Positions 1 through 64,000 of a stretch of DNA of 64,000 bases are shown one piece after another. This DNA is from Bacteroidota bacterium (lineage in GTDB: Bacteria; Bacteroidota; Bacteroidia; 2-12-FULL-35-15): contig JAFLBF010000003.1 of the NCBI GenBank assembly GCA_017303895.1, positions 1-64,000 of the forward strand. Reading direction: 5' to 3'. The notes under the pieces were generated by a model. That model was given only the letters and a program-made list of their open reading frames with translations, made no database searches and was not told where the DNA came from. A program made the position numbers and the translations under genes. Every line of letters begins with the position of its first letter. The stretch's first letter is position 1.

Positions 1-5
1 AATTA

Positions 6-34
6 AAAAAGCACAACTTTTGGTTGTGCTTTTT
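6..34. terminator. Rho-independent terminator, probably bidirectional
   Basis: A perfect 12-bp stem (6-17 with 23-34; AAAAAGCACAAC and its complement) has a 5-nt loop and is flanked by A and T runs. It lies directly after the stop codon (38-40) of the minus-strand gene, so it probably ends that transcript. The A/T runs would let it work for a converging transcript too. Confidence 0.9.
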
Positions 35-37
35 ATT

Positions 38-466
38 TTAGTTATTTAAGATCTCCAAAATTTCACCATCAGTATTCTCATTTTTTTTCTTTGCATCTTT
101 CTGTGCTTTTCTCTCTTTTTTTAGCTCTTCCCATTTTTGAAGCTGTTCGGCTGTTAAATGTTTTTTGATCTCAGCAGCGCGTTCCTTGTTGATGCGCTTA
201 CGTTCTTTATCCAACATCTCTTTGTTATCCTTGTATTGTTCATTCACCGCTTTTACTTGTTTGTTTTTATCTAAGTTAATAGCAGTGATCTTTGCTTTTT
301 GATCCTCTGTAAAATTTAGTTTTGCAGCCATTCGTTCTGTTTGCTTTTGAGCTCTAACTGCCGGGTCAACTTTTTGTTGTTTGTTCTTTGGTGGATTAAC
401 TGGTTCCTGTGCTTGTGCAGTTAATGCGCTTATAGCGATCGTTGCTGCTAAAAAAAAATTTTTCAT
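38..466 (-). CDS. Small secreted DUF4890/Spy-like helical protein
   Basis: This encodes 142 residues. Residues 1-20 form a signal peptide ending in AQAQ, so the mature protein is periplasmic. The rest is highly charged, Lys/Glu-rich and helical, with a conserved-looking core (TERMAAKLNFTEDQKAKI, then LTAEQLQKWEELKKERK). That pattern of repeated 'LT..Q' helices is typical of DUF4890 and of Spy/CpxP-like LTXXQ proteins, which bind unfolded proteins or sense envelope stress in proteobacteria. The family assignment is by pattern only, and a chaperone role is an inference. It is a single gene ending at the terminator at 6-34. Confidence 0.7.
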   Translation of the reverse strand: MKNFFLAATIAISALTAQAQEPVNPPKNKQQKVDPAVRAQKQTERMAAKLNFTEDQKAKITAINLDKNKQVKAVNEQYKDNKEMLDKERKRINKERAAEIKKHLTAEQLQKWEELKKERKAQKDAKKKNENTDGEILEILNN

Positions 467-520
467 AAATTAAGATTTTAGTGTTTTAAGGTCAGACGAA
501 AAATTATGCCAAAGGTTTAA

Positions 521-1309
521 TTAGCTGTTATCTCCATCCAACATTCTTCCCAATCCGCCTAATAAACTTCCTTCTTCTTTCCCGCCTTTGCTGTATTCCA
601 TCATTCTTCCTGCTAAGCGACTAACAGGTAATGATTGGATCCAAACTTTTCCCGGACCTTTTAATGTGGCAAAGAATAAACCTTCACCACCGAAAATAGT
701 GTTCTTGATGCCGCCAACAAATTGAATGTCATAATCTACATCATGTGTAAATGCAACAATACATCCGGTATCTACTTTTATCAATTCTCCCGGCATCAAT
801 TGCTTTTCTACAATGTATCCACCTGAATGAACAAAGGCCATTCCATCACCTTCCAATTTTTCCATAATGAAACCTTCGCCACCAAACAAACCTGTTCCCA
901 GTTTCTTTTGAAATTCGATACCGATGCTTACACCTTTAGCAGCACATAAGAATGCATCTTTCTGACAGATGATCTTTCCACTGTAGGTACTTAAATCCAA
1001 AGGCACAATTTTTCCCGGATAGGGCGATGCAAAAGTGATGCGTTTTTTTAGATTCCCAGTGTTGGTGAAGGCTGTCATGAATAAGCTTTCTCCTACAAGC
1101 ATACGCTTGCCTGCTGAGAATAATTTATCCATAAAACTGCTTTGTTGTTTTGAGCCATCGCCAAAAATAGTATCCATGCGGATGCCATCATCCATCATCA
1201 TAAAGTTACCGGCTTCGGCTATTACTGTTTCATTTGGATCCAGTTCAATTTCTACTGCTTGTAACTCTTCTCCTAAAATTTTGTAATCGATTTCGTGATT
1301 TGATTTCAT
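521..1309 (-). CDS. AIM24 / TIGR00266 family protein
   Basis: 262 residues from the ATG at 1307-1309 ([17 protein letters not shown]). The frame stays open to 1342, but those codons lie in a repeat-like CGCAGAG sequence, so the inner start is preferred. The protein is a beta-rich, glycine-rich domain with the TIGR00266 hallmarks: '[15 protein letters not shown]' near residue 30, a central '[17 protein letters not shown]', and a second '[24 protein letters not shown]' type segment near the end. Related proteins (AIM24, YgiF-like) form a trimeric beta-barrel; the bacterial function is not known. It has no signal peptide or membrane segment, so it is probably cytoplasmic. Confidence 0.85.
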
Positions 1310-1325
1310 GTTGTTTTTTGTTTTT

Positions 1326-1368
1326 AACCGCAGAGAACACAAAGACTTTCGCAGAGTTCGCGGAGGTT
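1326..1368. repeat. CGCAGAG-type intergenic repeat
   Basis: A tandem-like string of CGCAGAG / ACACAAAG / CGCAGAG words has ends that are roughly complementary (AACCGC at 1326 and GCGG-A-GGTT at 1360-1368). A related string is at 39264-39300. Such CACAGAG-word repeats recur between genes in many bacterial genomes. It overlaps the artefactual upstream extension of the AIM24-family gene. Confidence 0.55.
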
Positions 1369-1377
1369 ATTGTTAAG

Positions 1378-1794
1378 TTATCTTTTTGATTCTATTCTTA
1401 AATATTCAACAATAATTTTTAATTGTTCGTCATTAATTTCTTCACCTAAGTTGTGATTATAAATTTTATTATCATTTGATTCTATTGAAGAGGAATCTTT
1501 TAATTTTCTTAAAACTTCTAAAAGTGATTTGTCAGAGATGTTTTTAAAATACTCTTTCAATCTAAATTCATTTGGAGATTCACAATTACTGCTAGGACTA
1601 CAGTGGCATTCCGCACAGTTTTTTTTGAATAAAGCTGGAGCTTTATCATAAACTGATGAAACGTAACTCAATTTTGAAGAATCGACTTTTATCTCTCCAA
1701 CTTTTTCTTTCGTTTTGTTGGTTGCTGTTTCTGATTCACAGGAAACAAGAAGGGCAAATAGTATAAAAACGATTTTATAGTGTCTTATTGCCAT
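1378..1794 (-). CDS. Cytochrome c-type lipoprotein
   Basis: 138 residues. The N-terminus is a lipoprotein signal with lipobox LVSC (Cys19), so the protein is probably tethered in the envelope. A single haem c attachment motif, CAECH, occupies residues 60-64 in the context 'ALFKKNCAECH', as in class I cytochromes c. The C-terminal helix 'EINDEQLKIIVEYLRIESKR' also fits that fold. There is no methionine after the CXXCH motif, so the usual Met axial ligand is missing; the His of 'YNHNLG' is the only obvious alternative. Extra cysteines follow the haem motif (C65 and another a few residues on). An electron-transfer role is inferred. Confidence 0.75.
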   Translation of the reverse strand: MAIRHYKIVFILFALLVSCESETATNKTKEKVGEIKVDSSKLSYVSSVYDKAPALFKKNCAECHCSPSSNCESPNEFRLKEYFKNISDKSLLEVLRKLKDSSSIESNDNKIYNHNLGEEINDEQLKIIVEYLRIESKR

Positions 1795-1824
1795 TATAAA
1801 AGTTTCAAAGATCTAGCTGAATTA

Positions 1825-1860
1825 AGATTCGTAAATTCGTCCTTATTCGTAATTCGTAGC
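1825..1860. repeat. ATTCGTAA word repeat
   Basis: Short degenerate copies of ATTCGTAA / TTATTCGTAATTCGTAG lie between the cytochrome gene and icmF. The same word on the other strand is tandemly repeated at 48236-48303. It is non-coding. Confidence 0.5.
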
Positions 1861-4800
1861 CTACATATTTCTTCTATACTGACCACCCACTTCAAACAAT
1901 GCATTGGTGATCTGTCCTAATGAACAATATTTAGAGGTTTCCATGATGCCTTCAAAAATGTTCTTATTTTGAATGGCCAATGTTTGTAGCTCTCTCAATA
2001 GCGCTCCGGACTTATCGGCATTTCCTTTTTGAAGTTCCGCCAACATGCTGATCTGATAATTCTTTTCTTCATCTGTTGCACGGATCACTTCTTTCGGCAA
2101 TACAGTTGGTGAACCTTTTGATGATAAGAAAGTGTTCACACCAATGATCGGGAATTCACCTGTATGTTTTAATGTTTCATAATACAAACTTTCTTCCTGG
2201 ATCTTCCCACGTTGATACATGGTTTCCATAGCACCCAATACACCACCACGTTCTGTGATGCGTTCGAATTCAGCTAATACTGCTTCTTCCACAAGGTCAG
2301 TCAGTTCTTCAATGATAAATGATCCTTGTAATGGATTCTCATTTTTTGCCAATCCTAACTCACGGTTAATGATCAACTGAATGGCCATTGCTCTACGTAC
2401 CGATTCTTCAGTAGGAGTGGTGATGGCTTCATCATAAGCATTTGTGTGTAATGAGTTACAGTTATCATAGATCGCATACAATGCTTGCAAAGTTGTACGG
2501 ATATCATTGAAATCAATTTCCTGTGCATGCAATGAACGACCTGATGTTTGAATATGATACTTCAACATTTGCGAACGCTCATTCGCATTGTATTTTAATT
2601 TCATGGCTTTTGCCCATATTCTTCGCGCCACACGTCCGATCACTGAATATTCCGGATCGATACCATTGCTGAAGAAGAATGATAGGTTAGGCGCAAATTT
2701 ATTGATGTCCATTCCACGGCTTACATAATATTCAACATATGTAAATCCATTGGATAATGTTAATGCTAATTGTGTGATCGGGTTTGCACCTGCTTCGGCA
2801 ATGTGATAACCGGAGATGGATACTGAATAGAAATTACGGATGTTCTTTTGGATAAAGTAATCCTGCATATCACCCATCAATCGCAATGCAAATTCTGTTG
2901 AGAAGATACATGTATTTTGTGCTTGATCTTCTTTTAAAATATCAGCCTGAACAGTACCACGAACAGCAGCAATTGTTTCTGCTTTGATCTTTTCATACAC
3001 ATCTTTTGGAAGTACCTGGTCACCGGTAACGCCTAATAACATCAATCCCAGTCCATCGTTTCCTTGTGGTAGTTCCCCTTGATATTTCGGTCGAGCAACA
3101 CCTTTCTTTTTGTAGATATCAGCGATCTTTTGTTCGATCTCTTTTTCCAATCCATTCTTTTTAATATAGATCTCGCATTGCTGATCGATAGCCGCATTCA
3201 TAAAGAATCCGGTGAGGATAGCTGCAGGACCATTGATGGTCATGGATACAGATGTTTTCGGATCAGCAAGATTAAACCCGCTATATAGTTTTTTAGCATC
3301 ATCCAGGCAGCAGATAGAAACACCCGAGTTACCGATCTTACCATAGATGTCCGGACGGATGTTTGGATCTTGTCCGTACAATGTAACACTGTCGAATGCT
3401 GTACTCAAGCGGTGTGCAGGCATTCCTAAACTCACATAGTGAAAACGTCTGTTGGTACGCTCCGGTCCGCCTTCTCCGGCAAACATACGTGTAGGATCTT
3501 CGCCTTCACGTTTGAATGGGAATACACCTGCTGTGTATGGGAATTCTCCCGGAACATTTTCTTGTAAGTTCCATTTCAAAATATCACCCCAAGCTTCGTA
3601 TCGAGGAGTGGACACTTTTGGAACTTGTGTATGTGCTAATGATTCGTAATGTGTTTGAATTTTGATCTCTTTATCACGAACCTTGAAAATGAAAAATTCA
3701 TTTTTGTATTGTTGAACTTTATCAGCCCAACCTTCAATGATCTGTTTGTTGTGTCCGTCAAACGACAATCCGATCTGTGCATACGTTTCTTCCAATCCTT
3801 TGATGATACGGTCTTTGTCCTCAACTTTTGATTCTTTCAGTGCATCAATGGATTTGCGGATAGAATATAATTTTTGAGCTACTTCTTTTTGCTCATCCAC
3901 CCATTTGTCGTAGTTACGATTGTTCTCAGCGATCTCAGCCAAATAGCGTGTGCGGTGAGGAGGAATGATATAGATCTTTTCGCTCATCTCATCGGTAACA
4001 GTGAAATTCGATTTTAGGTTTGCACCGGTTTTCTCTACCAGCTTATCCATGATCGCTTTGTAGAGTTTATTCATGCCGGGATCATTGAACTGTGATGCGA
4101 TGGTTCCATAAACAGGTACTGCTTCGTCATCCACATCCCACAACTGATGATTGCGTTTGTATTGTTTCTTCACATCGCGGATAGCATCCAATGCACCACG
4201 TTTGTCAAATTTGTTCAATGCAATGATGTCGGCAAAATCAAGCATGTCAATTTTCTCCAACTGAGTTGCAGCGCCATATTCCGGTGTCATTACATACAAG
4301 CTCATGTCACTGTGTTCGGTGATCTCTGTATCACTTTGTCCGATACCGGATGTTTCAAGAATGATCAGATCGTAATTAGCGGCTTTAACAATTTCTACCG
4401 CTTCTTTTACATATTTTGATAGTGCTAAATTACTTTGACGAGTAGCCAATGAACGCATATAAACACGTTCATTCTTAATGGCATTCATCCGAATACGGTC
4501 GCCCAGCAATGCTCCACCGGTCTTGCGTTTGGAAGGGTCAACAGAAATAATAGCAATGGATTTGTCTTTAAAGTCGATCAAAAATCTTCGAACCAATTCA
4601 TCTACTAAGGATGATTTACCGGCTCCACCAGTTCCGGTGATACCAAGTACAGGAGTTACTTTGGTTTTTGATGCAGTAGCGATCTCGGCACTGAACTTCG
4701 AAAATTCTTCAGGGAAGTTCTCTGCTGCAGAGATCAATTTTGCAATTGATTTTACATCTTTTTCTTTTAAGTGTTTTACTTCACCATTTAGATTTGCACC

Positions 4801-5247
4801 GGTAGGGAAGTCGCATTTCTCCAGCATATCGTTGATCATGCCTTGCAATCCCATGGCACGTCCATCATCAGGAGCATAGATACGGGCAATGCCGTACTTA
4901 TGTAATTCCTCTATTTCTGTTGGAAGGATGGTTCCACCGCCACCACCAAATATTTTGATATGTCCACAGCCATTCTCTTTCAAAAGATCATACATGTATT
5001 TGAAGAACTCCATGTGTCCTCCCTGATAGGAAGTGATCGCTATAGCGTTAGCATCTTCTTGAATAGCACAGTTCACAATTTCCTGAACACTGCGGTCGTG
5101 ACCTAAATGGATCACTTCAGCACCGCTCGACTGGATAATTCTGCGCATGATATTGATAGCTGCATCATGTCCGTCAAACAAAGATGCTGCAGTTACGATA
5201 CGGATCTTATTTTTTGCCTTGTAAGGCTCAGTTACAAATGTATTCAT
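1861..5247 (-). CDS. icmF: Fused isobutyryl-CoA mutase
   Basis: 1128 residues with three domains in the IcmF order. Residues about 14-145 bind coenzyme B12 (DGHDAA, lower-ligand His27). Residues about 160-420 are a MeaI-type GTPase chaperone with P-loop GTGGAGKSS (Lys211). About 560-1128 are the radical mutase barrel. IcmF interconverts isobutyryl-CoA and n-butyryl-CoA, and some also act on pivalyl/isovaleryl-CoA. Methylmalonyl-CoA mutases have Tyr and Arg as specificity residues (Tyr89/Arg207 in the Propionibacterium enzyme). Here the aligned residues are Phe589 (PTRMFAGEG) and Gln777 (AQNTCIF), the IcmF pattern. The gene stands alone behind a consensus promoter and has no separate mutA/mutB beside it. 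The family is firm; the substrate is inferred from these two residues. Confidence 0.93.
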
Positions 5248-5277
5248 CGCTAATATTTGAGTCTAATTTACTTAAGC

Positions 5278-5297
5278 CCTGCCTGCCGGCAGGCAGG
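5278..5297. repeat. 20-bp perfect palindrome CCTGCCTGCC/GGCAGGCAGG
   Basis: The two 10-bp arms have no spacer. It lies 3 bp downstream of the -7 element of the icmF promoter, so it covers the predicted transcription start and first transcribed bases. It could act as an operator, as a 5' hairpin, or be a copy of a dispersed palindromic repeat. A degenerate copy is at 41925-41946. Confidence 0.75.
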
Positions 5298-5299
5298 TA

Positions 5300-5331
5300 C
5301 AAATATAATGAAATAAGGCAGTTTTGCCAAA
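5300..5331 (-). promoter_or_regulatory. Bacteroidota-type promoter of icmF
   Basis: On the minus strand TTTG (5331-5328) is followed, 20 nt later, by TATATTTG (5307-5300). This matches the phylum's primary sigma consensus TTTG/TANNTTTG. The predicted start is near 5293, about 46 nt before the icmF ATG. Confidence 0.75.
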
Positions 5332-6372
5332 TCAAAGCGAGGGGTATTTGCTCTTTAAAAAATGCAGGTAATCAGATAGATTGGAGTGGAATTGTTCTCT
5401 GTATTCTTTCTCAAATACTTCATATTGTGAATCATACCTGTCGAAGGCCATAAAAAATGCATTTCCTTCATAAAAAGCTTGCAAGGTGTAGTTGAAATAA
5501 TTTTTGGTTTTATTCAAAGGGAGTTGGTTCACTCCCAAGGCTATTTCGCGGATCAATGCTTTCTTTTTTTCTTTTTTCATTTCATTGCTCATGTCTCCGG
5601 AAAAGCTGCTGTAAAGGCTGTCCAATTGATCCTTACTTTTTAGAATGTATTCATTGTAAATTTTTTCATCTTGTTTGTTCTCTTCATAATCGCGATACTC
5701 TTTTGAATCCTTTCCAAATTTGAATAATAAGAAACGTTCTGCTCCTTTGTCGCCAATAAAATTGGCTAGGTTCTCATTGAAGGTCACGTTGTTTTTCACA
5801 TACAATGTTCCATGAGTTAGTTCATGAATGATCAGATTAGCGAGTGAGCCGGTATTTCTTCTCAGCATTCCGGATAGAACAGGATCTTTGAACCAGCCGA
5901 GTGTTGACCATCCTGATGGCGAATATACATCTACATCATAATTTTCAGATCGTAATTTTAGGATCTCATTTTCTGCTTTTTGACGATTGAAAAAACCTTT
6001 ATATGAAACTGTTCCTAAAAAGGGAAAGGTCCATTCTTTTGCTTGGAAAGAGAAAGGCTCGCAGGCAGAAATGGTAAGCAGTTTATTCTGTTTACTTTGA
6101 TCGTAGAATGTAGAATAATTGTCAGTGGGATTGATGCCTAAACTGTCGATGGCAAATTGTTTTATTTCTAAAATGAGTGAGAGCTTTTGCTGTACCGAAT
6201 CACTCATTTCCCCTTTATTAATAAGCTCTTCGATCGGTTCGGCATTCATGACAATGGATAGTTGTCCTTTCCCTTGTGATATGCCATAGATGATCAGTTC
6301 ATGAAACAAGAGACAAATAAACATGAATCCTATAAATAGGAATTGAAGTGATATTTTGATCTTATGTTTCAT
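5332..6372 (-). CDS. PF10023-type aminopeptidase (putative zinc metallopeptidase)
   Basis: 346 residues. One N-terminal membrane segment (residues about 8-30) suggests a membrane-anchored envelope protein. The zinc signature is HELTH (His183, Glu184, His187), followed by FNENLANF with Glu200 as likely third ligand. The preceding 'WSTLGWFKDPVLSGML' is characteristic of the predicted aminopeptidases of COG4324/PF10023. Substrate is unknown. The stop codon abuts the -33 element of the downstream icmF promoter. The start is divergent from the YdcF gene 25 bp away. Confidence 0.8.
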   Translation of the reverse strand: MKHKIKISLQFLFIGFMFICLLFHELIIYGISQGKGQLSIVMNAEPIEELINKGEMSDSVQQKLSLILEIKQFAIDSLGINPTDNYSTFYDQSKQNKLLTISACEPFSFQAKEWTFPFLGTVSYKGFFNRQKAENEILKLRSENYDVDVYSPSGWSTLGWFKDPVLSGMLRRNTGSLANLIIHELTHGTLYVKNNVTFNENLANFIGDKGAERFLLFKFGKDSKEYRDYEENKQDEKIYNEYILKSKDQLDSLYSSFSGDMSNEMKKEKKKALIREIALGVNQLPLNKTKNYFNYTLQAFYEGNAFFMAFDRYDSQYEVFEKEYREQFHSNLSDYLHFLKSKYPSL

Positions 6373-6397
6373 GTTATAACTTACTCTTTGTAAAATT

Positions 6398-7177
6398 ATG
6401 TATTTTTGGTTCTATATGTTTTTTATTCTCTCCAAAATATTAGCTTTTATCATCACTCCGATCGTTTGGATCATTACACTTTTATGTTTTGCTGTTTTTT
6501 CAAAGGATGAAAAAAGAAGAAAAAAGTCATTGCGGTGGGGCTTGGGCTTACTTCTATTTTTCTCTAACTCATTCATTTTTGATGAAGTGGTTCGTTTGTG
6601 GGAAGTGCCGGCTACTGTTCAAAGTGAAATGAAGCAATACGATTATGCTATTTTACTGGGAGGAATGAGTGTGCACGATGTAGAGTTGAACCGGGTGCAG
6701 TATTACAGAGGGGTGGATCGATTGATCCAAACGATCGATCTGTATAAAAAAGGGTATGTAAAAAAGATCATTTTAACCAGTGGATCGGGTAGGATACTTA
6801 AACCCGAAATGAAAGAAGGTTTGTTGATGAAACCTTATATTCTAAACATGGGAGTAGCAGAGGAAGATCTCTATGTGGAGCATGAATCGAATAACACAAG
6901 AGAAAATGCAGTGATGACCAAACAACTGATCGACTCCTTGCAGTTAAAAGGCAGCTACTTAATAGTTACTTCCGCCTTTCATATGCGAAGAGGTTTAGGT
7001 TGTTTCAAGAAAGTTGGAATTGAGGCCGATCATTACAGCACCGACCGGTATGCCGGACCAAGAAAATTTGAATTTGATCATTTATTCATTCCCAGTGTTT
7101 CCGCAGTACACGATTGGAATGTGTTGATCCATGAAGTAGTTGGTTATATTACTTATAAATTGATGGGATACGCTTAA
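6398..7177 (+). CDS. YdcF/SanA/ElyC (DUF218) family membrane protein
   Basis: 259 residues from the first ATG; the ATG at 6416 (MFFILSKILAF) is an equally good or better start and resembles relatives. Two N-terminal membrane segments precede a DUF218 domain: DYAILLGG near residue 85, KIILTSGSG, then 'SNNTRENAVMTKQLI' and 'IVTSAFHMRR', the family's conserved blocks. SanA/ElyC-type proteins affect envelope integrity and peptidoglycan or lipid-carrier metabolism in enterobacteria; the biochemical role is unclear. Its stop TAA overlaps the stop of the converging gene (shared TTAA at 7174-7177). Confidence 0.85.
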   Translation: MYFWFYMFFILSKILAFIITPIVWIITLLCFAVFSKDEKRRKKSLRWGLGLLLFFSNSFIFDEVVRLWEVPATVQSEMKQYDYAILLGGMSVHDVELNRVQYYRGVDRLIQTIDLYKKGYVKKIILTSGSGRILKPEMKEGLLMKPYILNMGVAEEDLYVEHESNNTRENAVMTKQLIDSLQLKGSYLIVTSAFHMRRGLGCFKKVGIEADHYSTDRYAGPRKFEFDHLFIPSVSAVHDWNVLIHEVVGYITYKLMGYA

Positions 7178-9132
7178 ATCCTCATTCCAAGAACCAGGAT
7201 ATCATCGATCTGTTCTAATTTGCCTTGCCATTCTTCAACAGCTTTTTTGAGTAAAAGTTCCTGGTCATGCATCGGTTGGGAATGGATGTTCAGTAATAAT
7301 TCTTTCATCCGTTTACTCATGAATTTTTTTCCATCGGGTCCACCAAACTGATCCACGATACCATCCGTGAATGCATAAATACTATCTCCTTTTTGAACTT
7401 GAAGAATATTGTTTTTATAGGCTTGATCATATTCGGTATAACCGGCAATCGATAATTTATCGGGTTTGTACTCTATCAATTCCTTGTTTCTAATGATCCA
7501 TAATGGGCGATTGGCTCCTGCAAATTGTAGTATTTGTTTTTGCTTGTCGTATGAACATAGAATGATGTCCATTCCATCCTTCGATCCCGATTGTATATTG
7601 TTTTGTTTTAATGCATTCTTGATACTATTGTTGATGTTTTTAAGGATCTCTGCCGGCTCTTCGATCTTTTTATCGATCAAACTTTGATTCAATTTGTCGA
7701 TACCGATCATGCTCATGAATGCACCCGGAACGCCATGTCCTGTACAATCGGCAACAGCAAAATAAACCAATCCGTTTAGTTCATTGAACCAGTAGAAGTC
7801 GCCACTCACCACATCTTTTGGCATATACAAACCAAAGCCTTCAGGAAAATAGTTTTGCAGCAGACTCACTTCCGGAAGCATGGCCTCCTGGATGCGTTTC
7901 GCATAATTGATGCTATCCTGGATCTCTTTATTCTTCGTTTCGATCTCTTTGTAAGCGTGAGAAAGTTCATTGTTGGTCTTCTTTTTTTCGATATTGCTTT
8001 TGTAGAGAAAGAAGGCGAAGCCCGCTACCATTAGGCAAAAGATGATCAGATAGATCTTGAACTTTTTCTCCTGTTCTAATTTTTCATCACTCAAAGCTTT
8101 GTCTTTTTCAAGAGAGTTGATCATTAATTCTTTTTTCTCTGACTCATATTTGGCCGACATTTCATTGATCTGTCTGCTATTCTCCTGGTTGTAAGTAGAG
8201 TCTTTGAATTCAGTGAATAGTTTGAGGTATTCGTAAGCTTTAGTATGTTCGTTTTTCAATGCATAGGCTTTTGCCATTTTGAAATAAGCATTAGAAACAC
8301 TGTTCAAGTAGTTGTATTTTTTGCTGATGTTGAGAGCTAGTTGTGCATTTTCAATTGTTTTATCAATATTGTTTTGAAGTAAATAACATTCAGCAATCCC
8401 TAAGTACCCTTCTGCTAAATTATAGTAGTCTTTGTTTTCTATGTGAATGATATTCGATTTTTTGTAGTTCTCAATTGCTTTATCATAATCAGCCATTTCA
8501 AAATAGATGGAGCCTAAATTTCCATAGCCTGTAGCTATTCCTTTGCCTGCTTTTATCTCTCTTCCCAGCTCGATGGTAATGTTACAATATTTTAGTGCAG
8601 AGTCGAATTTGCCCATTAACTTATAGACAATGCCCATATCATCATAGTTAGCCAGCAATTTTCTTTTGGCATTTCTTTTTTGGTTGATCGCCAATGCTTT
8701 TCTGTAGTATTTTAAAGTTTGACCATAATTTTGTTGACCTTGATAGATCCAGCCTATATTCCTGTAAGAATCTGCTATTCCACGGTCGTGTTTTATTTTC
8801 TCGAAAATGGTCAGAGCTTTATAGTAATTGTCGGAAGCAGCTGTATAGTCGCCCGAGAACCAATATAGATCACCTAAAGTGTTGTAGCAGTCGCCAATTG
8901 CCACTTCGTTTTTTAATGATTGTGCCAGAGTTAATGCTTGTTTTCCGTAAGTAAAGGATTGAAGGCGGTCTTTATTCTCAAATTCATGACTCAAACTTTG
9001 AAGAGCAGATAATTTGATTGTATCATGAACGTTGGAAACGAGCAATTGCTTTAACGAATCCACCGTTTTATTCTGTGAAAAGGTAAAGATATAAATTGAA
9101 AAAAATAAAAAACTAAGGATCGTTTTTTTCAT
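7174..9132 (-). CDS. TPR sensor with SpoIIE-type PP2C phosphatase domain
   Basis: 652 residues in the order: signal peptide (1-19), six or more tetratricopeptide repeats (about 60-310), one membrane segment near 360-378 (KIYLIIFCLMVAGFAFF), a coiled coil (380-415) and a SpoIIE/PP2C domain (420-652). The phosphatase motifs are present: GDFYWF, ADCTGHGVPGAFMS with metal-binding Asp, and a C-terminal FTDGIVDQFGG. Periplasmic TPRs probably transmit a signal across the membrane to the cytoplasmic phosphatase, which in this family dephosphorylates anti-sigma-factor antagonists or similar targets. No partner kinase or antagonist gene is adjacent. Substrate is unknown. Confidence 0.9.
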   Translation of the reverse strand: MKKTILSFLFFSIYIFTFSQNKTVDSLKQLLVSNVHDTIKLSALQSLSHEFENKDRLQSFTYGKQALTLAQSLKNEVAIGDCYNTLGDLYWFSGDYTAASDNYYKALTIFEKIKHDRGIADSYRNIGWIYQGQQNYGQTLKYYRKALAINQKRNAKRKLLANYDDMGIVYKLMGKFDSALKYCNITIELGREIKAGKGIATGYGNLGSIYFEMADYDKAIENYKKSNIIHIENKDYYNLAEGYLGIAECYLLQNNIDKTIENAQLALNISKKYNYLNSVSNAYFKMAKAYALKNEHTKAYEYLKLFTEFKDSTYNQENSRQINEMSAKYESEKKELMINSLEKDKALSDEKLEQEKKFKIYLIIFCLMVAGFAFFLYKSNIEKKKTNNELSHAYKEIETKNKEIQDSINYAKRIQEAMLPEVSLLQNYFPEGFGLYMPKDVVSGDFYWFNELNGLVYFAVADCTGHGVPGAFMSMIGIDKLNQSLIDKKIEEPAEILKNINNSIKNALKQNNIQSGSKDGMDIILCSYDKQKQILQFAGANRPLWIIRNKELIEYKPDKLSIAGYTEYDQAYKNNILQVQKGDSIYAFTDGIVDQFGGPDGKKFMSKRMKELLLNIHSQPMHDQELLLKKAVEEWQGKLEQIDDILVLGMRI

Positions 9133-9155
9133 TGATCAAATATAAGCCATTCGCT

Positions 9156-10439
9156 TTACAGGTGAAAAAAATACTCTAATCCAACATAACAAATAGCACC
9201 GGCAATATATCCAACAAATGCAAGCCAGGCTATCTTTTTGAGATACCAAATAAAATCAATTTTTTCCATACCCATAGCAGCAACACCTGCTGCAGAACCT
9301 ATGATCAATATGCTTCCACCGGTACCTGCACAATATGCCAAAAATTCCCAGATATACGAGTCCTGAGGGTAGGTGTTCAGGTCGTACATTCCCATAGATG
9401 CAGCCACTAAAGGCACATTGTCCACAATAGCCGATAAAACACCTATTGCCGGAACAATGATATTCAGGTTGCCGATCTTTTCATTCATGTATTCAGCTAA
9501 AGAGGCTAAAACTCCGGTAGATTGAAGAGAAGAGATGGCGATCAAAATTCCTAAAAAGAAAAGGATGCTGGGCATATCAATTTTTCGCAAAGCATGTAAA
9601 ACCGATAGATTGTCCTTGTCTTCATCGTCTTTACTGCTATGGATCAGCTCCGTTACCAACCACAATACACCTAATCCGAATAATACCCCCATAAAAGGAG
9701 GCAAGTGTGTGATGGTTTTAAAAATAGGCACAAATACCAATGCTCCAACACCTAAAAAGAAAACGGTGTTTCTTTCGAATAATGTTGTTGGATTTTTTGA
9801 TGCTTCAACGATCAGTTCCGGTCTTTTGATCTCACCTTTTAATTTGAAACTAAGCATCAGCAATGGAATGATCAAACAAACCAAGCTTGGAATGATCAGT
9901 TTGAGCATAATATTATTAGCACTTACTTGACCGCCAATCCAAAGCATGGTGGTTGTAACGTCACCGATCGGACTCCAGGCACCACCGGCATTGGCTGAAA
10001 TTATAACCATTCCAATAAATAATAGGCGGTCGTTACGGTCAGCAATGAGTTTTCTTAATAAAGATACCATTATAATAGCCGTAGTTAAATTATCAAGTGC
10101 AGCAGATAGAAAAAAAGTAAGGATAGAGATGATCCATAATAATTTTCTTTTATTGTTAGTATTAATCCTGGAGGTGATCACATCAAAACCATCATGCGCA
10201 TCGATCAGCTCTACAATGGTCATTGCTCCCATTAAAAAAAACAGTATGCCCGAGAGTTCACCAATATGCTCCGTAAGTTGCTCGTTAACCAAATGAGCAT
10301 CATTACTCATTACAATATATACAGCCCAGCATAATACACCGGCCAATAAAGCGGTAGCCGATTTATTGATCTTTAGAGGATGCTCAAATGCAATGGCGAT
10401 ATAGCCAAGGATGAATATTGATATAATTATAGTCGTCAT
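9156..10439 (-). CDS. nhaD: Na+/H+ antiporter NhaD family
   Basis: 427 residues, almost all hydrophobic, with about a dozen membrane segments. The NhaD signature is clear: 'ALDNLTTAIIMVSLL', 'ANAGGAWSPIGDVTTTMLW', a second half 'AIVDNVPLVAASMG' and 'GTGGSILIIGSAAGVAAMG'. The family exports sodium (or lithium) in exchange for protons at the inner membrane. Assignment to NhaD rather than other ion-transporter superfamily members rests on the SPIGDVTT and DNVPLVAA blocks. It is divergent from the downstream permease gene, with a 95-bp gap. Confidence 0.9.
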   Translation of the reverse strand: MTTIIISIFILGYIAIAFEHPLKINKSATALLAGVLCWAVYIVMSNDAHLVNEQLTEHIGELSGILFFLMGAMTIVELIDAHDGFDVITSRINTNNKRKLLWIISILTFFLSAALDNLTTAIIMVSLLRKLIADRNDRLLFIGMVIISANAGGAWSPIGDVTTTMLWIGGQVSANNIMLKLIIPSLVCLIIPLLMLSFKLKGEIKRPELIVEASKNPTTLFERNTVFFLGVGALVFVPIFKTITHLPPFMGVLFGLGVLWLVTELIHSSKDDEDKDNLSVLHALRKIDMPSILFFLGILIAISSLQSTGVLASLAEYMNEKIGNLNIIVPAIGVLSAIVDNVPLVAASMGMYDLNTYPQDSYIWEFLAYCAGTGGSILIIGSAAGVAAMGMEKIDFIWYLKKIAWLAFVGYIAGAICYVGLEYFFHL

Positions 10440-10478
10440 AGCTGTTTACTTCGACCGCTAATGTAAGCAAAAAAATTT

Positions 10479-10511
10479 TTTGTGTTTATTCTCAAAACTT
10501 CTATATATTTG
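10479..10511 (+). promoter_or_regulatory. Promoter of the first APC permease gene
   Basis: TTTG (10479-10482), 21 nt, then TATATTTG (10504-10511), matching TTTG/TANNTTTG. The predicted start is near 10518, about 17 nt before the ATG at 10535. Confidence 0.65.
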
Positions 10512-10534
10512 AAACTTACATCAATAATAAAAAT

Positions 10535-12019
10535 ATGTCAGATTTATTCAGGAAAAAGCCGATCAGCATGTTTGAGGCTGATATGAAAAAGAGTGAGTTA
10601 AAACGAATTCTTGGGAAGTGGGGGCTTACTTCACTTGGTATAGGAGCAATCATCGGTGGTGGTATTTTCACTCTAACGGGTATTGCTGCACATGACTATG
10701 CCGGCCCGGCTTTAGCTTTGTCATTTGTAATTGCAGGTATTGGTTGTTTATTCGCATCTTTATGTTATGCTGAATTTGCTTCGGTTTTACCGGTTGAAGG
10801 TTCTGCTTATGCATATGCTTATGGAACTGTTGGTGAATTGTTTGCCTGGTTCATTGGATGGAATTTAATTCTTGAATACATGATGGGTGCTACAACGGTA
10901 GCTGTTGCTTGGAGTGGATATTTTGTTAAGCTATTACACTTGTTTCACATCGATTTCCCGATATGGTTGTGTAATGATATGGTGACAGCTACTGAAAAGT
11001 GTGCGCAGATGGGTTTGCCCGCTCCTGATTGGGCATTTAACTTACCTGCATTTTTGATCACATGGTTGGTAACAATGATCCTTGTAAAAGGGATCAAAGA
11101 AGCTGCAAGTACAAACAATATCATTGTTATCATTAAAATAGCGGTTGTGCTTTTCGTGATCATTGTTGGTGCATTTTATATCAATACGGATAACTGGACA
11201 CCTTTTATACCGGCTGAAGTAACCACAATTGGTGAAGATGGTAAAGAAATCGTAAGCTTTGGTTTTGGCGGTGTATTAACTGCAGCTACCATTGTATTCT
11301 TTGCTTATATTGGTTTTGATGCCGTTTCTACACAAGCAGGTGAAGCAATTAATCCTAAAAAGGATGTGCCTTTTGCAATTGTGGCATCCTTGGTTGTATG
11401 TACCATATTGTACATTTTGGTATCTCTTGTTTTAACAGGAATGGTAAAATACGATCAGTTAGATAAAGCGGCTCCGGTAGCATCGGCATTTTCAGGAATT
11501 GGTTTAAATTGGGCAGTATTTTTAATCACCATTGCCGCTACAGCAGGTTTAACCTCTGTTATGTTAGTTATGATGCTTGGACAAACGCGTATTTTCTTAG
11601 GAATGGCAAAAGATGGTTTGTTGCCAAGAGGAATGTTTGCATCCTTACATCCAAAATTCAAAACACCATACAAAAGTACTTTGTTGATCGGATTGATCAT
11701 TTCTGTAGTAGCTTCTGTAACACCTATTGATAAGGTTTCAGAAATGTGTAGTATGGGTACCCTATTAGCCTTTGCAATGGTATGCGTGGCTGTAATGATT
11801 TTACGTTACAAGCGTCCCGATCTGGAGCGTCCATACAAAACTCCTGCGGTTTATTTAATCGGAACATTGGGTGTGTCTTTCAATTTGTTCTTAATGTATT
11901 TCGTTCGTGCCGAAACGTGGTTCTTCTTTTTAATATGGGGTGGTTTGGGTATTATCGTTTATTTCTTGTACAGTAAACGAAACAGTAATCTTAATAAACT
12001 CGAATCTAAAAACGAATAG
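10535..12019 (+). CDS. APC-family amino-acid permease, cationic amino-acid transporter type
   Basis: 494 residues with about 12-14 membrane segments. The first, 'LTSLGIGAIIGGGIFTLTG', carries the glycine-rich GAIIGGGIF motif that binds the amino-acid backbone in APC transporters. 'AYAYAYGTVGELFAWFIGW' and 'GFDAVSTQAGEAINPKKDVP' are further family blocks. The long N-terminal lead (LFRKKPISMFEADMKKSELKR) is usual in the CAT/YfnA subgroup. The substrate is not determinable from sequence. It is followed by its own terminator and then by a second permease, so the two may be transcribed separately. Confidence 0.9.
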   Translation: MSDLFRKKPISMFEADMKKSELKRILGKWGLTSLGIGAIIGGGIFTLTGIAAHDYAGPALALSFVIAGIGCLFASLCYAEFASVLPVEGSAYAYAYGTVGELFAWFIGWNLILEYMMGATTVAVAWSGYFVKLLHLFHIDFPIWLCNDMVTATEKCAQMGLPAPDWAFNLPAFLITWLVTMILVKGIKEAASTNNIIVIIKIAVVLFVIIVGAFYINTDNWTPFIPAEVTTIGEDGKEIVSFGFGGVLTAATIVFFAYIGFDAVSTQAGEAINPKKDVPFAIVASLVVCTILYILVSLVLTGMVKYDQLDKAAPVASAFSGIGLNWAVFLITIAATAGLTSVMLVMMLGQTRIFLGMAKDGLLPRGMFASLHPKFKTPYKSTLLIGLIISVVASVTPIDKVSEMCSMGTLLAFAMVCVAVMILRYKRPDLERPYKTPAVYLIGTLGVSFNLFLMYFVRAETWFFFLIWGGLGIIVYFLYSKRNSNLNKLESKNE

Positions 12020-12057
12020 AAAAAATAGGAAAGGATGCTCCCTTTCCTATTTTTTTA
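12020..12057 (+). terminator. Rho-independent terminator after the first permease
   Basis: A 15-bp stem (12020-12034 with 12041-12055, core ATAGGAAAGG/CCTTTCCTAT) has a 6-nt loop and ends in a T run. It starts at the base after the stop codon and ends just before the second permease gene. Confidence 0.9.
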
Positions 12058-12070
12058 AGTGTTGGGATTT

Positions 12071-13525
12071 ATGCAAAAAGAAACAACGGAATTAAAGCGT
12101 ACACTCGGACTCATTGATGCAACAAGTATTGTGGCAGGCTCAATGATCGGATCAGGGATCTTTATTGTTACATCACAAATGGCACGTGATGTTGGCTCTG
12201 CCGGCTGGCTGTTGTTTTTGTGGCTACTTACAGGTTTGATCACTGTTTTTGCAGCATTGAGTTATGGTGAGTTGGCGGGAATGATGCCCAATGCAGGTGG
12301 TCAATATGTTTATATCCAACGTGCTTATGGCCGCATGATCTCTTTCCTTTATGGTTGGACCGTTTTTACAGTTATTCAAACCGGTGTGATTGCTGCAGTG
12401 GCGGTTGCTTTTGCAAAATACACTTCTGTTTTTTTTCCTGAACTAAACAACTCTCTTCTATCGATTGGTGAGTCATTTACAGTTACCTATGCACAGCTTA
12501 TAGGAATGCTCAGCATCGTATTTCTTACGATGATCAATAGTAGAGGTGTGCAGAATGGGAAAACTATTCAATTGATATTTACTTCAGCAAAATTGTTTGC
12601 ATTGTTTGCACTTATTGTATTGGGAATTGCTATCGGATTAAAAGGAGATGTGTTGGTTGAAAATTTTAAGAATATGTGGGAGGCTTCTAAAACCACCGTT
12701 AATCCCGATGGAACATTAAGTGTTATCCCGCTTGCCGGTTCAGCATTGCTGGGAGCAATGGGTGCTACGATCATTAATTCTTTATTCTCCAGCGATGCAT
12801 GGAACAATGTCACCTTCATTGCTGCAGAGATCAAAGACCCTAAAAAGAACATTCCAAGAAGTCTGTTCCTAGGAACATTGATCGTTACCATCATTTATAT
12901 TTTAGCCAACATTGCTTATTTATCGTTGCTGCCATTAAAAGGTAATCCAGCTGGAACGGATGCTTTTTCTCAGGGGATCATGTTCCCAAGCAATGATAGG
13001 GTAGGCGCTGCTGCAGCTTCGATGATCTTTGGTGATCCTGCTGTAGTTATGATGGCAGCATTGATCATGATCTCTACATTTGGTTGCAATAATGGATTGA
13101 TATTAGCAGGTGCACGCCTTTTTTATGCGATGGCAAAGGATGGTCTGTTCTTTAAAAAAGCGGCTATATTAAATGAAAAACAGGTGCCTTCAAAAGCATT
13201 ATGGTTGCAGTGTATCTGGGCTTGTGTGCTTTGTTTGTCGGGCAAATATGGCGATCTATTAACCTATGCCACTTTTGCATCCTTATTGTTTTATATCCTT
13301 ACCATTGCCGGCATCTTTGTATTGAGAAAAAAAGAACCTGATGCGGAGCGCCCTTACAAAGCATTTGGATATCCAGTTGTTCCCGCTTTGTATATTCTAA
13401 TTACATCAGCCATTTGTATCGACTTATTGATCTATGATACCAAGAATACAGGACTTGGGCTGGTCATCGTTCTCCTGGGAATTCCTTTTTATTATCTGAC
13501 TCAAAAAAAGGGATCAACAAACTAA
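12071..13525 (+). CDS. APC-family amino-acid permease
   Basis: 484 residues from ATG 12071 (MQKETTELKRTLG). A GTG at 12059 is in frame but sits at the end of the upstream terminator, so the ATG is preferred. There are about 12 membrane segments. The first helix contains 'SIVAGSMIGSGIFIV', the substrate-binding GSGIF motif. 'GGQYVYIQRAYGRMISFLYGW' and 'AEIKDPKKNIPRSLFLG' resemble the L-type/YfnA exchangers. It is not a recent duplicate of the preceding permease: GAIIGGGIF is replaced by GSMIGSGIF and the N-terminal lead is short. Substrate unknown. Confidence 0.9.
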   Translation: MQKETTELKRTLGLIDATSIVAGSMIGSGIFIVTSQMARDVGSAGWLLFLWLLTGLITVFAALSYGELAGMMPNAGGQYVYIQRAYGRMISFLYGWTVFTVIQTGVIAAVAVAFAKYTSVFFPELNNSLLSIGESFTVTYAQLIGMLSIVFLTMINSRGVQNGKTIQLIFTSAKLFALFALIVLGIAIGLKGDVLVENFKNMWEASKTTVNPDGTLSVIPLAGSALLGAMGATIINSLFSSDAWNNVTFIAAEIKDPKKNIPRSLFLGTLIVTIIYILANIAYLSLLPLKGNPAGTDAFSQGIMFPSNDRVGAAAASMIFGDPAVVMMAALIMISTFGCNNGLILAGARLFYAMAKDGLFFKKAAILNEKQVPSKALWLQCIWACVLCLSGKYGDLLTYATFASLLFYILTIAGIFVLRKKEPDAERPYKAFGYPVVPALYILITSAICIDLLIYDTKNTGLGLVIVLLGIPFYYLTQKKGSTN

Positions 13526-13533
13526 ACATCATT

Positions 13534-13600
13534 TTACTACTCCAAATTATTACTACTCCAAACAATGAGCATCAGGCATTAGAAACTGATGACAGTAGTA
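13534..13600 (+). repeat. Short direct repeats with nested hairpin
   Basis: TTACTACTCCAAA occurs twice (13534-13546 and 13550-13562). TACTACT of either copy can pair with AGTAGTA at 13594-13600, around an inner 6-bp stem CATCAG/CTGATG (13570-13575 with 13586-13591). It could be a weak terminator or processing structure after the permease gene. Confidence 0.45.
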
Positions 13601-13620
13601 TTAATTAATTAGTAATATGT

Positions 13621-14550
13621 ATGAAAAAAATTGTTCGCGATTTTCTCACGTTCAACAAAAGAGAGCGCAACGGAGTGTTCGTTCTTGTATCCATTATCAC
13701 GGTTCTGGTATTGTATTTAAATGTTTCGGGAGGTTTTGTTAAAAATGAGCCGGCCGACTTTTCTGATTTTGATGAAAAAGTAAAAAAGCTGGACGCTTTA
13801 AAAGTAAAAGCGACTCATTCTACTTCGAAGCAAACAAGTGAAGCTTCTTCTACAACTGTTGTATCCCTTGATGCCGAGCGCTTTGAGTTTGACCCCAATA
13901 CATTAGCGGAGAAAGATTGGAAACGGTTAGGGCTGCCGGATAAATTGATACAGACCATTCAGCGTTTCCTGTCGAAGGGTGGTCGTTTTCATAAAAAAGA
14001 AGACCTCAAAAAAATATACGGCATGAAGCAGGAATTGTATTCTTCCCTAGAAGCCTATGTTTCCATTGAAAAAGAGATAAGTCCTTCCGAATCCACACCT
14101 TCTCCTGCTATTTTTAAAGAAGGGAAAGTGGAGAAGGATCGACCAAGTTCTAAAAGAATCATTGATTTGAATACGGCAGACTCTGCTTTATTGACAAGCA
14201 TTAAAGGTATTGGACCATTCTATGCAAAGAATATTATTAAGCATCGTAATGCCTTGGGTGGTTTTGTTTCCAAAGAGCAGTTGATGGAAATATGGAAACT
14301 GGATGAAGAAAAATATGCTGCCATTCAGCAGTATGTGTTTGTTGATCTTTCAAAAGTAAAAAAGATCAATGTCAATACTTGTGAAGCCAAAGATCTGAAG
14401 TCGCCTTATATCAATTGGAATATGGCCAATGCTATTGTTAATTACCGTAAACATCATGGTAAATATAAAACGCTCGAAGAAATCAAACAAACAGATTTGG
14501 TAGATGAAGAAACATACCGTAAAATTGTACCTTATTTGACCGTTGAATAA
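13621..14550 (+). CDS. Helix-hairpin-helix (ComEA-like) protein
   Basis: 309 residues. A membrane segment near residues 20-38 follows the N-terminal 'RDFLTFNKRERNG', common to Bacteroidota HhH proteins. Three HhH segments follow: 'FDPNTLAEKDWKRLGLPDKLIQTI' (about 90-140), 'IDLNTADSALLTSIKGIGPFYAKNI' (about 180-225) and 'INVNTCEAKDLKSPYINW' (about 255-305). HhH motifs bind the DNA backbone without sequence specificity; ComEA uses one in DNA uptake. No other competence gene is nearby, so a DNA-uptake role is only a possibility. It is followed at a distance of 48 bp by apt. Confidence 0.8.
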   Translation: MKKIVRDFLTFNKRERNGVFVLVSIITVLVLYLNVSGGFVKNEPADFSDFDEKVKKLDALKVKATHSTSKQTSEASSTTVVSLDAERFEFDPNTLAEKDWKRLGLPDKLIQTIQRFLSKGGRFHKKEDLKKIYGMKQELYSSLEAYVSIEKEISPSESTPSPAIFKEGKVEKDRPSSKRIIDLNTADSALLTSIKGIGPFYAKNIIKHRNALGGFVSKEQLMEIWKLDEEKYAAIQQYVFVDLSKVKKINVNTCEAKDLKSPYINWNMANAIVNYRKHHGKYKTLEEIKQTDLVDEETYRKIVPYLTVE

Positions 14551-14598
14551 TTGCAGTTAATTATGCATGGTAAAACAGCTGGTCATAAAAAACAAGGT

Positions 14599-15126
14599 AT
14601 GTTAGAAAATAAAATTCGCTCTGTAATTCGTGATGTGGCTGATTTTCCGAAGCCCGGAATATTATTCAAGGATATAACACCCATCCTGCATCATCAGGAG
14701 CTGTGTACTGAGATCGTTGCCGATCTGGCACAAAAATTTTCAAGTAAAAATATAGATGCTATTGTAGGAGTTGAGAGTAGAGGCTTTTTGTTTGGTTTTG
14801 CATTAGCGAACAAAATGAATATTCCATTTGTTTTAGTCCGTAAATCAGGGAAATTGCCTTATAAGACCATTTCTTATGAATATGATCTGGAATATGGCAG
14901 TGCGAAAGTAGAGATGCAGGTCAATGATATTAAAAAAGGCTGGAATGTCTTGATCCATGATGATCTATTAGCTACGGGAGGAACTGCCGAAGCTGCAGCA
15001 GAACTGGTTAAAATGCAGGAAGGCAATGTGGCCGGCTTTGCATTTATTGTGGAACTCGACTTTTTAAAGGGTAAAGAACGCTTAACACGTTATACAAATG
15101 AGATCGTCAGTTTGGTGAATTATTAG
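14599..15126 (+). CDS. apt: Adenine phosphoribosyltransferase
   Basis: 175 residues from ATG 14599 (MLENKIRSVIRDVADFPKPG), the usual length and start for Apt. Upstream in-frame TTG 14551 and ATG 14563 would add an unconserved tail. The signature PKPGILFKDITP (hood region) and the PRPP-binding loop 'VLIHDDLLATGGTAEAA' are intact. 'GVESRGFLFGFALA' is the other conserved block. The enzyme makes AMP from adenine and phosphoribosyl diphosphate in purine salvage and is cytoplasmic. Confidence 0.93.
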   Translation: MLENKIRSVIRDVADFPKPGILFKDITPILHHQELCTEIVADLAQKFSSKNIDAIVGVESRGFLFGFALANKMNIPFVLVRKSGKLPYKTISYEYDLEYGSAKVEMQVNDIKKGWNVLIHDDLLATGGTAEAAAELVKMQEGNVAGFAFIVELDFLKGKERLTRYTNEIVSLVNY

Positions 15127-15211
15127 CCATCTGATATTTATGGCCGAACAAATCAATAGTTTTAGAATAAAAATTATATTTTTGTCGGCTCAAATTTAAA
15201 ACTACTTAAAA

Positions 15212-16351
15212 ATGGATTTTAGTTTAAATGAAAATCAGCTGATGATTGCTGATATGATCAAGAAGTTTGGTGATGATAATATCCGTCCAAGATTGATGGA
15301 GTGGGATGAGTCGCAAGAATTCCCTGTAGAGGTGTTCAAGAAATTGGGCGAACTTGGATTGATGGGTGTTTTGGTGCCTCAGGAATACGGTGGATCCGGA
15401 TTTACATATACAGAATATGTTACTGCAATTGTTGAATTAGCAAAGATTTGTGGATCAATTGGCTTGTCAATGGCTGCTCATAACTCATTATGCACTGGTC
15501 ATATTTTGGCTTTTGGGAATGAAGAACAAAAGAAAAAATATCTTCCAAAACTGGCTACTGCAGAGTGGATCGGTGCTTGGGGACTAACAGAAACTGGTAC
15601 AGGTTCTGATGCAGGAGGAATGCATACAACTGCTGTGAAAGATGGTGATTATTATGTGATCAATGGATCAAAGAACTTTATTACACATGCCATTACAGGT
15701 AATGTAGCGGTTGTAATTGTTCGTACAGGAAACAAAGGTGATTCTCACGGAATGAGTGCTTTCATCATTGAAAAAGGAACTCCTGGATTCAAATCCGGTA
15801 AGAAAGAAAATAAATTAGGGATGCGTGCTTCTGAAACAGCAGAATTGATCTTTGATAACTGCCGTGTTCACAAAGACCAAATGTTAGGTAAAGAAGGTGA
15901 AGGTTTTATTCAGGCAATGAAGGTGTTGGATGGTGGCCGTATCTCTATTGCTGCATTATCCGTGGGTATTGCAAAAGGAGCGTATGAGTCGGCTATCAAA
16001 TATTCGAAAGAGCGTGAGCAGTTCGGAAAGCCAATTTCTCAGTTTCAAGCGATCGGTTTCAAATTAGCAGATATGGCTACGGAGATCGAAGCTGCGGAAT
16101 TATTGACTTTCCTGGCTGCCGATAGAAAGAATAAGGGATTAAAGATGACCAAAGAAGGTGCTTTCGCGAAGTATTATGCTTCGGAAGTAGCGGTAAGAGT
16201 ATCCAATGATGCGGTACAGATCTTCGGAGGATATGGATATACCAAAGATTTCCCGGCAGAGAAGTATTACAGAGACAGTAAGCTTTGTACGATCGGAGAA
16301 GGAACTTCCGAGATCCAAAAATTGGTTATTTCAAGAGAGATCTTAAAATAA
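15212..16351 (+). CDS. Acyl-CoA dehydrogenase, short-chain type
   Basis: 379 residues, the normal length. The N-terminal helical domain, the FAD-binding middle (WGLTETGTGSDAGGM, and YVINGSKNFITHA) and the C-terminal helices (REQFGKPISQFQAIGFKLADMA) are all intact. The likely catalytic base is Glu363 in 'CTIGEGTSEIQ', the position used by short-chain/butyryl-CoA dehydrogenases. The enzyme oxidises acyl-CoA to 2-enoyl-CoA and passes electrons to ETF. Short-chain or branched substrates are plausible, but the exact one is not readable from the sequence. Confidence 0.92.
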   Translation: MDFSLNENQLMIADMIKKFGDDNIRPRLMEWDESQEFPVEVFKKLGELGLMGVLVPQEYGGSGFTYTEYVTAIVELAKICGSIGLSMAAHNSLCTGHILAFGNEEQKKKYLPKLATAEWIGAWGLTETGTGSDAGGMHTTAVKDGDYYVINGSKNFITHAITGNVAVVIVRTGNKGDSHGMSAFIIEKGTPGFKSGKKENKLGMRASETAELIFDNCRVHKDQMLGKEGEGFIQAMKVLDGGRISIAALSVGIAKGAYESAIKYSKEREQFGKPISQFQAIGFKLADMATEIEAAELLTFLAADRKNKGLKMTKEGAFAKYYASEVAVRVSNDAVQIFGGYGYTKDFPAEKYYRDSKLCTIGEGTSEIQKLVISREILK

Positions 16352-16353
16352 AT

Positions 16354-16384
16354 TTTGCAGATAAAATAGAAAATTATACATTTG
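16354..16384 (+). promoter_or_regulatory. Promoter of rpsU
   Basis: TTTG (16354-16357), 19 nt, then TACATTTG (16377-16384): an exact TTTG/TANNTTTG match. The predicted start is near 16391, giving a leader of about 72 nt with a hairpin and a short open frame. Confidence 0.75.
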
Positions 16385-16403
16385 CAACCCATTTTGAAAA
16401 GAA

Positions 16404-16442
16404 ATGAACAGTTGTCGGTTGACAATTGTAGTTAAAAAGTAA
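16404..16442 (+). other. rpsU leader: 12-codon upstream ORF and hairpin
   Basis: An ATG at 16404 opens a 12-codon frame (MNSCRLTIVVKK, stop at 16440-16442) 20 nt before rpsU. It overlaps an 8-bp stem CAGTTGTC/GACAATTG (16409-16416 with 16421-16428, one G-U pair, loop GGTT). It could be a leader peptide or a protein-binding site for autoregulation by bS21, or chance. Confidence 0.4.
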
Positions 16443-16462
16443 AATATTAAACACAAAATAAA

Positions 16463-16660
16463 ATGTTAATAGTACAAGTTAAAGAAGGCGAATCTATTGA
16501 GAAAGCGCTAAAGAAATACAAAAAGAAATTTGAAAAAACAGGTGTTGTAAAAGAGTTGCGTGAGCGTCAAAAATTCACAAAGCCATCTGTTGTTATGCGC
16601 GAGAAAAAGATCAAAGCTATCTACAAGCAAAAATTACAACAAGGAATAGAAGAAGCATAA
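16463..16660 (+). CDS. rpsU: 30S ribosomal protein bS21
   Basis: 65 residues, typical of bS21, with 'MLIVQVKEGESIEKALKKYKKKFEKTG' start and a basic C-terminus. bS21 sits at the 3' end of 16S rRNA on the small-subunit platform. In Bacteroidota it helps to hide the anti-Shine-Dalgarno sequence (known from Flavobacterium johnsoniae). The gene has a consensus promoter, no Shine-Dalgarno site, a structured leader and a strong terminator-like hairpin after it. It opens the xerC-hpf-tRNA-tuf neighbourhood that is common in this phylum. Confidence 0.95.
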   Translation: MLIVQVKEGESIEKALKKYKKKFEKTGVVKELRERQKFTKPSVVMREKKIKAIYKQKLQQGIEEA

Positions 16661-16683
16661 TCGCTTTTTTAGAATATTTTAAC

Positions 16684-16756
16684 AAGGAAAAATTTACTGT
16701 AGCTATAACTTTTTAAAGTTATTTGCGTTCAACACAGTAGATTTTTCCTTTTTTTT
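16684..16756 (+). terminator. Terminator or attenuator between rpsU and xerC
   Basis: A 17-bp stem (16684-16700 with 16734-16750; one G-U pair) encloses a second perfect 8-bp stem (16705-16712 with 16715-16722) and is followed by a run of eight T. The U tract ends exactly at the xerC ATG (16757). It should stop most rpsU transcripts; readthrough would supply xerC and hpf. Confidence 0.85.
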
Positions 16757-17641
16757 ATGACCATTGATAGCTGCCGGGATAGATTTTTAGAGTATCTGCA
16801 ATTTGAAAAGCGTTTTTCTTCTCATACGCTTGTGGCCTATCAAAACGATATTGAACAGCTTTCCGTTTACTTAAACAGTATGTATCAGATCACCTCTATT
16901 GAAGAGGTGAATCATACACTCATCCGCTCTTGGATAGTGGATATGATGGATCAGGGTATCTCTCCTAGGTCAGTTAATCGCAAGATTACTTCTTTAAAAA
17001 CATTCTACAAATTTTTGTTGCGTCAGAAATGGGTGCATGAAAACCCGATGCTCAAGATCCAGTCGCCCAAAACATCGAAGCGATTACCTGTTTTCGTAGA
17101 AAAAGAAAAAATGGATGTATTGCTCGATCATGTTGCTTTTGGCGCAGATCAGAAAGGCTTAAGAGATAAATTGATCATTGAGCTGTTCTATTCAACCGGA
17201 ATGCGACTTTCGGAACTGATCCAGTTGAAAGAAAAAGATGTGGATCTGTACGCCAATCAGTTAAAAGTATTGGGAAAAAGGAATAAAGAGCGATTGATCC
17301 CTATTACAAACGAGTTGAAAAAGCTGTTGCAACAATATGTGAAGGAACGTCCTGCTACAGAAGAAGAGGTGCTGTTGTTGAGCGATAAAGGAAAAAAAAT
17401 ATCCGAAAAGTTTGTTTATAATTTGGTGAAAGCGTACCTTTCACAAGTAACAACAATCGATAAGAAGAGTCCGCATGTATTGCGACATACATTTGCAACA
17501 CACATGCTGAATAATGGAGCCGATCTGAATGCGATCAAGGAATTGTTGGGTCACGCAAACCTTTCGGCAACGCAGGTTTACACACATAATACAGTAGAAA
17601 AATTAAAGAATGTGCATAAACAGGCACATCCCAAAGCATAA
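16757..17641 (+). CDS. xerC: Tyrosine recombinase XerC family
   Basis: 294 residues. An N-terminal SAM-like core-binding domain (1-90) precedes the catalytic domain. Active-site residues are in place: Arg150 (TGMRLSEL), His240 and Arg243 (PHVLRHTFATHML), His266 (LLGHANLS) and nucleophile Tyr275 (QVYTH). Length and context between rpsU and hpf fit the housekeeping chromosome-dimer recombinase rather than a phage integrase. XerC works with XerD at dif; no dif site was found here. XerC versus XerD naming is by context. The start codon follows the U tract of the rpsU terminator directly, so its translation signals are unusual. Confidence 0.85.
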   Translation: MTIDSCRDRFLEYLQFEKRFSSHTLVAYQNDIEQLSVYLNSMYQITSIEEVNHTLIRSWIVDMMDQGISPRSVNRKITSLKTFYKFLLRQKWVHENPMLKIQSPKTSKRLPVFVEKEKMDVLLDHVAFGADQKGLRDKLIIELFYSTGMRLSELIQLKEKDVDLYANQLKVLGKRNKERLIPITNELKKLLQQYVKERPATEEEVLLLSDKGKKISEKFVYNLVKAYLSQVTTIDKKSPHVLRHTFATHMLNNGADLNAIKELLGHANLSATQVYTHNTVEKLKNVHKQAHPKA

Positions 17642-17661
17642 AATAATTTTAACTAAAAAAC

Positions 17662-17667
17662 AGGAGG
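17662..17667 (+). promoter_or_regulatory. Strong Shine-Dalgarno site of hpf
   Basis: AGGAGG, 8 nt before the ATG at 17676. It is the clearest such site in the window; nearly all other genes here, including rpsU, tuf and the ribosomal proteins, lack one, as usual in Bacteroidota. Confidence 0.75.
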
Positions 17668-17675
17668 ACTAGATT

Positions 17676-17975
17676 ATGAACGTAAAAATTCAATCGGTGC
17701 ATTTTGATGCAGACAAAAAATTGATCGCTTTTATTGAAGAACGTGTAGATAAACTGGCGCATTATTATGATGGGATCATAAGTAGTGATGTAACGCTTCG
17801 ACTAGATAAATCAGATGATTCAGCGAATAAGATCGCGGAGATCAGGTTACACATTCCGGGAAATGACCTGTTTGCTAAAAAACAGTGTAAGAGCTTTGAG
17901 GAAGCGGTTGACATGAGTTTAGGTGCTTTAAAAACTCAAGTAAAGAAGCATAAAGAAAAAATTAAAGGCTTATAG
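17676..17975 (+). CDS. hpf: Ribosome hibernation promoting factor (short HPF/RaiA)
   Basis: 99 residues, the short form without the C-terminal dimerisation domain. It begins 'MNVKIQSVHFDADKKLIAFIEERVDKL' and has the beta-alpha-beta core with 'RLDKSDDSANKIAEIRLHIPGNDLFAKKQCKSFEEAVD'-type conserved spacing and a basic end (KTQVKKHKEKIKGL). HPF binds the decoding centre of idle ribosomes. It follows xerC by 34 bp and has a perfect AGGAGG site, which is exceptional in this genome. A terminator follows at 18005-18039. Confidence 0.9.
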   Translation: MNVKIQSVHFDADKKLIAFIEERVDKLAHYYDGIISSDVTLRLDKSDDSANKIAEIRLHIPGNDLFAKKQCKSFEEAVDMSLGALKTQVKKHKEKIKGL

Positions 17976-17977
17976 CC

Positions 17978-18006
17978 TTGTAAATTCAAACATTTTATTA
18001 CATTTG
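17978..18006 (+). promoter_or_regulatory. Upstream promoter-like sequence after hpf
   Basis: TTG (17978-17980), 18 nt, TACATTTG (17999-18006). It overlaps the left arm of the hpf terminator. The sequence just after the -7 box (GCAGCC...TCAAGGGG) resembles that of the next promoter (GCAGTCC...TCAAGGGG), so the pair looks duplicated. Confidence 0.45.
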
Positions 18007-18039
18007 CAGCCTCAAAATCAAGGGGCTGCATTTTTTTTT
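18005..18039 (+). terminator. Terminator after hpf
   Basis: TGCAGCC (18005-18011) pairs with GGCTGCA (18024-18030) and is followed by nine T (18031-18039). Confidence 0.8.
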
Positions 18040-18058
18040 GAAAAAAAGCAAGATTTTT

Positions 18059-18089
18059 TTTGCAGAAACACAAATGTTTTATAGATTTG
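18059..18089 (+). promoter_or_regulatory. Promoter of the tRNA-tuf operon
   Basis: TTTG (18059-18062), 19 nt, then TAGATTTG (18082-18089), an exact consensus match. The predicted start is near 18096, about 80 nt before the first tRNA. Confidence 0.75.
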
Positions 18090-18175
18090 CAGTCCTTTTT
18101 CAAGGGGGTGATGTTAATAAGTCACTAAAAATAGGTTGAAGTTCTTTTAAAATATAGTGTTACAAACAAAATTAA

Positions 18176-18248
18176 GCCGAAGTAGCTCAGCTGGTAGAGC
18201 AGCTGATTTGTAATCAGCTGGTCGGGGGTTCGAGTCCCTTCTTCGGCT
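18176..18248 (+). tRNA. tRNA-Thr (anticodon TGT)
   Basis: A 73-nt cloverleaf with acceptor GCCGAAG/CTTCGGC and anticodon stem GCTGA/TCAGC. The loop TTTGTAA carries TGT at 18209-18211, and the T-loop is TTCGAGT. CCA is not encoded. It is first in a Thr-Tyr-Gly-Thr array before tuf, the same order as E. coli thrU-tyrU-glyT-thrT-tufB. Confidence 0.97.
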
Positions 18249-18267
18249 CTTTTTGTAACACATTGTT

Positions 18268-18349
18268 GGGTCAGTACCAGAGTGGCCAAATGGGGCAGAC
18301 TGTAAATCTGCTGACTTCGTCTTCGGTGGTTCGAATCCATCCTGGCCCA
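18268..18349 (+). tRNA. tRNA-Tyr (anticodon GTA)
   Basis: An 82-nt class II tRNA with acceptor GGGTCAG/CTGGCCC (one G-U). The anticodon stem is GCAGA/TCTGC, with GTA at 18302-18304. It has a long variable arm and discriminator A. Confidence 0.97.
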
Positions 18350-18390
18350 CGATTTTTGATTGTAGTTCTTTTTTTGTAAGAATAATTTAA

Positions 18391-18463
18391 GCGGAAGTAG
18401 CTCATTTGGTAGAGCGTCAGCCTTCCAAGCTGAGGGTGGCCGGTTCGAGCCCGGTCTTCCGCT
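18391..18463 (+). tRNA. tRNA-Gly (anticodon TCC)
   Basis: A 73-nt cloverleaf with acceptor GCGGAAG/CTTCCGC. Anticodon stem TCAGC/GCTGA holds loop CTTCCAA with TCC at 18424-18426. Discriminator is T. Confidence 0.97.
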
Positions 18464-18489
18464 CTTTTATACTCACTTGCTTACATTAA

Positions 18490-18561
<72 letters not shown>

Positions 18562-18602
18562 CTTAATGTTGTTTTGATGGTGTGTGTTTGAAAAAAGTAT
18601 TG

Positions 18603-18639
18603 TTATTTGAATAAACCTGGAGAAGGATTATTCAAATAA
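18603..18639 (+). promoter_or_regulatory. tuf leader hairpin
   Basis: A perfect 12-bp inverted repeat (TTATTTGAATAA at 18603-18614 with TTATTCAAATAA at 18628-18639) holds a 13-nt purine-rich loop containing GGAGAAGGA and is followed by five T. It lies 64 nt before the tuf start. It may be an RNA processing or attenuation site between the tRNAs and tuf. Confidence 0.6.
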
Positions 18640-18702
18640 TTTTTGGAAAGAAAATTTCTTGAGTAAATAAATATAAAATAACAATTAAACAAATAAATAG
18701 CA

Positions 18703-19890
18703 ATGGCTAAAGAAAAATTCGACCGTTCCAAACCACACGTAAACATCGGAACAATTGGTCACGTTGACCACGGTAAAACAACCTTAACTGCAGCAATCAC
18801 AACTGTATTAGCTGAAAAAGGTCTATCTGAAGTGAGAGATTTCTCTTCAATCGATAACGCTCCTGAAGAAAAAGAGCGTGGTATCACAATCAATACTTCT
18901 CACGTAGAGTATCAAACTGCGAACCGTCACTACGCACACGTTGACTGTCCAGGTCACGCGGATTACGTAAAGAACATGGTAACTGGTGCTGCTCAGATGG
19001 ACGGTGCAATCTTGGTTGTTGCTGCTACTGATGGTCCAATGCCACAAACTCGTGAGCATATCCTTTTAGCTCGTCAGGTAGGTGTACCTAAAATCGTTGT
19101 GTTCATGAACAAAGTGGACATGGTTGACGATCCTGAATTGTTAGACTTAGTAGAAATGGAAATCCGTGAGTTATTGTCATTCTATCAATTTGATGGTGAC
19201 AACACTCCAATCATCAAAGGTTCTGCTTTAGGTGGTTTAAATAAAGATCCAAAATGGTCAGAAAAGATCATGGAATTAATGGATGCTGTAGATACTTTCA
19301 TTCCATTGCCTCCACGTGATACTGAAAAAGCATTCTTGATGCCAGTTGAGGACGTGTTCACGATCACTGGTCGTGGTACAGTTGCAACAGGTCGTATCGA
19401 AACAGGTGTTATTAACACAGGTGATGAGGTTGAGATCATCGGTATGCAAGATGAAAAATTAAAATCTACAATCACAGGTGTGGAAATGTTCCGTAAGATC
19501 CTTGACAGAGGTGAAGCTGGTGATAACGTTGGTCTATTGTTACGTGGTATCGATAAGAAAGATATCCGTAGAGGTATGGTTATCGTTAAACCGGGAACTA
19601 TCACTCCTCATACTGAGTTCAAAGCTGAGATCTACGTATTGAAAAAAGAAGAAGGTGGACGTCACACTCCATTCCATAACAAATACCGTCCTCAATTCTA
19701 CTTACGTACAACTGACGTAACTGGAGAAATTGAATTACCAGCAGGACGCGACATGGTTATGCCTGGTGATAACGTAACAATTACTGTTAAGTTGATCGTA
19801 CCGGTAGCTATGGACAAAGGTTTACGTTTCGCTATCCGCGAAGGTGGACGTACTGTAGGTGCAGGTCAGGTAACTGAAATCATCAAGTAA
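18703..19890 (+). CDS. tuf: Translation elongation factor EF-Tu
   Basis: 395 residues, full length. The G-domain motifs are GHVDHGKT (19-26), the switch I '[14 protein letters not shown]', DCPGHADY and NKVD, followed by the two beta-barrel domains. The C-terminal '[24 protein letters not shown]' is intact. EF-Tu delivers aminoacyl-tRNA to the ribosome. The gene sits between four tRNA genes and tRNA-Trp/secE. It is the only tuf gene in the window. Confidence 0.99.
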
Positions 19891-19902
19891 TAAATACAAC
19901 AA

Positions 19903-19953
19903 TTTAGTATGGACAGTAGGCAGTGGAAACATTGCCTGCTGTTTTCTACTAAA
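19903..19953 (+). promoter_or_regulatory. Stem-loop between tuf and tRNA-Trp
   Basis: TTTAGTA/TACTAAA (19903-19909 with 19947-19953) and CAGTAGGCA/TGCCTGCTG (19914-19922 with 19933-19941, one G-U) form a two-part hairpin. There is no T run, so processing or mRNA stabilisation is more likely than termination. Confidence 0.6.
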
Positions 19954-20003
19954 TACGGGTGATGCCAAAATTGATTTTTTGGATCAACAATTTGGAGTAA
20001 TAA

Positions 20004-20074
20004 ACAGGTGTAGTTCAAGGGTAGAATAGAGGTCTCCAAAACCTTTGATGGGAGTTCGAATCTCTCCACCTGTG
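20004..20074 (+). tRNA. tRNA-Trp (anticodon CCA)
   Basis: A 71-nt cloverleaf with perfect acceptor ACAGGTG/CACCTGT and anticodon loop CTCCAAA with CCA at 20036-20038. The T-loop is TTCGAAT and discriminator G (the tryptophan identity base). It lies between tuf and secE. Confidence 0.97.
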
Positions 20075-20080
20075 CTAAAG

Positions 20081-20158
20081 AAAGTTTAAAGCTAAAAGTT
20101 GAAAGAAAAATTGGACAAATTCCAAAACTTTAAACTTAAAAACTTTAAACTTTAAATT
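20081..20158 (+). repeat. Low-complexity AAGTTTAAAG / CTTTAAACTT words
   Basis: Degenerate direct and inverted copies of TTTAAACTT and AAGTTTAAAG fill the gap between tRNA-Trp and secE. They can fold into A/T-rich hairpins. No open frame is seen. Confidence 0.4.
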
Positions 20159-20167
20159 AAAAAGAAT

Positions 20168-20359
20168 ATGAGCAAGTTTAAAGAATATTTCAGCGAAACA
20201 ACCAATGAACTTGTAAACAAAGTGAGTTGGCCATCTTGGAAAGAATTACAAAGCAGTGCGATCGTTGTGATGGTAGCGTCTGTGATCATTGCATTATTGG
20301 TTTTTGCAATGGATTTCGCATTTAATAAAGGGATGGAAACCATCTATCATTTATTTTAA
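20168..20359 (+). CDS. secE: Preprotein translocase subunit SecE
   Basis: 63 residues, the short single-spanning form. The amphipathic 'ETTNELVNKVSWPSWKEL' is the conserved cytoplasmic helix, followed by one membrane helix (IVVMVASVIIALLVFAMDFAF). SecE clamps SecY in the SecYEG channel. It precedes nusG by 22 bp, the usual pair. Confidence 0.96.
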   Translation: MSKFKEYFSETTNELVNKVSWPSWKELQSSAIVVMVASVIIALLVFAMDFAFNKGMETIYHLF

Positions 20360-20381
20360 TAACTCGATATAATTTACAGAA

Positions 20382-20948
20382 ATGAGCGAGCAAACAAAAA
20401 CTGACACCGTAAAAAAATGGTATGTGGTAAGAGCTATCAGTGGTCAGGAGAAAAAGGTAAAGCAATATATTGAGGTTGAGATCAACCGTTTAGGTTTAAG
20501 CAGTTATGTATCTCAAATTTTAATTCCTACTGAAAAGATATATCAGATCCGTAACGGTAAAAAGGTAAGTAAAGAACGTCCTTTTTATGGTGGATATATT
20601 TTAATTGAAGCAGCTCTTGTAGGAGAGGTGCCTCACGTTATTAAGAATGTAACCGGTGTTATCGGTTTCCTAGGTGAAACAAAAGGTGGCGAGCCTGTTC
20701 CAATGCGTTTGAGCGAAGTGAACAGAATTTTAGGTACTGTAGATGATCTTGCTGAAAGCGATGCACAGATCAGCATTCCATTTATTGTTGGAGAAACAGT
20801 AAAAGTAACCAATGGCCCGTTCAATGGATTCACTGGTACAATTGAAAAAGTAATTGAAGACAAGAAAAAACTAGAAGTAATGGTGAAGATTTTCGGAAGA
20901 AAAACACCATTAGAACTAGGATATTTAGAAGTAGAGAAAGAAAGTTAA
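20382..20948 (+). CDS. nusG: Transcription termination/antitermination protein NusG
   Basis: 188 residues. The N-terminal NGN domain (KKWYVVRAISGQEKKVKQYIE) contacts RNA polymerase. The C-terminal KOW domain (about 130-188, 'GETVKVTNGPFNGFTGTIEKV') links it to Rho or ribosomal protein S10. Length is normal. It lies in the secE-nusG-rplK order. Confidence 0.97.
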   Translation: MSEQTKTDTVKKWYVVRAISGQEKKVKQYIEVEINRLGLSSYVSQILIPTEKIYQIRNGKKVSKERPFYGGYILIEAALVGEVPHVIKNVTGVIGFLGETKGGEPVPMRLSEVNRILGTVDDLAESDAQISIPFIVGETVKVTNGPFNGFTGTIEKVIEDKKKLEVMVKIFGRKTPLELGYLEVEKES

Positions 20949-21050
20949 ATCAAATCCGTTCAGCAAAAAGAGCGAAAGACCCAACGTTGAGCTTCCATCA
21001 GCAATTAAGTTTCCAGCGGTGACAACTGAACCAGTAAACTAAAAAAGAAA

Positions 21051-21497
21051 ATGGCAAAAGAAGTAAGTGCAATGATCAAATTGCAAATAAAAGGTGGAGC
21101 AGCAAATCCTTCACCTCCGATTGGACCGGCATTAGGTGCTAAAGGTGTTAACATCATGGAGTTCTGTAAGCAATTCAATGCTAGAACACAAGATAAAGCT
21201 GGAAAAGTAATTCCTGTTATCATCACGGTTTACAATGATAAATCATTCGAATTTATCTTGAAAAACCCTCCTGTTGCAGTGTCATTGTTAGAGATCACAA
21301 AAGTAAAAGCAGGTTCAGCTGAGTCGAACCGTAAAAAAGTAGGTACAGTAACTTGGGATCAGATCCGTACAGTTGCTGAAGGTAAAATGCCTGACTTGAA
21401 CTGCTTCACTATTGAATCAGCAATGAGCATGGTAGCTGGTACAGCTCGCAGTATGGGATTGACCGTAACAGGTGAATCGCCATTAAAGAAAAAGTAA
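21051..21497 (+). CDS. rplK: 50S ribosomal protein uL11
   Basis: 148 residues, close to the family's usual length. The proline-rich '[26 protein letters not shown]' is the thiostrepton/GTPase-centre segment. The C-terminal rRNA-binding domain ends '[12 protein letters not shown]'. The final ESPLKKK is basic. It forms a block with rplA. Confidence 0.97.
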
Positions 21498-21510
21498 AAT
21501 AACCGATGGA

Positions 21511-21526
21511 GCACGCTATGGCGTGC
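21511..21526 (+). promoter_or_regulatory. Hairpin between rplK and rplA
   Basis: GCACGC/GCGTGC with loop TATG, 26 nt before the rplA start. It is G/C-rich compared with the surroundings and has no T run, so it is a candidate processing or L1-binding structure. Confidence 0.55.
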
Positions 21527-21551
21527 GTTTGCACATCACAAATTCAATAAA

Positions 21552-22247
21552 ATGGCTAAAATCACAAAAAAAAGAAAAGCAGCTATGGCGAAGTACGATG
21601 CTACTAAAGCATATACTTTGGCTGAAGCAGCAAAGATCGTGAAAGAGATCACTTCTACTAAGTTTGATTCTTCAGTAGACATCAGCATCCGTTTAGGTGT
21701 TGATCCACGTAAAGCGAACCAAATGGTTCGTGGATCTGTATCATTACCACACGGAACAGGTAAAACGATGAAAGTATTAGTTCTTTGTACTCCTGATAAA
21801 GAGGCAGAGGCTAAAGCTGCAGGTGCTGACTACGTTGGATTAGATGAGTATGTAGAAAAGATCAAAGGCGGTTGGTTAGATGTGGATGTTGTTGTTGCAA
21901 CTCCAAGTGTAATGGGTAAAATTGGTGTTATTGCACGTGTGTTAGGACCACGTGGTTTGATGCCAAATCCTAAAACAGGAACTGTTACTATGGATGTAGC
22001 AAAAGCAGTAACTGAATCTAAAGCCGGTAAGATCGACTTCAAAGTTGATAAAGCTGGTATCATCCAATCTTTAGTTGCGAAAGTATCTTTCGACAGCAAT
22101 AAGATTGCAGACAATGCGAATGAGTTGTTACAGACAATTATGAAATTAAAGCCTTCATCAGCAAAAGGAACGTATGTGAAAAGCGTTTACTTGAGCTCTA
22201 CAATGAGTCCAAGTATCCAAATTGACACGAAATTCTTAGCGCAATAA
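21552..22247 (+). CDS. rplA: 50S ribosomal protein uL1
   Basis: 231 residues, full length. Conserved blocks include '[18 protein letters not shown]', '[15 protein letters not shown]' and '[19 protein letters not shown]'. L1 forms the mobile stalk at the E site and in many bacteria represses its own rplK-rplA message. Confidence 0.97.
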
Positions 22248-22270
22248 TTTTGTAATTAATAAAAACCATC

Positions 22271-22299
22271 AATTTACAACGGCTTCCACGGGGTAAATT
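22271..22299 (+). promoter_or_regulatory. rplJ leader stem-loop
   Basis: AATTTAC (22271-22277) pairs with GTAAATT (22293-22299) around a 15-nt G/C-richer loop, 14 nt before rplJ. In other bacteria L10-L7/L12 binds the rplJ leader to repress translation. This short element is the only structured candidate here. Confidence 0.4.
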
Positions 22300-22313
22300 A
22301 AAAACAAACAGAA

Positions 22314-22808
22314 ATGAAAAAAGAAGAGAAATCACAAATAATCGACTCATTGGTTGAAAAGATCAATGCGAACAATAAAATCTATTTAGCAGATTGTTCT
22401 TCTTTAACTGTTGAGAAAGTAAACCAATTCAGAAGATCTTGTTTTGAAAAAAACATTTCAGTAACTGTTGTAAAAAACTCATTGCTTAAAAAAGCATTAG
22501 AGAGAGCTGATGACAGCCGTTTAACGGATTTAATTCCGGCATTAAAAGGCGCTACAGCGATCATGTTCACTGAAGTGGGAAATGCTCCTGCTAAATTAAT
22601 TAAGCAGTTCAGAGCTAAAAATGACAGACCTTTATTGAAAGGTGCTTTCGTTGAAGAAAACATCTACTTAGGCGATGATCAACTTGATACACTTGCTAAC
22701 ATTAAGAGCAAGAACGAGCTTATCGCAGACGTGGTGGCATTACTTCAATCACCTGCACAACGAGTTGTATCTGCTCTACAAAACAAAGCAGAAAAAGACG
22801 CAGCTTAG
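22314..22808 (+). CDS. rplJ: 50S ribosomal protein uL10
   Basis: 164 residues. The N-terminal rRNA-binding globular part (LADCSSLTVEKVNQFRR, VVKNSLLKKALE) is intact. The C-terminal helix 'ELIADVVALLQSPAQRVVSALQNKAEKDAA' binds L7/L12 dimers. Length and order before rplL are normal. Confidence 0.96.
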   Translation: MKKEEKSQIIDSLVEKINANNKIYLADCSSLTVEKVNQFRRSCFEKNISVTVVKNSLLKKALERADDSRLTDLIPALKGATAIMFTEVGNAPAKLIKQFRAKNDRPLLKGAFVEENIYLGDDQLDTLANIKSKNELIADVVALLQSPAQRVVSALQNKAEKDAA

Positions 22809-22875
22809 TTGGCAAACAGTTTAAAGATAGAAAAAGTAAAAATTTAATTAGTAACAATTTTAAAAATCAAATACA

Positions 22876-23247
22876 ATGGCAGACGTAAAAGCAATTGCTG
22901 AACAGTTAGTAAATTTAACTGTGAAAGAAGTGCAAGAATTATCTACAATTTTAAAAGATGAGTATGGTATCGAACCAGCAGCAGCAGCAGTAGTTGTTGC
23001 AGGTGGTGCAGCAGGCGGAGACGCAGCAGCAGCTAAAACATCTTTTGATGTGATCTTAGTTGACGCAGGTGCAGCTAAATTAGGTGTAGTAAAAGTTGTA
23101 AAAGACTTAACAGGTTTAGGATTGAAAGAATCTAAAGATCTTGTTGACGGTGCACCAAAACCAGTAAAAGAAGGCATCTCTAAAGAAGAAGCTGAAGCAT
23201 TGAAAAAACAATTAGAAGAAGCAGGAGCAAAAGTTGAGATTAAATAA
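22876..23247 (+). CDS. rplL: 50S ribosomal protein bL12
   Basis: 123 residues. It has an N-terminal dimerisation domain ([21 protein letters not shown]), an Ala/Gly-rich hinge ([19 protein letters not shown]) and the C-terminal factor-binding domain '[20 protein letters not shown]'. It recruits translational GTPases to the ribosome. A large hairpin separates it from rpoB. Confidence 0.97.
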
Positions 23248-23275
23248 GCTTCTGACACAACTTTAATATTCACAG

Positions 23276-23311
23276 CCTCATCACCCTTTTGGTAACAAAA
23301 GTGTGATGAGG
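23276..23311 (+). promoter_or_regulatory. rplL-rpoB intergenic hairpin with GUAA tetraloop
   Basis: CCTCATCAC (23276-23284) pairs with GTGATGAGG (23303-23311). One C/T mismatch follows, then CTTTTG/CAAAAG (23286-23291 with 23296-23301) closes a GTAA loop of the stable GNRA type. No U tract follows at once. In E. coli the same gap holds an attenuator and an RNase III site. Confidence 0.8.
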
Positions 23312-23368
23312 ATTATGTGTTTTCAGTGTATAGTTGTTTTTACTTATTAACCTTAATACTTTAGCACC

Positions 23369-26300
23369 TTGGCTCAAAATAAAAAACCTCAGAGAATAAG
23401 TTTTGCATCTATTAAAAGTCAAATTGAGTACCCTGACTTTTTAGATATTCAACTTCAATCGTTCCAGGACTTTTTTCAGTTAGAAACTACTTCTGAAAAC
23501 CGTCAGAACGAAGGACTTTACAAAGTTTTCGCAGAAAACTTTCCTATTTCCGATGCACGAAACAATTTCGTGTTGGAATTTTTAGATTACTTTATTGACC
23601 CTCCACGTTACGCTATCGAAGAGTGTATCGAGCGTGGTTTAACGTACAGCGTACCTTTAAAAGCAAAGTTACGTTTGTATTGTACAGATCCTGAACATGA
23701 AGATTTTGAAACGATCGTTCAGGATGTTTACTTGGGAACTATTCCGTACATGACTCCAAAAGGTACTTTCGTTATCAATGGAGCTGAACGTGTTATTGTT
23801 TCTCAGTTACACCGTTCACCGGGTGTATTCTTCGGTCAAAGTCGTCATGCTAACGGTACCAAATTGTACTCTGCCCGTGTTATTCCCTTCAAGGGATCAT
23901 GGATCGAGTTTGCTACCGATATCAACAGTGTGATGTATGCTTACATCGACCGTAAGAAAAAGTTACCGGTAACTACCTTGTTAAGAGCTATCGGATTTGA
24001 AAGCGATAAACAAATCCTTGAAATATTCGGCTTAGCTGACGAATTAAAAGTTAGCAAAGCTGCCTTGAAAAATGCTGTGGGTCGTAAGCTTGCAGCGCGT
24101 GTATTGAAAACATGGATCGAAGATTTCGTTGATGAGGATACCGGTGAGGTGGTATCTATTGAGCGTAACGAAGTGATCATCGACCGTGAGACCATCCTTG
24201 AAGAAGGTCATATCGACTTGATCATCGAAGCAAACGTTAAATCTGTGATCCTTCACAAAGAAGATGTGAACTCTGCTGATTATGCGATCATCTACAATAC
24301 ATTACAAAAAGATACATCTAACTCTGAGAAAGAAGCGGTAGAACACATCTATCGTCAGTTACGTAACGCTGAACCACCAGATGAAGAAACAGCTCGTGGT
24401 ATCATCGATAAGTTATTCTTCTCTGATAAACGTTACGATCTTGGAGAGGTTGGTCGTTACCGTATCAACAAAAAATTAAATATCAATACTCCTGCGGATG
24501 TTAAAACATTAACAAAAGAGGACATCATTTTGATCATTAAATATTTGATCGAATTGATCAACTCTAAAGCAGATGTGGATGATATCGATCACTTGAGTAA
24601 CAGACGTGTTCGTACCGTAGGTGAGCAATTATATGCTCAGTTCGGTGTTGGTTTGGCTCGTATGGCGCGTACTATCCGTGAACGTATGAACGTTCGCGAT
24701 AACGAGGTGTTCACGCCAACTGACTTGATCAATGCGAAGACATTATCATCTGTTATCAATTCATTCTTCGGTACTAACCAGTTATCTCAATTCATGGATC
24801 AAACCAATCCATTGGCTGAGATCACGCACAAGCGAAGACTATCTGCCCTTGGGCCTGGTGGTTTATCCCGTGAGCGTGCAGGTTTCGAGGTACGTGACGT
24901 TCACTATACGCACTACGGACGTTTATGTACCATTGAAACACCGGAAGGTCCAAACATCGGTTTGATCTCTTCATTGTGTGTATATGCGAAGATCAATAAA
25001 TTAGGTTTCATCGAAACACCATACATGACCGTAACAAACGGTAAAGTGGATGTTGAGAAATCAGTTACATATTTAAGCGCTGAAGAAGAGGATGCAAAAA
25101 CAATTGCGCAAGCAAATGCTCCTATCGATGCGAAAGGTAGATTCATTGACGGAAAAGTAAAAGCACGTTACGAAGGTGACTTCCCGGTTGTAGAACCAGA
25201 GAAATTACATTTGATGGACGTTGCTCCAAATCAGATCGCTTCTATCGCGGCTTCTTTGATTCCGTTCTTGGAGCATGATGATGCTAACCGTGCCTTGATG
25301 GGTTCGAACATGCAACGTCAAGCTGTTCCATTGTTACGTCCGGAAGCTCCGATCGTAGGAACAGGATTAGAGCCATTGGTTGCACGTGATTCACGTGTAT
25401 TGATCAATGCTGAAGGCGAAGGTGTTGTTGAGTATGTGGATGCAAACGAAATTGTGATCCGTTACAACAGAACTGATGAAGAGCGTTTGATCAGCTTCGA
25501 TGATGATATCAAACGTTACCAATTAACTAAATTCCGTAAAACCAATCAAAGTACTTGTATCAACTTGAAACCGATCGTTAAGAAAGGTGAGAAAGTTTCT
25601 AAAGGACAAGTATTATGTGAAGGTTATGCAACTCAAAATGGTGAATTAGCATTAGGACGCAACATGAAAGTAGCGTTCATGCCATGGAAAGGTTACAACT
25701 TCGAGGATGCGATCGTTATCTCTGAACGTGTTGCCCGTGAAGATATCTTTACATCTGTTCACATTGATGAGTATTCATTAGAAGTACGTGATACAAAACG
25801 TGGTTTAGAAGAATTAACTTCTGATATTCCTAACGTTTCTGAAGAGGCTACAAAAGACCTTGATGAGAACGGATTGATCCGTATCGGTGCTGAAGTAAAA
25901 GAAGGTGATATCTTGATCGGTAAGATCACTCCTAAAGGAGAAACAGATCCTTCACCGGAAGAAAAACTTTTACGCGCGATCTTTGGTGACAAAGCGGGTG
26001 ACGTGAAAGATGCTTCATTAAAAGCACCTCCATCATTACGTGGTGTGGTGATCGACAAAAAATTATTCTCTCGTGCAATTAAGGATAAAAAAGCGAAAGC
26101 TGAAGAAAAACCATTGTTAGAGAAAATTGATAAAGAACACAATGTAGAAGCTGCTGCATTAAAAGCGAAATTGATTGAAAAATTGAACACGCTTGTTAAT
26201 GGAAAAACTTCTCAAGGCGTTCAAAATCTATTAAAAGAAGAGGTGATCGGAAAAGGAGTGAAATTTACTCAGAAAGCACTTGAGAAAATTGACTTCACTA

Positions 26301-27178
26301 CTGTGAACCCAAGCAAATGGACGACTGATAAAGATGTGAATGATCAAATTAAAATGTTGTTGCATAACTACAACATTAAATTCAACGATCTATTAGGCGT
26401 TTATAAGCGTAAAAAATTCGCTGTAACTGTAGGTGATGAGCTACCAGCCGGTATCGTTCAATTGGCTAAGATCTACATCGCTAAAAAACGTAAGTTAAAA
26501 GTAGGTGATAAGATGGCTGGTCGTCACGGTAACAAAGGTATCGTTGCACGTATCGTTCGCGATGAAGATATGCCATTCTTAGAAGATGGAACACCGGTAG
26601 ATATCGTGTTAAATCCATTAGGTGTACCTTCCCGTATGAACTTAGGTCAGATCTACGAAACTGTATTAGGATGGGCAGGTCAAAAATTAGGTGAGAAATT
26701 CTTCACTCCGATCTTTGATGGTGCTTCTACTGAGCAGTTGAATGAATGGACAGACAAAGCAGGTTTACCTCGTTTTGGTCGTACATACTTAACTGATGGT
26801 GGTACAGGTGAAAGATTCGACCAACCGGCAACTGTAGGTGTTATCTACATGTTGAAATTAGGTCACATGGTTGATGATAAAATGCACTCCCGTTCAATCG
26901 GACCATACTCACTTATTACACAACAACCGTTGGGTGGTAAGGCACAATTTGGTGGTCAGCGTTTTGGTGAGATGGAGGTTTGGGCATTGGAAGCATTTGG
27001 TGCTGCTAATATCCTACAAGAGATCCTTACCATCAAATCGGATGACGTTGTTGGACGTGCGAAAGCATACGAAGCAATTGTTAAAGGTGAAAATATGCCA
27101 ACTCCTGGTATCCCTGAATCATTCAACGTATTGTTGCATGAGTTACGCGGCTTAGGATTGAATATTTCACTCGACTAA
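23369..27178 (+). CDS. rpoB: DNA-directed RNA polymerase beta subunit
   Basis: 1269 residues starting at a TTG codon (23369). No in-frame ATG follows until more than 100 residues in, inside conserved sequence, so TTG is the real start. The beginning ([28 protein letters not shown]) matches Bacteroidota RpoB. The rifampicin region is wild type around '[20 protein letters not shown]' and '[17 protein letters not shown]'. The next block reads [13 protein letters not shown], with Thr where E. coli has Pro560. The C-terminal '[21 protein letters not shown]' is intact. It is cotranscribed with rplJL and rpoC. Confidence 0.98.
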
Positions 27179-27190
27179 TAAACACTTTAA

Positions 27191-27215
27191 GCATCGGGTT
27201 CATTGAACCCGGTGC
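27191..27215 (+). promoter_or_regulatory. Hairpin between rpoB and rpoC
   Basis: GCATCGGGTTC (27191-27201) pairs with GAACCCGGTGC (27205-27215; one G-U), loop ATT. It is an 11-bp stem without a U tract, 13 nt after the rpoB stop, so processing or stabilisation is more likely than termination. Confidence 0.7.
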
Positions 27216-27253
27216 CTAAAAATTGCATTTAACTTTTTAAACTAAATTATACA

Positions 27254-30200
27254 ATGGCTTTTAAAAGAGATAACAAACTAAAAAGTAATTTCTCGAAAAT
27301 TACCATCAGCCTTGCGTCACCGGAAGCAATTTTGGAACGTTCAAGTGGTGAAGTAGTAAAGCCCGAAACCATTAACTATAGAACTTACAAACCAGAGATG
27401 GGTGGTTTGTTCTGTGAAAGAATTTTTGGTCCGGTTAAAGATTGGGAGTGTGCTTGCGGTAAATACAAACGTATCCGTTACAAAGGAATTGTTTGCGACC
27501 GTTGTGGTGTTGAAGTAACTGAAAAGAAAGTACGTAGAGAGCGTATGGGACACATCAACTTAGTTGTTCCTGTTGCGCATATCTGGTACTTCAAATCATT
27601 GCCAAATAAAATTGGTTACCTTTTAGGTTTACCAACTAAAAAATTAGATATGATCATTTACTACGAGCGTTATGTAGTAGTAAATGCAGGTGTGAAAGCT
27701 GCTGACGGAATCAACTACCTTGATTTCTTATCAGAAGAAGAATACTTGAACATCTTAGAAACATTACCAAAAGACAATCAATACCTGGATGATAGCGATC
27801 CGAATAAATTCATCGCTAAAATGGGGGCAGAAGCATTGGTTGCTTTATTGAGCCGTGTTGATCTGGATGGTTTATCATTCGACTTACGTCACAAAGCAAA
27901 TACTGAAACTTCTCAGCAACGTAAAAATGAGGCATTAAAACGCTTACAAGTTGTTGAAAGCTTCCGTCATGCTAATCAGAATGTAGAGAATAAACCTGAG
28001 TGGATGATCGTAAAGATCGTTCCGGTTATTCCTCCTGAATTACGTCCACTTGTTCCATTGGATGGTGGTCGTTTTGCTACATCTGACTTGAATGACCTTT
28101 ACAGACGTGTTATTATCCGTAATAACCGTTTGAAGCGTTTGATCGAGATCAAAGCTCCGGAGGTGATCTTGCGTAATGAAAAACGTATGTTGCAAGAGTC
28201 GGTTGACTCATTGTTTGATAACTCACGTAAATCAAATGCAGTTAAAACTGAATCGAACCGTGCTTTAAAATCATTATCTGATTCATTAAAAGGTAAGCAA
28301 GGTCGTTTCCGTCAAAACTTGTTAGGTAAACGTGTGGATTATTCAGCTCGTTCGGTAATTGTCGTTGGACCTGAATTGAAATTACATGAGTGCGGATTGC
28401 CAAAAGATATGGCAGCAGAATTATTCAAACCATTTATCATCCGTAAGATGATCGAGCGTGGTGTTGTTAAAACTGTAAAATCTGCTAAGAAAATAGTTGA
28501 CAAAAAAGAACCTATCGTTTGGGATATTTTAGAGAACGTATTGAAAGGACATCCGGTTCTTTTGAATCGTGCTCCGACACTTCACAGATTAGGTATCCAG
28601 GCATTCCAACCAAAATTGATCGAAGGAAAAGCGATCCAATTGCACCCATTGACTTGTACTGCGTTTAACGCGGATTTCGATGGTGACCAAATGGCGGTAC
28701 ACGTTCCATTAGGACATGCTGCTATCCTTGAAGCTCAATTGTTGATGCTTGCTTCACATAATATCTTGAACCCTGCTAACGGTGCTCCTGTTGCGGTTCC
28801 TTCTCAAGACATGGTTCTTGGTTTGTACTACATGACCAAGGGTAAAAAATCTACGAAAGAAGAAAAAGTAAAAGGTGAAGGTTTAACATTCTATTCTCCG
28901 GAAGAAACCATTATTGCATACAACGAAAAACGAGTGGATCTACATGCATTCGTTAAAGTTCGTTTGCAAGTGAAAGAAGGAGATAAGTTAGTAAACAAAT
29001 TAATTGAAACGACTGTTGGTCGTATCTTGTTCAATCAAGTAGTACCAAAAGAAGTTGGTTACATCAATGAATTGTTGACTAAAAAATCATTGCGTGATAT
29101 TATCGGAACCATTGTTAAGGAAACAGGTATGGCTAAAACAGCTAAGTTCCTTGATGACATGAAAGGTTTAGGTTATATGAGTGCATTCCGTGGAGGTTTA
29201 TCATTTAACTTAGGGGACGTTATCGTTCCTGAGGACAAAGATAAAATGATCGCTGATGCCAACGCGCAAGTGGATGAGGTAGTGACCAACTATAACATGG
29301 GTTTCATTACCAACAACGAACGTTACAATCAGATCATCGATATCTGGACACATACTAACTCTCGCATCACTGCGAAAGTATTGAAAACATTAACTGAAGA
29401 TCGTCAAGGATTCAACCCTGTTTACATGATGTTGGATTCCGGAGCCCGTGGTTCTAAAGAGCAGATCCGTCAGTTAGGTGGTATGCGTGGATTGATGGCG
29501 AAACCGCAAAAAGGTGCAGGTGGTGGAGAGATCATCGAGAACCCGATCATCTCTAACTTTAAAGAGGGATTATCGATCTTGGAGTATTTCATCTCTACTC
29601 ACGGTGCTCGTAAAGGTCTTGCCGATACTGCGTTAAAAACTGCCGATGCTGGTTACTTAACACGTAGGTTAGTTGACGTTGCTCAAGACGTGATCATCAC
29701 GATCGAAGATTGTGGTACATTGCGTGGATTGGTTGCAACAGCATTGAAGAAAAATGATGAAGTTGTTGAATCGTTATATGACCGTATCTTAGGACGTACT
29801 ACTGTACACGATGTATATCATCCATTAACAGGTGATTTGATCATCGGTGCTGGTGAAGAGGTTACTGAAGATTACGCGAAGAAAATTGCTGATTCTCCAA
29901 TCGAAGCAGTTGAGATCCGTTCGGTATTAACTTGCGAAAGCAAGAACGGTGTTTGTTCAAAATGTTACGGACGTAACCTTGCAACAGGCCGTATGGTTCA
30001 ACGTGGTGAGGCTGTAGGTGTTATCGCTGCACAGTCAATCGGTGAGCCGGGTACACAGTTAACGCTTCGTACATTCCACGTGGGTGGTACAGCGTCTAAC
30101 ATTGCTGCTGCTTCTAAATTAGAATCTAAATACGATGGTATCATCGAAATAGATGAATTAAAAACTGTAAAACGTAAGAACCCTGATGGTGAAACTGTTG

Positions 30201-31543
30201 ATGTAGTGATCGGACGTTCTGCTGAGATGCGTATCATCGATGCAAACACGCGTATCGTATTAACTACTGGTAACATCCCTTACGGTTCTCAAGTATATGT
30301 GAAACCAAATGCGAAGATCAAAAAAGGTGACTTGATCTGTGATTGGGATCCATATAATGCGGTTATCGTTTCTGAGTTTGGTGGTAAGATCGAATTCGAA
30401 AATATCGAAGAAGGTGTTACATACCGCGAAGAGTCTGACGAACAAACAGGCTTTAAAGAAAAAGTTATTGTTGAAAGTCGTGATAAGAGCAAAAACCCCG
30501 CTATCCGTATCATCGCTAATAAAGAAGTATTACGTACATACAACATTCCGGTTGGTGCTCACGTAATTGTGAATGATAATGCGAAGATCGAAGCTGGTCA
30601 AATATTAGTTAAGATTCCACGTGCTACAGGTAAAACTGGGGATATCACGGGTGGTTTACCTCGAGTAACAGAGTTGTTCGAGGCTCGTAACCCGTCTAAC
30701 CCTGCTGTTGTATCTGAGATCGATGGTGTTGTGTCATTTGGTAAGATCAAACGTGGTAACCGTGAGGTACATGTTGAATCACGTACAGGTGATAAGAAAA
30801 CATACTTGGTTCCATTGTCTAAGCATATCTTAGTTCAGGAGAACGACTTTATCAAAGCTGGTGAGCCATTGTCAGATGGTGCTATCACTCCAAGTGATAT
30901 CCTTGCTATCAAAGGTCCAACTGCTGTTCAAGAGTACTTGGTTAACGAGGTTCAAGAGGTGTACCGTTTACAAGGTGTGAAGATCAATGACAAGCACTTT
31001 GAAGTAATTGTACGTCAAATGATGCGTAAAGTGGAGATCATGGAATCCGGTGATACAATTTTCCTTGAAAAACAATTGATCAACAAATCAGAGTTCATGG
31101 AAGAGAACGATAAATTGTACGCTAAAGTAGTGATCATCGATGCAGGTGACTCTACATTATACAAAGCCGGACAAATTATCAGTGCACGTAAATTACGTGA
31201 TGAGAACTCATCATTGAAACGCAGAGATATGAAATTGATCGAAGCGCGTGAGGCTGTTCCTGCTACATCTACTCAGATATTGCAAGGTATCACTCGTGCT
31301 TCATTGCAAACTAATAGCTTCATGAGTGCTGCATCGTTCCAGGAAACGACTAAAGTATTGAACGAAGCTGCTGTAAGCGGTAAGATCGATGATCTATCAG
31401 GATTGAAAGAAAACGTTATCGTTGGACACTTGATCCCTGCAGGTACCGGCTTAAGAGCTTACGATAAGATGATCGTTGGTTCTCAAGAAGAGTACGATAG
31501 ATTGATGGCTTCTAAACGTGAAGCAATGGAAGAAGAAGCGTAA
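27254..31543 (+). CDS. rpoC: DNA-directed RNA polymerase beta' subunit
   Basis: 1429 residues, full length. The N-terminal zinc-binding cluster '[20 protein letters not shown]' is near residue 66. The catalytic NADFDGD is at 472-478 (Asp474, Asp476, Asp478 hold Mg). The second zinc site is '[13 protein letters not shown]'. The bridge-helix/trigger-loop segment '[18 protein letters not shown]' is intact. It ends the operon at a strong terminator. Confidence 0.99.
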
Positions 31544-31563
31544 TAATTCGCTATTCGAAATAT

Positions 31564-31601
31564 AAAGAGGGATAAACAATTTTGTTTATCCCTCTTTTTT
31601 T
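31564..31601 (+). terminator. Terminator of the rpl-rpo operon
   Basis: A perfect 15-bp stem (31564-31578 with 31583-31597) with a 4-nt loop is followed by a T run. It lies 20 nt after the rpoC stop. Confidence 0.92.
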
Positions 31602-31652
31602 GCAATAAAAAATCATATTACAAGTTTTTCTGTTTATCCGTATCTTTATAAT

Positions 31653-33386
31653 ATGCGTTTTCGATGGAGTATCATTATAATTCTTGCTGTTCTAAGTCTC
31701 TCCGGCTTTGCTCAGTCTGTTTATACCCTGGAGATACACTCCGTAAACGATCCTTCGCTGCTGAAAAAGATCGAATACAAAAAAAGTTTTTTAACTAAGA
31801 ACGATCGCGATAAAGAATTACAAAAAGTATTGTTACGTTGCTATGACAATGCCTATCTGGCTGCTAATTACGATAGTATTTTTAACGATTCACTTACACA
31901 AATAGCTTATCTGAATTTCGATAAGCAATATAAATGGGCGTATCTCAAGCATGGTAATGTGGATGAAGGCGTTTTGAGCGAGATCGGTTTTAGAGAGCGT
32001 CTATACAGCAATAAGCCTGTTTCATTCAAAGATGTAAAGCGTGTACAGGAAAAGCTCATTACGTATTATGAAAACAATGGATTTCCTTTTGCTTCTGTAA
32101 AGCTTGATAGTCTTGAGATACAGGATGATAAGTTTTCTGCGCAATTGTATTTGCAAAAAAATCAGGAACAAAAGATCGACAGTATCATCATCAACGGAAA
32201 TGCTAAGATCACTCCCGTGTATATTTACAATTACATTGGCGTAAAACCCGGAGCAAGATACAATGAGTCGCAATTAAAGAAGATCAATAACAGGATCGCA
32301 GAGTTACCTTTCTTACGATCTACGAAGCCTTCCACCGTTGTTTTTTCGGAGAAATATAACAAGCTTGTTCTGAATATCGAAAAGAAAAGAGCCAGTCAGT
32401 TTGATGGGATTTTAGGTTTGTTACCCGACAATAAGACCGGAAAGATCCTATTTACGGGCGATGTGCGTTTGAAATTGCAAAATGGTTTGGGCAGAGGAGA
32501 GTTGATCGATCTGAACTGGAGAAAGATGCAAACGCAAACACAAGATCTGAAATTACGTTTAGTGTATCCCTTTCTTTTTAAAACACCATTCGGACTCGAT
32601 TATAATTTTAAATTGTATAAAAAGGACACCACTTTCATTGATGTTTTTCAGAATATAGGTGTGCAATATCTTTTTATCGGAGGGAATTATTTCAAAGTAT
32701 TTTATACCAACAAAACCTCCAATTTGCTTTCTACAAAAGGATTGGAGTTTATTACCACTTTGCCGGCTTATGCCGATGTACAAACCAATATGTACGGTAT
32801 TGGATTTAAATTCGAACGGTTGGATTATCGTTTGAATCCACGCAAAGGCTTTTATTTATTGATGAATGCGAGTGCCGGTACAAAAAAAATAAAACGGAAT
32901 GCAAAGGTCAATCAAGAAGTGTATGATAAAATAACATTGAACTCTACACAATATAATGGTGAATTAGAGGCTGTTCTTTTTATCCCATTGGGTGGAAGAA
33001 GTACGGTAAAAGTGTCCGACCAAGCAGGTTTTGTGAATGGAGAAAATACGTTTCAGAATGAATTGTTAAGGATAGGCGGCCTAAAAACATTGAGAGGATT
33101 TGATGAAGAATCGATCTTTACTTCGGCATATTCCATCTTTACCTTGGAATACCGTTTCCTATTAGAACAGAATTCTTATTTGTATTTGTTTGGTGATGGT
33201 GCCTGGTATGAGAATAACAATGTGCAGCAATATGTCACCGATACCCCCATCGGCTTTGGTGCAGGTATTAGTTTTGAAACAAAAGCGGGTATCTTCTCCA
33301 TTAATTATGCCTTAGGAAAACAGTTCAACAATCCTATTCAGCTTCGAAGCGGTAAGATCCATTTCGGGATAGTGAATTATTTTTAG
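31653..33386 (+). CDS. Omp85 (BamA/TamA-like) outer-membrane protein
   Basis: 577 residues. Residues 1-21 are a signal peptide (ending SGFAQS). Residues about 75-245 contain POTRA-like repeats ('GVLSEIGFRERLYSNKPVSFKDVKRVQEKLITYYENNGFPF', then 'IIINGNAKITPVYIYNYIGVKPG'). The rest is a beta-barrel of the surface-antigen/D15 type with 'LGRGELIDLNW', 'LLRIGGLKTLRGFDEESIF' (the RGF barrel motif) and a C-terminal 'HFGIVNYF' ending in aromatic Phe. It is too short for BamA (about 800), so it is more like TamA or a lipoprotein/adhesin translocator. Cargo unknown. Confidence 0.85.
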   Translation: MRFRWSIIIILAVLSLSGFAQSVYTLEIHSVNDPSLLKKIEYKKSFLTKNDRDKELQKVLLRCYDNAYLAANYDSIFNDSLTQIAYLNFDKQYKWAYLKHGNVDEGVLSEIGFRERLYSNKPVSFKDVKRVQEKLITYYENNGFPFASVKLDSLEIQDDKFSAQLYLQKNQEQKIDSIIINGNAKITPVYIYNYIGVKPGARYNESQLKKINNRIAELPFLRSTKPSTVVFSEKYNKLVLNIEKKRASQFDGILGLLPDNKTGKILFTGDVRLKLQNGLGRGELIDLNWRKMQTQTQDLKLRLVYPFLFKTPFGLDYNFKLYKKDTTFIDVFQNIGVQYLFIGGNYFKVFYTNKTSNLLSTKGLEFITTLPAYADVQTNMYGIGFKFERLDYRLNPRKGFYLLMNASAGTKKIKRNAKVNQEVYDKITLNSTQYNGELEAVLFIPLGGRSTVKVSDQAGFVNGENTFQNELLRIGGLKTLRGFDEESIFTSAYSIFTLEYRFLLEQNSYLYLFGDGAWYENNNVQQYVTDTPIGFGAGISFETKAGIFSINYALGKQFNNPIQLRSGKIHFGIVNYF

Positions 33387-33411
33387 TAAATTGTAGTACA
33401 ATCCCTACATT

Positions 33412-34191
33412 ATGAAAAACAAAATTCTTCTTTCGGTAATTGTGGTTCTCGTTTACTTGCTTTGTAAGAATATAAAATATTTTTACGGATATGTAGTGTT
33501 TGGTCCTGAAGCATGGAATCTATTGGATCACAATATGGCCATTACATTGGTCAATTATTCACAAATGCTGATCATGCTCGTTACTGCATGGCTTCTATTT
33601 AGGAATAAAGCCGTGGAAGCACTTGGATTGCATACCGGCTTCCTGGAGGGTCTTATAAAAGCATTTTTATTCACCTTGCCCATGTTCATCGGTTATGCAT
33701 TCTTGTTTGATTTTAAATTCGATTATTCCTTATCTGCATTTCATCGCTATATGATCCTAGCCGGTTTTTTTGAAGAATTTGCCTACCGTGCATTTTTATT
33801 CGGTCTGCTTTTTTTCTTTGCAGGATGGGGTTTTGTGTCAGCTGCTTTGATCGCATCTGTATTTTTTGGAATGGGGCATTTGTATCAGGCGAATGATGTA
33901 CAAGGTGCTATTGCTGTTTTTCTTTTCACTGCATTGGGGAGTGCAGGTTTCGCCTGGTTTTATCTAGCATGGAAGAATATTTGGATGGTAGCCTTTTTGC
34001 ATGGATTTATGGATGCTGCCTGGGGAATGGTAAATGTACAAGATAATGTAACGGGTAGTTTATGGGTAAATATTTTCCGTTTTACCACTTTAGGCCTGGC
34101 GATCTATTTCTCAGTCAAAAAAGCGAAAGCAGAAAATAACTATTCGATGAAAGGTCGTTGGTGGCGCAATACAGACGCCCGCATTCTCTAA
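33412..34191 (+). CDS. CPBP-family intramembrane metalloprotease
   Basis: 259 residues with about seven or eight membrane segments. The CAAX-protease/bacteriocin-processing (ABI) motifs are complete: EEFAYR (EExxxR, near residue 120), FFGMGHL and HGFMDAAWG. Members cleave peptides inside the membrane or confer bacteriocin self-immunity. No bacteriocin or prenyl-protein gene is nearby, so the substrate is unknown. It follows the Omp85 gene by 25 bp and may share its transcript. Confidence 0.87.
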   Translation: MKNKILLSVIVVLVYLLCKNIKYFYGYVVFGPEAWNLLDHNMAITLVNYSQMLIMLVTAWLLFRNKAVEALGLHTGFLEGLIKAFLFTLPMFIGYAFLFDFKFDYSLSAFHRYMILAGFFEEFAYRAFLFGLLFFFAGWGFVSAALIASVFFGMGHLYQANDVQGAIAVFLFTALGSAGFAWFYLAWKNIWMVAFLHGFMDAAWGMVNVQDNVTGSLWVNIFRFTTLGLAIYFSVKKAKAENNYSMKGRWWRNTDARIL

Positions 34192-34247
34192 ATTCTATCT
34201 TTAGAATCACAAATAAAATCCGTAAATTAGCCTTTCATTTTTAAGGT

Positions 34248-35672
34248 ATGGAGCTTTTGTATTTGATCATCGGAATTCTTATTGGTGCTGCTATCATGTA
34301 TTTCTTCTTGAAATCAAAAAATGATGCCGGTGCCGATACTTCTGCACTCGATTCGAGAATTGTAGAACTCGACAAACAAAAAGCTGTGTTAGAATCGAAA
34401 TTAGAGAACGCTCAAAAAGAATACGAGCGTCTGGACTATGATTTTAAAACTTCCCGAGAGCAACTCATTCACGATTCCACCAAAGAAAAAGAAAAATTAA
34501 ATTCGGAGATCCACCAATTGCGCAACGAACTCAATGGTGCGAATATCCGCATCGAACGTTCGATTGAAGCATTCAAAGCGCAGGAAGATAAATACACTAC
34601 TTTAAAAGCGGAGTTGGAGAATGTACACAAGAAATATTCTACCGAGTTTGAAAATATTGCGAATAAGATCCTGGAAGAAAAGTCAACTAAATTTACCGAA
34701 CAGAATAAGAACAATCTGGATGTGATCCTGAATCCATTAAAGGAAAAGATCAAGGATTTTGAAGAGAAGGTGGATAAAGCTTATAAAGCGGAATCGGCTG
34801 AACGTATCACCTTAAAAGCAGAGATCAAAAATCTGATCGACCTGAACAAGCAAGTGAGTGAAGAAGCCAATAACCTTGCAAAAGCTTTAAAAGGCGATAA
34901 TAAAAAACAAGGTAATTGGGGAGAGGTGATATTGGAGAAAGTACTGGAGCGTTCCGGACTGGTAAAAGATCAGGAATACCGTACACAGTTCAGTACCAGC
35001 AACGATGAAGGTAAACGGATTCAACCCGATGTGGTGATTATGTTGCCTGATAGTAAACACATTGTAGTCGATTCAAAAGTTTCTTTGATAGCGTATGAAG
35101 CTTTTGTAAATGCCGATACAGATGAAGATCGTGACCGTTATGTAAAAGAACACATTGCATCGGTACGCAACCATGTGAAATTATTGAGCGAAAAAAATTA
35201 TCCTACTTCACCTGATTTTAACACCCCTGATTTTGTTCTTCTTTTTATTCCAATTGAATCATCATTCAGTGTGGCGGTGCAGGCCGATCAGGATCTGTTC
35301 AGTTATGCATGGGATAAAAAGATCGTGATCGTGAGTCCGTCAACCTTATTGGCAACATTACGTACCATTGCATCCATATGGAAACAGGAACGTCAAACTA
35401 AAAATGCGATTGAGATCGCGAAACAAAGTGGTGCTTTGTATGATAAGTTCGTTGGCTTTCTGGAAGATATGGACAAGATCGGAAAGAGTATCGAAACATC
35501 GCGTGGTGCTTATGATGCTGCCATGAATAAATTAAAGACCGGTTCGGGCAATTTGGTGAAACGTGCTTTGGATATCGAAAAGCTGGGTGCTAAAACCACC
35601 AAGCAGATCTCTTCTAAATTTATGGACTCGGATGATTCCCTTTCATTAACCGATAATACTTCTGCTGAATGA
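34248..35672 (+). CDS. rmuC: DNA recombination protein RmuC
   Basis: 474 residues. One N-terminal membrane helix (LLYLIIGILIGAAIMYFFL) leads to a long coiled coil (about 30-215). The RmuC nuclease-like domain follows: 'KQGNWGEVILEKVLERSGL', 'IQPDVVIMLPDSKHIVVDSKVSL', 'FVLLFIPIESSFSVAV' and 'KIVIVSPSTLLATLRTIA'. RmuC limits recombination between inverted repeats in E. coli. Its TGA overlaps the ATG of the next gene (ATGA), so they are translationally coupled. Confidence 0.94.
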   Translation: MELLYLIIGILIGAAIMYFFLKSKNDAGADTSALDSRIVELDKQKAVLESKLENAQKEYERLDYDFKTSREQLIHDSTKEKEKLNSEIHQLRNELNGANIRIERSIEAFKAQEDKYTTLKAELENVHKKYSTEFENIANKILEEKSTKFTEQNKNNLDVILNPLKEKIKDFEEKVDKAYKAESAERITLKAEIKNLIDLNKQVSEEANNLAKALKGDNKKQGNWGEVILEKVLERSGLVKDQEYRTQFSTSNDEGKRIQPDVVIMLPDSKHIVVDSKVSLIAYEAFVNADTDEDRDRYVKEHIASVRNHVKLLSEKNYPTSPDFNTPDFVLLFIPIESSFSVAVQADQDLFSYAWDKKIVIVSPSTLLATLRTIASIWKQERQTKNAIEIAKQSGALYDKFVGFLEDMDKIGKSIETSRGAYDAAMNKLKTGSGNLVKRALDIEKLGAKTTKQISSKFMDSDDSLSLTDNTSAE

Positions 35673-36940
35673 AAAAGTTGATCGTGTTATTTGTTGTCTT
35701 GGTGATCGCTGCTTGTACAAGCAGCACAAGAACTTCTTCATCGGGCAGTACGGCCAAAACAAATAACTACAAGCGGGAGAGCAATGCCATGCGCCCTGCC
35801 TTTATGATCTATCATTCAAGTGATACCATCTCCGAATTGCATTTTAAAATTGCCAGCAAAGAATTATTGTACATGCGTCCCGATGCTATCAATTTTTCAT
35901 CGAATGTCTTGATTTCCTATAAACTTGTAAATAATTATGAATCGAAAGAGATCCTCGATAGTGGGTCGGTGCGCCTGGTAGATAGCAATAATGAAGGACT
36001 TGAAAAATACCTGATCGGAAAAATGAACTTTAAAGCCATTTTCCCGAAGAGCTATTATTTGAGAGTAACAGTAACCGATCTGAACAGAAACAGTTCTTAT
36101 AAAACAACACTTGCTGTGGATAAGGCGAGTATGTTGAGCCGGCAGAATTTTTTGGTGCGCTCAAAACAGGATGAAGCACCTGTCTTTAGAAATTATTTGA
36201 AGCTCGAGGAGCAAGTGCAGATCCAATATCGTATGGCCAGCTCCATGTCATTGTTTGTGCGTTATTATAACAGAACATTTCCGTTAGCTGCACCACCTTT
36301 CTCACTCACCGATCCGCAACCGTTTCAGTACAAAGCCGACAGCACATTTGTTTTGCAATTGTCGGATAAAGGAACCGTTGATTTTACAATGAACAAAGAT
36401 GGTTTTTATCATTTTGTGTTAGATAGTACCAAGCGTGATGGATTAACGCTTTTTCATTTCAATGATGCATTTCCTGAAGTGAAAACGGCTGATGCTATGA
36501 TCACTCCTTTGCGGTACATTACTTCGCGTGAAGAATATACTGCTTTAACTTCCAGTACCAATAAAAAGGCGGATGTAGAAAAATTCTGGTTGGAATGCAC
36601 CGGTAATATGGAAAGAGCCAAAGAGGTGATCCGTAAGTTCTATACACGGGTGAATGATGCCAATGTGCATTTCTCTTCTTATCTGGAAGGCTGGAAAACC
36701 GATAGAGGAATGATCTATCTGATCTACGGATCGCCTAATACGATATACCGCACTGCTAATACAGAGAATTGGATCTATGGTGATGCTTCGAACATTAACT
36801 CGTTACAGTTTATGTTTGTGAGAGTTGATAATCCATTCAGTGATAATGATTTTTCTTTGGAACGTTCCGGAAACTACCGTCAGCAATGGTATATGGCAGT
36901 GGATGTATGGCGTCAGGGAAGAGCGTATTTGCAAGATTAA
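35669..36940 (+). CDS. GWxTD-domain lipoprotein
   Basis: 423 residues. It has a lipoprotein signal (lipobox VIAAC, Cys16), so it is envelope-anchored. The C-terminal GWxTD domain is recognised by 'GWKTDRGMIYLIYGSPNTIY' near residue 350, followed by 'ENWIYG'. The domain is common in Bacteroidota and Acidobacteria, and its function is not established. The middle, from about 40 to 250, is predicted beta-rich with no family I recognise. It overlaps rmuC by 4 bp and is followed 25 bp later by rlmB. Confidence 0.88.
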   Translation: MKKLIVLFVVLVIAACTSSTRTSSSGSTAKTNNYKRESNAMRPAFMIYHSSDTISELHFKIASKELLYMRPDAINFSSNVLISYKLVNNYESKEILDSGSVRLVDSNNEGLEKYLIGKMNFKAIFPKSYYLRVTVTDLNRNSSYKTTLAVDKASMLSRQNFLVRSKQDEAPVFRNYLKLEEQVQIQYRMASSMSLFVRYYNRTFPLAAPPFSLTDPQPFQYKADSTFVLQLSDKGTVDFTMNKDGFYHFVLDSTKRDGLTLFHFNDAFPEVKTADAMITPLRYITSREEYTALTSSTNKKADVEKFWLECTGNMERAKEVIRKFYTRVNDANVHFSSYLEGWKTDRGMIYLIYGSPNTIYRTANTENWIYGDASNINSLQFMFVRVDNPFSDNDFSLERSGNYRQQWYMAVDVWRQGRAYLQD

Positions 36941-36964
36941 TTTTTGCGATTAAAACATAACAAC

Positions 36965-37726
36965 ATGCAAACAAGAAGACAAAAGACGGAGAATGACAAT
37001 ATGATCTTTGGTTTACGACCAATTATCGAAGCATTAAAAGCAGGGAAAGAAATTGATAAACTATTTGTTCAAAATGGTTTGAAGAATGAGTTGTTCGGAG
37101 AGATGATGGGATTGCTCAAAAAGCACAATGTGATCTATCAATATGTGCCGGTTGAAAAACTGAATCGTTTAACGTCAAAGAATCATCAAGGTGTTGTTGG
37201 TTTTATTTCAACGATTGAATACAATAAGATAGATAAAGTTTTACCTATGGTGTTTGAAGCCGGTAAAACACCTTTAATATTGATACTGGATAGAGTAACC
37301 GATGTGCGGAACTTTGGTGCCATTGCACGTACTGCTGAATGTGCGGGTGTGGATGCCATCGTTATTCCTTCGCGTGGAGCAGCACAGATCAATGCGGATG
37401 CAATCAAAACATCTACAGGTGCTTTGCATAAAATTCCGGTGTGCCGTGAAGATAATTTAAAAGAGGTGATCGATTATTTACGTGAAAGCGGATTGCAGGT
37501 AGTGGCTTGTACCGAAAAAACAGAGGAGTTGTATTACGAACCTGATTATACACTTCCGGTTGCTATCATCATGGGATCGGAAGAAGATGGGATCTCTCCT
37601 GAATATTTAAAACGTTGCGGCTCATTGGCAAAAATTCCTTTGTTGGGCGAAATTGGTTCATTGAACGTATCGGTTGCTGCCGGAGTAATTTTATATGAAG
37701 CTGTGAAACAAAGGATGAAAGGGTAA
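36965..37726 (+). CDS. rlmB: 23S rRNA (guanosine-2'-O)-methyltransferase RlmB (TrmH family)
   Basis: 253 residues from ATG 36965; an upstream TTG at 36944 is in frame but lies right after the previous stop. An N-terminal substrate-binding domain (MIFGLRPIIEALKAGKEIDKLFV) precedes a SPOUT methyltransferase domain with 'LILDRVTDVRNFGAIARTAEC', 'IMGSEEDGISPEY' and 'IPLLGEIGSLNVSVAAGVILYE', the knot motifs. RlmB methylates G2251 in the peptidyl-transferase centre. The exact target is inferred from family. Its stop overlaps the next start (TAATG). Confidence 0.92.
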   Translation: MQTRRQKTENDNMIFGLRPIIEALKAGKEIDKLFVQNGLKNELFGEMMGLLKKHNVIYQYVPVEKLNRLTSKNHQGVVGFISTIEYNKIDKVLPMVFEAGKTPLILILDRVTDVRNFGAIARTAECAGVDAIVIPSRGAAQINADAIKTSTGALHKIPVCREDNLKEVIDYLRESGLQVVACTEKTEELYYEPDYTLPVAIIMGSEEDGISPEYLKRCGSLAKIPLLGEIGSLNVSVAAGVILYEAVKQRMKG

Positions 37727-39135
37727 TGACATTCTTCGACCGTAAATATTATCCTTTTGTTTTACTTTTTTTAGTAGTCCTTATTTCCCGTATTCCTTTC
37801 CTTTTTGCCGGATATGGAATTGAGGAAGATTCATGGGCTATTGCGCTTTCTACTTATTTAACGAAAACAACAGGCATTGTTGAACCTTCGCGTTTACCCG
37901 GGCATCCCGTACATGAATTTCCTTTGGTATGGACCTGGAACCTAGGGCATGTCTGGTTCAATTTTCTTTCGGCCTTTTTTAGCGCCACCGGTGCTTTGTT
38001 CTTTGCTTTGATCTTAAAGCATTTTAAATTCAAACATTATTTTATTGCTGCTTTGGCTTTCGCATTTATACCTGTGTATTATGTGAGTAGTACATACACT
38101 ATTGATTTTGTATGGACAGAAGCATTTGTGTTGATTAGCTTATATTTATTGCTTCGCCAACAACTTATTGCAGCTGGTTTGTTCTTAGGTCTTGCTGTTG
38201 GTTGTAGGATCACCAGCGGTGCCATGCTCTTGCCTTTTATGATCATCATCTGGCAACAAGGCAACTGGAAACAAAATATCATTCCTCTTTTAAAGTTGGG
38301 AATCCCCATGGGGATTGTCGGTATTGCCTCTTTCATTCCGATCATGCTTCAGTTTGGTGCCGGATTTTTTATGTATTACGATCAGTTTCCTTATCCCTCT
38401 ATTCCGAAATTCATCTATAAGCTAACGTTTGGTGTGTTTGGTTTTGTGGGCATTGCGGCTATCTTTTGGGCAAAACTGTGGATATTAAAAAATAGAAAAT
38501 CGAATATGCAAGGACAGTTATTCGAGCAAGGCATCGATCGTAAAGTGATCATTGCTTCGTATGTTGTTTTGATCTTGTATTTTATCTCTTACCTGCGTCT
38601 TCCTCAAAAAGCAGGTTACATGATGCCGATCCTTCCATTTACCATTTTATTATTTGGTTATTATCTGGATTCCAAACGATTCAACCTGATCGCTTTTGCG
38701 TTTATTGTATCACCATTTGTATGCAGTATCAATTTAACCGATAAGATCCGTGGAGCGGAGTATTCCCGTTTTGCTTTGAAAGCAACAGTTTCCGGACAGG
38801 AAGTGTTCTTCGATATTTTTTCAGGACCTATTTTCTCTGATTATTCCAAACGCAAACAAAAATTAAAATATACCGATGCTGTGATCGAAAGTGTTAGAGG
38901 TACAGCTAAAAAAACAGTGGTGATTGCCGGTTGGTGGTACAATGAGATCGAAACAAAAATGCTGACACGCAAAAGAAATAAATTGGTGAGATACGAAGCC
39001 TACATAGATGAAGCAACTATCAGAAAATACATGAATGAGGGATATCGTATCACTTATTTGCCGGAACAAAATAAATACAATGACCTCATGTATAAAATGC
39101 AAGTGACGGATTCATTAGCGGTGCCGTTTGAGTGA
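37726..39135 (+). CDS. GT39-like multi-pass membrane protein (putative glycosyltransferase)
   Basis: 469 residues with about ten membrane segments and a soluble C-terminal tail (about 355-469). The first loop 'AGYGIEEDSWAIALSTYL' has the acidic pair seen in GT-C enzymes of the PMT/ArnT type (GT39), which take lipid-linked sugars. Apart from that acidic pair there is little diagnostic sequence, so donor and acceptor are unknown. It overlaps rlmB by one base and follows it in an operon. A low-complexity intergenic stretch follows. Confidence 0.6.
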   Translation: MTFFDRKYYPFVLLFLVVLISRIPFLFAGYGIEEDSWAIALSTYLTKTTGIVEPSRLPGHPVHEFPLVWTWNLGHVWFNFLSAFFSATGALFFALILKHFKFKHYFIAALAFAFIPVYYVSSTYTIDFVWTEAFVLISLYLLLRQQLIAAGLFLGLAVGCRITSGAMLLPFMIIIWQQGNWKQNIIPLLKLGIPMGIVGIASFIPIMLQFGAGFFMYYDQFPYPSIPKFIYKLTFGVFGFVGIAAIFWAKLWILKNRKSNMQGQLFEQGIDRKVIIASYVVLILYFISYLRLPQKAGYMMPILPFTILLFGYYLDSKRFNLIAFAFIVSPFVCSINLTDKIRGAEYSRFALKATVSGQEVFFDIFSGPIFSDYSKRKQKLKYTDAVIESVRGTAKKTVVIAGWWYNEIETKMLTRKRNKLVRYEAYIDEATIRKYMNEGYRITYLPEQNKYNDLMYKMQVTDSLAVPFE

Positions 39136-39203
39136 TGTGGGATTGTTGATTGGTGAAGGAGGATTTAGGATTGTGGGTTTGATGATTTGTGATTGAGGAT
39201 TGA
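39136..39203. repeat. GATTG/GGATT word repeat
   Basis: Degenerate tandem words (GTGGGATTGTTGATTGGTG, GAGGATTTAGGATTGTGGG, GATTGAGGATTGAATG) fill the start of the gap after the GT39-like gene. Comparable words follow the ubiD-like gene at 46468-46510. It is non-coding. Confidence 0.5.
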
Positions 39204-39205
39204 AT

Positions 39206-39245
39206 GTCAGTTCGAGTGGCGAGGAACGAGCTGTATCGAGAACGC
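39206..39245. repeat. GTCAGTTCGAGTGG...GTATCGAGAAC element
   Basis: A 40-bp string begins GTCAGTTCGAGTGGCG and ends TGTATCGAGAAC; its ends are partly complementary (GTTC with GAAC). I recall similar GTCAGTTCGAGTG...TATCGAGAAC strings as dispersed intergenic repeats in other Bacteroidota, which was not checked. Confidence 0.5.
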
Positions 39246-39263
39246 TTGAGGATTGAAATTTTC

Positions 39264-39300
39264 AACACAGGGAAACAGAGGGCACGGAGATTCACAGAGA
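39264..39300. repeat. CACAGAG-word repeat
   Basis: AACACAGGGAAACAGAGGGC followed by ACGGAGATTCACAGAGA: a series of CACAGRG words. It is related to the string at 1326-1368 and lies 41 bp before the C1 peptidase gene. Confidence 0.5.
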
Positions 39301-39340
39301 ATTAAATGAATGTTTTTAATCGAATACTAAAATAAATACA

Positions 39341-40570
39341 ATGAAAAAAATAACACGATCATTATTGTTAGCAGCAGTTGCAATATCTTCAGCTACAGCA
39401 CAGGAAAACAAGAACAAGGCGATCTTTAAAGAGCGTAACCTTGGTTTTTATGAGCAGATCAAAAAAGGGAATGAAGCATTTAATGCTCCTAAATCAACAA
39501 CACCTATGGTGTTTAAAATGGATTATTCGAATGTGGATCTTCCAAAGTCGGCTTCAGAATTTAAAACTGTTTTTGCACAAAAACCGGAGTCGCAGGGTGA
39601 AACAAATACCTGCTGGTGTTTTTCAACCACTTCATTCTACGAATCGGAGATCAAGCGTTTATCCAATCAGGATGTTCAATTGTCGGAGTTGTACACCGTG
39701 TATTGGGAAACAGTAGAGAAAGCAAAGTTATTTGTTGAAACACGCGGAACTTCTGCTTTTGATGAAGGATCAGAAACCAATGCTGTTGCACGTATGATGA
39801 AAAAATACGGTGTGGTTCCATTGGATGCCTATAATGGAATGAAAGCCGGACAGCCCTTCCACGATCACAAAAAAATGTTCGAGGAATTAAAAGCCTATTT
39901 AGATGGTGTGAAAAAAGCAACGGCATGGAACAGTGATGTAGTGGTTGCCACTGTAAAGTCGATCATGAATCATTACATTGGTGAGCCACCCACAAGTGTT
40001 ACCATTGCAGGAAAAAAAATGACACCACAGGAATATTTGAAAAATGTTACCAAATTGAATTTAGATGATTATGTAGATTTTATGTCTTTAATGGAAAAAC
40101 CATATTGGATACAAGCCGAATACAAAGTGCCGGATAACTGGTGGAGATCTGCCGATTATTACAATGTGCCATTGGATGATTTTATGAACATTGTTCGTTC
40201 TGCCATTAAGAATGGTTATTCTATTTCAATTGGTGGCGATGTTTCGGAAAGTGGTATTGATAGTAAATACGGAGCATGTATGGTTCCAAGTTATGATATT
40301 CCTTCGGCTTACATTGATGAGAATGCACGTCAGATGCGTTTCACGAATGGTTCAACAACCGATGATCATGCCATGCATTTAGTAGGTTATGCCGAACGTT
40401 CAAATGGTATGTGGTATTTGATCAAAGATTCAGGGGCAGGCGGACATACCAATCCAACAGCACCGGGTTACTGGTATATGCACGAAGATTACATCAAATT
40501 AAAAATGATGACATTGACCTTGCATAAAGATGCTGTGAAAGAGGTGTTAGCAAAATTTCAAAAGAAGTAA
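39341..40570 (+). CDS. Secreted C1-family (bleomycin hydrolase/PepC-like) cysteine peptidase
   Basis: 409 residues. It has a signal peptide (1-20, ending ATAQ), so it acts in the periplasm or outside, unlike cytoplasmic PepC. The papain-fold residues are Gln85 (SQGETNT, oxyanion hole), Cys91 (TCWCFSTTSFYESE) and His343 (DDHAMHLVGYA). The position that is Asn in papain and PepC ('KVENSWG') is Asp363 here (YLIKDSGAG). Whether this changes activity is unknown; the other residues and the 'GYWYMHEDYIKLKMM' end suggest a folded peptidase. It is probably transcribed alone. Confidence 0.87.
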   Translation: MKKITRSLLLAAVAISSATAQENKNKAIFKERNLGFYEQIKKGNEAFNAPKSTTPMVFKMDYSNVDLPKSASEFKTVFAQKPESQGETNTCWCFSTTSFYESEIKRLSNQDVQLSELYTVYWETVEKAKLFVETRGTSAFDEGSETNAVARMMKKYGVVPLDAYNGMKAGQPFHDHKKMFEELKAYLDGVKKATAWNSDVVVATVKSIMNHYIGEPPTSVTIAGKKMTPQEYLKNVTKLNLDDYVDFMSLMEKPYWIQAEYKVPDNWWRSADYYNVPLDDFMNIVRSAIKNGYSISIGGDVSESGIDSKYGACMVPSYDIPSAYIDENARQMRFTNGSTTDDHAMHLVGYAERSNGMWYLIKDSGAGGHTNPTAPGYWYMHEDYIKLKMMTLTLHKDAVKEVLAKFQKK

Positions 40571-40589
40571 TTAACAATTGTATAACGTA

Positions 40590-40628
40590 TTTTTAATATT
40601 CCTAATTTTACTTCCGTAATATTAAAAA
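40590..40628 (+). promoter_or_regulatory. A/T inverted repeat before the SRPBCC gene
   Basis: TTTTTAATATT (40590-40600) and AATATTAAAAA (40618-40628) form a perfect 11-bp inverted repeat with 17 nt between. It ends 7 nt before the ATG at 40636. It may be an operator, or the end of the peptidase transcript. Confidence 0.4.
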
Positions 40629-40635
40629 AGCAATT

Positions 40636-41031
40636 ATGCCAACGATACAACAAACGTATGAAATGAATGCTACTGCCGAGGAAGTGTTTGAAGCACTTGT
40701 GAATTCTGAGATCATTCAGATCTGGAGTCAGGATGAGGCAAAGATGAGTGATCAGGTAGGAGGAAGTTTTATGTTGTGGGGCGGACAAATGTTTGGAACA
40801 AACCTAGAAGTAGTTAAGAATAAAAAATTAGTGCAAGAATGGTGTTATGATCAGTGGGATGCTCCTTCAAAAGTAACCTTCACGATCAAAACCAAAGGAA
40901 AGAAAACAGTTGTAGAATTATTGCACGAAGATGTTCCTGAAAAATCCTTAAAAAGCATTACCGAAGGTTGGAATGATTATTACTTAGGTGCTATGCAGGA
41001 AATGTTTGAAACAGAAAAAATGAAAAAATAA
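40636..41031 (+). CDS. SRPBCC (AHSA1-like) domain protein
   Basis: 131 residues, a single START/Bet v1-like fold: 'IQQTYEMNATAEEVFEALVNSEIIQIWSQDEAKM' at the N-terminus and a C-terminal helix 'EGWNDYYLGAMQEMFETEKM'. 'GGSFMLWGGQMFGTNLEV' is typical of the AHSA1 (Hsp90 activator homologue 1) branch. Such small proteins bind hydrophobic ligands or chaperones; the role here is unknown. It is cytoplasmic and a single gene with its own terminator. Confidence 0.85.
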   Translation: MPTIQQTYEMNATAEEVFEALVNSEIIQIWSQDEAKMSDQVGGSFMLWGGQMFGTNLEVVKNKKLVQEWCYDQWDAPSKVTFTIKTKGKKTVVELLHEDVPEKSLKSITEGWNDYYLGAMQEMFETEKMKK

Positions 41032-41050
41032 TTAATACACTAAATAACAG

Positions 41051-41077
41051 AACGCCTTCCAACCGGAAGGCGTTTTT
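41051..41077 (+). terminator. Terminator after the SRPBCC gene
   Basis: AACGCCTTCC (41051-41060) pairs with GGAAGGCGTT (41065-41074), loop AACC, followed by T. It lies 20 nt after the stop. Confidence 0.88.
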
Positions 41078-41152
41078 GCTTTAAGATCAATATTTACGTT
41101 TCCACATTTTTACGAAAGCTATAAAATCAATTTTTGAAATATAAATAGTTTC

Positions 41153-41337
41153 GAAGCTGCGCGTGAGCCTGAAAACATGGGGAGCAGACGTGAGGTGAAC
41201 GTTTTTTTATTAAAAGATCAAAGGATGTAACGGCCTTTGGCTGGTATGTCATCCGTAGATCTTTATAAAAAAACGAGAGGCGGGGAGGATTCATGTTTTC
41301 TTGATTTTTTCTTTCTTTTTGATCAAGCAAAAAGAAA
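41153..41337. repeat. Structured repeat, copy 1 (nested inverted repeats plus 38-bp tail)
   Basis: This fills most of a 358-bp gene-free gap. From outside in, the stems are GAAAACATG/CATGTTTTC (41171-41179 with 41292-41300), CGTTTTTTTAT..AAAGATC with its near-complement (41200-41219 with 41258-41275) and GGATG/CATCC (41223-41227 with 41250-41254). It begins with GAAGCTGCGCGTGAGC (41153-41168). It ends with a 38-bp tail (41300-41337) containing a 10-bp hairpin TTTCTTTTTG/CAAAAAGAAA. The tail is repeated at 46699-46736 with one difference. Confidence 0.7.
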
Positions 41338-41389
41338 TATAAAAAAGCAAGCCTTAAATTAAATCAGCATTTTTCAATATCTTTAAGAA

Positions 41390-41848
41390 ATGAAACCACT
41401 ACTTTCCCTCATCTCACTATTTGTACTATTCTCCTGTTCGCCTTCTAAAAACGAAGAAACCTCTTTTACCTGGTTAGAAGGAGAATGGAAAGGAATGGAA
41501 ACCGATAGTTCTTACTTTTTTGAAAATTGGAAAGCTACTGCTACCGGTTGGGATGGAGCAGGAGGAATGGTGATGAACAAGGATACTGTATTCTTTGAAG
41601 CGATCGCTATTATTAAAAAAGAAAACGATTTTTACTATCATGTAGCCGCAGAAGGAAATGAAACACCTGTTGATTTTAAATATCTTGGAATAATAAAAGA
41701 TACAGCCGTATTCGAAAATAAAACGCACGATTTCCCTCAACGTATTGTCTATTATTTTAAAGAAAAAGGAAAACTCTTTGCTATGATAGACGGCCAACTG
41801 GATGGTAGGTACCAAAAACAGGAATTTCCACTGCACAGCGCTAAATAA
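41390..41848 (+). CDS. DUF6265-type lipoprotein
   Basis: 152 residues. A lipoprotein signal (lipobox FSC, Cys16) places it in the envelope. The single domain begins 'FTWLEGEWKGMETDSSYFENW'-like and continues 'GGMVMNKDTVFFEAIAI' and 'FENKTHDFPQRIVYYF', the pattern of DUF6265 (a lipocalin-like beta-barrel of unknown ligand). It is a single gene between two repeat-rich gaps. No function is claimed. Confidence 0.75.
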   Translation: MKPLLSLISLFVLFSCSPSKNEETSFTWLEGEWKGMETDSSYFFENWKATATGWDGAGGMVMNKDTVFFEAIAIIKKENDFYYHVAAEGNETPVDFKYLGIIKDTAVFENKTHDFPQRIVYYFKEKGKLFAMIDGQLDGRYQKQEFPLHSAK

Positions 41849-41892
41849 CTCGTCATTATTTGCATTAAATTAAATTTGTTATTTAATGCTTC

Positions 41893-41998
41893 TTTTCGAA
41901 GCAGCGCGCGAGCAATGAAATTATACCTGCCTGTTGGCAGACAGGTGATACCGGCCAATCGTTACTGTTTTGCCCTTGCAGGTGTTATCACCTGCAAG
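41893..41998. repeat. Degenerate palindrome and hairpin cluster
   Basis: GAAGCAGCGCGCGAGC sits near 41900, almost the same word as at 41153. Then comes ACCTGCCTG..CAGACAGGT (41925-41946), a degraded copy of the palindrome at 5278-5297. A perfect 10-bp hairpin CTTGCAGGTG/CACCTGCAAG follows (41975-41984 with 41989-41998, loop TTAT). CACCTG can also pair with CAGGTG at 41942-41947, so two folds compete. The 239-bp gap holds no gene. Confidence 0.55.
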
Positions 41999-42087
41999 TA
42001 GTTCATACAAAGGATAATTCCTGTTCTAAAATTTTAATAGGTTAATTTCCACTATTTCCGTAAATTTATATTCTATATTTAAAGAAT

Positions 42088-44526
42088 ATGAAAAAGTTAT
42101 TTTTCTCCCTGTTCATTCCCGCTATTGTTGGTTTTTCAGCAAATGCACAAACTTGTCAGTTAAGCAAAGGGCATCAACACAATGCTCCTTCTAATCCAAA
42201 AGAAATGCGTGCCAGCAACCTGCGTAGCGATACCATTGATGTTTTGAACTATACCATTAATCTCAATATCACTGATTTTACAACAAATACCATTAGTGGA
42301 AACACGGTTGTAAAGTTTACTCCGAAACAAAACAACATCAGCACCATTGATCTTGATCTTCTGGAGTTGATAGTTGATTCAGTAGAAGTTAGTTCAAACA
42401 ACTTAACATATACATACAACGATACTTTGCTGTCTGTTCAATTAGGGAATACGTATAATGTGAATGATACAGTAGATCTGACTGTTCACTATCATGGTAC
42501 ACCGCAAGGTGATGCTTCCGGCTGGGGTGGATTCTATTTTCAAAGTGGCTATGCCTATAACTTAGGTGTTGGCTTTGCTGCCGATCCGCATGTGTATGGT
42601 CGCGTTTGGTTTCCTTGCTTTGATAATTTTGTGGAGCGTTCCAGCTATGAATTCAATATCGTTACCAATAACGGAAAAACATCTTATTGCAATGGTTATT
42701 TAGCATCCGATACTACTGATGGAAGTGGTAATCGCACTCGCAAATGGATCATGGAAGAGCAGATCCCTACTTATCTCGCTTCAGTGGCGGTGGCAGCATA
42801 CACACAGGTGAATCAAACGTATAATGGCATCAATGGTCCAACACCAATTGTATTAACCGCTTTGCCTGCTGATACTACCAACGTAAAAAATTCATTCGTG
42901 AATTTAAATACGGCTTTATCAACCTACGAAAACCATTTTGGTCCATACCTGTGGAACAGAGTAGGATATTGTATGGTGCCCTTCAATTCAGGTGCGATGG
43001 AGCATGCTACCAATATTGCCTACCCTCGTGCAACTGCTAATGGAACATTGCAATATCAAACTTTATATGCACACGAATTATCGCATCATTGGTTTGGCGA
43101 CCTTGCTACCTGCCGCACAGCAGAAGATATGTGGTTGAATGAAGGCTGGGCTCGTTATTGTGAATTTCTGTTCACTGAAGCACTGAGCGGACCGAATGCT
43201 TATAAAAGCGCGGTGAGTATCAACCATGAAGATAACCTGCATTTTAATATTGTAAAAGAAGGAGCACTCAGTCTTTCCAACATCCCTCATGCCTATACGT
43301 ATGGCGATCATGTGTATAACAAAGGAGCCGATGTAGCGCATACAATGCGTGGATATTTAGGCGACAGTACTTTTTTTGCCGGAGTGAAAGCTTATTTAGC
43401 ACAGCACAATTATGATGATGTGTCGAGTGCCGATTTTATGAACGATCTTACCACCATTACAGGAGTGGACATGTCCTATTTTTTTGATGATTGGGTGAAC
43501 AATCCCGGATGGTGCCATTTTTCAATCGATTCATTTACTGTTACACCACAAGGAAGTGATTATGAAGTATTGGTGTACATGAAACAAAAACTTACTGCTG
43601 CGCCTCACTATTATCAAAAAGTACCTTTGAATTTAACTTTTAAAGACGCAGCATTTAATGAGCACACATCCAGAGTTGTAATGAATGGCCAATACGGAAC
43701 CTTCACGGTGGTTGTGCCTTTTGATCCTGCTTTTGTGGCGGTGAACATGGATGAAAAAATTTCTCACGCAGTAGCTCCTGCCTATAAAGTGATCAGCACT
43801 ACCGGTGCACATAATTTGACGAATGCCAAAATGAATTTAACGGTGAATGCCATTGTTGATTCTGCTTTTGTGCGTGTGGAACACAACTACACAGCACCCG
43901 ATACATTTAAAATTGCCGGTATGGGTTATCGTTTATCACCTAACCATTACTGGAGAGTGGATGGTATTCTTCCTGCCGTATTTAAAGCAAAAGCAGTTTT
44001 GAATTATGATGGTCGTACCTCTTCATTTGCGGGAAACATGTGGCTCGACAATCAATTGGTCACCACCTTTGAAGACAGTCTGGTATTGATGTACAGAAGA
44101 AATGCAGCGGATGATTGGAAAGTCTATCCGTATTACACCAAAAGTTTTTCCGGTAGCAATAATGATAAACGCGGTACCATCACCATCGATACACTTGAAC
44201 TAGGGGAATATGTTTTTGCAATGCAGGATGCGGCACTAGGAATTACAGAAGCAGCCATGAAAGGCGATGCTCAGTTAACATTATATCCGAATCCGGTGAA
44301 GAACGAATTAAAAGTTGACATCTCTAAATTAAAAGTAGCCCCTACCGATAAGTTGATCCTTACGGTCACTGATCTTAACGGAAAAATTATCAGAACAGAA
44401 CGCTGGACAGCCCAGCAATCTTTGAATAGTATTAACACTTCTGCATTCTCCAATGGCATTTATGTACTGTCAGTCAGTACCGGAAACAAGCCACTGGCGC
44501 AAAGTAAATTCATAGTTTCACATTAA
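42088..44526 (+). CDS. M1-family metallopeptidase secreted by the type IX system
   Basis: 812 residues in the order: signal peptide (1-20, ending ANAQ), N-terminal beta domain, M1 catalytic domain (about 240-480), further beta domains, and a C-terminal T9SS type A sorting domain (about 730-812, 'LTLYPNPVKNELKVD' ... 'FSNGIYVLSVSTG'). Zinc ligands are His329 and His333 (HELSHHW) and Glu352; Glu330 is the catalytic base. The exopeptidase motif GAMEN reads GAMEH (302-306), with His306 for Asn. The sorting tail predicts surface attachment or release. It is probably a nutrient-scavenging aminopeptidase. A single gene. Confidence 0.92.
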   Translation: MKKLFFSLFIPAIVGFSANAQTCQLSKGHQHNAPSNPKEMRASNLRSDTIDVLNYTINLNITDFTTNTISGNTVVKFTPKQNNISTIDLDLLELIVDSVEVSSNNLTYTYNDTLLSVQLGNTYNVNDTVDLTVHYHGTPQGDASGWGGFYFQSGYAYNLGVGFAADPHVYGRVWFPCFDNFVERSSYEFNIVTNNGKTSYCNGYLASDTTDGSGNRTRKWIMEEQIPTYLASVAVAAYTQVNQTYNGINGPTPIVLTALPADTTNVKNSFVNLNTALSTYENHFGPYLWNRVGYCMVPFNSGAMEHATNIAYPRATANGTLQYQTLYAHELSHHWFGDLATCRTAEDMWLNEGWARYCEFLFTEALSGPNAYKSAVSINHEDNLHFNIVKEGALSLSNIPHAYTYGDHVYNKGADVAHTMRGYLGDSTFFAGVKAYLAQHNYDDVSSADFMNDLTTITGVDMSYFFDDWVNNPGWCHFSIDSFTVTPQGSDYEVLVYMKQKLTAAPHYYQKVPLNLTFKDAAFNEHTSRVVMNGQYGTFTVVVPFDPAFVAVNMDEKISHAVAPAYKVISTTGAHNLTNAKMNLTVNAIVDSAFVRVEHNYTAPDTFKIAGMGYRLSPNHYWRVDGILPAVFKAKAVLNYDGRTSSFAGNMWLDNQLVTTFEDSLVLMYRRNAADDWKVYPYYTKSFSGSNNDKRGTITIDTLELGEYVFAMQDAALGITEAAMKGDAQLTLYPNPVKNELKVDISKLKVAPTDKLILTVTDLNGKIIRTERWTAQQSLNSINTSAFSNGIYVLSVSTGNKPLAQSKFIVSH

Positions 44527-44620
44527 TTTGAACAGATTGTTTAACGTTTTTGTGAAATTTGTCAAAAAAATTGAACGATCATTAAACAAAAGCATTTTTT
44601 GTTTGTTTTAAACACGTAGT

Positions 44621-46465
44621 ATGGGATACCGCAACACGCTGGAATGTATTACCGACCTTGAAAAACATGGTCACCTCGTACGGATCAATGAAGAAGTTTC
44701 TTCTGATCTGGAAATGGCAGCAATACATTTGCGCGTGTTTGAAAATAAGGGTCCGGCTATTTTGTTTGAGAACATAAAAGGATGCCAGTTTAAGGCTGTT
44801 TCTAATTTGTATGGCGATACGGACCGTAGTAAGTTCATCTTCCGCGATACATTGGAAAAAGTAAAAGCACTTATCGACATTAAGAACAATCCGCTTGAAG
44901 CCATCAAGCATCCTTTTAAATATGCAAACCTTGCCGGCACAGCTTTTTCGGCCCTTCCGCGAAAGAGTTGGAGCAATCCCGTACTTCAGAACAGCACTAC
45001 CATCTCGGCTTTGCCGCAGATCAAATGCTGGAAGAATGACGGAGGTGCATTTATCACATTGCCACTGGTATATACCGAGGACATGGACAAACCCGGAGTG
45101 ATGAACTCCAACCTTGGAATGTACCGCATTCAGTTGAGTGGTAATGAATATGTGCAGGATAAAGAAATAGGTTTGCATTATCAGTTGCACCGCGGTATTG
45201 GTGTACATCAAACAAAAGCAAACGCCAAAGGACAACCTTTGAAAGTTAGCATCTTTGTTGGTGGACCACCATCACTCACTTTAGGAGCAGTAATGCCGCT
45301 TCCCGAAGGAATGAGCGAACTTACCTTTGCCGGTGCATTGGGCAACAGAAGGATACGTTATACGTATGATGCGGATGGATTTGCGATTGCTTCAGATGCT
45401 GATTTTGTAATTACCGGTTATGTTTATCCAAACCAGAATAAGCCCGAAGGTCCGTTTGGTGACCATTTAGGATATTATAGTTTAAAACATGATTTTCCGG
45501 TTATGCAAGTAAAAAATGTATATCATCGCGATGGCGCTATTTGGCCATTTACTGTGGTTGGTCGCCCACCACAGGAAGATACCGCTTTTGGTAATTTGAT
45601 CCATGAGATAGCAGGCAATGCTTTATCAACCGAAATTCCCGGATTGATCGATGTGCATGCCGTGGATGCTTCGGGCGTACATCCATTGTTATTAGCCATT
45701 GGCAGCGAACGATATACTCCGTATTATCAGGAGCGCAAACCACAGGAAATATTGACCATTGCTAACCATATTCTGGGAAGCGGACAATTAAGTTTAGCAA
45801 AATATTTATTCATCATAGCAGGGGAGGACAATCCTCAACTCACCACACATGATCTGGAAGACTATTTCAAACATGTGCTGGAGCGTGTTGACTGGACCCG
45901 CGATCTGCATTTCCACACCAACACCACTATTGATACATTGGATTATACAGGCAATGGATTGAACAGTGGAAGTAAAGTAGTGGTAGCCGTTGCAGGCGAA
46001 AAGAAAAGAGAACTGGTGAACGAACTGGCGGGTGATTTTTCATTACCTCCCGGCTTTACCAATGCCAAAGTGGTGATGCCCGGAATAATTGCTGTTACAG
46101 CACCTAAATTCACTACGGCTCAAGCAGCTGAAGAGGAAATGGCGAAATTCACTTCTTATCTAAAAGAATACAATACCATTAATTTGCGTGGCTTCCCGAT
46201 GATCATTGTATGTGATGACAGTGATTTTGTGGCGAAGAACATCAATAACTATTTATGGGTAACCTATACCCGCAGCAATCCTTCGCATGATATTTATGGA
46301 ATAGGTAGTTTTACCGAAAACAAACATTGGGGTTGTAAAGGTTCATTGGTGATAGATGCACGCATCAAACCACACCATGCACCACCATTAGAAAAAGATC
46401 CTGAAATTGAAAAGCGCGTAGATGCTTTAGGCGCCAAAGGCGGTTCCCTGCATGGAATAATTTAG
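44621..46465 (+). CDS. UbiD-family prenyl-FMN decarboxylase
   Basis: 614 residues, the long UbiD form. Family blocks include 'ILFENIKGCQFKAVSNLYG', 'HYQLHRGIGVHQTKA', 'GGPPSLTLGAVMPLPEGMSE' and the active-site EGPFGDHLGYYS, whose Glu and Asp face the prenyl-FMN. UbiD enzymes decarboxylate aromatic or unsaturated acids. In Bacteroidota such long forms may act in quinone biosynthesis or aromatic metabolism, but the substrate is not readable here. No ubiX-like flavin prenyltransferase gene is in the window. Confidence 0.88.
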   Translation: MGYRNTLECITDLEKHGHLVRINEEVSSDLEMAAIHLRVFENKGPAILFENIKGCQFKAVSNLYGDTDRSKFIFRDTLEKVKALIDIKNNPLEAIKHPFKYANLAGTAFSALPRKSWSNPVLQNSTTISALPQIKCWKNDGGAFITLPLVYTEDMDKPGVMNSNLGMYRIQLSGNEYVQDKEIGLHYQLHRGIGVHQTKANAKGQPLKVSIFVGGPPSLTLGAVMPLPEGMSELTFAGALGNRRIRYTYDADGFAIASDADFVITGYVYPNQNKPEGPFGDHLGYYSLKHDFPVMQVKNVYHRDGAIWPFTVVGRPPQEDTAFGNLIHEIAGNALSTEIPGLIDVHAVDASGVHPLLLAIGSERYTPYYQERKPQEILTIANHILGSGQLSLAKYLFIIAGEDNPQLTTHDLEDYFKHVLERVDWTRDLHFHTNTTIDTLDYTGNGLNSGSKVVVAVAGEKKRELVNELAGDFSLPPGFTNAKVVMPGIIAVTAPKFTTAQAAEEEMAKFTSYLKEYNTINLRGFPMIIVCDDSDFVAKNINNYLWVTYTRSNPSHDIYGIGSFTENKHWGCKGSLVIDARIKPHHAPPLEKDPEIEKRVDALGAKGGSLHGII

Positions 46466-46467
46466 AA

Positions 46468-46510
46468 GGCGATTGAAGATGATGAAGGGTGATTGATGAT
46501 TGATGAAAAT
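46468..46510. repeat. GATTGATGATTGATG word repeat
   Basis: AAGGCGATTGAAGATGATGAAGGGTGATTGATGATTGATG-type words follow the ubiD-like stop codon. They are comparable to 39136-39203 and non-coding. Confidence 0.45.
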
Positions 46511-46571
46511 CAATAAATGATCGACTTTATTAGTACTAATTGAGCATTATCATTTTTTTCGTTACAAATTC

Positions 46572-46736
46572 ATTTGTCTTTCTAAGCGAAGGCTAGCGCA
46601 AGATCCTATACTGTTTGAATCCCGATTTTTTTCAATCGGGATGAGTTTATAGGATCAGCAGAAAGGCAAATAGAATTTTAGAAAAAAGGGATTAAGCTCT
46701 TGATTTTTTGTTTCTTTTTGATCAAGCAAAAAGAAA
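46572..46736. repeat. Structured repeat, copy 2 (nested inverted repeats plus 38-bp tail)
   Basis: This lies in a 360-bp gene-free gap. There are three nested stems: ATTTGTCTTTCT/AGAAAGGCAAAT (46572-46583 with 46660-46671, one G-U), GATCCTATA/TATAGGATC (46602-46610 with 46648-46656) and ATCCCGATT/AATCGGGAT (46619-46627 with 46634-46642, T-rich loop). The left internal loop carries GCGAAGGCTAGCGCAAG. The 38-bp tail at 46699-46736 differs from the one at 41300-41337 at a single base. Confidence 0.75.
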
Positions 46737-46780
46737 GTAGGAAATAAGTAAGAAGCAGAAATACCCTCAGTTTACTGCAA

Positions 46781-46810
46781 AAAAAAAGCAACCCGAAGGT
46801 TGCTTTTTTT
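46781..46810 (-). terminator. Terminator of the cold-shock gene
   Basis: A 13-bp stem AAAAAAAGCAACC/GGTTGCTTTTTTT (46781-46793 with 46798-46810) with loop CGAA, 15 nt after the minus-strand stop. Confidence 0.9.
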
Positions 46811-46825
46811 AACATTCATTCGTGA

Positions 46826-47014
46826 TTATGCTTTTTTTACATTCACAGCGTTCAAACCTCTACGGCCTTCTTCTGTTTCGTAAACTACAACGTCATTTTC
46901 TTGAATTTCTTCTTTTAAGCCTGTAACGTGAACGAAGATCTCTTGTCCGTTTTCTGCTTTAATAAAACCAAAGCCTTTAGCTTCGTTAAAGAATTTTACT
47001 GTTCCTTTATTCAT
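46826..47014 (-). CDS. Cold-shock protein (CspA family)
   Basis: 62 residues, a single S1-like cold-shock domain: 'MNKGTVKFFNEAKGFGFIKAENGQEIFVHVTGL' with the RNP1-type KGFGFI and RNP2-type IFVHV, and 'GLNAVNVKK' at the end. It binds single-stranded RNA or DNA and may melt mRNA structure or be constitutive. It is slightly shorter than CspA (about 70). The 5' leader has a hairpin at 47031-47047 close to the start codon, and a promoter-like -7 box at 47180. Confidence 0.94.
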   Translation of the reverse strand: MNKGTVKFFNEAKGFGFIKAENGQEIFVHVTGLKEEIQENDVVVYETEEGRRGLNAVNVKKA

Positions 47015-47030
47015 TTTGTTTTGTTTTTGC

Positions 47031-47047
47031 GCTCACAACGTGTGAGC
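47031..47047 (-). promoter_or_regulatory. Leader hairpin of the cold-shock gene
   Basis: GCTCACA (47031-47037) pairs with TGTGAGC (47041-47047), loop ACG, 16 nt from the start codon on the transcript. A long structured leader is usual for cold-shock genes. Confidence 0.5.
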
Positions 47048-47179
47048 ATGTTATTGATTAAATTATTTAAAATGGTGCTATTCACATAAAACCATTTCTC
47101 TTTAAAAGAAAATAGAAATGTACCGAAATGTAAAAAGGTATTACAAATAGATTGAGATCCAATCTTCTAATGAAGTACA

Positions 47180-47187
47180 CAAAGATA
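47180..47187 (-). promoter_or_regulatory. Possible -7 box of the cold-shock gene
   Basis: TATCTTTG on the minus strand matches TANNTTTG. No good TTTG lies 19-21 nt upstream, so it is only a candidate. It would give a leader of about 160 nt. Confidence 0.3.
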
Positions 47188-47351
47188 CACATAATAAACC
47201 AATAAACCACTATTTATTATTTCCCAATGTTTAAAGGCTTTTGAGCTGGGTTTTTGATTTATGGATTTTTTGTATAAATTTATATCTATGTATTATCGAA
47301 GGTTTTCTCTCCGAAAAAGCGGAAAACATGGAAATATAAAACAGAAATAAA

Positions 47352-47579
47352 TGGTTCGATCGCAACTGGGCCCACCATAATGCGAACGATAACCGCGTCT
47401 TTAAAGAAAATACTACAGATAATACAAGTGAATATTATTTACAGGATTTTGCAGGTAGAACTCTTGGAATTTATGATTTTGGAAGTGCCAGTTGGACAAG
47501 ACTAAAAATGTCCAAAATCAAAACGCCCACCTTGACGCCCACCAAAAACAAAAAAACCTTGATAATCAAGGGGTTTTGA
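47352..47579 (+). pseudogene. RHS/YD-repeat gene fragment
   Basis: A 75-codon open stretch without a proper start reads, in part, NDNRVFKENTTDNTSEYYLQ then DFAGRTLGIYDFGSASWT (to about 47498). This resembles the core of RHS/YD-repeat proteins, where a 'NRV.K...YYLRD..G..LA.YD' pattern precedes the hypervariable toxin or surface domain. Codons after 47498 (KTPTLTPTKNKK) come from the joined repeat region. A stop (47337-47339) lies just upstream. It is a relic, not an expressed gene. Confidence 0.6.
47523..47543 (-). repeat. Two 9-bp direct repeats beside the tRNA relic
   Basis: ACGCCCACC at 47523-47531 and 47535-47543 (GGTGGGCGT on the minus strand), period 12. They lie just beyond the tRNA terminator, where integrative elements often carry arm-type integrase sites. 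Confidence 0.5.
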
Positions 47580-47605
47580 AAATTTCAGCGGTCCGGACGG
47601 GACTC
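47549..47605 (-). pseudogene. 3' end of a tRNA-Asp gene with its terminator (att-site relic)
   Basis: On the minus strand 47605-47588 reads GAGTCCCGTCCGGACCGC: the end of a T-loop, the T-stem strand, acceptor strand CCGGACC, discriminator G (the aspartate identity base) and C. About 16 nt later comes a terminator, CCTTGA-TTA-TCAAGG plus seven T (47571-47550). The 5' part of the tRNA is absent. Such 3' ends are left where elements integrate into tRNA genes. Confidence 0.6.
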
Positions 47606-47672
47606 TAATAAATTTACAATTTCTTTTCTATCCATTTCCTTTACCGGTTTTCCGCTTTTTCGGAGAGAAAAC

Positions 47673-47709
47673 CTTCGGTGTACCGAAGTTTAAAAGTATG
47701 AAATACTTT
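47673..47709. repeat. Two small hairpins right of the element scar
   Basis: CTTCGGT/ACCGAAG (47673-47679 with 47682-47688) and AAAGTAT/ATACTTT (47693-47699 with 47703-47709). The first overlaps the end of the right inverted repeat. Confidence 0.45.
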
Positions 47710-47714
47710 GGAAC

Positions 47715-47746
47715 AAAAAAACACAGCGCTTAGGCTGTGTTTTTTT
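47715..47746 (-). terminator. Terminator of apaG
   Basis: AAAAAAACACAGC/GCTGTGTTTTTTT (47715-47727 with 47734-47746), loop GCTTAG, directly after the apaG stop codon on the minus strand. Confidence 0.9.
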
Positions 47747-47747
47747 A

Positions 47748-48143
47748 TTAGTTAAGTCTTTGTGGAACCATGAGTTCAAACTCGGGAATGTTTACATAAA
47801 AGCGTGCTTTGTCAATTTTCCGTTCCATCAAATAGGTGCCTTTCATTTTGCCTATATCGGTGGTGAGGCTGCAAGCCGATTCATATTCAAAGATCTCCCC
47901 GGGCTCTAAAGTAGGTTGTTCGCCTACCACTCCCGGACCATCTACCGTATCGTATTCTGAGCTGGAATCAAAGATATCCCAATGGCGTGAAAGTAATTGT
48001 ACGGTATAGTCGCTGTTATTTTCAATGGTAATGCGGTAGGAAAATAAAAAATGACGGTGTTCCACCGATGAATGTTCCGGCTGGAATTTGGTGTCAACAC
48101 TTATTTTTATTCCATGTGTTACTTGCGTTGCTTGTGTTCCCAT
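47748..48143 (-). CDS. apaG: ApaG-domain protein
   Basis: 131 residues, the full single-domain length. The ApaG (fibronectin-like beta sandwich) blocks are 'GIKISVDTKFQPEHSSVEHRHFLFSYRITIENNS' in outline, 'VQLLSRHWDIFDS', 'VVGEQPTLEPGEIFEYESAC' and 'GTYLMERK'. ApaG was linked genetically to Co2+/Mg2+ efflux, but biochemically it is a small binding domain, also found in F-box proteins. It is cytoplasmic and a single gene with its own terminator. Confidence 0.93.
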   Translation of the reverse strand: MGTQATQVTHGIKISVDTKFQPEHSSVEHRHFLFSYRITIENNSDYTVQLLSRHWDIFDSSSEYDTVDGPGVVGEQPTLEPGEIFEYESACSLTTDIGKMKGTYLMERKIDKARFYVNIPEFELMVPQRLN

Positions 48144-48235
48144 GTTTTAAATGTTTGGGTTATACATTACAATATTAACTAATTTGTTATGTAATAAACA
48201 AGTATTAAGCCAAAAGGTTTTTAACAATACCTACG

Positions 48236-48464
48236 AATTTCGGATCTGCGAATTACGAATGGTACAGCGAATTACGAATCTACGAATTACGAATCCAAAC
48301 GAATGTACGAATGGTTGGGTTTGTTGAAAGGTTGGAAGGTCGGAAAGTTGGAAGGTTATTTTGTTGTTGCTTGGAATTTTATTTCTTAATTCCCCAATAC
48401 CCAAATCCCCAATACCCAAATCCTTCATTATCTCATTAGCAAATTATCTCATCAGCTAATTATC
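48236..48464. repeat. Low-complexity word repeats between apaG and the T9SS plug gene
   Basis: The 319-bp gap 48144-48462 holds no gene. It contains CGAATTACGAAT words (48236-48303), a perfect 2 x 15-bp tandem CCCCAATACCCAAAT (48392-48406 and 48407-48421) and ATTATCTCATYAGC words (48427-48464). Related ATTCGTAA words are at 1825-1860. An open frame over these repeats on the minus strand is artefactual. Confidence 0.7.
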
Positions 48465-49836
48465 AATAATCCTTCATGGAGTTCATTCGTTTTACGCCTA
48501 TCAATTGGTCATAAAACGTTCCTTGTTGTTTGTGGTACACATAAATGGTGTAATCATTCTCGGTTTCATAATGCATGCCTTCAATTACGGTATTGTCGGC
48601 TTCGGTGCTGCCATCTTTTATAAAAGCATATTCATAATTGTAATACCCTTGTTTAAGATATAATACGGCTTCGTATCCAAACCGTGCAGGATTGTATTTC
48701 ATTAAATTCTCTTTGCTGCACTCCCAATTGTTGAAGGCTCCAAATACATATAAATTACCATCCATAAATACTTCATCACAAGGCAGGAAAAAATATACAT
48801 AACAATAATCGGCCTCTCTACGGCTGTCTCTTCCTTCCTGTGTTTTGATGATGTATTTACCATTGATGTCCTGTTGTGAGTAATAACGTTTAAAGGTTCT
48901 GCGATCATCATTGTACAATTGCACATGATTTCCCAGTGTATCAATACTTATTTTATACACCCGTTCACTTTGGTAACGGATACTTTTAATGTCAAAAAAG
49001 CGGTATTCGCTGCCTCCGGTGAACACATTGTCTTCATCATAATCATACACCAGTTCATTGTCTTTTACAAACAAAGGTTTTAATCCTTTTTTAGCATTGT
49101 CCCAACGGTTGTTTTGTGTGATCACTACTTTCAGATCGGCATAAGGGTTCATAATGTTGTAACCGGTATGGTTGATCGTAAAATCAACTTCCTGTTTGTA
49201 ATTGCGGTCGGCAATCACACTGGCAGCCGAAACACGTCCATTGATCATTACTCTGTTCTGGTACACCATAAAACGTTTGCTGATCACCACTTGCTCCGGG
49301 TCGCCATTCTCATATACTTTCAATAAATAATTTCCCGACTTGGTGATGCGCATGCTGCTGTTGGGAAACACAACATCGTAATGTGTAAATTTTTGAAGTG
49401 TATTTAAGGAATAATTGTAATTGTTGATGTTGTTATCGGCAAAGCCATCAATGTATTCGGCACTCATCAGGTCGGATGGCTCCCAATTGGCATTGCAGTG
49501 AATAATGGTGTAGGAATAATTCTTCAGGTCGGCTTGCAGATCGTCAAAGCTAAGTTGCAACTGTTCCTGCGATTCTAAATTCAAGATGGGTTGTGATAAT
49601 TCAAAACTCACATCATGCAGCAATACGGATTTGATGTAGGGGCGATATACATGATCTTCGTATCGCAAGGCAGTGCTGCCGTAATAATCATCGCCTGTGG
49701 TATCTTTTTGTGTAGGTGTGTTCAGTGCTTGCCATAAACTTTGTTTCTTTTCTTTTTGAGCAAATACCGGAGTATTGACAACAGTCATGCAAAGAAGTGC
49801 AAAAAAAACGCGGATGAAAAAAAGTTGATGTTTCAT
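48463..49836 (-). CDS. Type IX secretion system plug protein (DUF5103)
   Basis: 457 residues from the ATG at 49834-49836 (MKHQLFFIRVF), giving a normal signal peptide ending PVFAQ. An earlier frame extension to 49854 lacks support. The N-terminal DUF5103 domain ('FELSQPILNLESQEQLQLSFDDL', 'YTIIHCNANWEPSDLMSAEYIDG') and 'RFMVYQNRVMINGRVSAA' are those of the Plug protein, which closes the SprA outer-membrane channel of the T9SS in Flavobacterium. It is the last gene of a minus-strand operon with a PagL-like deacylase. A T9SS cargo tail occurs in the M1 peptidase at 42088. Confidence 0.9.
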   Translation of the reverse strand: MKHQLFFIRVFFALLCMTVVNTPVFAQKEKKQSLWQALNTPTQKDTTGDDYYGSTALRYEDHVYRPYIKSVLLHDVSFELSQPILNLESQEQLQLSFDDLQADLKNYSYTIIHCNANWEPSDLMSAEYIDGFADNNINNYNYSLNTLQKFTHYDVVFPNSSMRITKSGNYLLKVYENGDPEQVVISKRFMVYQNRVMINGRVSAASVIADRNYKQEVDFTINHTGYNIMNPYADLKVVITQNNRWDNAKKGLKPLFVKDNELVYDYDEDNVFTGGSEYRFFDIKSIRYQSERVYKISIDTLGNHVQLYNDDRRTFKRYYSQQDINGKYIIKTQEGRDSRREADYCYVYFFLPCDEVFMDGNLYVFGAFNNWECSKENLMKYNPARFGYEAVLYLKQGYYNYEYAFIKDGSTEADNTVIEGMHYETENDYTIYVYHKQQGTFYDQLIGVKRMNSMKDY

Positions 49837-49866
49837 TGAACACTGTTTTAACAAGTATTGTGCCTT

Positions 49867-50556
49867 CTATTCTTCCGGACTTACGATGCTATCTCCAAAA
49901 TACCAGATGTTATTAATGGCAATATGATTGTTGATGGCAATGTCGGAATAGAAGGAGTCTTTGTCGCTCACCACTTTGGCTTGAAAGCCTCCACGGTAAA
50001 GGATAATGAACAGCACACTGCTGATGATCAAATTTGCCATACGAATGTTCTTATTCTCTATCGGATGCGAAAAATTGGTGATGTATTTGCGGTAAATACG
50101 AATGCCGATATAGGCAAATCCTGCACTGCCGATCAATAATAGTAAGTTCGACCACAGGGATACATAGTTCAAAGGTCCATCCGGAAAGAACAGGTGCATC
50201 ATGTCCTTGTAGGTCATTAAATGCTCCAGCTCACCGTATAATTTAATGTTGATGATACTTAAAAATGAAACAAGTGATATCAATACATAATGATACCAAA
50301 GGTTGATCAGGTGTGTGCGTTTTGTTTTATTGTATTGCTGAATAGCCCATAATACAAATGGAATGAACATCAATGCCGAAGCGATAGAGATATCTAATCG
50401 CAAAGCGTAAATAAAACTCATCACTGTTTCGGAGTGTTTCAGATCAGGGATACGGGCATGATGATAGGTGATGAACAATATTCTGAAAAAGGCAAAGTAA
50501 AACAGCCAGAAGAAAAGCAGTCGAAGGATATAAGGGATCTTTAAAAACTTTTCCAT
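49867..50556 (-). CDS. Truncated LTA-synthase-like membrane protein (no sulfatase domain)
   Basis: 229 residues with about five membrane segments. 'RLLFFWLFYFAFFRILFITYHH', 'FIYALRLDISIASALMFIPF', 'IINIKLYGELEHLMTYKDMMHLFFP' and 'LYRGGFQAKVVSDKDSFYSD' correspond in order to the N-terminal membrane part of Bacteroidota LTA-synthase-family phosphoglycerol transferases. Those continue with a catalytic sulfatase-type domain of about 350 residues. Here a stop comes at the linker, and the next gene starts 30 bp later, so the catalytic domain is absent. It may be a pseudogene or a stand-alone membrane scaffold. It is 4 bp from the preceding operon gene. Confidence 0.7.
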   Translation of the reverse strand: MEKFLKIPYILRLLFFWLFYFAFFRILFITYHHARIPDLKHSETVMSFIYALRLDISIASALMFIPFVLWAIQQYNKTKRTHLINLWYHYVLISLVSFLSIINIKLYGELEHLMTYKDMMHLFFPDGPLNYVSLWSNLLLLIGSAGFAYIGIRIYRKYITNFSHPIENKNIRMANLIISSVLFIILYRGGFQAKVVSDKDSFYSDIAINNHIAINNIWYFGDSIVSPEE

Positions 50557-50560
50557 GATC

Positions 50561-51304
50561 TTATTTTAAGTACAAAGTGCCCGGACCTTTTCCGGTTTGT
50601 GTTACATTCGGTGGATTACCATAGCAAATAATATCGCCTTTGCCATCGATCTTACAATCAATGGTTCCGTTGGATCGTACTTCTGATGGTCCGATGGTAA
50701 AGGTATGAATATACGTGTAGCTACTCGTTAAATTATTGGCATATAAATAAGCTGTTCCACCGATGTCGCAAAAATGCTGGTTGGTGCTGCCATTGATCTT
50801 CACATCGCCCGATCCAAAAATGTGCGAAACCAGTTTGTTGTTGTTCACATACAAAATGATATCGCCTGAATTTTTTGTTTCAATATCAAAAGTGGGATTG
50901 GTTATGTAATTGGTGGTTTGCACCGTAGCTGTTCCACTGTTGGTGATATAATCCACCACCGGCATGCGTAAATGAACATTTAGAGGTTTGTCGTAGCTGC
51001 GGGTCCAGTTGCAACGGTTTTTGTTGCGGATGTATAATGTGCTTCCTTGTAATTCTGTTTCGATCAATGGCACAATGTTCTCTCCTGCTTCGATCACCAC
51101 TTCCTGAATGGTGTCCTGTGTAATGAATACGTTTAGATTATCTTCTGCTTCCACACGCGTGAAGGTGCCCAGTACACGTGTTTCTTTGATGATCGCTCCG
51201 GTGCGTTTGATACAATCGCCCATGTTCTCTTTTTTGCAGGAGTTAAAAAACAGAACTCCAACAAAAAGAACAGTAACACTTGTTATGTATAAAAATGCTT
51301 TCAT
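50561..51304 (-). CDS. DUF2807 (GIN domain) lipoprotein
   Basis: 247 residues. A lipoprotein signal (lipobox FNSC, Cys23) is followed by 'KKENMGDCIKRTG'. The rest is a GIN/auto-transporter adhesin head-like beta-helix (DUF2807): 'FTRVEAEDNLNVFITQD', 'NSGTATVQTTNY', 'KNSGDIILYVNNNKLVSHIFGSGDVKI'-style repeats ending 'DGKGDIICYGNPP'. The family is abundant in Bacteroidota envelopes; its function is unclear. It is 6 bp from the upstream gene and 4 bp from the downstream gene, so it is part of one operon. Confidence 0.87.
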   Translation of the reverse strand: MKAFLYITSVTVLFVGVLFFNSCKKENMGDCIKRTGAIIKETRVLGTFTRVEAEDNLNVFITQDTIQEVVIEAGENIVPLIETELQGSTLYIRNKNRCNWTRSYDKPLNVHLRMPVVDYITNSGTATVQTTNYITNPTFDIETKNSGDIILYVNNNKLVSHIFGSGDVKINGSTNQHFCDIGGTAYLYANNLTSSYTYIHTFTIGPSEVRSNGTIDCKIDGKGDIICYGNPPNVTQTGKGPGTLYLK

Positions 51305-51310
51305 GTTATT

Positions 51311-52420
51311 TTAAAATTGGTAACCCAATCCCCACTCAAAGTAATCGGCTTTTGCCCAATGGGTGAGTAATGTTACGTTAGCAATAATATGTTTGTTGAC
51401 CATATAACGCATGCCGATACGATGGAACATATTTCCATTGTAGGCTTGTTTTTTAAATACATAATATCCAAAATCGATGGGTAAGGAGAGGCGATGGACC
51501 TTGAATTCATATCCAACTTTCACACCGGCTTGAACAATGTCAGCAAAGGCTGGGTCGGTCACGCCATCATCTTCCCACACTTGTTTAGTCGCATTGTTAT
51601 ACGCCATTTCAACACCACCACCAATTCTGTTCTTGTGATTTAGTGTTTTATATACATTCACCATTAATCCGAAGGCCATGTATTTCGGTCCGGTAGGTGG
51701 TTCCAGTTCTTTTATTCCCCAAACGGCTATGATGCTCGGGTTCCAGCTTTTTTTGCAAGTAGGAGGAACGCTGTCTTTTTTATAATTGATCTCTTTATTG
51801 CCGATCAAATAGGCAAAGCCTAAATTGGTGCTGGCCATGTTCAAACCTAAATTAGGTGTGTTGGTGGCTCCGTTGGAAGCATGAGATAAACCAACACCGA
51901 AATCCATCCGCAAGGAACGGGTAAGCATGGTGGCATAATTCAATCGCATGTTCACAAAGCCATTCATGTGTGATCCGATGGCATTGTTCTTATGATTGGT
52001 TTTGATATCAAATGGGTTGGTGAGGTACGCCAAGCCAATTCCAATACGCAAATTCAAACGGTTCTTGCGCTTTTGTTTGTTCAGTTTAAAATCGATAAAA
52101 GGATACAAACATTCCAGGGTGCCCAACTGATCGGGATTTGCCAGATCAAAATGCATAAAGCTTAAGCCTATCTCAGGGTAATTGTATTGTTGTTGCCATG
52201 TTTTTGAACCATCGGTCCGGAAACTGTAATACACTTCCAATCCTTTGATGTGCCCACGCACCAGATGTCCCATGTTGTTGCGGTGACTGATGATATAGCC
52301 GTAATGACCTTGAGCAGCGAGCATAAAATCATGCTTCGGATCATTTTGTGCTTTGGCTTCAAAGCCAAGGATGCTCAAAAGAAATCCGGTCAATAAAATA
52401 TATGTGCGAATGCTTCTCAT
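51311..52420 (-). CDS. PagL-like acyloxyacyl hydrolase / lipid A deacylase
   Basis: 369 residues from ATG 52418-52420 (MRSIRTYILLTGF), which gives a proper signal peptide ending EAKAQ; the open frame extends 30 codons upstream without support. It is predicted as an outer-membrane beta-barrel ending in an aromatic residue (WGLGYQF). 'GVGLSHASNGATNTPNLGLN' has the His and Ser expected for the PagL (PF09411) active site; the third residue (Glu) is not certain. PagL removes a lipid A acyl chain. It is the first gene of the operon leading to the T9SS plug. Activity is inferred. Confidence 0.75.
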   Translation of the reverse strand: MRSIRTYILLTGFLLSILGFEAKAQNDPKHDFMLAAQGHYGYIISHRNNMGHLVRGHIKGLEVYYSFRTDGSKTWQQQYNYPEIGLSFMHFDLANPDQLGTLECLYPFIDFKLNKQKRKNRLNLRIGIGLAYLTNPFDIKTNHKNNAIGSHMNGFVNMRLNYATMLTRSLRMDFGVGLSHASNGATNTPNLGLNMASTNLGFAYLIGNKEINYKKDSVPPTCKKSWNPSIIAVWGIKELEPPTGPKYMAFGLMVNVYKTLNHKNRIGGGVEMAYNNATKQVWEDDGVTDPAFADIVQAGVKVGYEFKVHRLSLPIDFGYYVFKKQAYNGNMFHRIGMRYMVNKHIIANVTLLTHWAKADYFEWGLGYQF

Positions 52421-52485
52421 TTGGGAATACAAAAATATTAAAATTATCGGCTTCTCGGGATGTCTTTTTTCCCTCCCAAAAAGCG

Positions 52486-52493
52486 TACATTTG
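52486..52493 (+). promoter_or_regulatory. Possible -7 box of mazG
   Basis: TACATTTG matches TANNTTTG 17 nt before the mazG ATG, but no TTTG is properly spaced upstream. The 90-bp gap also has to hold the promoter of the divergent deacylase operon. Confidence 0.35.
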
Positions 52494-52510
52494 TGTAAAT
52501 ATTGAGCCAT

Positions 52511-53278
52511 ATGGAAGAAAAATTAAAGGCATTTCAGCGTTTATTGATCATTATGGATGAATTGCGTGAACAATGTCCATGGGATAAAAAACAAACCATC
52601 GAAAGTTTACGCCATCTCACCATCGAAGAGACTTACGAGTTGGCCGATGCCATAATTGAAAAAGATCTGCCCAATATCAAAAAAGAATTGGGTGATATTT
52701 TATTACACATTGTGTTTTATGCACGTATTGCTTCCGAAACCAATGAGTTTGATATAGCTGATGTGATCAATGCTTTATGCGATAAATTGATCCACCGTCA
52801 CCCGCATATTTATGGCGATGTAAAAGTGGAAAATGAAGAACAAGTGAAGGAGAATTGGGAAAAATTAAAGTTGAAAGAAGGCAATAAATCCGTATTGGGA
52901 GGTGTTCCAAAATCATTGCCATCGCTCGTAAAAGCATCGCGCATACAGGAAAAAGCGAGAGCAGTGGGCTTTGACTGGGAAGAGCCTGGACAGGTATGGG
53001 AAAAGGTGCAGGAAGAAATTGCGGAGTTAAAACACGAGATCGATTCCAAAGCATCGAAAGAAAAGATAGAAGGAGAGTTTGGTGATGTGATGTTCTCTTT
53101 GATCAATTATGCCCGTTTTATGGATATCAATCCGGAAGATGCATTGGAAAAGACCAATAAAAAATTTATCAAACGCTTCCAATATTTAGAAAGTGAAGCG
53201 GCAAAATCGGGGAAACAACTAAGTGAAATGACCCTTGCGGAGATGGATGTGTACTGGAACAAAGCCAAAGAACTATAA
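52511..53278 (+). CDS. mazG: Nucleoside triphosphate pyrophosphohydrolase MazG
   Basis: 255 residues from ATG 52511; a TTG at 52502 is in frame but unneeded. Two MazG domains are present, as in E. coli MazG. The first has 'CPWDKKQTIESLRHLTIEETYELADAI' and 'ELGDILLHIVFYA'; the second has 'EIAELKHEI' and 'EGEFGDVMFSLINYAR'. The EExxE/ExxD residues bind Mg. The enzyme hydrolyses NTPs to NMP and pyrophosphate and cleans up abnormal nucleotides. It is adjacent to acpH, whose ATG starts at the base after the mazG stop. Confidence 0.95.
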   Translation: MEEKLKAFQRLLIIMDELREQCPWDKKQTIESLRHLTIEETYELADAIIEKDLPNIKKELGDILLHIVFYARIASETNEFDIADVINALCDKLIHRHPHIYGDVKVENEEQVKENWEKLKLKEGNKSVLGGVPKSLPSLVKASRIQEKARAVGFDWEEPGQVWEKVQEEIAELKHEIDSKASKEKIEGEFGDVMFSLINYARFMDINPEDALEKTNKKFIKRFQYLESEAAKSGKQLSEMTLAEMDVYWNKAKEL

Positions 53279-53863
53279 ATGAATTTTTTATCACACCTTT
53301 ATCTTTCCGGTGATTCGGAAGGTTTGCTGATCGGTAATTTTATTGCCGATTCAGTAAAAGGGAGTGATCTGTTGAAATATCCTCAAGAGGTTCAAAAAGG
53401 AATTATCCTGCATCGTAAAATTGATACCTATACCGATGCACATCCAATTGTAGAAGAGAGTAAAAAACGTTTGCGCGAGCGCTATAAAAAATATGCAAGT
53501 GTGATCGTGGATGTGTATTACGATCATTATTTAGCTGCTAACTGGAACAATTATTCTTCACTGGGTTTGGATGAATATGCACAGCAAGTGTATCAGCTCA
53601 TTCATGTGAACAAGGAACATTTACCATTAAAATCAGCCATGTTCAATCAGTATATGGTGGAGTATAACATTCTGGTAGCTTACGCCCGTTTGGAGGGAAT
53701 TGAACAGGTGTTGCAGGGCATGTCGCGCAGAGCCTCTTTCGAATCGAATATGCAACATGCCATTCACGATCTGAAAGAACATTACGAATTGTTTGGAAAG
53801 GAATTTGAACAGTTTTTTCCGGAGCTGCAACAATTTGTTAATACACAGATCGAGATCTCTTAA
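53279..53863 (+). CDS. acpH: ACP phosphodiesterase family protein (DUF479)
   Basis: 194 residues, the family's usual length. It begins 'MNFLSHLYLSGDSEGLLIGNFIAD', the DUF479/AcpH hallmark, with 'ILHRKIDTYTDAHPIV' and 'DVYYDHYLAANW' carrying the conserved His and Asp residues. E. coli AcpH removes 4'-phosphopantetheine from acyl carrier protein. It lies directly after mazG with no gap, so they are probably cotranscribed. coaD, for coenzyme A synthesis, lies about 3 kb downstream. Confidence 0.88.
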   Translation: MNFLSHLYLSGDSEGLLIGNFIADSVKGSDLLKYPQEVQKGIILHRKIDTYTDAHPIVEESKKRLRERYKKYASVIVDVYYDHYLAANWNNYSSLGLDEYAQQVYQLIHVNKEHLPLKSAMFNQYMVEYNILVAYARLEGIEQVLQGMSRRASFESNMQHAIHDLKEHYELFGKEFEQFFPELQQFVNTQIEIS

Positions 53864-53908
53864 TTTTCTTTTAATTCTATCATCATGTTGCTGTTGCACT
53901 TTTGCAAC

Positions 53909-54025
53909 ATGAACGAACTATTGATCACTATTCTTTTATTGGCTGCTATTGTTTTGGTAGCATTTGCTGCGATCTATTCTCCTTTCGACATCCGTTTTGA
54001 GGATGGGGATGATATTGAGTGGTAA
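53909..54025 (+). CDS. Small single-span membrane protein (38 residues)
   Basis: An ATG at 53909 opens 38 codons: MNELLITILLLAAIVLVAFA, then a tail SPFDIRFEDGDDIEW, stop at 54023-54025. One strongly hydrophobic segment is followed by an acidic cytoplasmic-type tail. An in-frame ATG at 53885 would add 8 residues. Sequence 53885-53910 forms a hairpin (TGTTGC/GCAACA). The frame exactly fills the gap between acpH and the converging PAP2 gene. It is not any small subunit I recognise; it lacks the CcoS pattern. Expression is unproven. Confidence 0.5.
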   Translation: MNELLITILLLAAIVLVAFAAIYSPFDIRFEDGDDIEW

Positions 54026-54026
54026 A

Positions 54027-54641
54027 TTATAGCAGATTGAATTTCTGCTGAAGTTTTACTGCGATAAAACTTACAACCGGTGCAGCGATCACATCAATGC
54101 TGTAATGCACATGCTGTAATAGGATCAGCGCTGCAACCAGCACTGTTCCTGCTGTAAAGATCAGGCGCTGTTTTTTTTTCTCTAATCCGAAAGCAAACAA
54201 ACAAACGGTAGCTGTATGTCCGGAGAAGAACAGGTCTTTTAAATTTTCTCTACCCGAATAGAAGGATGATCTTAAAAAAGGATCGTCCAAAGGAATAATG
54301 TTCACAGGTGGTTCGAGCGGCACCAGGTACAAACAAATGATACGGATAATGGTCATGATCGTATAGGCCTGTATCATTTTAATGAATAATTCCGGCTTTC
54401 TCAATGCGATGGCTAATCCCGATAAACCAAAGGCATAGGTGCTGATGAATGTAAGTAACGAAACATCAATTGGCTGAAAGCGACTCAATACAGGGTCGTT
54501 GAAGGTAAAACCCGTACGCGTTTCATTAAAAGTAAGGAAATGCAAAAAGAAAAAAAGGACAGAAGCCAGGAGAAGTAAGGAAGAGCTGAAAACGATTATT
54601 TTTCGTTGTTGTGAAAAATAGTCTTTCCAGCCAATGTCCAT
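54027..54641 (-). CDS. PAP2-like (sphingomyelin-synthase-type) membrane phosphatase/transferase
   Basis: 204 residues with about six membrane segments. The active-site elements are 'DLFFSGHTATVCLFAF' (His) and 'LLLQHVHYSIDVIAAP' (His and Asp). These match PAP2_C, the branch that includes sphingomyelin synthases, and which lacks the first KxxxxxxRP motif of classical PAP2. It may move a phospho head group between lipids. Bacteroidota make sphingolipids, so a head-group role is possible but unproven. Its start overlaps the stop of the SPOR gene by one base. Confidence 0.75.
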   Translation of the reverse strand: MDIGWKDYFSQQRKIIVFSSSLLLLASVLFFFLHFLTFNETRTGFTFNDPVLSRFQPIDVSLLTFISTYAFGLSGLAIALRKPELFIKMIQAYTIMTIIRIICLYLVPLEPPVNIIPLDDPFLRSSFYSGRENLKDLFFSGHTATVCLFAFGLEKKKQRLIFTAGTVLVAALILLQHVHYSIDVIAAPVVSFIAVKLQQKFNLL

Positions 54642-55480
54642 TATTTCACAATTTTTCCGTTTTCGAAGGCCACGATAAATGCTCCGGCAAAACCTTTTTC
54701 AAGCATCAATTTTTTGTGTTGTACCGCTTCATCATAATTGCTGAAGCTGCCACTGAAATATTTGGTAATGCCATTGTCAAGTACAAATGTGGAGATGTTC
54801 GAAACCCCTTCTAATTTTGGTTTTTGACTGTAGGCACCAATTTGTACTTTATATACTTTTCCTGTGCTGGTTGCTACTGCTGTAGCAGGAGCCTTTGCCG
54901 TTGTGGTGGTCGTTTGTGGAACAACTACCGGTGTGCTTTCTTTTTTTACTTCTACAGGTGCTTTTTCAACAGGCACCGGTGCTTTTTCCTCTGTTTTAGC
55001 AGGAGTAACCGCTACCGGAGTTCCACCCGGTTTCGATTCCGTTACAGGCACAGCTACACCATTATTGCCTACTACAAAATATTTTTTCTCCAGATCGAAT
55101 ACTTTACGTTCGTTGTTTTGAATGTAGGATACTTTTCCTGTTAAGTTTACAGATCCGGTAGCATTAGCAGGAACACTTACTTTATAGCTGATCGTAAAGC
55201 TTGCATCAGAAGGAGGGTTGATCCACACTACTTTTGCAGCATTATCTGCATAGGTAAAACTTCCGCTTTTACTTTCAATAACAGTGGCGGTGTATCCTTC
55301 TGGTAATTCCTGAGCAAATTTCATAAAGCCCGTTAAGCTACCTTTGTTGATCGTGATCTCTACTGTAAAATCTTTTCCCGGATATACGTTAGAAGGAAAG
55401 TTTTGTGTAGCAGTAAGTTCTTGTGCTTGTAATCCGTTACAAAACAATACAAACAGACAGAATGCGTAAAGTTGTTTCAT
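54641..55480 (-). CDS. SPOR-domain envelope protein
   Basis: 279 residues. It has a signal peptide (1-19, ending LQAQ), then a beta-sandwich-like domain (about 20-130) I cannot name. A Pro/Thr/Lys-rich linker (135-205) of low complexity follows, and then a C-terminal SPOR domain (about 207-279, 'VYKVQIGAYSQKP' ... 'NYDEAVQHKKLMLEKGFAGAFIVAFENG'). SPOR domains bind denuded glycan strands of septal peptidoglycan. It is the middle gene of the coaD - TlpA-like - SPOR - PAP2 operon. A cell-division or wall role is inferred. Confidence 0.85.
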   Translation of the reverse strand: MKQLYAFCLFVLFCNGLQAQELTATQNFPSNVYPGKDFTVEITINKGSLTGFMKFAQELPEGYTATVIESKSGSFTYADNAAKVVWINPPSDASFTISYKVSVPANATGSVNLTGKVSYIQNNERKVFDLEKKYFVVGNNGVAVPVTESKPGGTPVAVTPAKTEEKAPVPVEKAPVEVKKESTPVVVPQTTTTTAKAPATAVATSTGKVYKVQIGAYSQKPKLEGVSNISTFVLDNGITKYFSGSFSNYDEAVQHKKLMLEKGFAGAFIVAFENGKIVK

Positions 55481-55481
55481 T

Positions 55482-56906
55482 TTAGTTATTTTGTTTATTG
55501 CCTATACCATGCTTCTTTTCCTTGGGCTTGGTAAGTTCAAAAAATAAGCGTTCAATATTACTTTCCGGACTATCTGCCGGTACCTGAATGAACTTTCCAT
55601 CAGGCCCTATTAAAAAATAGGTTGGCAAAGATATAATTTCATAGCTCTTTTTCAAATTTCCGTTCGAATTGTCATATAAGAAGGTCCAATCGTATTTCGG
55701 ATATTTGGCTGTAAAGTTCTTCAGATCAGCATTGCTCTTGTCGGAGGAGATCGATACAAAATGGATCCGTTCCCCATATTCTTTTTTAAGAGAAGGGATC
55801 ACTTTCAGCTGCTGAAGGGATTGTTCCGACTTCGGATCAAAGAACATGATGTAAACATATTTTTTGTTGCGGAGTTCGTCCAAGCTATGGGTAAGTCCGT
55901 TCTTATCCGGAAGTTCAAAAAAAGGAGCCATGGTTCCTCTTTGTAATTTGGAGAAAGAACTCAGACAGTTTTTGGCGATCTGACGGTGTTCTTCGATCTT
56001 ACTCTGTTCTACTATTTGAGTCAGGATGGCTTTTATCCCGTTTCTATCGAAGCTGCCATCGTAATAACATTCATACAATCCTTTGATGAGTACGAGTTCG
56101 CGGATCGTATCGTTTTGAAGGTATTTATCCCTTTTGAGTACGTCCATTGTGCCGCTATAACTTCCTTTGTTGTTGATGTTGAAGGCCAAGGGAGCCCCTT
56201 CTTTTTCTTTGGAGAAAGTTTGCAGTTTTTGTTTGTAAAAGGTATTGAAGAACTGCATGTACTCCATGTGATGATAGAGCAACGGCTTGTTTTGAATGTA
56301 TTCAGCAAATAATTTTTTCTCACTCTTTTTGGTCTTCTCTTCCATAGCTGCAATGGAATAGGTGATATAGTTTTTGAAGTAGGGCTTATCTACCGTAGAG
56401 TAAAAATTGTTGATCACCACTTTAAAGGAATCCAGTTTGGCTTGCGGTGTTCTTTTTACAAAGTCGGGATAGTCCATTGAGATGAAATAATCAAATCGTT
56501 TTTCATAATCCATGGTCAGTGCATTGATCTCCGTTTTGCTGTTGAGTTTTATTTGAATGGCAATATCGTGTTCAATGTTCGGGTTTTGATAGTTTACCGA
56601 GTCGGGCGGCATCACTATGATATCATAATTGTAGCCGGGTTCCACATACATGTTGCTCACATAGTTTCCAGTCTTAATGAGCAGATAATTGATCTCTTTA
56701 TTGATAAATTCCAGAGAAAAATTTCCGGCTGAGTCTATCGGAGAGGAAGTGATCTCGGTTTGAACATTGGAGATAAGATCATTGTACATCCACACACTGA
56801 TATCCTTTTCTGCATAGGCTTTTGCTTGTCCGTTAATAGTCACCTTTTGCGCATAAGCATGTGCAAAAATGAAAAAGCTAATAAATAAAAGAAGGGATCT
56901 GTTCAT
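55482..56906 (-). CDS. TlpA-like thioredoxin-fold protein lacking the CXXC motif
   Basis: 474 residues from ATG 56904-56906 (MNRSLLLFISFFIFAHAYAQ signal peptide). A DUF4369-like N-terminal domain precedes a C-terminal AhpC/TlpA thioredoxin fold (about 325-474: 'GTMAPFFELPDKNG', 'YVYIMFFDPKSEQSLQQL', 'FVSISSDKSNADLKNF', 'SLPTYFLIGPDGKFI'). Where TlpA-type proteins have WCxxC, this has KSEQS (Ser360-Ser363), so it cannot do thiol-disulfide exchange. The cis-Pro loop (SLPTYF) is kept. It is probably a structural or binding protein. It lies 30 bp after coaD and 1 bp before the SPOR gene. Confidence 0.82.
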   Translation of the reverse strand: MNRSLLLFISFFIFAHAYAQKVTINGQAKAYAEKDISVWMYNDLISNVQTEITSSPIDSAGNFSLEFINKEINYLLIKTGNYVSNMYVEPGYNYDIIVMPPDSVNYQNPNIEHDIAIQIKLNSKTEINALTMDYEKRFDYFISMDYPDFVKRTPQAKLDSFKVVINNFYSTVDKPYFKNYITYSIAAMEEKTKKSEKKLFAEYIQNKPLLYHHMEYMQFFNTFYKQKLQTFSKEKEGAPLAFNINNKGSYSGTMDVLKRDKYLQNDTIRELVLIKGLYECYYDGSFDRNGIKAILTQIVEQSKIEEHRQIAKNCLSSFSKLQRGTMAPFFELPDKNGLTHSLDELRNKKYVYIMFFDPKSEQSLQQLKVIPSLKKEYGERIHFVSISSDKSNADLKNFTAKYPKYDWTFLYDNSNGNLKKSYEIISLPTYFLIGPDGKFIQVPADSPESNIERLFFELTKPKEKKHGIGNKQNN

Positions 56907-56936
56907 GGATCGTATCAAAACAATTGTTGTGCCTTT

Positions 56937-57404
56937 TTATGCTTTCAGGTCAATGCCTTCCGGAACAAACTGGGAAGCATCGCCATTGTTACGGATAATA
57001 TCACGTACAATTGTTGAATTTATTGCAGATAATTCAGGGACAGGTAAAATAAAGATGGTTTCTATTCCCGGTGCCATTACTTTGTTGTTTTGTGCAATGG
57101 CTTTCTCGAATTCAAAATCGGCCGAGGTGCGTAATCCTCTCAAAATAAATTGAGCATTCATCTTTTTGCAAAATTCGATCGTTAAGCCGGTGTAGGTTTC
57201 CACTCTTACCTTTGGCTCTTTGGCAAACACCTGCTTGATCCAGGCTTCGCGTTGTTCTAAGCTGAAAAAATTCTGTTTGCTGCTGTTCTTTCCAATAGCC
57301 ACAACGATCTCATCAAACAATGGCAAGGCTCTGTGAAGAATATTTTCATGTCCTTTGGTGATCGGATCGAATGAACCCGGAAAAATGGCAATACGTTTCG
57401 ACAT
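56937..57404 (-). CDS. coaD: Pantetheine-phosphate adenylyltransferase
   Basis: 155 residues, full length. The nucleotidyltransferase motifs are 'FPGSFDPITKGHENILHRA' (TxGH) and 'ELSAINSTIVRDIIRNNGD' (the ISSTIVR type, here INSTIVR). 'RGLRTSADFEFEKAIAQNNK' is the pantetheine pocket. The enzyme makes dephospho-CoA from 4'-phosphopantetheine and ATP, the fourth step of coenzyme A synthesis. It is the first gene of a minus-strand operon with envelope proteins. Confidence 0.96.
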   Translation of the reverse strand: MSKRIAIFPGSFDPITKGHENILHRALPLFDEIVVAIGKNSSKQNFFSLEQREAWIKQVFAKEPKVRVETYTGLTIEFCKKMNAQFILRGLRTSADFEFEKAIAQNNKVMAPGIETIFILPVPELSAINSTIVRDIIRNNGDASQFVPEGIDLKA

Positions 57405-57425
57405 TTTGAAATGTGTTAGATCTTA

Positions 57426-57433
57426 CAAATATA
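57426..57433 (-). promoter_or_regulatory. Possible -7 box of the coaD operon
   Basis: TATATTTG on the minus strand matches TANNTTTG, 21 nt before the coaD start, but no TTTG lies 19-21 nt further upstream. It would put the start close to the ATG. Confidence 0.35.
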
Positions 57434-57454
57434 CAAAATCTGAAATGCTGGTGC

Positions 57455-57485
57455 CTTGTTGACTCATTTATCTTTTGTACCTTTG
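57455..57485 (+). promoter_or_regulatory. Promoter of the DUF3467 gene
   Basis: CTTG (57455-57458), 19 nt, then TACCTTTG (57478-57485), close to the exact consensus. The predicted start is near 57492, about 13 nt before the ATG at 57505. Confidence 0.65.
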
Positions 57486-57504
57486 AGGTCTAAATTTAAT
57501 CATC

Positions 57505-57816
57505 ATGGAAGATCAAAATAACAATCAATTAAATATTGAATTATCAGAGGAAATTGCTGAAGGGGTTTATTCTAACCTAGCCATCATCACACATTCTCAA
57601 TCGGAGTTTGTGGTAGATTTTATTAAAATGATGCCGGGAGTTCCAAAAGCAAAAGTAAAATCACGGATCGTGCTTACGCCACAACACGCAAAACGTTTGA
57701 TGAAAGCCTTGAAAGATAATATCTCCAAGTTTGAACAAACGCATGGTGCTATCAAAGATACCGATATGCCGAATGCATTACCATTGAATTTTGGTGGTCC
57801 AACCGCACAGGCATAA
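57505..57816 (+). CDS. DUF3467 protein
   Basis: 103 residues, the usual length. The domain starts with 'NNNQLNIELSEEIAEGVYSNLAIITHSQSEFVVDFI' in outline and has 'PKAKVKSRIVLTPQHAKRLMKAL'. DUF3467 proteins are conserved in Bacteroidota, often next to rpoC or other core genes; the function is unknown. Here it is far from rpoC and is paired with a conserved hypothetical gene 2 bp downstream. It is probably cytoplasmic. Confidence 0.88.
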   Translation: MEDQNNNQLNIELSEEIAEGVYSNLAIITHSQSEFVVDFIKMMPGVPKAKVKSRIVLTPQHAKRLMKALKDNISKFEQTHGAIKDTDMPNALPLNFGGPTAQA

Positions 57817-57818
57817 TC

Positions 57819-58163
57819 ATGGTAAATTCTTCAGAGATCACATTTGAGCAGGTGCTCGATAAATTAGCTGTGCAGTTCGGTGGCGACATCGACTTGCAAG
57901 CTGTTTTATTTCTTATTGGTATTCAGGAATTGGGTAAAGGGAAGATCAAGCTGAATAAAAATGAAAAGCTGGATGTGATGCACATTGCTATTTGTACCTT
58001 GTTAGAGCCTTTCGGTTATTATAAGTTTGAAGGATTGGATGAAGAAGGCTGGCCGCATTGGTCGGTCAATGAAAAATTACCTCCGCTTAAACCCGCGCAA
58101 CAGCAACAGCTTGTAAAACAAGCCATCGTTGATTATTTTAAAGAAAATAAATTAGTGGATTAA
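57819..58163 (+). CDS. Conserved hypothetical protein (operon partner of DUF3467)
   Basis: 114 residues without signal or membrane segments: 'FEQVLDKLAVQFGGDIDLQAVLFLIGIQELG' in outline, then 'KNEKLDVMHIAICTLLEPFGYYKFEGLDEEGWPHW'. I recognise no family; the sequence is helical and looks globular and conserved. It begins 2 bp after the DUF3467 stop, so they are cotranscribed and possibly act together. Its stop shares TTAA (58160-58163) with the converging lipoprotein gene. Confidence 0.8.
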   Translation: MVNSSEITFEQVLDKLAVQFGGDIDLQAVLFLIGIQELGKGKIKLNKNEKLDVMHIAICTLLEPFGYYKFEGLDEEGWPHWSVNEKLPPLKPAQQQQLVKQAIVDYFKENKLVD

Positions 58164-58519
58164 CGGATAACAACTGTTACTTCCGCTTCTTTGCCCGGTT
58201 CATCTAAACGAAGAACACCGTTGCCTTCCATTCCCGGATAGGTAGCTTTTGTAGCAGTAACGTCAAAAATTGCGGGTAGTTTCACCTCAAAGTTAGCAGC
58301 GCCTGCGCCATCTGTATAGGCATCATAAATTACATCACCGTTTACCGCATTGGCATCCAATTTTACTTTGGCATTGCCAACAGCTACTCCTGCAGTATCA
58401 ACAACATAAACCTTACCACGGCAAGTTTTGTCTTTTTTGCATGATGGAGTTGACATTGCTGTAAGAAGCAATACGATCATTCCGGCAACCGAAGCATATT
58501 TAAAGAAAAACGTTTTCAT
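58160..58519 (-). CDS. Small lipoprotein with carboxypeptidase-regulatory-like beta domain
   Basis: 119 residues. The lipobox is TPSC (Cys27), followed by KKDKTCRG. Residues about 35-119 read like a single transthyretin-like/CarboxypepD_reg beta-sandwich: 'KVYVVDTAGVAVGNAKVKLD', 'AYTDGAGAANFEVKLP' and 'FDVTATKATYPGMEGNG'. It probably sits on the inner or outer membrane facing the periplasm. The ligand is unknown. It has a consensus promoter (58564-58594) that lies inside and before the divergent cyclophilin gene. Confidence 0.75.
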   Translation of the reverse strand: MKTFFFKYASVAGMIVLLLTAMSTPSCKKDKTCRGKVYVVDTAGVAVGNAKVKLDANAVNGDVIYDAYTDGAGAANFEVKLPAIFDVTATKATYPGMEGNGVLRLDEPGKEAEVTVVIR

Positions 58520-58563
58520 GGTTTTATGTGTATGTAATTATTAAATTTTACCTTTACGATTAA

Positions 58564-58594
58564 CAAATTTAAACATAAATTCATGAAATACAAA
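58564..58594 (-). promoter_or_regulatory. Promoter of the small lipoprotein gene
   Basis: On the minus strand TTTG (58594-58591), 19 nt, TAAATTTG (58571-58564), an exact match. Its -33 box lies in the first codons of the divergent cyclophilin gene. The predicted start is near 58557. Confidence 0.6.
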
Positions 58595-59419
58595 AAAGTT
58601 TCGGGCTCTTTTTCATTCTTGACACTGCTGTTTTTATCCTTTTTGACCTTACAACAGGCTTCGGGACAAATAAAAGTCCTTATGGAAACCAATATGGGGA
58701 ACATAAAATTGCTTTTGTATGACAAAACACCGCAGCACCGCGACAACTTTATAAAGCTCGTAAAAGCTCATTATTACGATAGTTTACTGTTTCACCGTTG
58801 TATCCAGAACTTTATGATCCAGGGTGGTGATCCCGATTCTAAACATGCTCCTTCTGACATGATGCTTGGTGATGGCGGTCCGGATTACACCATTCCTGCC
58901 GAATTTGATCCAAGCTTATTTCACAAAAAAGGGGCTTTGGCAGCCGCACGCGAAAGTGACCTGGACAACTTAAAACAAGCGTCTTCCGGCTCGCAGTTTT
59001 ACATTGTTCAAGGTCGTGTTTTTACTGATTCGTTATTGCGCACCAATCAGGCAAAACGTATCACGAAAATGAAACTGTTCAACGAGGTGATCAACCGCCC
59101 GGAATACAAATCCTACTTAGAAAAATACAATGGTTTTGTAAAAGCCAAGAATGCGGATAGCGTTCGGGCTGTATATGAATTCTTCAATAAAAAAGTAGAG
59201 AAAGAGTTTGAAACAGCCATGCTGTACCAGTTCTCGGAAGAACAGAAAAAAGCATATACAACGGTTGGTGGTACTCCCCATCTGGATGCCAGCTATACTG
59301 TTTTTGGGGAAGTGATCGAAGGGCTGGAGATCGTTGATAAAATAGCTGAGCAAAAGACCGATGGTAATAACCGTCCAATTAATGAAGTAAGGATCATTAA
59401 AATGTCAATAATTCCTTAA
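58583..59419 (+). CDS. Secreted cyclophilin-type peptidylprolyl isomerase
   Basis: 278 residues. A signal peptide (1-29, ending QASGQ) points to the periplasm. The cyclophilin fold is present: 'VLMETNMGNIKLLLYDKTPQHRDNFIKLVK', 'LLFHRCIQNFMIQGGDPDSK' and 'LAAARESDLDNLKQASSGSQFYIVQG', then a long insert (about 155-225) before 'HLDASYTVFGEVIEGLEIVDKIA'. The catalytic Arg is in FHR and the ligand-binding Gln in SGSQFYI. The insert of about 60 residues is Lys-rich and seen in Bacteroidota versions. It helps to fold envelope proteins. It is followed by pheS 31 bp away. Confidence 0.9.
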   Translation: MKYKKVSGSFSFLTLLFLSFLTLQQASGQIKVLMETNMGNIKLLLYDKTPQHRDNFIKLVKAHYYDSLLFHRCIQNFMIQGGDPDSKHAPSDMMLGDGGPDYTIPAEFDPSLFHKKGALAAARESDLDNLKQASSGSQFYIVQGRVFTDSLLRTNQAKRITKMKLFNEVINRPEYKSYLEKYNGFVKAKNADSVRAVYEFFNKKVEKEFETAMLYQFSEEQKKAYTTVGGTPHLDASYTVFGEVIEGLEIVDKIAEQKTDGNNRPINEVRIIKMSIIP

Positions 59420-59450
59420 CTTCGCAACCACGAAAAAGAATCAAATTGAG

Positions 59451-60473
59451 ATGAAAAGTAAGATCGAAGAATTATTAAACGAGATTGAAACATTTGTTGG
59501 AGAAAGCAAAGAGCATGTAGAAGAGTTTCGTATCAAGTTGTTGAGTAAAAAAGGAAAAGTCACAGAATTGTTTGACGAGTTCAAAACCATTGCGCCTGAA
59601 ATGCGCAAGGAGGTTGGACAAGCGCTCAATCAGCTAAAAAATAAAGCACAGGATAAAGTAAACGAACTAAAAGAAAAGTTTGAAGAGCAGGGTGGTGGAA
59701 ATGATCAACAAGTGGATCTTACTTTGCCTGCCGAAGCGGTTACTGTTGGTTCACGTCATCCTTTGTCATTGGTCAGAAATCAGATCGTAGATATTTTTTC
59801 CCGCATAGGATTTACTGTTTCCGAAGGTCCGGAAATAGAAGATGACTGGCATAATTTTACTGCCTTGAACACCCCGGCCGATCATCCGGCCCGTGACATG
59901 CAGGATACTTTTTATATCAGCGAAAATCCGGATATGGTATTGCGTACCCAAACGTCTTCGGTTCAGGTGCACATCATGGAAAATTCCAAACCGCCTATCC
60001 GTACTATTTCTCCCGGTAGAGTATATCGTAATGAAGCTATTTCTGCCCGTGCACATTGCCAGTTTCATCAGGTTGAAGGTTTGTATATCGATAAGAATGT
60101 TTCCTTCGCGGATCTGAAGCAGACCTTGATGTATTTTGCCAAAGAAATGTTCGGAGAAGAAACGCAGATCCGTCTTCGTCCATCCTTTTTCCCTTTTACC
60201 GAGATCAGTGCCGAAATGGATATTTCCTGTCCTTTCTGTAAAGGAAATGGTTGCAACATCTGTAAAGGTGCCGGCTGGGTAGAGATCCTGGGTTGCGGTA
60301 TGGTCGATCCTGCCGTTTTGGATAATTGCGGTATTGATAGCAAACAGTACAGCGGATTTGCATTTGGTATGGGTGTGGAGCGTATCACCATGTTAAAATA
60401 CCAAGTGAAAGATCTTCGTTTGTTCTTCGAAAATGATGTTCGCTTTTTGAAACAATTCAAACCGGCATTGTAA
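59451..60473 (+). CDS. pheS: Phenylalanyl-tRNA synthetase alpha subunit
   Basis: 340 residues, full length. An N-terminal coiled coil (1-90) binds tRNA. Class II motifs include 'HPARDMQDTFY', 'RTISPGRVYRNEAISARAHCQFHQVEG' in outline and the C-terminal 'FAFGMGVERITMLKY'. A Cys cluster, CPFCKGNGCNICKGAGW, precedes 'EILGCGMVDPAVLDN'; such a zinc-type insert is common in this phylum's PheS. The beta subunit gene pheT is not in the window, so it lies elsewhere. Followed 7 bp later by a TPR gene. Confidence 0.96.
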   Translation: MKSKIEELLNEIETFVGESKEHVEEFRIKLLSKKGKVTELFDEFKTIAPEMRKEVGQALNQLKNKAQDKVNELKEKFEEQGGGNDQQVDLTLPAEAVTVGSRHPLSLVRNQIVDIFSRIGFTVSEGPEIEDDWHNFTALNTPADHPARDMQDTFYISENPDMVLRTQTSSVQVHIMENSKPPIRTISPGRVYRNEAISARAHCQFHQVEGLYIDKNVSFADLKQTLMYFAKEMFGEETQIRLRPSFFPFTEISAEMDISCPFCKGNGCNICKGAGWVEILGCGMVDPAVLDNCGIDSKQYSGFAFGMGVERITMLKYQVKDLRLFFENDVRFLKQFKPAL

Positions 60474-60480
60474 TTTTCGC

Positions 60481-60798
60481 TTGATCCCTCAACGACTTCA
60501 TATTCTCAAAGAATTACTTGAAAAAGAACCAACCGATTCTTTTTTGAACTATGCCTTGGCATTAGAATATGCCAAGGAGAATGATTTGCCCAAAGCGATC
60601 TCAGTCATTGAGACCATTATTGCCCGCGATCCCGCTTATTTAGCTTCTTACTATCAATTAGGAAAATTATATGAGCAACAAAATGAGGTTCAAAAAGCTT
60701 TGGAGGCTTATAATCAGGGACTTATTATTGCGAAACAGCAAAAAAATCAGAAAACACTGAACGAACTTCAGGAAGCCATTTTTTTGCTGGAAGAATAA
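60481..60798 (+). CDS. Small tetratricopeptide-repeat protein
   Basis: 105 residues from a TTG start at 60481; no ATG exists in the frame. Two or three TPR units are visible: 'PTDSFLNYALALEYAKENDLPKAISVIETII', 'AYLASYYQLGKLYEQQNEVQKALEAYNQGL'-type helices. It has no signal peptide, so it is probably a cytoplasmic adaptor. It begins 7 bp after pheS, so it is almost surely cotranscribed and may be translationally coupled. Function unknown. Confidence 0.8.
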   Translation: MIPQRLHILKELLEKEPTDSFLNYALALEYAKENDLPKAISVIETIIARDPAYLASYYQLGKLYEQQNEVQKALEAYNQGLIIAKQQKNQKTLNELQEAIFLLEE

Positions 60799-60864
60799 TA
60801 AATAGCGCTTTCTTTTGTTTCCATCATTAATTGTTCTACTTTCGAAACACTCTATTCTTATTTT

Positions 60865-63800
60865 ATGAAATCAAACAAACTCCTTCAATCCTTGATAGCG
60901 GTATGTCTGTTATTAAGCACAACTATTGTAAATGCAACAAACGATGATCTGGCAAAGGCCTGGGATGCGTTCAAGAAAAACGACAGAGATGCGGCCCTGA
61001 ATGGCTTTAAAGCAGCAGCAGCCGATCCGGCTACCAAAGAGGAAGGTTATTTGGGTTTATCCTTATTGTATTGGGAGCAATCTAAATCTCAGGAAGCGTT
61101 CACAAACTTTATGAACTTTTATAAAGCTTCGGCTAATCCATATCCATATGTATATGCATTGTGGACAACCGAGTGTTTGTTCTCCGATTATGGAAAAAAA
61201 TCAAAAGAACAATTGGCATTACTAAATACGATCATTGCCGATCCTCGCGCCAACAGTACGATCAAAGCCATGGCGCAATCCATGATGGGCTATCATTACG
61301 AAAGTATTGGCGACTTTAAAAAAGGTTTAGCAGAGTTCGATAAACTTGGAACGATCGCTAATTGGCAAGTGCTAGGGACATTCGAAAATATCTCTGCCAG
61401 TGGATTCAACAAAGATTTTCAAGTAGTGCAAAATCCTAGATCGGATGCTGAATTTAAAAATAAAGTAGATGCCAAAGTAAGTTGGTTCGATGTGAAGGAT
61501 GTGCGTAATGATAAGTGGTTCGATTTCAGTTATCACTTTGTATATAGCAATTCGATCATGTATGCTCAAACATTTGTGATGAGTGCAACTGATCAGGAAG
61601 TGATCATGCGCACAGGTGTTTCCGGTTCTTTAAAAGTATGGTTAAACGATAAGTTGATCGTAACAGAATCGGAAGAGCGTAATGCCGACATCGATCTTTT
61701 TTCTTATAAAGTAAAATTGAACAAAGGCTACAACCGTATTCTTGTTCAAGTAGGAGAAAGTGAAGCGGATCGTGCTAATTTCCTTTTAAGATTTACCGAT
61801 CTGAATGATAAAGTGATCCCAACTTGGGAATCAACATCTGCATACCAAGCTTATAACAAAGCAGGAGAATACACGGCTGAATTGATCCCTTTCTTTGCGG
61901 AGGAATTCTTTATCAATAAATTGAAAAACAATCCTGATAATTTGATCGATCAGATCATGTTGTCGGAAACGTATTTAAGAAATGATAAGGCTTATGAAAG
62001 TCGTAAAATTTTAGCAAAAGTTCGTGCAAATGCTCTTTCAAGCACATTTGTAGCGCAACGTTTGTTAGATGTTTACTCCCGCCAGAATAACAATACCGAA
62101 TATACTACCGAGCAGGAGAATATCAAGAAGAACGATCCGAACAGTTGGTATGCACTCAATTTGAAATATGATGAAGCCAACAAAAAAGAAGATTATAATG
62201 AGGCAGAAGAGGTGTTGAATAAAATGATCAGTTTGTATGGAAGCAGCTTGAATACAGAGTTGAAGCAGATCGACATGATCGCACGTAAGAAAAATTATGA
62301 TGAATTGTACAAGAGCATCAATACCATCTATAAAAAATATCCGGATGAATATTCTACCATGGCTCTAAAATATCTGGTAGAAACATCCACTTCAAAAGAT
62401 CTTTCCAAAGGAAATGCGATCTTGAAAAAATACATCTCCACCAATCACTCCGATAAAGTGCTGACCACTATGGCAGATAATTATTTCAAGCTTGGAAATG
62501 TGAATGAAGGGTTAAAGATCTATCAGCAACGTATCACCAACAGGCCGTACGCCATTGGTGATTATCAGGATATGGCCGATCTGTATTTTGAAATGCAGAA
62601 TTATGAGGAAGCTTTGCGTTGGCAAAATAAAACAGTTGAGAAAGCTCCATATCATGGTTATTACTACCAAAAAGTAGGTAAGATCCTGGAGGCGCAAAAT
62701 AAAAGTGCGGATGCCAAAGCGGCTTATCAAAAAGCCATTTATTATGATCCAACCAATTATACTTCCCGTAAACAGATCGCCATCATTGATGGTAAGAAAG
62801 ATGAATTCTCAAATTTCAAAACAGAGGATGTGTACGAAATGTATAAAAATGCTCCTGATAAGTCGGCTTATCCGGATGATAACAGCTTGATCATTTTGAA
62901 CGACCGTCAACGCATCGTTTATCCGGAAGGAGCTTCTGAGGAGAAAGATGAGATCTTGATCAAAGTATTCGATCAGGCAGGCATTGACAACTGGAAAGAA
63001 TATTATGTAGGTTACAACCAATATACACAACGTTTGATCGTAGATAAATCGGAAGTGTTGAAAGCAAATGGAAACCGTTTACAAGCTGAATACAATGGAA
63101 GTTACTTTGTGTTTACGTCTTTGGAACCTGGCGATGCGATCCATTTATCTTACCGTATTGAAGATTATCAATCCGGACAAATGGCATTGCATTTTTCGGA
63201 TGAATTCAATTTCAATTATTTCTATCCAAGCATTCTTTCTCGTTACAGTATAATGGTAGCCAACAATAAGAAGTTCAATTACTCGGTTCGTAATGCAGAT
63301 ATCTCTGCGGTAACGGAAGATATTGAAGGGTACAAAAAATATACTTGGGAAATGAAGAATGCTGCTTCTCTAAAGTCAGAAACAGTGATGCCTACCTTGA
63401 ATGAAGTAGGAGCACGTTTGGAATTATCTTCCATCCCTGATTGGCAATTTGTGGCGAACTGGTATTCTGATCTGGCTTCTACCAAAGCAAAATCCGACTT
63501 TGAAGTACAGGAAACGGTACAGCAATTATTTGCAGGTAAATCAAATCTGACCGACCTTGAAAAAGCAAAGATCATTTATGATTATATCGAAAAGAATATG
63601 ACCTATAGCAATGTGTCGTTCATGCACAGTGCACTTGTTCCACAAAAGGCATCGCGTTGTATCAATACCAAACTGGGCGATTGTAAAGACTTCTCTACTT
63701 TGTTTGTTGCCATGGGTAAAGAAGTGGGATTAAAAGCAAATTTAGTATTGGTTAATACCCGCGATAATGGGGAGAATGTAATGACACAACCAACAATCGG

Positions 63801-64000
63801 TTTTAATCATTGTATTGTAAAGCTAGAAGCAGATGGAAAACCATACATCATCGAATTGACCGATCAAAAATTATCCTTTGCGGCCATGCCTTCTATTTTG
63901 AAAAATTCATCTTGTTTGGTGATCCCAAGAGAAGGGGAGCAAATGACCTCTAAATTAATTCAGATCGAAAGTTTGAACCGACCGTTGAATGCATCTAAAC
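60865..64000 (+). CDS. DUF3857/transglutaminase-type secreted protein (3' end beyond window)
   Basis: At least 1045 codons from ATG 60865 with no stop before the end of the window. The order is: signal peptide (1-24, ending NATN), TPR-like repeats, a beta domain near 250-320 (VSGSLKVWLNDKLIVT, then YNRILVQVGES), more TPRs (to about 640), a DUF3857 beta domain (about 680-860) and a transglutaminase-like domain with the triad Cys940 (GDCKDFSTLF), His982 (FNHCIVKL) and Asp1000 (LTDQKL). The family is common in Bacteroidota envelopes; its substrate is unknown. The C-terminus is missing here, so nothing can be said about a sorting tail. Confidence 0.88.
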   Translation, partial: MKSNKLLQSLIAVCLLLSTTIVNATNDDLAKAWDAFKKNDRDAALNGFKAAAADPATKEEGYLGLSLLYWEQSKSQEAFTNFMNFYKASANPYPYVYALWTTECLFSDYGKKSKEQLALLNTIIADPRANSTIKAMAQSMMGYHYESIGDFKKGLAEFDKLGTIANWQVLGTFENISASGFNKDFQVVQNPRSDAEFKNKVDAKVSWFDVKDVRNDKWFDFSYHFVYSNSIMYAQTFVMSATDQEVIMRTGVSGSLKVWLNDKLIVTESEERNADIDLFSYKVKLNKGYNRILVQVGESEADRANFLLRFTDLNDKVIPTWESTSAYQAYNKAGEYTAELIPFFAEEFFINKLKNNPDNLIDQIMLSETYLRNDKAYESRKILAKVRANALSSTFVAQRLLDVYSRQNNNTEYTTEQENIKKNDPNSWYALNLKYDEANKKEDYNEAEEVLNKMISLYGSSLNTELKQIDMIARKKNYDELYKSINTIYKKYPDEYSTMALKYLVETSTSKDLSKGNAILKKYISTNHSDKVLTTMADNYFKLGNVNEGLKIYQQRITNRPYAIGDYQDMADLYFEMQNYEEALRWQNKTVEKAPYHGYYYQKVGKILEAQNKSADAKAAYQKAIYYDPTNYTSRKQIAIIDGKKDEFSNFKTEDVYEMYKNAPDKSAYPDDNSLIILNDRQRIVYPEGASEEKDEILIKVFDQAGIDNWKEYYVGYNQYTQRLIVDKSEVLKANGNRLQAEYNGSYFVFTSLEPGDAIHLSYRIEDYQSGQMALHFSDEFNFNYFYPSILSRYSIMVANNKKFNYSVRNADISAVTEDIEGYKKYTWEMKNAASLKSETVMPTLNEVGARLELSSIPDWQFVANWYSDLASTKAKSDFEVQETVQQLFAGKSNLTDLEKAKIIYDYIEKNMTYSNVSFMHSALVPQKASRCINTKLGDCKDFSTLFVAMGKEVGLKANLVLVNTRDNGENVMTQPTIGFNHCIVKLEADGKPYIIELTDQKLSFAAMPSILKNSSCLVIPREGEQMTSKLIQIESLNRPLNASK

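What the first reader, a model, noticed from the sequence alone, without database searches (positions are those of the whole stretch)
47297..47677. Perfect 31-bp terminal inverted repeats around a 381-bp patchwork
The arms 47297-47327 and 47647-47677 are identical inverted copies, and the identity stops sharply at both ends. The contents differ in origin: an RHS-like fragment, a tRNA-Asp 3' end, a tRNA terminator and direct repeats. No transposase is present. A non-autonomous transposable unit, or the inverted ends left by recombination between two copies of one element, would explain it. A 31-bp match cannot be chance.
Basis: seen in the sequence. Interest (0 to 1): 0.6.

Follow-up and report, generated by a model that had tools for sequence, protein, structure and literature searches.

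The report
Orphan arms of a recombinase-linked cargo module
The 381-bp segment is a decayed copy, without its recombinase gene, of a recurring bacterial DNA module in which an IS3-like recombinase gene sits next to two inverted hairpin "arms", each facing the tail end of a tRNA gene and enclosing swappable cargo; the arrangement recurs across many Bacteroidia and I found no description of it.

Summary
In detail: the 31-bp arms at 47297-47327 and 47647-47677 are the only inverted 31-mer pair in the window. The listed contents hold too, except that the RHS assignment is weak.

The arms belong to a 40-bp motif: a covarying 16-bp palindrome, a T-run and TTCAGAAAAAsCGGAAA. I examined 40 copies in this genus and other Bacteroidia. 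In all 10 close relatives of a mostly single-copy IS3-like DDE recombinase, including the one in this genome, the motif (or its start) follows the stop codon. Inverted pairs enclosing 0.24-11.5 kb occur in seven genomes, window included.

Inside the arms lies the 3' end of a tRNA gene, different at the two arms: a T-loop consensus follows 18 of 40 motifs (0.3 expected; controls 0-1). Two sister genomes match up to that tRNA end, then differ. Nearby cargo includes RHS, toxin-antitoxin and integrase fragments.

The window copy has lost the recombinase gene and half of one palindrome. The mechanism, including why tRNA ends are used, is unproven.

The parts
47286..47325 (+). Left arm, copy of the 40-bp motif; outer half of its palindrome lost (CTATGTATTATCGAAGG instead of CTTCGGTACACCGAAGG)
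   Evidence: covariance model R1, E 6e-8; weight-matrix score 40
47297..47327 (+). Left 31-bp arm of the perfect inverted repeat
   Evidence: 97% over 36 nt to the arm beside the recombinase gene on contig C20
47352..47495 (+). Open frame fragment, RHS-like (WFDRNWAHHNANDNRVFKENTTDNTSEYYLQDFAGRTLGIYDFGSASW)
   Evidence: weak: best E 0.0038 in fetched ORFs, no NCBIfam hit, no plasmid hit
47523..47543 (.). Two direct repeats ACGCCCACC, 12 bp apart; resemble arm sites of integrative elements (resemblance only)
   Evidence: sequence; similar GGTGTGCG repeats behind the motif in L203
47550..47578 (-). Terminator-like hairpin with T-run, read on the minus strand after the tRNA end
   Evidence: sequence; a comparable hairpin follows the intact tRNA-Asp of a congener
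47588..47605 (-). 3' end of a tRNA-Asp gene (T-loop region to 3' end), facing inward from the right arm
   Evidence: blastn to tRNA-Asp positions 58-75/75, 94%
47647..47677 (-). Right 31-bp arm of the perfect inverted repeat
   Evidence: 97% over 39 nt to the C20 arm
47649..47688 (-). Right arm, complete 40-bp motif with intact 16-bp palindrome (47673-47688)
   Evidence: covariance model R1, E 8.7e-16; palindrome covaries in relatives

Best explanation
The segment is a decayed, recombinase-less copy of a two-armed module. Shown: in intact copies an IS3-like DDE recombinase gene is followed by arm B, a variable interior and an inverted arm A. Each arm is a covarying 16-bp palindrome, a T-run and TTCAGAAAAAsCGGAAA; 20-60 bp further inward usually lies the 3' end of a tRNA gene (often its last 22-24 nt, from the T-loop), a different tRNA at each arm. 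Inferred: the arms are the recombinase's recognition sites; the interior is cargo exchanged at the tRNA-end junctions; palindrome plus T-run insulates the interior from flanking genes. In the window the recombinase gene and half of the left palindrome have been lost, leaving two arms around scraps of two earlier cargoes: an RHS-like fragment, and a tRNA-Asp end with its flank. The step that brings tRNA ends there is not shown. My preferred reading is that they are attachment-type blocks of tRNA-targeting integrative elements.
For: The arm recurs beside the only close recombinase copy of the genome (C20), 97% over 36-39 nt. The motif, or its start, lies 25-110 bp after the recombinase stop in all 10 close relatives with an intact 3' end. 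Inverted pairs in the window, G003, G035, G168, G329, G177 and G078. Palindrome: 5 of 6 pairs with changes on both sides, 23 cells, 0/500 shuffles. tRNA 3' ends: 18/40 sites against 0.33 expected, controls 0-1; matches run to the tRNA 3' end, no 5' halves near the arms. G206 and G177 are 96% identical up to the tRNA 3' end and then differ. Integrase fragments directly behind the tRNA end in L101 and L091. RHS, AbiE, HipA and caspase-domain genes nearby. D, D, E invariant in the recombinase.
Against: No target-site duplication; no conserved left end upstream of the recombinase gene; no second copy of the tRNA block at the far side of the cargo, as integrase-mediated insertion would leave. The two arms carry different tRNAs, so one integration event cannot explain a module. 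Many arms are single and sit behind ordinary genes. Some arms lack a tRNA end (L093, L096, L097, L099, C8, C27). No activity has been shown.
Confidence: 0.5

Rival explanations
1. A conventional IS whose right end carries the palindrome and whose preferred target is the T-loop region of tRNA genes. The tRNA 3' ends inside the arms are then target DNA; inverted arm pairs are remnants of two insertions, and the window is what is left of two right ends.
For: tRNA matches often begin at the same tRNA position (51-52 in Glu and Phe); the tRNA end is followed by terminator-like hairpins as behind real tRNA genes in the window, L092, G329 and G282; recombinase is IS3-like.
Against: No tRNA 5' half on the other side of any copy; no conserved left end; single arms stop at the palindrome, not at random points; some tRNA segments start at the anticodon or D region (L088, L091, L094, by inspection).
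Confidence: 0.2
2. The arms are transcription terminators or another regulatory repeat spread with mobile DNA, and the recombinase is only a passenger that happens to end with such a terminator.
For: Palindrome followed by T-run; most copies 7-120 bp behind a stop codon of a gene reading towards them; compensatory changes.
Against: 24 conserved bases after the T-run and the tRNA ends have no role in termination; the recombinase linkage holds in all 10 close relatives; inverted pairs and cargo switching at the tRNA end.
Confidence: 0.15
3. The window unit is an ordinary MITE-like non-autonomous transposon with 31-bp terminal repeats, mobilised as one 381-bp piece by the C20 recombinase.
For: Perfect inverted ends, no transposase inside, related recombinase-bearing copy in the genome.
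Against: The 381-bp interior occurs only once in the genome; no target duplication; in relatives the recombinase lies outside the arms; the palindromes extend beyond the 31 bp.
Confidence: 0.1

Closest known systems
IS3 / IS481 family insertion sequences
   Same: rve and rve_3 domains; NCBIfam IS3 model matched along residues 27-387; invariant D, D, E
   Different: Score 95-99 bits, below the curated IS3 cut-off of 160; single ORF, 38 residues between second D and E, C-terminal CxxC cluster, no terminal repeats found around the gene, usually one copy per genome
Integrons (integrase, attI, cassettes with attC hairpins)
   Same: Recombinase gene beside a fixed site, changing cargo, palindromic sites
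   Different: DDE, not tyrosine recombinase; two inverted sites, not an array of direct ones; tRNA ends at the junctions (integron features from general knowledge)
MITEs and mobile insertion cassettes
   Same: Inverted arms around DNA without a transposase, related recombinase-bearing copy in the genome
   Different: Recombinase lies outside the arms in the intact form; arms often single; no target duplication found
tRNA-targeting tyrosine-integrase islands
   Same: tRNA segment reaching from the T-loop or anticodon region to the 3' end, as in attachment sites (general knowledge)
   Different: No repeat of the block at the other end; different tRNAs at the two arms; integrase fragments at only two sites

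Membership tests
IS3 family | DDE (rve) transposase related to IS3 OrfB | tested here: inconclusive
   rve 42.9 bits, above cut-off; IS3 model 95-99 bits, below the cut-off of 160; D, D, E conserved but 38 apart
IS3 family | Two overlapping ORFs joined by frameshifting | tested here: not met
   One continuous ORF with its own start in the intact copies
IS3 family | Terminal inverted repeats around the transposase gene and short target duplications | tested here: not met
   No conserved left end or matching repeat upstream of the gene, by inspection; no duplication seen
MITE / mobile insertion cassette | Inverted ends related to those of a recombinase-bearing element | tested here: met
   97% over 36-39 nt to the arm beside the recombinase gene on C20
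MITE / mobile insertion cassette | Target-site duplication and empty sites | tested here: inconclusive
   No duplication in the window flanks; apaG-cspA not syntenic in relatives; arsC-fumC empty in G003 but boundaries not resolvable
Integron | Tyrosine recombinase IntI beside attI | tested here: not met
   The linked recombinase is a DDE protein
tRNA-targeting integrative element | Repeat of the tRNA 3' block at both ends of the inserted DNA | tested here: not met
   No second copy of the block in the fetched loci; loci are short and some contigs end early
tRNA-targeting integrative element | Tyrosine integrase gene next to the tRNA end | tested here: inconclusive
   Fragments only, in L101 (Arm-DNA-bind_5) and L091 (Phage_integrase)

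The most novel reading that the evidence does not exclude
A cargo-capture system of a kind not described before: a DDE recombinase with two inverted palindromic arms uses tRNA 3' ends as the junctions at which RHS, toxin-antitoxin and other cargo is captured and exchanged, an integron-like role played by a DDE enzyme.
Probability: 0.25. Interest if true: 0.85.

Novelty: new variant of a known kind. Interest (0 to 1): 0.6.

Why it matters
If the arms are working recombination sites, Bacteroidia possess a widespread platform that loads toxin and defence cargo between two palindromic sites, run by a DDE recombinase and with tRNA 3' ends marking the cargo edges. That could explain how orphan RHS tips and toxin-antitoxin genes come to lie behind ordinary genes, and it gives a searchable signature for such insertions.

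Tried and rejected
Rejected: chance. Arm confined to this locus. A dif-like single site (several copies per genome). Rfam families: no credible hit at the arms. Phage or plasmid origin of the segment (one 32-bp match only). Exact-pattern scans of genome contigs and viral contigs found nothing, nor did recombinase searches of viral contigs and phages. No empty site for the window. No recombinase remnant near the window. Literature searches returned nothing relevant, in an open-access library only. The family and order searches reached only the genus. The Leptospira plasmid relative (30%) lies beside an RHS gene, but I saw no clear arm in the sequence read. I first took many tRNA segments to begin exactly at the T-loop; since tRNAs differ between species, the left boundary is less sure than the right one.

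Full report
Observation. The two 31-bp arms are real and exactly inverted, and no other inverted 31-mer pair exists in the window. Between them lie a weakly supported RHS-like coding fragment, two ACGCCCACC direct repeats, a terminator-like hairpin and the 3' end of a tRNA-Asp gene. Outside are apaG with its own terminator on the right and cspA on the left.

Same genome. The arm occurs once more, almost unchanged, on contig C20, 27 bp behind the stop codon of an intact rve protein of about 430 aa (97% over 36-39 nt). Diverged copies lie on C8 and twice on C27. Aligning these showed that the repeat is part of a 40-bp motif, roughly CTTCGGTACACCGAAGTTTTNCTTTCAGAAAAASCGGAAA, which begins with a palindrome. 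In the window the right copy is complete and the left copy has lost the outer half of its palindrome.

Relatives. A pattern search and a covariance model (R1) found about 30 strong copies in roughly 10 of 36 congeneric genomes. The palindrome is kept by compensatory changes: 5 of 6 pairs changed on both sides, 23 cells, none of 500 shuffles as high, and slid controls collapse. A symmetric protein-binding site would look the same, so this does not prove an RNA or DNA hairpin. Many copies sit 7-120 bp behind the stop codon of an unrelated gene reading towards them, for example recJ, an ftsE-like gene, aspartokinase and arsC (names by my reading of the sequences). At the prfB-arsC-fumC locus the interval is 46 bp in G003 and about 116 bp in others, but filled in G008, G026 and G035.

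Recombinase. The family was found in 21 of 395 Bacteroidia genomes, 16 genera, nearly always once per genome. In all 10 close relatives whose gene end is intact, the motif, or its first bases where the contig stops (L195), follows the gene on the same strand. The protein scores below the IS3 cut-off (95-99 against 160 bits), is a single ORF, and keeps D, D, E with 38 residues between the last two and a C-terminal CxxC cluster. Two distant members (about 31%) have another hairpin and again a tRNA 3' end after it.

Architecture. In G003, G035, G168, G329, G177 and G078 a second, inverted motif faces the first, enclosing from about 0.24 kb (G177) to 11.5 kb (G035). The order is recombinase, arm B, interior, inverted arm A. 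The window pair has the same geometry without the recombinase gene, and no remnant of that gene lies within about 1 kb.

tRNA ends. Inside the arms, typically 20-60 bp from the motif, lies the 3' end of a tRNA gene. A T-loop consensus occurs within 120 nt downstream on the same strand at 18 of 40 motifs, against 0.33 expected from the same DNA and 0 or 1 in the control intervals; a stricter T-arm test gives 8 of 41 against 0.14. Matches to intact tRNAs cover Glu 51-73/73 three times and 52-73/73 once, Phe 51-74/74, Ser 61-88/88 and 64-86/86, Asp 58-75/75 (window), and Asp 59-75/75 reversed at one arm of G329; no 5' halves lie near the arms. Where both arms of a module could be assigned they carry different tRNAs. 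The sister genomes G206 and G177 are 96% identical through recombinase, arm and tRNA-Glu end, then differ: G206 continues into RHS-like coding sequence (my reading of the translation), G177 into 85 bp, another tRNA end and arm A.

Cargo. RHS core domains (L088, L091, and C27 below the cut-off), HipA, AbiEi/AbiEii, a caspase-domain protein, and integrase fragments directly behind the tRNA end (L101 Arm-DNA-bind_5, L091 Phage_integrase) were identified near the arms. This is a description, not an enrichment test.

Mechanism. Shown are linkage, inverted geometry, conservation of the palindrome, and tRNA-end junctions with changing interiors. That the recombinase acts on the arms is inferred. How the tRNA ends arrive is open. 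Attachment blocks of tRNA-targeting islands fit the extent of the segments and the integrase remnants, but the expected repeat at the far side is missing and the two arms differ. Insertion of an IS into tRNA genes fits the recurrent start position and the terminator-like flanks, but the 5' halves are missing. No target duplications were found.

Limits. The literature library holds open-access papers only, so absence there is weak evidence of novelty.

Noticed in passing
window 18176-20075 and loci listed: All 21 tRNA genes found in this group end, as predicted by ARAGORN, with exactly one encoded C after the discriminator base and then unrelated sequence; this may partly reflect how the program reports gene ends.
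   Followed up: no
L090, L103, L105, L106 (one congener, G023): Four arm copies in one genome share similarity for about 80 bp upstream of the palindrome too; in some it ends reading frames with a related C-terminal peptide (like FYPTGSIYRTF).
   Followed up: no
L095, L097, L098, L149 (arsC-fumC interval): The prfB-arsC-fumC interval is an insertion hotspot in this genus: nearly empty in some species, up to 11.5 kb between inverted arms in another.
   Followed up: partly
L094, L095, L097, L186: Short 5' fragments of the recombinase gene (about the first 16-50 codons) survive without the rest, in three cases near a single arm, as if the gene interior had been deleted.
   Followed up: partly
L038 8802-12643 (contig C8 of the same genome): A caspase-domain protein and an unassigned 265-aa protein lie downstream of a single arm.
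   Followed up: partly
window 48234-48294 and 48323-48354: Short tandem-like intergenic repeats (CGAATTACGAAT..., GTTGGAAGGT...) beside the apaG gene.
   Followed up: no
L233 (Leptospira mayottensis plasmid NZ_CP024873.1): A 30% identical recombinase homologue, without a listed gene in the plasmid table, lies beside a convergent RHS gene.
   Followed up: partly
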